Made by a program: the position numbers and the translations under genes. The notes beneath the pieces were generated by a model that worked only from the letters and a program-made list of their open reading frames with translations, searched no databases and had not been told where the DNA came from. 14,751 bases of DNA from Candidatus Lindowiibacteriota bacterium (GTDB lineage: Bacteria; Lindowbacteria; 2-12-FULL-62-27): assembly GCA_023249255.1 (NCBI GenBank), contig JAHFCY010000059.1, positions 1 through 14,751 of the forward strand, given 5' to 3'. Below, piece after piece: positions 1 to 14,751 of this stretch (position 1 is its first letter; every line of letters starts with the position of its first letter).

Positions 1-2
1 AT

Positions 3-1271
3 GAAAAACGGATGCTTCAGGAGGCCGTCGACGCCCTGATGGACAACGGCCAGCACGGCCGCGTCGTCCGCGGCGTCGGAAACCGGCCCTTGAAATCCCT
101 CACCGAACTCTTGAAAGGCAAGCAGGGACGGTTCCGGCAGAACCTGCTCGGCAAACGCGTCGACTATTCCGGCCGCGCCGTCATCGTCATCGGTCCCGAA
201 CTCAAGATCAACCAGTGCGGTCTGCCCAAACGCATGGCGCTGGAACTGTTCAAACCGTTCGTCATGGCGCGTCTTCTCGAAAAAGGCATGGTCCACAACA
301 TCAAGGGAGCCAAGAAAAAAATAGAGGCCGAGTCGCCCGAAGTCTGGGACGCACTCGAGGAGGTCATCGAAGGCCGCCCGGTTCTTCTGAACCGCGCGCC
401 GACCCTGCACCGTCTCGGCATCCAGGCTTTCGAGCCCGTCATGATCGAGGGCAAGGCCATCCGTCTGCATCCGCTGGTCTGCACCGCGTTCAACGCCGAT
501 TTTGACGGCGACCAGATGGCCGTTCACGTGCCGCTTTCGAAACTGGCCCGCATCGAAGCCCGCGCGCTCATGCTCTCGACCAACAATCTCTTCTCCCCGG
601 CCAACGGCCGATGCATCGCCGCGCCGACCCAGGACATCGTCCTTGGCTGTCACTACCTGACCAAACCCGTGGTTGAAAAACCGTCGGCCCGCAAGGAATG
701 CCCGATCTTCCGCGGCCCCGACGAGGTCCTTCTTGCGCTCGACGAGAAAAAAGTCAATCTCCATCAGTGGATTTTTGTCCGGGCCAAGGGAGAGACCGTT
801 CAGACGACCGCCGGCCGCGTCATTTTCAACGACGTCCTTCCGGTCGATGAAAAATTCGTCAACGAGACCATGAACAAGAAAAGCCTGAGTAACCTCGTCT
901 CGGATCTTCTGGCCCGCCGCGGCGCGTTCACCACCATCGCCGCGCTCGACAGCATCAAGCGCCTCGGCTACGTCTACGCCACCCGCATGGGATGCTCCAT
1001 CAGTTACTACGATGACCTCGTCATTCCGGCCAAGAAACACCAGATCGTCGCCGACGCCGAAAAAGAAGTCCTCCGCTACGAGACGCTGTACCGTGAGGGC
1101 AATCTCACGAAGGAAGAACTGCACAACCGGTCGATTGACATCTGGTCGAGAGTCACCAAGAACATCACGGACGCCATGGTCGAGGAGCTCAAGGTCGACA
1201 AGGGCGGATTCAATCCAGTGTACCTGATGACGTTCTCCGGCGCTCGCGGCAATATCGATCAGGCCCGGTAG
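3..1271 (+). CDS. rpoC: RNA polymerase subunit beta', N-terminal part (5' partial, ends at in-frame TAG)
   Basis: Catalytic largest subunit of RNA polymerase, cytoplasmic. The frame is already open at base 3 ([12 protein letters not shown]), so roughly the first 300 residues lie left of the window. The metal-binding catalytic loop NADFDGD is encoded at 492-512, between [18 protein letters not shown] and STNN..SPANG, all typical of beta'. The frame then reaches [11 protein letters not shown] and stops at TAG 1269-1271, inside the conserved loop preceding the bridge helix. The same frame resumes immediately with [11 protein letters not shown], as in all homologues, where the stop position is normally Gln (CAG). 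One C-to-T difference explains the break and there is no frameshift. Read alone this fragment lacks the bridge helix and trigger loop and could not work. I read 3-3413 as one gene. Identity is certain; whether the stop is real is not. Confidence 0.95.
1269..1271 (+). other. In-frame amber (TAG) codon inside rpoC at a conserved Gln position
   Basis: The codons read GAT CAG GCC CGG TAG CTC GCC GGC. In E. coli the equivalent residues are AQIRQLAGMRG, so TAG replaces CAG. The frame is the same on both sides. Known recA, rnhB and RT genes in this window end at TAG, which argues against TAG being a sense codon here. Confidence 0.9.
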
Positions 1272-1292
1272 CTCGCCGGCATCCGCGGCCTC

Positions 1293-3413
1293 ATGGCCAA
1301 ACCTTCCGGCGAAATTATCGAGCTTCCGATCAAATCCAATTTCAAGGAAGGCCTCACGGTTCTGGAATACTTCATCTCCACCCACGGCGCGCGCAAGGGA
1401 CTGGCCGACACGGCCCTCAAGACCGCCGACGCCGGATACCTCACGCGCCGGCTGGTCGACGTCGCGCAGGAAATCGTCATCGAAACACAGGACTGCGGCA
1501 CGCACGAAGGCATCTATGCCGAGGCGCTCCGCGAGGGCGAAGAAGTGATCGAATCCCTGGGCGAACGAATTCTGGGACGCGTTCTTCAGGAGGATGTCAT
1601 TCATCAGGACACCGGCGAGGTCCTTGCCAAGGCCAACACGCTGGTGGACGAGGCGCTCGCCAAAAAAATTCAGGATTCCGGCGTCGAGCGCGTCTTCATT
1701 CGGTCCACGCTCACCTGTGACTCGCGCCGCGGCATCTGCCAGCTCTGTTACGGCCGCAATCTCGCCACGGGCAGGCTCGTCGACATCGGCGAGCCCACGG
1801 GCGTGATCGCCGCCCAGTCCATCGGCGAGCCCGGCACCCAGCTCACCATGCGCACGTTCCACATCGGCGGCGTCGCCACCGGCGGCGCGACCCGCGAACT
1901 GGTCCTCACCTATGACGCCCTCGTCACCGGGTTTCCCGAACGCACCATTCCGCGCAAGGAGGGCAGGGACGATATTCACATCGCCAGCCGCGACGGAAAA
2001 TTGGTCATCCGGATGGTCAAAAGCACGATCGACACGAAGACCGTCAAGGTCAAGGTATTCGACGGACTGTGGATCAAACGCGGCGAGGTCGTTGGAATCG
2101 AAGGTTCGGGCAAGGCCGCCGTGGAGATCAAGGCGCCGGACGACGGCGTCGTCTACATTCGCGAAAACGGGGTCATGATCATGGGCGCCGAACAATACTA
2201 CGACGTCAAAATCGGCACGCGCCTCCGATGCACCTCCGACGCCTACATCCCGGCCGGCAGCGTCATCGCCGAGTTTGATCCCTACAACGACACGATTCTC
2301 ACCGAGGTCGACGGCACGGTGACGTTCAAGGAAATCATCGAGGGCCGCACGTCCAAACAGATCGTCGACGAGACCACCGGTCTCATTCGAACCGAAATCG
2401 CCGAAGACCGCGAGAAACAACTGTTCCCGCGCGTCGGGGTTGATTCCCCGTCCAGGAAAATCCCGGTCGAATACGACCTGCCCTACGGATGCATTCTCGA
2501 CGTGTCCGACAACAGGAAAGTCCGCGCCGGCGATGTTCTCGCCAAAATTCCGCGCGCGCAGTCCAAGACGAAAGACATCACCGGCGGTCTCCCCCGCGTC
2601 GAGGAACTTTTCGAAGCCCGCGGCAAGACCACGCGCGACGCGTTTATCTCCCACATCGACGGCATCGTTTCCTTCGACGCCAAAAAACCCAAGGCCGGCC
2701 AGCGCCGCGTCATCATCACCAATCCTGAAACCGGCGTGAAGAAGGAGTACGACATCCCCGTCGGCCGCTATCTAAAAGTGCGCGAGGGCGACACCGTCAA
2801 GCAGGGCGAGCCGATCACCGATGGTCCGGTCAACCCGCACGACATTCTCAACGTCAAAGACATCAAAGGCCTCATGCTCTACCTCGTCAACGAGGTTCAG
2901 GAGGTCTATCGCCGGCAGGGCGTCGACATCAACGACAAGCACATCGAGATCATCGTCCGCCAGATGTTGCGCAAGGTCGAGATCAAGGACCAGGGGGATT
3001 CGGATTTTTCGATTGGAAGTTTGGTCGACCGCTTCACGCTCAAGGACGCCAACGAACATCTCATCCGCCAGGGCAAAAAACCGGCCGCATTCGAACCGCG
3101 GATTTTGGGCATTACCAAGGTTTCCCTCGAAACCGATAGTTTCATCTCAGCCGCGTCGTTCCAGGAAACCCGCCGGGTTCTCACCGACGCCGCCATCAAC
3201 GGCGAGGTCGACCGCTTGCGCGGATTGAAGGAAAACGTCATCATCGGCCGCCTCATCCCGGCCGGCACGGGCTTGAAACCCTACCGGTCACAGATGGACG
3301 CCATCGACGCCGACGCGCAGAAAATCATCGCCAAATTCGGATTCGACGCGGCCCGGGAGTCCCAGGCCGAGCTTCCCCCCGCCCCGGAACAGGAACCCGT
3401 CACCGTCGGCTGA
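1293..3413 (+). CDS. rpoC: RNA polymerase subunit beta', C-terminal part (same gene, after the TAG)
   Basis: Continuation of beta'. It carries the bridge helix (from about 1362, [19 protein letters not shown]), the four cysteines of the second zinc site (codons 1494, 1716, 1737 and 1746), the trigger-loop segment [13 protein letters not shown] near 1836-1868, and the C-terminal [17 protein letters not shown] and [19 protein letters not shown] blocks. The stop is TGA. ATG 1293 is only an internal methionine of the GLMAKP motif and has no convincing ribosome binding site, so I do not think translation begins here. Homology runs without a gap back to codon 1272. This is not the cyanobacterial rpoC1/rpoC2 split, which is placed elsewhere and has real start signals. 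No insertion domain is obvious. Confidence 0.93.
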
Positions 3414-3442
3414 TCCATACCGTTCGGAAACTTCGTGGAATC

Positions 3443-3466
3443 CCTTCTCCCCCAAGGGGGAGAAGG
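3443..3466. repeat. Perfect 11-bp inverted repeat (REP-like) after rpoC
   Basis: CCTTCTCCCCC and its exact complement GGGGGAGAAGG are separated by AA. It lies 30 nt past the rpoC stop, so the transcript can form a very strong hairpin. No T-run follows, so it is not a canonical intrinsic terminator. It could stabilise or partly end the rpoC message. The GGTGAGGATGAGGGGG tail resembles dispersed intergenic repeats seen in many bacteria. Confidence 0.75.
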
Positions 3467-3493
3467 TGAGGATGAGGGGGACTTCCCGGAGAC

Positions 3494-3522
3494 TTCCCTT
3501 TCCTTCCATTCTTCCGTATAAT
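3494..3522 (+). promoter_or_regulatory. Possible promoter of tRNA-Thr
   Basis: There is a consensus -10 TATAAT at 3517-3522 with a poor -35 (TTCCCT, 3494-3499) at 17 bp. It lies about 70 nt before the mature tRNA 5' end. The -10 is perfect but the -35 is weak, so this is tentative. Confidence 0.4.
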
Positions 3523-3594
3523 CGGTGAAACACCGTGCCGCCGCCCCCCGCGAATCGTGACCATCCAGGTCACCGCGAGGGACTTGGCATCCGT

Positions 3595-3667
3595 GCCGGC
3601 GTAGCTCAGTTGGCAGAGCAACTCACTTGTAATGAGTAGGTCGTCGGTTCGACTCCGACCGCCGGCT
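3595..3667 (+). tRNA. tRNA-Thr (anticodon UGU)
   Basis: A full 73-nt cloverleaf can be folded by eye. The acceptor is GCCGGCG/CGCCGGC. The D arm has GCTC/GAGC. The anticodon stem ACTCA/TGAGT carries loop CTTGTAA with anticodon TGT at 3628-3630. The T arm is GTCGG-TTCGACT-CCGAC. The discriminator is T and no 3' CCA is encoded, so CCA must be added enzymatically. It decodes ACA and, by wobble, other ACN codons. A T-rich tract follows at once. Confidence 0.96.
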
Positions 3668-3738
3668 TTTTACTCCTTTTTACCCTTGACGCGCATTCCG
3701 CAGTAAAATAACACCACAGGCGTGGGGGGAACCACATC

Positions 3739-3966
3739 GTGGAACAGTTGATCGTCCATATCGAGGGGCAAGTGGAGCGGCTGATTCGTCGCAAGGACGA
3801 CCTGACGCGGGACAACTCTGTCCTGCGCCGGGAAAACGAGCGGCTCCGAAAACGCGTCGCCGAACTGACGGATGAACGCGACCTCTTCGATCACCGAATC
3901 CGTCTCTCCACCCGCCACGTCGAAACCGCGCTCTCGCGGCTGAAACTGCTGTCTGAAGATCTCTGA
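3739..3966 (+). CDS. Small coiled-coil cell-division-associated protein (ZapB-like)
   Basis: A 75-residue, highly charged protein predicted to be one long coiled coil: leucines and isoleucines recur at heptad spacing through VERLIRRKDDL, VLRRENERLRKRVAEL and ALSRLKLL. It has no signal peptide or membrane segment. Start GTG 3739 is preceded by a GGGGGA tract with 8-nt spacing. Its TGA overlaps the ATG of zapA by one base, so translation is probably coupled. Short coiled-coil genes directly upstream of zapA are common and are presumed to act with ZapA at the division ring. The family cannot be fixed by eye from so simple a sequence; the functional call rests on the neighbour. Confidence 0.7.
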   Translation: MEQLIVHIEGQVERLIRRKDDLTRDNSVLRRENERLRKRVAELTDERDLFDHRIRLSTRHVETALSRLKLLSEDL

Positions 3967-4301
3967 TGCCCTCGGTCGAAGTCATCATCCTCGGAAAAAA
4001 ACACACGTTCGACACGCCCGAAAATCCCGACCGGGTCAAAACCGCCGCCCGCCTGCTTGAGCGCAAACTCAAAACCGTCACCGAAGTCTACGGACTCATC
4101 TCGAACGATCACATGCTGGTCCTCGCCGCCTTGAACCTCGCCGAGGAATTGATTCGCCTGAAACAGGAAACCAAACTCGACCGCGCCGAGGATTTTTTGC
4201 GCGGCCTTGCCGAGCGCCTCGACCTGGCGATGCGGGATGAGGCTGACTCTCCCGACGTTCCTTCCGACCCCTGCCTGCCTGCCGGCAGGCCTTCCCGATG
4301 A
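3966..4301 (+). CDS. zapA: Cell division protein ZapA
   Basis: 111 residues. The N-terminal SVEVIILGKKHTFDTPENPDRV and the helix LVLAALNLAEELIRLKQE match the ZapA family, which binds FtsZ and cross-links its filaments at the septal ring. ZapA has a small globular N-terminal domain followed by a dimerising/tetramerising coiled coil, and this layout is visible. The last 20 or so residues (SDPCLPAGRPSR) are unlike the family and are encoded by a GC palindrome (4277-4290), suggesting a small repeat insertion into the C-terminal coding end. The stop overlaps the rnhB start as ATGA, so rnhB is coupled. Confidence 0.88.
   Translation: MPSVEVIILGKKHTFDTPENPDRVKTAARLLERKLKTVTEVYGLISNDHMLVLAALNLAEELIRLKQETKLDRAEDFLRGLAERLDLAMRDEADSPDVPSDPCLPAGRPSR
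4277..4290. repeat. 14-bp perfect palindrome in the zapA 3' end
   Basis: GCCTGCCGGCAGGC is preceded by further CTGC units (4271-4276). It encodes part of the CLPAGR tail of ZapA. Short palindromes of this type are dispersed repeats in many genomes. Confidence 0.75.
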
Positions 4302-4945
4302 AAATCCTCGGCGTCGACGAAGCCGGCCGCGGACCGGTCCTTGGGCCGCTGGTGATGGGCGCGGTCTGCGCCGAAGAATCCCAGTTCGAGAAATTGCGGG
4401 AATTGGGCGTCCGTGATTCCAAGGCGCTCACGCCGAAGGCCCGCGCGCGCATCTTCGACCGTCTCGCGGTCGAGTTTCAGATCGATCATGAGATCGTGAC
4501 GCCCGCCTCCATCAACGGCGTTGGCGCAAATCTCAACAATCTCGAATATGACGCGCTTTCCAGTCTTCTGGTCCGTCTGCGGCCCGACCAGTTGATCGTC
4601 GACGCGTTCATGACGCCCCACCGCCTCGCCAAACAGATCGTCCGCGATTTTCCCAACGTGACCGTCATCGCCGAGTGGAAGGCAGACGAAAATTTTCCGC
4701 TGGTTTCGGCCGCGTCGATCGTCGCCAAAGTCATCCGCGACCGACACATCGACGAGCTGAAACCCACCTACGGCGATATCGGATCGGGATATCCCGGCGA
4801 TCCCAAAACGCGGCGGTGGCTGCGCTCCCAGATCCTGAAAAACCGTCTGGCCCGGACATCCGTCCCGTCTTTCGTCCGCATCAACTGGGGCACTCTCCGC
4901 CGCCTCGAAACCGAAACCCCTCCGGAACAGCCAGAAAAAAAATAG
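4298..4945 (+). CDS. rnhB: Ribonuclease HII, archaeal type
   Basis: Endonuclease that cuts RNA in RNA/DNA hybrids and removes single ribonucleotides from DNA. The 215 residues carry the family signature GVDEAGRGPVLGP and the acidic catalytic set D7, E8, D102 (IVDAFM) and D130 (EWKADENFP). Several blocks match the archaeal subgroup rather than the usual bacterial one: LGVRDSKALTP, KADENFPLVSAASIVAK and above all YGDIGSGYPGDPKT, where bacterial enzymes have a YGxxxHKGYGT-like segment. This suggests an old transfer from archaea or descent within a bacterial group that shares this form. Its start overlaps the zapA stop. The terminal KK and stop are supplied by an A-run abutting a hairpin repeat, so the C-terminal tail (ETETPPEQPEKK) may be repeat-derived. 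Confidence 0.93.
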   Translation: MKILGVDEAGRGPVLGPLVMGAVCAEESQFEKLRELGVRDSKALTPKARARIFDRLAVEFQIDHEIVTPASINGVGANLNNLEYDALSSLLVRLRPDQLIVDAFMTPHRLAKQIVRDFPNVTVIAEWKADENFPLVSAASIVAKVIRDRHIDELKPTYGDIGSGYPGDPKTRRWLRSQILKNRLARTSVPSFVRINWGTLRRLETETPPEQPEKK

Positions 4946-5039
4946 GCCACAGACAGACGCCCACCCGCACACCCAGACTCCCACAGGTATCTATGAAATT
5001 GTCTGTGTCTGTCTGTGTCTGTGAGTGTCTGTGTGTGGC
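4946..5039. repeat. Imperfect palindrome with CAGACA-type arms (copy 1)
   Basis: The left arm (4946-4985) starts GCCACAGACAGACG; the right arm (5001-5039) is its imperfect complement, rich in CTGTGTCTGT units and ending GTGTGTGGC. Loop of about 15 nt. An A-run (4935-4942) precedes it, so on the minus strand it resembles a hairpin plus T-run. It fills the whole rnhB to 5051 gap. A second copy lies at 10578-10675. Confidence 0.85.
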
Positions 5040-5050
5040 TCCCGGTTTAG

Positions 5051-7033
5051 ATGTTCTCTGATAGGTCCTGCATTTTGCCGTCGAGCCGTTTTCTGATTCC
5101 CCTCGGGGTCGTCTTCGTCACCGCCGCCGTTTTCTTGCCGGTCCTCAACTGTGAGTTTGTGAACTGGGATGATCCGAAAATGATCGTGGACAATCCGGCG
5201 TTTCGGGGATTCGACCCGGCCCATTTGAAATGGATGTTCACCACATTTCACATGGGACATTATCAGCCGCTAAGCTGGGTCACGCTGGCGCTCGATGACG
5301 CCGTCTGGGGAACAAATCCTGCCGGATATCATCTGACGAATCTTCTCATCCATGCCGCCAACGCGTTTCTCGTGTATCTCCTCGCCCTCCGCTTGATTTC
5401 GATCGTGTTCGCCGTTCAATCCGTCGACTCGTCCTTGCGCCTTGTCGCCGCCTTTGCCGCGCTCCTTTTTTCGATTCACCCTCTCCGCGTCGAATCGGTC
5501 GCATGGGTGACGGAACGGCGCGACGTTCTGTCCGGCTTTTTCATTTTCCTCACTCTGATCTGTTACCTGAACGCCGTGACCGCGCCGGACAAATCCCGCG
5601 GCCGCTGGATGATCGCGTCCTTGAGCGCGTATCTCGCGTCGCTTCTCTCCAAAGCATCCGGCATCACCCTGCCGGTGATTTTATTCGTGCTGGATTTTTA
5701 TCCCCTGCGGCGCCTGACGGGTCCGCTGGTCTGGAGTGATCTTCGGAAAAAGTACGTCTTTATTGAAAAAATCCCCTTTCTATTTTTCGCGTCGATTTTC
5801 GCCGGGATTGCCATGCTGGCTCAAAAGGACGCAAAGGCTCTTCTGCCCCTCGCCGAATACGGCATGCCGGAACGCGTCGCGCAGGCGTTTTATGGAATGG
5901 CGTTTTATATATGGAAAACAGTCTGGCCTTTTGGTCTGTCTCCCTTCTATGAAATTCCCCAGGGTGTAGATCCGTTGTCGTGGCCGAATCTGCTCCGGGC
6001 GGTTCTTGTCCTCGGCACGGCGGCGGCGGCTGTTCGGCTCTGGAGGCGCCGCCCCGCCATTCTCTCCGTCCATCTGTGTTATCTCCTCGCGATCGCTCCC
6101 GTTCTCGGATTTGCTCAAAGCGGTCCGCAGTATGTCGCCGCCCGGTACAGTTATCTGTCTTGCGTCGGGTTGGCTGTCCTGGCTGGAGGCGCAAATTTTG
6201 CCTTGGTGCGGCCGCCGCATATGAACTCGCGATCCTTTCTGATTTCATCGGTCGCCCCGGCCGTCGGCATTCTGATCGTTCTGGGATTCCTCACGGTCCA
6301 AGAGGTCGGCATCTGGCATGATTCCGAAAAGCTTTGGCGCCGCGCCGTATCGATGTCGCCCCGGTCATTCTTTCCGCGCGTCAATCTGGGCCAGATCCTC
6401 CTCGATCAAAAAAATTTTCCGGAATCGCTCGAACAATTTCAAGAGGCAATATCCATCCGCCCTGGCGACGCAAGACCTTATCACAGCGCCGCCATGACGC
6501 TTGCGCAGATGGGCCGGCCGGCCGATGCGGTCCCGTATTTCACGAAGTCTCTGGAAATTCGCCCGGCCGATCCGGATGTGCATTGCAATCTCGGCCACAC
6601 TCTCGCGAGCCTTGGTCAGTCCGACGCCGCAATCGTTCACTATCGCAAAGCCATCGCGCTTCGCCCCGATTTTTCCGCCGCTCACAATAATCTCGCGAAC
6701 GAACTGGGCCTCCGGGGAAATCCGGATGAGGCCATTGAACACTACGCCCGCGCGATCGCTCTCGATCCCGGCAACACCGGCGCCCATCACAATCTTGGCA
6801 TGGCCTTGATGACCATGGGCCGGATCACAGACGCGGTCGCGTCATTTCGAGAATCCGTCCGCCTGCGCCCCGATTACGCCAAAGCGCATTTCCATCTCGG
6901 CCAGGCCCTGCAAAAGCTCGGCCGCAGCGCCGAAGCGCATGAAAGTTTTGAGACGGCCCTCCGGACGTCCCGCCCGGACGATCCGATCCGGCGGGAGATT
7001 CAATCCGAACTGAACGGCATTCCCTCGCCGTGA
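5051..7033 (+). CDS. Multi-TM GT-C/TMTC-like protein with C-terminal TPR repeats
   Basis: 660 residues, inner membrane. About the first 430 contain many hydrophobic helices; the first is near residues 14-33. Between them are motifs of bacterial TMTC-like/GT-C proteins: CEFVNWDDPKMI (acidic pair D40-D41), HMGHYQPLSWVTLALDDAVWG, YHLTNLLIHAANA and HPLRVESVAWVTERRDVLSG. From about residue 435 there are six tandem TPR units (such as SLEQFQEAISIRPGD and AHHNLGMALMTMGR), presumably a protein-binding domain. Eukaryotic TMTC relatives are O-mannosyltransferases; glycosyl transfer here is inference from the fold. Start ATG 5051 has no clear ribosome binding site, but a later start would cut into the first membrane helix. 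It stands alone between two repeats. Confidence 0.8.
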   Translation: MFSDRSCILPSSRFLIPLGVVFVTAAVFLPVLNCEFVNWDDPKMIVDNPAFRGFDPAHLKWMFTTFHMGHYQPLSWVTLALDDAVWGTNPAGYHLTNLLIHAANAFLVYLLALRLISIVFAVQSVDSSLRLVAAFAALLFSIHPLRVESVAWVTERRDVLSGFFIFLTLICYLNAVTAPDKSRGRWMIASLSAYLASLLSKASGITLPVILFVLDFYPLRRLTGPLVWSDLRKKYVFIEKIPFLFFASIFAGIAMLAQKDAKALLPLAEYGMPERVAQAFYGMAFYIWKTVWPFGLSPFYEIPQGVDPLSWPNLLRAVLVLGTAAAAVRLWRRRPAILSVHLCYLLAIAPVLGFAQSGPQYVAARYSYLSCVGLAVLAGGANFALVRPPHMNSRSFLISSVAPAVGILIVLGFLTVQEVGIWHDSEKLWRRAVSMSPRSFFPRVNLGQILLDQKNFPESLEQFQEAISIRPGDARPYHSAAMTLAQMGRPADAVPYFTKSLEIRPADPDVHCNLGHTLASLGQSDAAIVHYRKAIALRPDFSAAHNNLANELGLRGNPDEAIEHYARAIALDPGNTGAHHNLGMALMTMGRITDAVASFRESVRLRPDYAKAHFHLGQALQKLGRSAEAHESFETALRTSRPDDPIRREIQSELNGIPSP

Positions 7034-7056
7034 AGGTGATGATATCCTTTCAGAAT

Positions 7057-7099
7057 TTGACTGTTCCACAGTTGAAAATACTGCTTGGCAATTTTCAAC
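7057..7099 (+). promoter_or_regulatory. Hairpin and weak promoter upstream of the MotA/FliL-like gene
   Basis: GTTGAAAAT (7071-7079) and its exact complement ATTTTCAAC (7091-7099) form a 9-bp stem with an 11-nt loop, ending 10 nt before the AAGGAG ribosome binding site at 7110-7115. A TTGACT box at 7057-7062 lies just upstream, with only a poor -10 (TACTGC) at 16 bp. It could be an operator or a 5' UTR structure. The GTTGAAAAT arm also resembles the GTTGAAAATTT end of the repeats at 12965, 14400 and 14701. Confidence 0.45.
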
Positions 7100-7119
7100 A
7101 ATAAATCTGAAGGAGCGTG

Positions 7120-8139
7120 ATGAACATGATTTTTCTGGGAATTTTGTCGATTGGATTTGGCCTTTATGTGCTGATGGCGATTGAGGGCATAAACGCCGGA
7201 CTTTTCCTCGCCCCGAGCGCCTTGGGCATTATCGTGTTTTGTTCTCTGGGCGGAGTTCTGATCACCTACCGCCCGAAAGAAATTATTTCCGGCCTGAAAG
7301 CATTTTTCCGGAAGGACATTCAGGACTCCAGGGAAAAACTGATTGACTATGCAAACCTGTTTTCTTTATTTTCCAGGTATTCCATGAACGCGGCATGGCT
7401 GGGTACGGTATTCGGGGTAATCAACATCTTGCGTCGCATAGGCCAGGCGCTGGAATCGCGGGATCATATTAACATCGGCATGCTGGCGGGCGGGATTGCA
7501 CTCGGGGTGGTCGGCATCCTATGGGGGATTTTGCTGTCAAAGTTTGTCTTTGAATCGATTAAAAATAATCTGGAACGCAAAGCTCTCGCCGCGAAGGAGG
7601 CCGGACAGGGGGAGGCGATTCCGGAGTCGGTCCCATGCCGCTGGGGCAAACCGGTTTTGCTTTCTCTGCTGGCGATCGTGGTCGTTGTATTGTCCCTCCG
7701 GGCGTTCATGAAAGCCCGCTCGATGAATTCCGGCGCGCCACAATCTCAAGGCGCATCGAACACCCGGCGTTCTACGATCCTCGAAACCCAGCTTCTGGGG
7801 ACGAGCGAAAATCCTGATATCGATATCACGATTACTGATCGGGGGGAACTCCACCGCCTGCATTGCACCATTTACGTGGGGTATTCAAGAGAATATGAGT
7901 CGCGCGGTCAATTCTACGATGAATTAAAAGAACGCATCCCCCAACTCAGAGAATTGGTCATCCGGATTCTCGGCGCGAAGACGCTGGAAGATCTGCAGAT
8001 TCGGAATCTGACTCCGCTCAAAGAGGAGATGATCGTCAGGATCAATGAACTGTTGAGCAACGGCCAGATCGCCGATATCGTGTTTAGCAATTACGTTCTG
8101 GATCCAATGAGGCCGGCCGTTCCGCCGCAATCGCGCTGA
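7120..8139 (+). CDS. MotA-like stator membrane domain fused to a FliL-like periplasmic domain
   Basis: 339 residues. The N-terminal part looks like MotA/PomA: two hydrophobic helices with EGINAG and SALGIIVFCSLGGVLITYRPKEI between and after them, then a shortened cytoplasmic loop and two more helices around AAWLGTVFGVINILRR and IGMLAGGIALGVVGILWGILL. A fifth helix (PVLLSLLAIVVVVLSL, about 182-200) would place the C terminus in the periplasm. That C-terminal domain (about 235-330) has FliL features: a run of RGQFYDELKERIPQLRELVIRIL, then KTLEDLQ, LKEEMIVRINELL and GQIADIVFSNYVL. Known FliL surrounds or contacts MotAB stators, which makes the fusion logical. No motB or other flagellar gene is in the window. 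GTG 7117 and ATG 7126 are alternative starts; AAGGAG ends 4 nt before ATG 7120. The MotA proline of the third helix appears to be alanine. Confidence 0.68.
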   Translation: MNMIFLGILSIGFGLYVLMAIEGINAGLFLAPSALGIIVFCSLGGVLITYRPKEIISGLKAFFRKDIQDSREKLIDYANLFSLFSRYSMNAAWLGTVFGVINILRRIGQALESRDHINIGMLAGGIALGVVGILWGILLSKFVFESIKNNLERKALAAKEAGQGEAIPESVPCRWGKPVLLSLLAIVVVVLSLRAFMKARSMNSGAPQSQGASNTRRSTILETQLLGTSENPDIDITITDRGELHRLHCTIYVGYSREYESRGQFYDELKERIPQLRELVIRILGAKTLEDLQIRNLTPLKEEMIVRINELLSNGQIADIVFSNYVLDPMRPAVPPQSR

Positions 8140-8191
8140 CTCGAATTCGAAAACGCCGGCAAGTATGAATCGTCGTGAAAATAGTTTTCTG

Positions 8192-8220
8192 TTGCCTGCC
8201 TGCGAATCGTGAGGTATAGT
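8192..8220 (+). promoter_or_regulatory. Promoter for the Minf_1886/RT pair
   Basis: TTGCCT (8192-8197) and TATAGT (8215-8220) are exactly 17 bp apart, giving a predicted transcription start near 8227 and a leader of about 45 nt. A palindrome CGAAC-GCA-GTTCG (8244-8256) sits in that leader and may be an operator or a small RNA hairpin. Confidence 0.55.
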
Positions 8221-8270
8221 TTCGACATGCTGACGGGAGGCGGCGAACGCAGTTCGGCCAAACTACACCC

Positions 8271-8696
8271 ATGAAAAAACCCATGACAACCTTCGAGGAA
8301 CTGGAACAGATCGCCAACACGGCGCTCGGCGGAATGGTCAAGCCGCAGGCGCTCGGGTTTGTCCTCTCTGCCCTCGACTTTTCCCTGCGCGGGCAGAAAC
8401 AGCGCCAGCCCAGGCACATCACCGGCAAGGAACTCTGTGAATCCGCCCGGGACCTCGCCGCGCGCGAGTATGGCCTCATGGCCCGCGAAGTCCTCAATGA
8501 GTGGGGAATCGACTCCACCGAGACCATCGGGCGAATCGTCTTTGCGCTGGTTGACGCCAAAAAGATGTCAAAAACCGATGAGGATTCGCTCGGCGATTTC
8601 AACCGCATTTTCGATTTCGATTCGGCGTTCTCTCCGGCCGCCATTTTGAAAGCCGCCCGCGAACTCCGTCCTAGAGCCCGCCACAAACCATCCTGA
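8271..8696 (+). CDS. Minf_1886 family protein (uncharacterised)
   Basis: 141 residues, soluble, no signal peptide. The layout matches the Minf_1886 / TIGR04138 family: an N-terminal helix, QALGFVLSALDFSLRGQ, RHITGKELCESARDLAAREYG, REVLNEWGIDSTETIGRIVFALV and KTDEDSLGDFNRIFDFDSAF. Function is unknown. The family ends near the FDFDSAF segment, so the last 25 residues are an extension. ATG 8283 (MTTFEELEQ) is an alternative start; neither has a strong ribosome binding site. The TGA stop (8694-8696) overlaps the first possible codons of the reverse transcriptase frame, so the two are almost certainly co-transcribed and probably translationally linked. Confidence 0.85.
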   Translation: MKKPMTTFEELEQIANTALGGMVKPQALGFVLSALDFSLRGQKQRQPRHITGKELCESARDLAAREYGLMAREVLNEWGIDSTETIGRIVFALVDAKKMSKTDEDSLGDFNRIFDFDSAFSPAAILKAARELRPRARHKPS

Positions 8697-10558
8697 ATTT
8701 CACCGATTCCATCCTCTACGCGGCGTTTCTCAAAGCGCGCCAGTGGCAGTGGGAATCTCCATATTACGATACGGTCGAGGTCCGCCTCTTCGAATGGAGG
8801 CTCCGCGAAAATCTGAATCTTCTCGCCGCGCATCTGAAGAGGGGATACCGCTGGGCGCCGCTTCTGCGTTTCCCCATTCCCAAAAAACCGGGAGAAGACC
8901 GGCCTTACGCTTACCGGAATTTCCGGGATGAAGTCGCCGCCGTCGCGCTGGTTCTCGCCGTGCGAAATCGTATCGAACACGCCATGGACCGCGCGGGTCG
9001 CGCGTCATTCGGTAACCGGCTGTCCGGAATTCACACGTCCGACAAATTGTTTCTGGAATGGCGCGAATCCTGGGGATCGTTCGAACAGGCGTCCCGCCGG
9101 TTCGCCTCTCGAAACCGCTACTACGTCCGCACTGATGTCCGAAAATTTTACCCGAGCGTCCGTCGCGGCCAGCTCATCGAGACCGTTCGGCGGATGTTGC
9201 CGGGCCATCCGGCGGCGGAGTCCCTGCGAACTCTTATCCTCGCCGATGGAACCGATCTTCCCGCGGGCCCGACCATCTCCGGGGTTCTCGCCAACATGTA
9301 TCTCTCGCCGCTCGACGTGGAACTTCTCAACGCCGGGCGTCTTCGCGGCCGATACACCCGGTACGTCGACGACATGTTTCTGTTCGGCTCCGACCGCCGC
9401 ACACTCGTTCGAACTTTTGACGCGCTCCGCCGGAGGCTCCATGACGGATTCGGCCTTGCGACCCACCACGGCAAAGTCGAAATCGGCCGCGCGTCGAATG
9501 CGTTTGACGGCCGGGGAAGCCCCGTGGCTTGGGCCGGGCTGTCCCACGATTTCGACCGGATCGCCCGCACGCTCTATCATGTCCCGCCGGAATACCTGCG
9601 GCTCTATTCGCGATATCCCGCTCTGACGCTCCGCGCTTACGCACAGGGTCTTCGAGCCGCCGGAATTTTCGTGTCGACCGACTGGCTCGCCCAGAATTTT
9701 TTGACGCTTCGCGCCCGCAAGCCGCCGAGGGATTCATGGGACAGCTACTTTCATCTGAACTTTCCACGGCTCAATCTCAAATCGCCGTTTGGCTCGTCGC
9801 ATGCGTGGGCTACGGAATTTCTGCGCAAAAACCGCGACTTCGCCCGGACCACCACCTATCTTCGCGGCGCGCTCACCCGCGGATTTTCTTCGGCTTTTCG
9901 GTCGATCGACCGGCATCTTCATCCCGGCGCGGACGCCAAACGCCTGAAACCCGTTCTCTTTCGGCTCCGGTTTTACGCGTCCCGCCTCTCCATATTTAAT
10001 TGCGCTCCTCTAGCCGCGGCCTTTCAGCGTTTGCAGGATCAGCCGTGGTCATTGGAGCCGTCGGTCAGCGCCACCGCCCTGTTGTCTTCGTCCAACGCCG
10101 TCGACCGCTTTTTGGAAACGCTTTTTTCGCGCCGTGCGCTCCTGGTGCGTGTCCGCGCCGCCTGGGCGCTGGGGGAGCTTGGAAGCCTTCGGTCAATCCC
10201 GGGGCTCTGGGGCGCGGCCCATCCCCAACATCCATTTCTCTTGAGGCTGGCGTCGTTGGAAGCGCTGATTCGAATCGACCGGTTTGAAACGCTTCATCCG
10301 AACGCCGTCTACGCCGCCGCGCGCGCTGAAAAATCTCCGGTGGTGCGAAAGTATCTCTACATCATTTTAGGCCGCGTCCGGCATCCGCGCGCAGGCGAGC
10401 TATTGCGCCACCGCGCAAAAACCGAACACGACTTTTTCGCCCGCCACGCCGCCGAATTCGCCCTGTCCCGCGCCGATCTTCTCGCCACGCCCCCTCCGCC
10501 CGCCCGCCACGCCGCCGCCCCTCTGCTTCCCGGCCGCACCCGTGGCTTCCCAGCTTAG
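8693..10558 (+). CDS. Reverse transcriptase with C-terminal HEAT-like repeats, not intron-encoded, non-standard start
   Basis: About 621 residues. N-terminal RT region: LFEWRLRENLNLL, GYRWAPLLRFPIPKK and NFRDEVAAVALVLAV. Catalytic motifs: RTDVRKFYPSV (first Asp, codon 9134-9136, residue 148), LPAGPTISGVLANMYLSPLD (9257-9316) and YTRYVDDMFLFG (YVDD at 9362-9373, residues 224-227), followed by LATHHGKVEIG and VAWAGLSHDF. From about residue 440 paired helices such as VRVRAAWALGELGSLRSIPGL and VVRKYLYIILGRVRHPRAGELL are HEAT-like. There is no maturase X or HNH domain and no intron structure, so it is a free-standing RT, perhaps of the unknown-group/Abi-like set, some members of which act in phage defence. 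The frame is open only from 8675 and has no ATG, GTG or TTG before GTG 8960, which would delete the first RT motifs; CTG 8693 overlapping the upstream TGA is the best guess. Confidence 0.85.
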   Translation: MNFTDSILYAAFLKARQWQWESPYYDTVEVRLFEWRLRENLNLLAAHLKRGYRWAPLLRFPIPKKPGEDRPYAYRNFRDEVAAVALVLAVRNRIEHAMDRAGRASFGNRLSGIHTSDKLFLEWRESWGSFEQASRRFASRNRYYVRTDVRKFYPSVRRGQLIETVRRMLPGHPAAESLRTLILADGTDLPAGPTISGVLANMYLSPLDVELLNAGRLRGRYTRYVDDMFLFGSDRRTLVRTFDALRRRLHDGFGLATHHGKVEIGRASNAFDGRGSPVAWAGLSHDFDRIARTLYHVPPEYLRLYSRYPALTLRAYAQGLRAAGIFVSTDWLAQNFLTLRARKPPRDSWDSYFHLNFPRLNLKSPFGSSHAWATEFLRKNRDFARTTTYLRGALTRGFSSAFRSIDRHLHPGADAKRLKPVLFRLRFYASRLSIFNCAPLAAAFQRLQDQPWSLEPSVSATALLSSSNAVDRFLETLFSRRALLVRVRAAWALGELGSLRSIPGLWGAAHPQHPFLLRLASLEALIRIDRFETLHPNAVYAAARAEKSPVVRKYLYIILGRVRHPRAGELLRHRAKTEHDFFARHAAEFALSRADLLATPPPPARHAAAPLLPGRTRGFPA

Positions 10559-10568
10559 AGTCTAGAAC

Positions 10569-10683
10569 AAAAAAATCGCCACACACAGACTCGCACCCGC
10601 ACGCACAGACTTCCACACGTCCTTTCCGTCAAGCCTGTCTGTGTCTGTGGTTGTCTGTGTGTGTCTGTCTGTGGCTTTTTTTT
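10569..10683. terminator. CAGACA-type palindrome (copy 2) acting as a likely bidirectional terminator
   Basis: An A-run (10569-10575) precedes the left arm GCCACACACAGACTCGC (from 10578); the right arm of CTGTGTCTGT-like units ends GTCTGTGGC at 10675 and is followed by eight T (10676-10683). The shape is A-run, long imperfect hairpin, T-run. It follows the RT stop by 10 nt and belongs to the same repeat family as 4946-5039. Confidence 0.7.
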
Positions 10684-10747
10684 GTTACACGCCCTTAACT
10701 TTAATTCTTAGACTTCTTGTCGATTGCGCCAATTCCCAATTTTTTAC

Positions 10748-10776
10748 TTGACACTGTCATATAACACTGTTATATT
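10748..10776 (+). promoter_or_regulatory. Near-consensus sigma-70 promoter with two overlapping palindromic operators
   Basis: TTGACA (10748-10753), 17-bp spacer and TATATT (10771-10776). Two perfect palindromes overlap it: TGACACTGTCA (10749-10759) and ATATAACACTGTTATAT (10759-10775), both centred on the same CACTG core and 13 bp apart. Regulator bound here would cover the -35, the spacer and the -10. The predicted start (about 10782-10784) is only 2-4 nt before the ATG at 10786, giving a nearly leaderless message. Confidence 0.85.
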
Positions 10777-10785
10777 CTATGCAGG

Positions 10786-11472
10786 ATGAAAGAGACGAAA
10801 ACGCGTTCCAAAGAATTTCGGCTTCGAACATTGATCGCGGCGCTCCGCCGGGTTTTGCTGTCGATCGACCTGACCGACCTCTCCGGGCGCATCCGCGAAA
10901 TCCCGGACGAACGCACCGCCCGGTTCTACACCACCATGGGGCTTCTTAGCCCCCCGGCACGGCTCGACGGACGTCGCGCCATGTACGGAAAAAAACATCT
11001 CATTCAACTTCTCGCCATCAAACGCCTTCAATCCCAAAATCGGCCGTTACGGGATATCCTCGCGACCCTGCGCGGCGCCGGCATGGCAAAACTCATTGTC
11101 ATCGCCGGCGTCGACCCCTCCATATTAAATAGGGCCGTCGCCGAGGCTCTCCGGGACCGTTCGCCCGACCTTTGGCCTCGGGCGTCATCGGCCTCATCGG
11201 TGTCGCCGGAATTGGCATCAACCGCAAAGGCCCGCCCGCCATCATCGGTCGTTCCCGCCCAGTCATCGGTGGTTTCGTCTGCTCGTCCGCTCGTCGACGA
11301 GTCCGACCGGTCAGTCCACACTTACCGCGTTCACGACGGCGTCTATCTCACCATCGATCTTTCTGCGCCCGGCGCATCGCCGGAGGAAATCCGCAATCGT
11401 CTCATTCACTTCGCGCACACGTTCCCGCATTCCGCGGGACCAACTTCCACGCATCGGGGGACAACACCATGA
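10786..11472 (+). CDS. MerR-type transcriptional regulator
   Basis: 228 residues. After a 35-residue basic N terminus comes a MerR-type winged helix-turn-helix: IREIPDERTARFYTTMGLLSPP, DGRRAMYGKKHLIQLLAIKRLQ and NRPLRDILATL, about residues 40-105. A Ser/Ala/Val-rich low-complexity linker (about 135-175) leads to a short C-terminal segment (TYRVHDGVYLTIDLSAP). There is no cysteine set for metal sensing. The operators overlapping its own promoter suggest autoregulation. Start ATG 10786 has no Shine-Dalgarno, in keeping with a near-leaderless transcript; the next ATG would destroy the HTH. Its TGA overlaps the ATG of the next small gene (ATGA). The ligand and other targets are unknown. Confidence 0.82.
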   Translation: MKETKTRSKEFRLRTLIAALRRVLLSIDLTDLSGRIREIPDERTARFYTTMGLLSPPARLDGRRAMYGKKHLIQLLAIKRLQSQNRPLRDILATLRGAGMAKLIVIAGVDPSILNRAVAEALRDRSPDLWPRASSASSVSPELASTAKARPPSSVVPAQSSVVSSARPLVDESDRSVHTYRVHDGVYLTIDLSAPGASPEEIRNRLIHFAHTFPHSAGPTSTHRGTTP

Positions 11473-11654
11473 GCAGTACCAGTGAAGTCAAGGAACGGGA
11501 GTACCAAAATCAGCCGATTCTGGCGATCCTGCGGGACGCCAACGACAAGTTCGGCGTCCAGTTCGGGGTCAAAAAAGCAAAACTCATTTTGGAGCACATC
11601 GAGGCGATCAAGAACTTCGTCGCCAAGTACGACAAGGTTCCCGCGCAGGTCTGA
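11469..11654 (+). CDS. 61-residue conserved-looking small protein of unknown function
   Basis: It starts at ATG 11469, sharing ATGA with the stop of the MerR-type gene, so it is translationally coupled. The 61 residues are soluble and largely helical: PILAILRDANDKFGV, then KKAKLILEHIEAIKNFVAKYD. I recognise no family. The same frame is open further upstream (from 11172) but that part is the shadow of the regulator gene, so the short form is preferred. Base composition and third-position GC are those of neighbouring genes. Position suggests it works with the regulator, perhaps as a co-factor or product under its control. Confidence 0.65.
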   Translation: MSSTSEVKEREYQNQPILAILRDANDKFGVQFGVKKAKLILEHIEAIKNFVAKYDKVPAQV

Positions 11655-11745
11655 TGATTCAATCGGCGGCACGGGGCGGCGGACACAAGGACGTGAATGC
11701 CGCCCGCGTGGATGCCGGACGCCCCGCGTAATTAAGAAATTTGGT

Positions 11746-11774
11746 TTGACGGCACATCGGCGCAAAGTTACGGT
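11746..11774 (+). promoter_or_regulatory. Candidate recA promoter and adjacent hairpin
   Basis: TTGACG (11746-11751) and TACGGT (11769-11774) are 17 bp apart, upstream of recA. Further down, TCTCCC-GAT-GGGAGA (11793-11807) forms a perfect 6-bp hairpin in the leader, just before the GGGAGG ribosome binding site (11819-11824). I see no E. coli-type or GAAC-N4-GTTC LexA box. Confidence 0.45.
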
Positions 11775-11835
11775 GCTGGGCATTGGGGCGGCTCTCCCGA
11801 TGGGAGACCGTATATGATGGGAGGTGGGAAGTTTC

Positions 11836-12894
11836 ATGGCTGAACAGGTGGAAGAAAGACTCAAAATGTTGAAAGCGACGCTCGATTCGATTGAAAAACG
11901 GTTCGGGCGCGGAAGCATCATGCGCCTCGGAGATAAGAAGGCGCTCGAGGTCGAAGCGTTGCCGACGGGAATTTTGCCGCTGGATCTGGCTATCGGCCTG
12001 GACGGCATTCCGCGCGGCCGCGTCATCGAGATTTTCGGGCCGGAATCGTCCGGCAAAACCACCATCACATTGCACATCATCGCGGCCATTCAGAAAGGCG
12101 GCGGGTTGGCTGCATTCATCGACGCTGAGCACGCCCTCGATCCCGTCTACGCCTCCAAACTCGGCGTCGACGTTCAGAATCTCTTGATCTCCCAGCCCGA
12201 CACCGGTGAGCAGGCGCTGGAAATCACCGACACCCTGGTTCGCAGCGGCACCGTCGACATCATCGTCATCGACAGCGTCGCCGCACTTGTTCCGCAGGCC
12301 GAACTCGAAGGCGAAATGGGCCAGCAACACATGGGTCTTCAGGCCCGCCTCATGTCCCAGGCCCTCCGTAAACTCACGTCCTCCATCGCCCGCTCCAGGG
12401 CGTCATGCATTTTCATCAACCAGCTCCGCGAGAAGATCGGCGTCATGTTCGGCAGTCCCGAAACCACGCCCGGCGGCCGCGCCCTCAAATTCTACTCGTC
12501 CGTCCGGCTTGACATCCGCCGCATCGAGCAGATCAAAAAAGGCGCCGATGTTATCGGTAACCGCGTACGGATCAAGGTCGTCAAGAACAAGGTCGCGCCG
12601 CCGTTTCGGCAGGCCGAGTTTGATCTGTTCTTCGGCGCCGGCGTCTCCCGCGCCGGTTGCGCTCTGGAAGCCGGCCTTCTGCAGGGCGTCGTCAAAAAGT
12701 CCGGCTCCTGGCTGTCCTACAACAACGACAAAATCGGCCAGGGCCGCGACGCCGCCCGCCTGTTCCTTGAGGATAATCTCGACAAACTCGCCCAGATCGA
12801 GCAGGAAGTCCGAAGGAAATTGCGCGAGGAAGGCGCCGCGCTGGTCGCGGACACCGACAACGGAAACGGTTCGGACGAATCCGAGGAAAAATAG
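11836..12894 (+). CDS. recA: Recombinase RecA
   Basis: ATP-dependent strand-exchange protein and SOS co-protease, cytoplasmic. 352 residues, the usual length. Visible motifs: Walker [25 protein letters not shown], Walker [13 protein letters not shown], the L1-L2 DNA-binding region from [22 protein letters not shown] to [22 protein letters not shown], and [16 protein letters not shown]. The C terminus is acidic ([12 protein letters not shown]), as expected. Start ATG 11836 has GGGAGG at good distance; the upstream in-frame GTG 11824 overlaps that site and is unlikely. The stop is TAG, which shows that amber is read as stop here. Its own promoter probably lies in the 11655-11835 gap. Confidence 0.98.
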
Positions 12895-12912
12895 TCGCAA
12901 AACGTAACTATT

Positions 12913-13147
12913 CACCACAGAGAACACAGAGAGTGTTCACAGAGTACTCGGATAAATCAGGCATGCCGTTGAAAATTTCATAAGGAATCCAGGAATGCAG
13001 GCGGAATCAAACCCGCTTAAGTTCATGGCTTCATGGCTTCCTTATAATTTTTCCGAGGCCGTTGAATTGTTACGAAATTTCTGAGGTTTCGACTCTAAGA
13101 TATTTCTCTGTGATCTCCGTGTTCAGCCTCTGTGATCTCTGTGGTTC
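12913..13147. repeat. recA-radC gap: CACAGAG-type palindrome with another repeat nested inside
   Basis: The gap 12895-13215 has no gene. The left arm 12914-12944 (ACCACAGAGAACACAGAG...) and right arm 13106-13146 (...CTCTGTGATCTCTGTGGTT) are inverted, imperfectly complementary and built of CACAGAG units. Between them sits a complete GGAATCCA-type palindrome (12965-13050). This is most simply a repeat inserted into an older repeat. Similar CACAGAG intergenic repeats are widespread in environmental genomes. Confidence 0.8.
12965..13050. repeat. GGAATCCA-type palindromic repeat, copy A
   Basis: It starts GCCGTTGAAAATTT, then ATAAGGAATCCAGGAATGCAGG, loops at GGAATCAAACCC, and returns as TTCATGGCTTCATGGCTTCCTTATAAT. 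The outer stem is ATAAGGAA/TTCCTTAT. A second GCCGTTGAA occurs at 13058-13066, right after the element. Related copies are at 13916, 14335-14471 and 14701. Confidence 0.8.
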
Positions 13148-13215
13148 CGAAATTTATTTTTGGCGGCCCGGGTTCGCCCCGCCGACATCCATGGGATTGG
13201 AGTCTCCTTCTACCC

Positions 13216-13875
13216 ATGAAACGCATGACCAAAATCCCGGAGTCGGATCGGCCGCGCGAAAAAATCGTCCGAAAAGGTCCGCAGGCTCTGACCGATCCGG
13301 AACTGATCGCTGTTTTGATCGGTACCGGCACGGCCAAACGCGACGTTCTGAAAGTGGCCCGGGACGTCCACCGCCGCCTGGATATCCGGCCGGGACCGTG
13401 GTCCATGTCCAATCTTCGCGCCATCGCGGGCCTTGGCAAAGCCAAGTCCTGCCAGATCGTCGCGGCGTACGAGCTTGCCCGCCGGCGATTTGCTCCGACC
13501 GGCCGTCGCGTGACCGGTCCCGAGTCGCTCCTGCCTTACATCTCGTTCATCGCCGACAAGCGTCAGGAGTATCTGGTCTGCGTGTCGTTAAACGGCGCGG
13601 CTGAAATCTTGAACTGCCGGGTCGTCACGATCGGCCTTCTCGATTCAACGTCCGTCCACCCCCGCGAAGTCTTCGCCGACCCGCTGTCGGACCGGGCCGC
13701 GTCCGTTGTCCTCGCGCACAACCATCCGTCGGGCGTGCCGTCCCCCAGCCGCCGGGACCTGTGGATCCACCGACGACTCGCCCAAGCCGGCCGACTCCTC
13801 GGCATCGACGTCCTCGACCACCTCATTCTGACGTCAAACGCGTTTTACAGTTTTAAAAAACACGGATTGAGTTGA
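13216..13875 (+). CDS. radC: RadC family JAB/MPN-domain protein
   Basis: 219 residues from ATG 13216. The N-terminal part has the helix-hairpin-helix region ALTDPELIAVLIGTGT and LRAIAGLGKAKSCQIVAAYEL. The C-terminal part is the JAMM/MPN domain with NCRVVTIGLLDSTSVHPREVF and the metal motif AHNHPSGVPSPSRRD, followed by GIDVLDHLILT. RadC was named for a proposed repair role that has not held up; its biochemical function is unsettled. The frame is open back to 13132 but that stretch is repeat DNA; GGAG at 13199-13202 supports ATG 13216, with ATG 13225 as an alternative. It ends at TGA 13875. Confidence 0.93.
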   Translation: MKRMTKIPESDRPREKIVRKGPQALTDPELIAVLIGTGTAKRDVLKVARDVHRRLDIRPGPWSMSNLRAIAGLGKAKSCQIVAAYELARRRFAPTGRRVTGPESLLPYISFIADKRQEYLVCVSLNGAAEILNCRVVTIGLLDSTSVHPREVFADPLSDRAASVVLAHNHPSGVPSPSRRDLWIHRRLAQAGRLLGIDVLDHLILTSNAFYSFKKHGLS

Positions 13876-13915
13876 GGGTCATGTCCGGTAAGATGATTTT
13901 CAATAAGATTTAACT

Positions 13916-13949
13916 ATAAGGAAACCAGGAAGGCAGGAAAATAAAATTT
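13916..13949 (+). repeat. GGAATCCA-type repeat fragment supplying the GxxExxY ribosome binding site
   Basis: ATAAGGAAACCAGGAAGGCAGG matches the left arm of copies A, B and C with a few changes. It is followed by AAAATAAAATTT and the ATG at 13950. The AGGAA units probably serve as Shine-Dalgarno, so the repeat is built into the expression signal of the gene. Confidence 0.65.
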
Positions 13950-14324
13950 ATGAGTCACTTGGAGCATGAGAGGCTGACAGAAAGGATTATAGGAGCGGCA
14001 ATTGAAGTACACCGTGGACTCGGACCCGGGTTTATTGAATCGTTCTATGAAAATGCGCTGGTGATTGAGCTGCACAAACGGGGGTTGGATGTAAAAAAAC
14101 AAATTGAAGTTCCTGTTTTCTATGAAGACAGGGAGGTTGGAAGGCATCGATTGGATCTATTCGTGGAGGACACCATTGTTGTGGAATTAAAGGCAGTCAA
14201 GGCATTGGAAGACATCCATTTTGCGATTGTGAAATCATACTTGAAGGCCGTCGGACGAGCACACGGCCTGCTTCTAAACTTTTCCAAGACGATACTGGAA
14301 ATGAAGAGGGTGATCCATCAATAA
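13950..14324 (+). CDS. GxxExxY family protein (PD-(D/E)XK nuclease-like)
   Basis: 124 residues. The family signature GFIESFY is visible in GAAIEVHRGLGPGFIESFYENAL, followed by EVPVFYEDREVGRHRLDLFVED and VVELKAVKAL, which supply the D...ExK acidic/lysine pattern of a PD-(D/E)XK fold, then a C-terminal LNFSK. Function is unknown; the family is scattered across bacteria in a patchy, mobile-looking way. Codon use is clearly more AT-rich than recA or radC next door, so recent transfer is likely. It lies between copies of one repeat (13916 and 14335), like a single-gene cassette. The stop is TAA, the only one among the + strand genes of this window. Confidence 0.92.
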   Translation: MSHLEHERLTERIIGAAIEVHRGLGPGFIESFYENALVIELHKRGLDVKKQIEVPVFYEDREVGRHRLDLFVEDTIVVELKAVKALEDIHFAIVKSYLKAVGRAHGLLLNFSKTILEMKRVIHQ

Positions 14325-14334
14325 ACCATCCCCT

Positions 14335-14471
14335 CCTCCTGCATTCATGGCTTCCTTATAATGAAAATTTATCTCCCGGCCCTGTATCCATTCAGGTATG
14401 CCGTTGAAAATTTGATAAGGAATCCAGGAATGCAGGAGGAGGCAAACCCGCCTATGTTCCTGGCTTCATGG
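14335..14471. repeat. GGAATCCA-type palindromic repeats, copies B1 (inverted) and B2
   Basis: B1 (14335-14370) reads CCTCCTGCATTCATGGCTTC then CTTATAATGAAAATTT, the reverse complement of the family's left arm. B2 (14400-14471) is in forward orientation: GCCGTTGAAAATTTGATAAG, GAATCCAGGAATGCAGGAGG, a CAAACC loop and CCTATGTTCCTGGCTTCATGG. B1 and B2 together can pair over more than 30 nt, and B2 alone folds as CCAGGAATGCAGG/CCTATGTTCCTGG. It lies between the GxxExxY stop and the DUF433 stop. Confidence 0.82.
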
Positions 14472-14486
14472 AGGAACTTTCAAAGG

Positions 14487-14675
14487 TTATCCAACCAGCG
14501 GCAATTCACGCTCTCGAACGGCTTCTGCCGCGTATTTAAGGGCCTCGCGGATATCGTCCGGCTCAAGATCCGGATAGGCTTTGAGAATGTCAGCCTGGGT
14601 CATACTGTCGGCGACCATCCCGACAACCGTCGCCACCGGGATACGCATCCCCCGAATGCAGGGGACCCCGCCCAT
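14487..14675 (-). CDS. DUF433 domain protein (antitoxin-like), 5' end disturbed
   Basis: 62 residues from ATG 14675: MGGVPCIRGMRIPVATVVGM, then TQADILKAYPDLEPDDIREALKYAAEAVRERELPLVG. This is the full DUF433 core, a small winged-helix-like domain usually encoded just before a PIN-like DUF5615 toxin. Family members start a few residues earlier (xLITSDSRQ), and those residues are present in frame upstream (to 14699) but without a start codon; the frame then runs into repeat copy C to the window end. So the gene either begins at the internal ATG or lost its start when the repeat arrived. No toxin gene follows at its 3' side, where repeat copy B2 begins, so it is an orphan. Confidence 0.8.
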   Translation of the reverse strand: MGGVPCIRGMRIPVATVVGMVADSMTQADILKAYPDLEPDDIREALKYAAEAVRERELPLVG

Positions 14676-14700
14676 TTGTCTGCTGTCGCTCGTAATTAGC

Positions 14701-14751
14701 CCGTTGAAAATTTTATAAGGAATCCAGGAATGCAGGAGGAAGCAAACCGGC
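14701..14751. repeat. GGAATCCA-type repeat, copy C (runs off the window)
   Basis: CCGTTGAAAATTTTATAAGG and then AATCCAGGAATGCAGGAGGA match B2 almost base for base over about 45 nt, in the same orientation. It touches the 5' end of the DUF433 frame. Confidence 0.85.

Follow-up and report, generated by a model that had tools for sequence, protein, structure and literature searches.

A conserved gene pair in three Lindowbacteria genomes: a Minf_1886 family protein overlapping a UG/Abi-like reverse transcriptase with HEAT-like repeats

Introduction

Reverse transcriptases (RTs) of the UG type are divided into class 1 enzymes, which synthesize DNA in an untemplated, protein-primed manner, and class 2 enzymes, which use a nearby ncRNA as template (PMC12632851, PMC13174585, PMC13275509). 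Most of the studied UG RTs with helical domains protect against phage (PMC9508834, PMC12632851, PMC13275509), and AbiK is built as an RT domain followed by a HEAT-like solenoid (PMC9508834). A precedent for an RT domesticated for chromosome upkeep is G2L4 (PMC12337344). The Minf_1886 protein family was described in 2008 as almost confined to Planctomycetes and Verrucomicrobia (PMC2474590).

Here, we analysed a window of 14,751 nucleotides from a 3.35 Mb draft genome of Candidatus Lindowbacteria, in which a Minf_1886 gene is followed by an RT gene. A preliminary description of this DNA had suggested that the two genes could form a new two-gene RT system. The phylum sample consisted of the window genome and two relatives (G001 and G002), which together represent three genera of one family.

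Conservation and genomic context of the gene pair

The upstream gene (8271..8696, + strand) encodes a Minf_1886 family protein of 141 aa that scored 108.1 bits against TIGR04138 (curated cut-off 60), and the downstream gene (8690..10558, + strand) encodes an RT with HEAT repeats of 622 aa that is conserved end to end in the three genera. The overlap between them, as first described, is real: the open RT frame spans 8675–10558 and is closed upstream in the window by an in-frame stop at 8672–8674. The pair was adjacent and overlapping in 3/3 Lindowbacteria genomes, each with one Minf_1886 gene and one such RT, and the flanks differed in each case. The pairing is thus real and conserved in this sample. 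Upstream of the pair we found a MotA/FliL-like gene in the window, a sugar-nucleotide epimerase gene in G001 and rnhB in G002; downstream were a MerR gene, a gene for a surface-type protein and a convergent small gene, respectively.

The genes of G002 run zapA-rnhB-Minf_1886-RT, with a 4-bp overlap between rnhB and Minf_1886, and the same zapA and rnhB (RNase HII) genes are located at 3966..4945 (+ strand) in the window. It seems that this order is a shared ancestral one, which would have stayed whole in G002 and been broken up in the window genome and G001. RNase HII was considered as a special partner of the pair and set aside as a weak candidate, as it directly adjoins the pair in G002 only and each of the three genomes carries a single RNase HII of the ordinary type and a single RNase HI. 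PADLOC detected no defence family among ten neighbours of the pair, except for a UvrD-type helicase that matched helicase models.

The RTs of the three genera shared 66–71% identity, and the Minf_1886 protein of the window was 66–75% identical to those of the two relatives. As the RT values are at least as high as those of rnhB (62–65%) and resemble those of Minf_1886, they fit vertical inheritance. The RT is under purifying selection, with a dN/dS of about 0.2–0.3 for the protein, 0.1–0.3 in most of its parts, a maximum of 0.47 and the minimum at the N-terminus. Because the sample comprises three genomes of one family, the linkage reflects few independent events, and the stable neighbourhood could in part be inertia.

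Several other features of the window were recorded. Positions 7117–8139 encode a MotA/TolQ/ExbB-type channel region and a FliL-like C-terminus in one protein, an unusual fusion that separates Minf_1886 from the rnhB region in the window genome and is missing from this place in the two relatives. A recA gene and a RadC-like gene (11824–13875) are found downstream of the RT, a neighbourhood absent from both relatives. The rpoC gene appears to be split into two frames (12–1271 and 1293–3413), with the break at 1240–1300 around SGARGN...GLMAKPSGE, which would be a genuine frameshift or a mistake of the assembly.

Translation start of the RT

A standard ORF call places the RT start at GTG 8960. This position was rejected as too late, because conserved coding sequence extends back to the Minf_1886 stop and contains no canonical start. 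The alignment of the three RTs begins at the codon overlapping the Minf_1886 stop, the N-terminal stretch LYAAFLKARQWQWESPYYDT is invariant among them, and conservation of the protein is highest over the first ~90 codons (dN/dS ~0.1–0.2). Counted from the ATC at the junction, there was no in-frame ATG, GTG or TTG before codon 90 in the window, codon 103 in L005 and codon 67 in L006. The stop/start junctions of the three genomes read ATCCTGA, ATCATAA and ATCCTGA. A Shine-Dalgarno sequence is evident at none of them, and the ATC (8690..8692, + strand), which overlaps the Minf_1886 stop, is the sole AUG-like junction codon common to all three.

ATC 8690 is most likely the start codon of the RT. 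Codons of the AUC kind do serve as starts in bacteria, if rarely (AUU in infC), and AUC would be a very weak one from which to initiate the RT. The catalytic Asp had first been numbered D148; the residue was confirmed, and the number itself fits a start at CTG 8693, one codon past the conserved ATC. The lack of a canonical start codon is a specific and testable oddity, and automatic annotation would both truncate the protein and hide the oddity.

Domains and classification of the RT

The catalytic motifs and HEAT-like repeats reported earlier were both recovered. The palm/fingers core (8999..9490, + strand; residues 104–267) matched Pfam RVT_1 with 32.4 bits (cut-off 29.6), and the protein also matched HEAT_PBS and HEAT_2 (40.9 bits), the latter in the RTs of all three genomes. 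Motif A (TDVRKFYP, with the catalytic Asp at 9134–9136) and YVDD (9362–9373) are invariant in the three genomes. The motif B region LPAGPTISGVLANMYL (9257..9304, + strand) has Ala where most RTs have Gln; the preliminary description was right to call this Gln-less motif 4 unusual, although it is not unique, as DGR-type RTs have LPIG and a UG26 RT has IIAG at that site. The C-terminal HEAT/alpha-Rep-like solenoid spans residues ~466–595 (10085..10474, + strand), and in profile searches of solved structures alphaRep chains matched residues 451–600 and alphaRep/HEAT chains residues 451–617. The nearest RT chain in this search was 8ub7, titled 'Reverse transcriptase', which we take to be the RT of a diversity-generating retroelement (DGR). 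An AlphaFold2 model of the RT built from the three sequences had a mean pLDDT of 42.6 and was too poor for use.

The best PADLOC model for the RT was UG35 (PDLC03774), with 142 bits over 460 of 938 positions, followed by UG21, UG25 and UG19. As reference RTs of UG19, UG21, UG9, UG17, UG26 and DRT8 scored 252–556 bits against their own models, the RT is UG-like without clearly belonging to any of the listed groups. When 25 RT domains were placed in a tree, those of the Lindowbacterial RTs formed a fully supported long branch of their own, which joined an unresolved node with UG9, UG17 and UG19/21; DGR RTs formed a separate clade (support 100/100), and group II RTs of the same phylum were placed in another group. 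In line with the preliminary description, the enzyme is not a group II intron RT, and by profile its nearest counterparts are RTs of the UG/Abi type that carry helical repeats.

Pfam detected no maturase, intron or HNH family in the RT and Rfam no intron RNA, as the preliminary description had it, and the RT scored 65 bits against the group_II_RT_mat model (cut-off 300). Together with the separate tree group, these results led us to reject membership of the group II intron or G2L4 RTs. No Pfam or PADLOC match to cas1 or cas6, as fusion or neighbour, was found in the RT or the scanned neighbours. By its sequence, the RT is not a group II, CRISPR, DGR or retron enzyme.

Beyond the three Lindowbacteria, no true UG35 member was found among 290 diverse genomes; a UG35 search in 95 genomes of another phylum gave no match of any sort, which does not imply absence. 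In 352 genomes of one Minf_1886-bearing phylum there were no relatives of the RT at 1e-12 save short RT-core matches, and none were found in viral contigs. Matches to plasmids and phages (23–37% identity) covered parts of the RT core only. A literature search for UG35 RTs or Lindowbacteria RTs found no text.

Search for a dedicated RNA

The preliminary description had pointed to 8140–8270 and 10559–10690 as places where a conserved ncRNA might be found, and neither survived comparison. In the relatives, the upstream region is missing or is taken up by coding sequence: in G001 the preceding gene stops ~15 nt short of Minf_1886, and in G002 the 4-bp overlap with rnhB, together with the 12 nt between the RT stop and the next gene, leaves no room for an ncRNA. 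Rfam matched only a tRNA in the window, with no intron or retron RNA, and no RNA in the loci of the two relatives. A permutation analysis of silent sites detected no excess conservation of the kind expected of an embedded RNA (p 0.2–0.5).

The window region 3' of the RT does fold strongly (-55 kcal/mol, z -7). This hairpin is one copy of a ~105-bp repeat with at least 50 matches in the same genome (70–96% identity), and it is absent from the loci of the two relatives; it was dropped as a candidate for these reasons and assigned to a repeat or terminator family outside the module. A dedicated flanking ncRNA is unlikely. With no room in G002, no Rfam match, unremarkable silent sites and a hairpin that is a repeat, a class 2 DRT or retron plan is disfavoured.

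Copies of the repeat include 10570–10680 and 4936–5040 in the window and loci L128–L147. Their left arm is rich in CA and their right arm in (TGTCTG), and matching A-runs/AAACC and GGTTT/T-runs often flank them. The copies vary in sequence yet keep their pairing, as might be expected of bidirectional terminators or of a family of the REP/MITE type.

The Minf_1886 family

Minf_1886 was detected in 40 of 290 diverse genomes (37 of these outside Lindowbacteria), with one match per genome, and its spread is possibly wider than the Planctomycetes/Verrucomicrobia label of the NCBI model. As a side observation, the family is single-copy, is found in varied contexts and in many families, and occurs in ~14% of the 290 genomes (loci L010–L039). 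No general conserved gene context was found for it in other genomes, and an RT of this kind was present in 0/36 neighbourhoods fetched from outside the phylum, as far as these neighbourhoods reach.

The Lindowbacterial proteins end in a basic tail (SPAAILKAARELRPRARHKPS in the window; 8631..8693, + strand) that was seen only in members from this phylum. The tail is ~21 residues long (SPAAILKAARxxRxRxxxxPS, with PAAILKAxR..R.R....S common to the three), whereas nearly all members outside Lindowbacteria stop a few residues past the FDFxxAF core, and none of the other members examined carried it. The predicted structure of the protein is all helical (pLDDT 70.5), and its matches in the PDB were not convincing: Foldseek gave an E of 1.2 at best, and VIA-align a top Z of 4.5, a level that the tool rates as common. 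Part of the tail, PAAILKAAR (8634–8660), resembles the RT N-terminus YAAFLKARQ (8714–8740), possibly by chance in Ala-rich sequence or through a small duplication.

Discussion

We tentatively favour, with a little less than even confidence, the explanation that Minf_1886 and the UG/Abi-like RT with its HEAT solenoid constitute a lineage-specific, vertically inherited two-protein module. Ribosomes that finish Minf_1886 would re-initiate at the overlapping AUC, so that the RT would be made at a low, fixed fraction of its partner. The two proteins may then act as a complex, in which the Minf_1886 tail would help to bind the RT or nucleic acid. As no dedicated template RNA lies beside the RT, DNA synthesis might be untemplated and protein-primed, as in AbiK, or might use cellular RNA or DNA ends, as in the domesticated G2L4 RT. 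That all of its more specific parts hold at once (a new RT group confined to Lindowbacteria, a core gene, AUC re-initiation from the Minf_1886 stop and a Minf_1886-RT complex) is possible, and we regard it as doubtful. With regard to the proposal of a new two-gene RT system, the conservation of the pair was upheld, and its generality extends so far to one phylum only.

If true, the module would offer a first clue to the function of the Minf_1886 family, which has no known role, and would be a case of RT domestication, in which a bacterial RT has become a host enzyme across a whole phylum. The UG-type RTs studied to date are mostly patchy defence genes, in contrast to a phylum-wide, single-copy RT welded to a conserved gene.

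Anti-phage defence of the UG/Abi type, in which the RT would make DNA upon infection and Minf_1886 would be a regulator or effector, is possible because the nearest profiles are those of UG groups (UG35 being the closest) and phage defence is the role of most UG RTs with helical domains studied so far, and we consider it unlikely. The pair is present in every genome of the phylum sample as a single copy with housekeeping-level conservation, there are no defence genes alongside it and the setting is not typical of defence islands, the partner family is a chromosomal gene (40/290 genomes), and phage and plasmid records gave generic RT similarity only. A housekeeping-type neighbourhood, single copy number and conservation at the level of rnhB make vertical inheritance a better fit than a mobile defence gene.

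The same vertical inheritance and housekeeping neighbourhood would also suit an RT domesticated to maintain the chromosome through end joining or gap repair, with Minf_1886 as its cofactor, for which G2L4 is the precedent. The position of the pair directly behind RNase HII in G002, and of recA and the RadC-like gene downstream of it in the window, agrees with such a role, although neither adjacency is common to all three genomes and each genome already has an ordinary RNase HII and RNase HI. As the RT also falls apart from the group II RTs in the tree, the source of the known enzyme of this sort, we judge this role unlikely.

It is rather improbable that the genes have no functional link and that the RT merely lies behind Minf_1886 and is inherited with it. 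Three genomes of one family could give such a picture, and neither the 36 other Minf_1886 neighbourhoods nor the 352 genomes of a Minf_1886-bearing phylum yielded such an RT; yet the overlap was kept while the outer flanks differed in each genome, the RT start depends on this overlap, and the Minf_1886 tail was found only here.

Production of the RT as a Minf_1886-RT fusion through -1 ribosomal frameshifting near the Minf_1886 stop is more improbable again. In 3/3 genomes the RT is read in the -1 frame with respect to Minf_1886 and has no canonical start, and the basic tail before the junction is linker-like. However, the codons before the stop (GCC CGC CAC AAA CCA TCC, CGC CGC CGG CCA TCA and AAG AAA AAA TCC) contain no common slippery heptamer, and in the window the stop at 8672–8674 in the RT frame leaves only about six codons for a shift.

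Finally, a degenerate DGR with Minf_1886 in the role of Avd, which would account for 8ub7 as the nearest solved RT chain, for the mostly DGR-type motifs of the strongest RT matches in other genomes and for a small helical protein encoded just upstream of the RT, is largely excluded, as the RT lacks the LPIGNLTSQ motif and falls outside the fully supported DGR clade, and a search of the three loci found no pair of template and variable repeats.

Comparison with known systems

Compared to the UG35 model, the Lindowbacterial RT has the same RT core and following helical region (RT residues 15–483 align with UG35 330–789), and it shares with UG35 and the related UG21, UG25 and UG19 RTs a stand-alone organization without intron parts. 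The ~330 residues at the N-terminus of the UG35 model have no counterpart in it, and it has a Minf_1886 partner; this comparison is with the model only, at 142 bits against 252–556 for true members of other UG groups. AbiK, Abi-P2 and AbiA have the same plan of an RT-like domain followed by an alpha-solenoid, which in AbiK resembles HEAT repeats (PMC9508834), and the similarity of the Lindowbacterial RT to AbiA is weak (17 bits; 23 bits). Like G2L4, the RT is a stand-alone enzyme that may serve the host, but it lies outside the group II RTs and differs in its HEAT solenoid and its partner gene. The DGR RT with Avd also pairs an RT with a small helical protein encoded beside it and is the nearest solved RT by profile, whereas the motif, clade and repeats of the Lindowbacterial locus do not fit. 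Other members of the Minf_1886 family (TIGR04138) have the same core as the upstream protein described here, to which the Lindowbacterial members add the basic C-terminal tail and the downstream RT. The combination is real, conserved and new, and the enzyme, as far as its sequence allows us to judge, is not new in kind.
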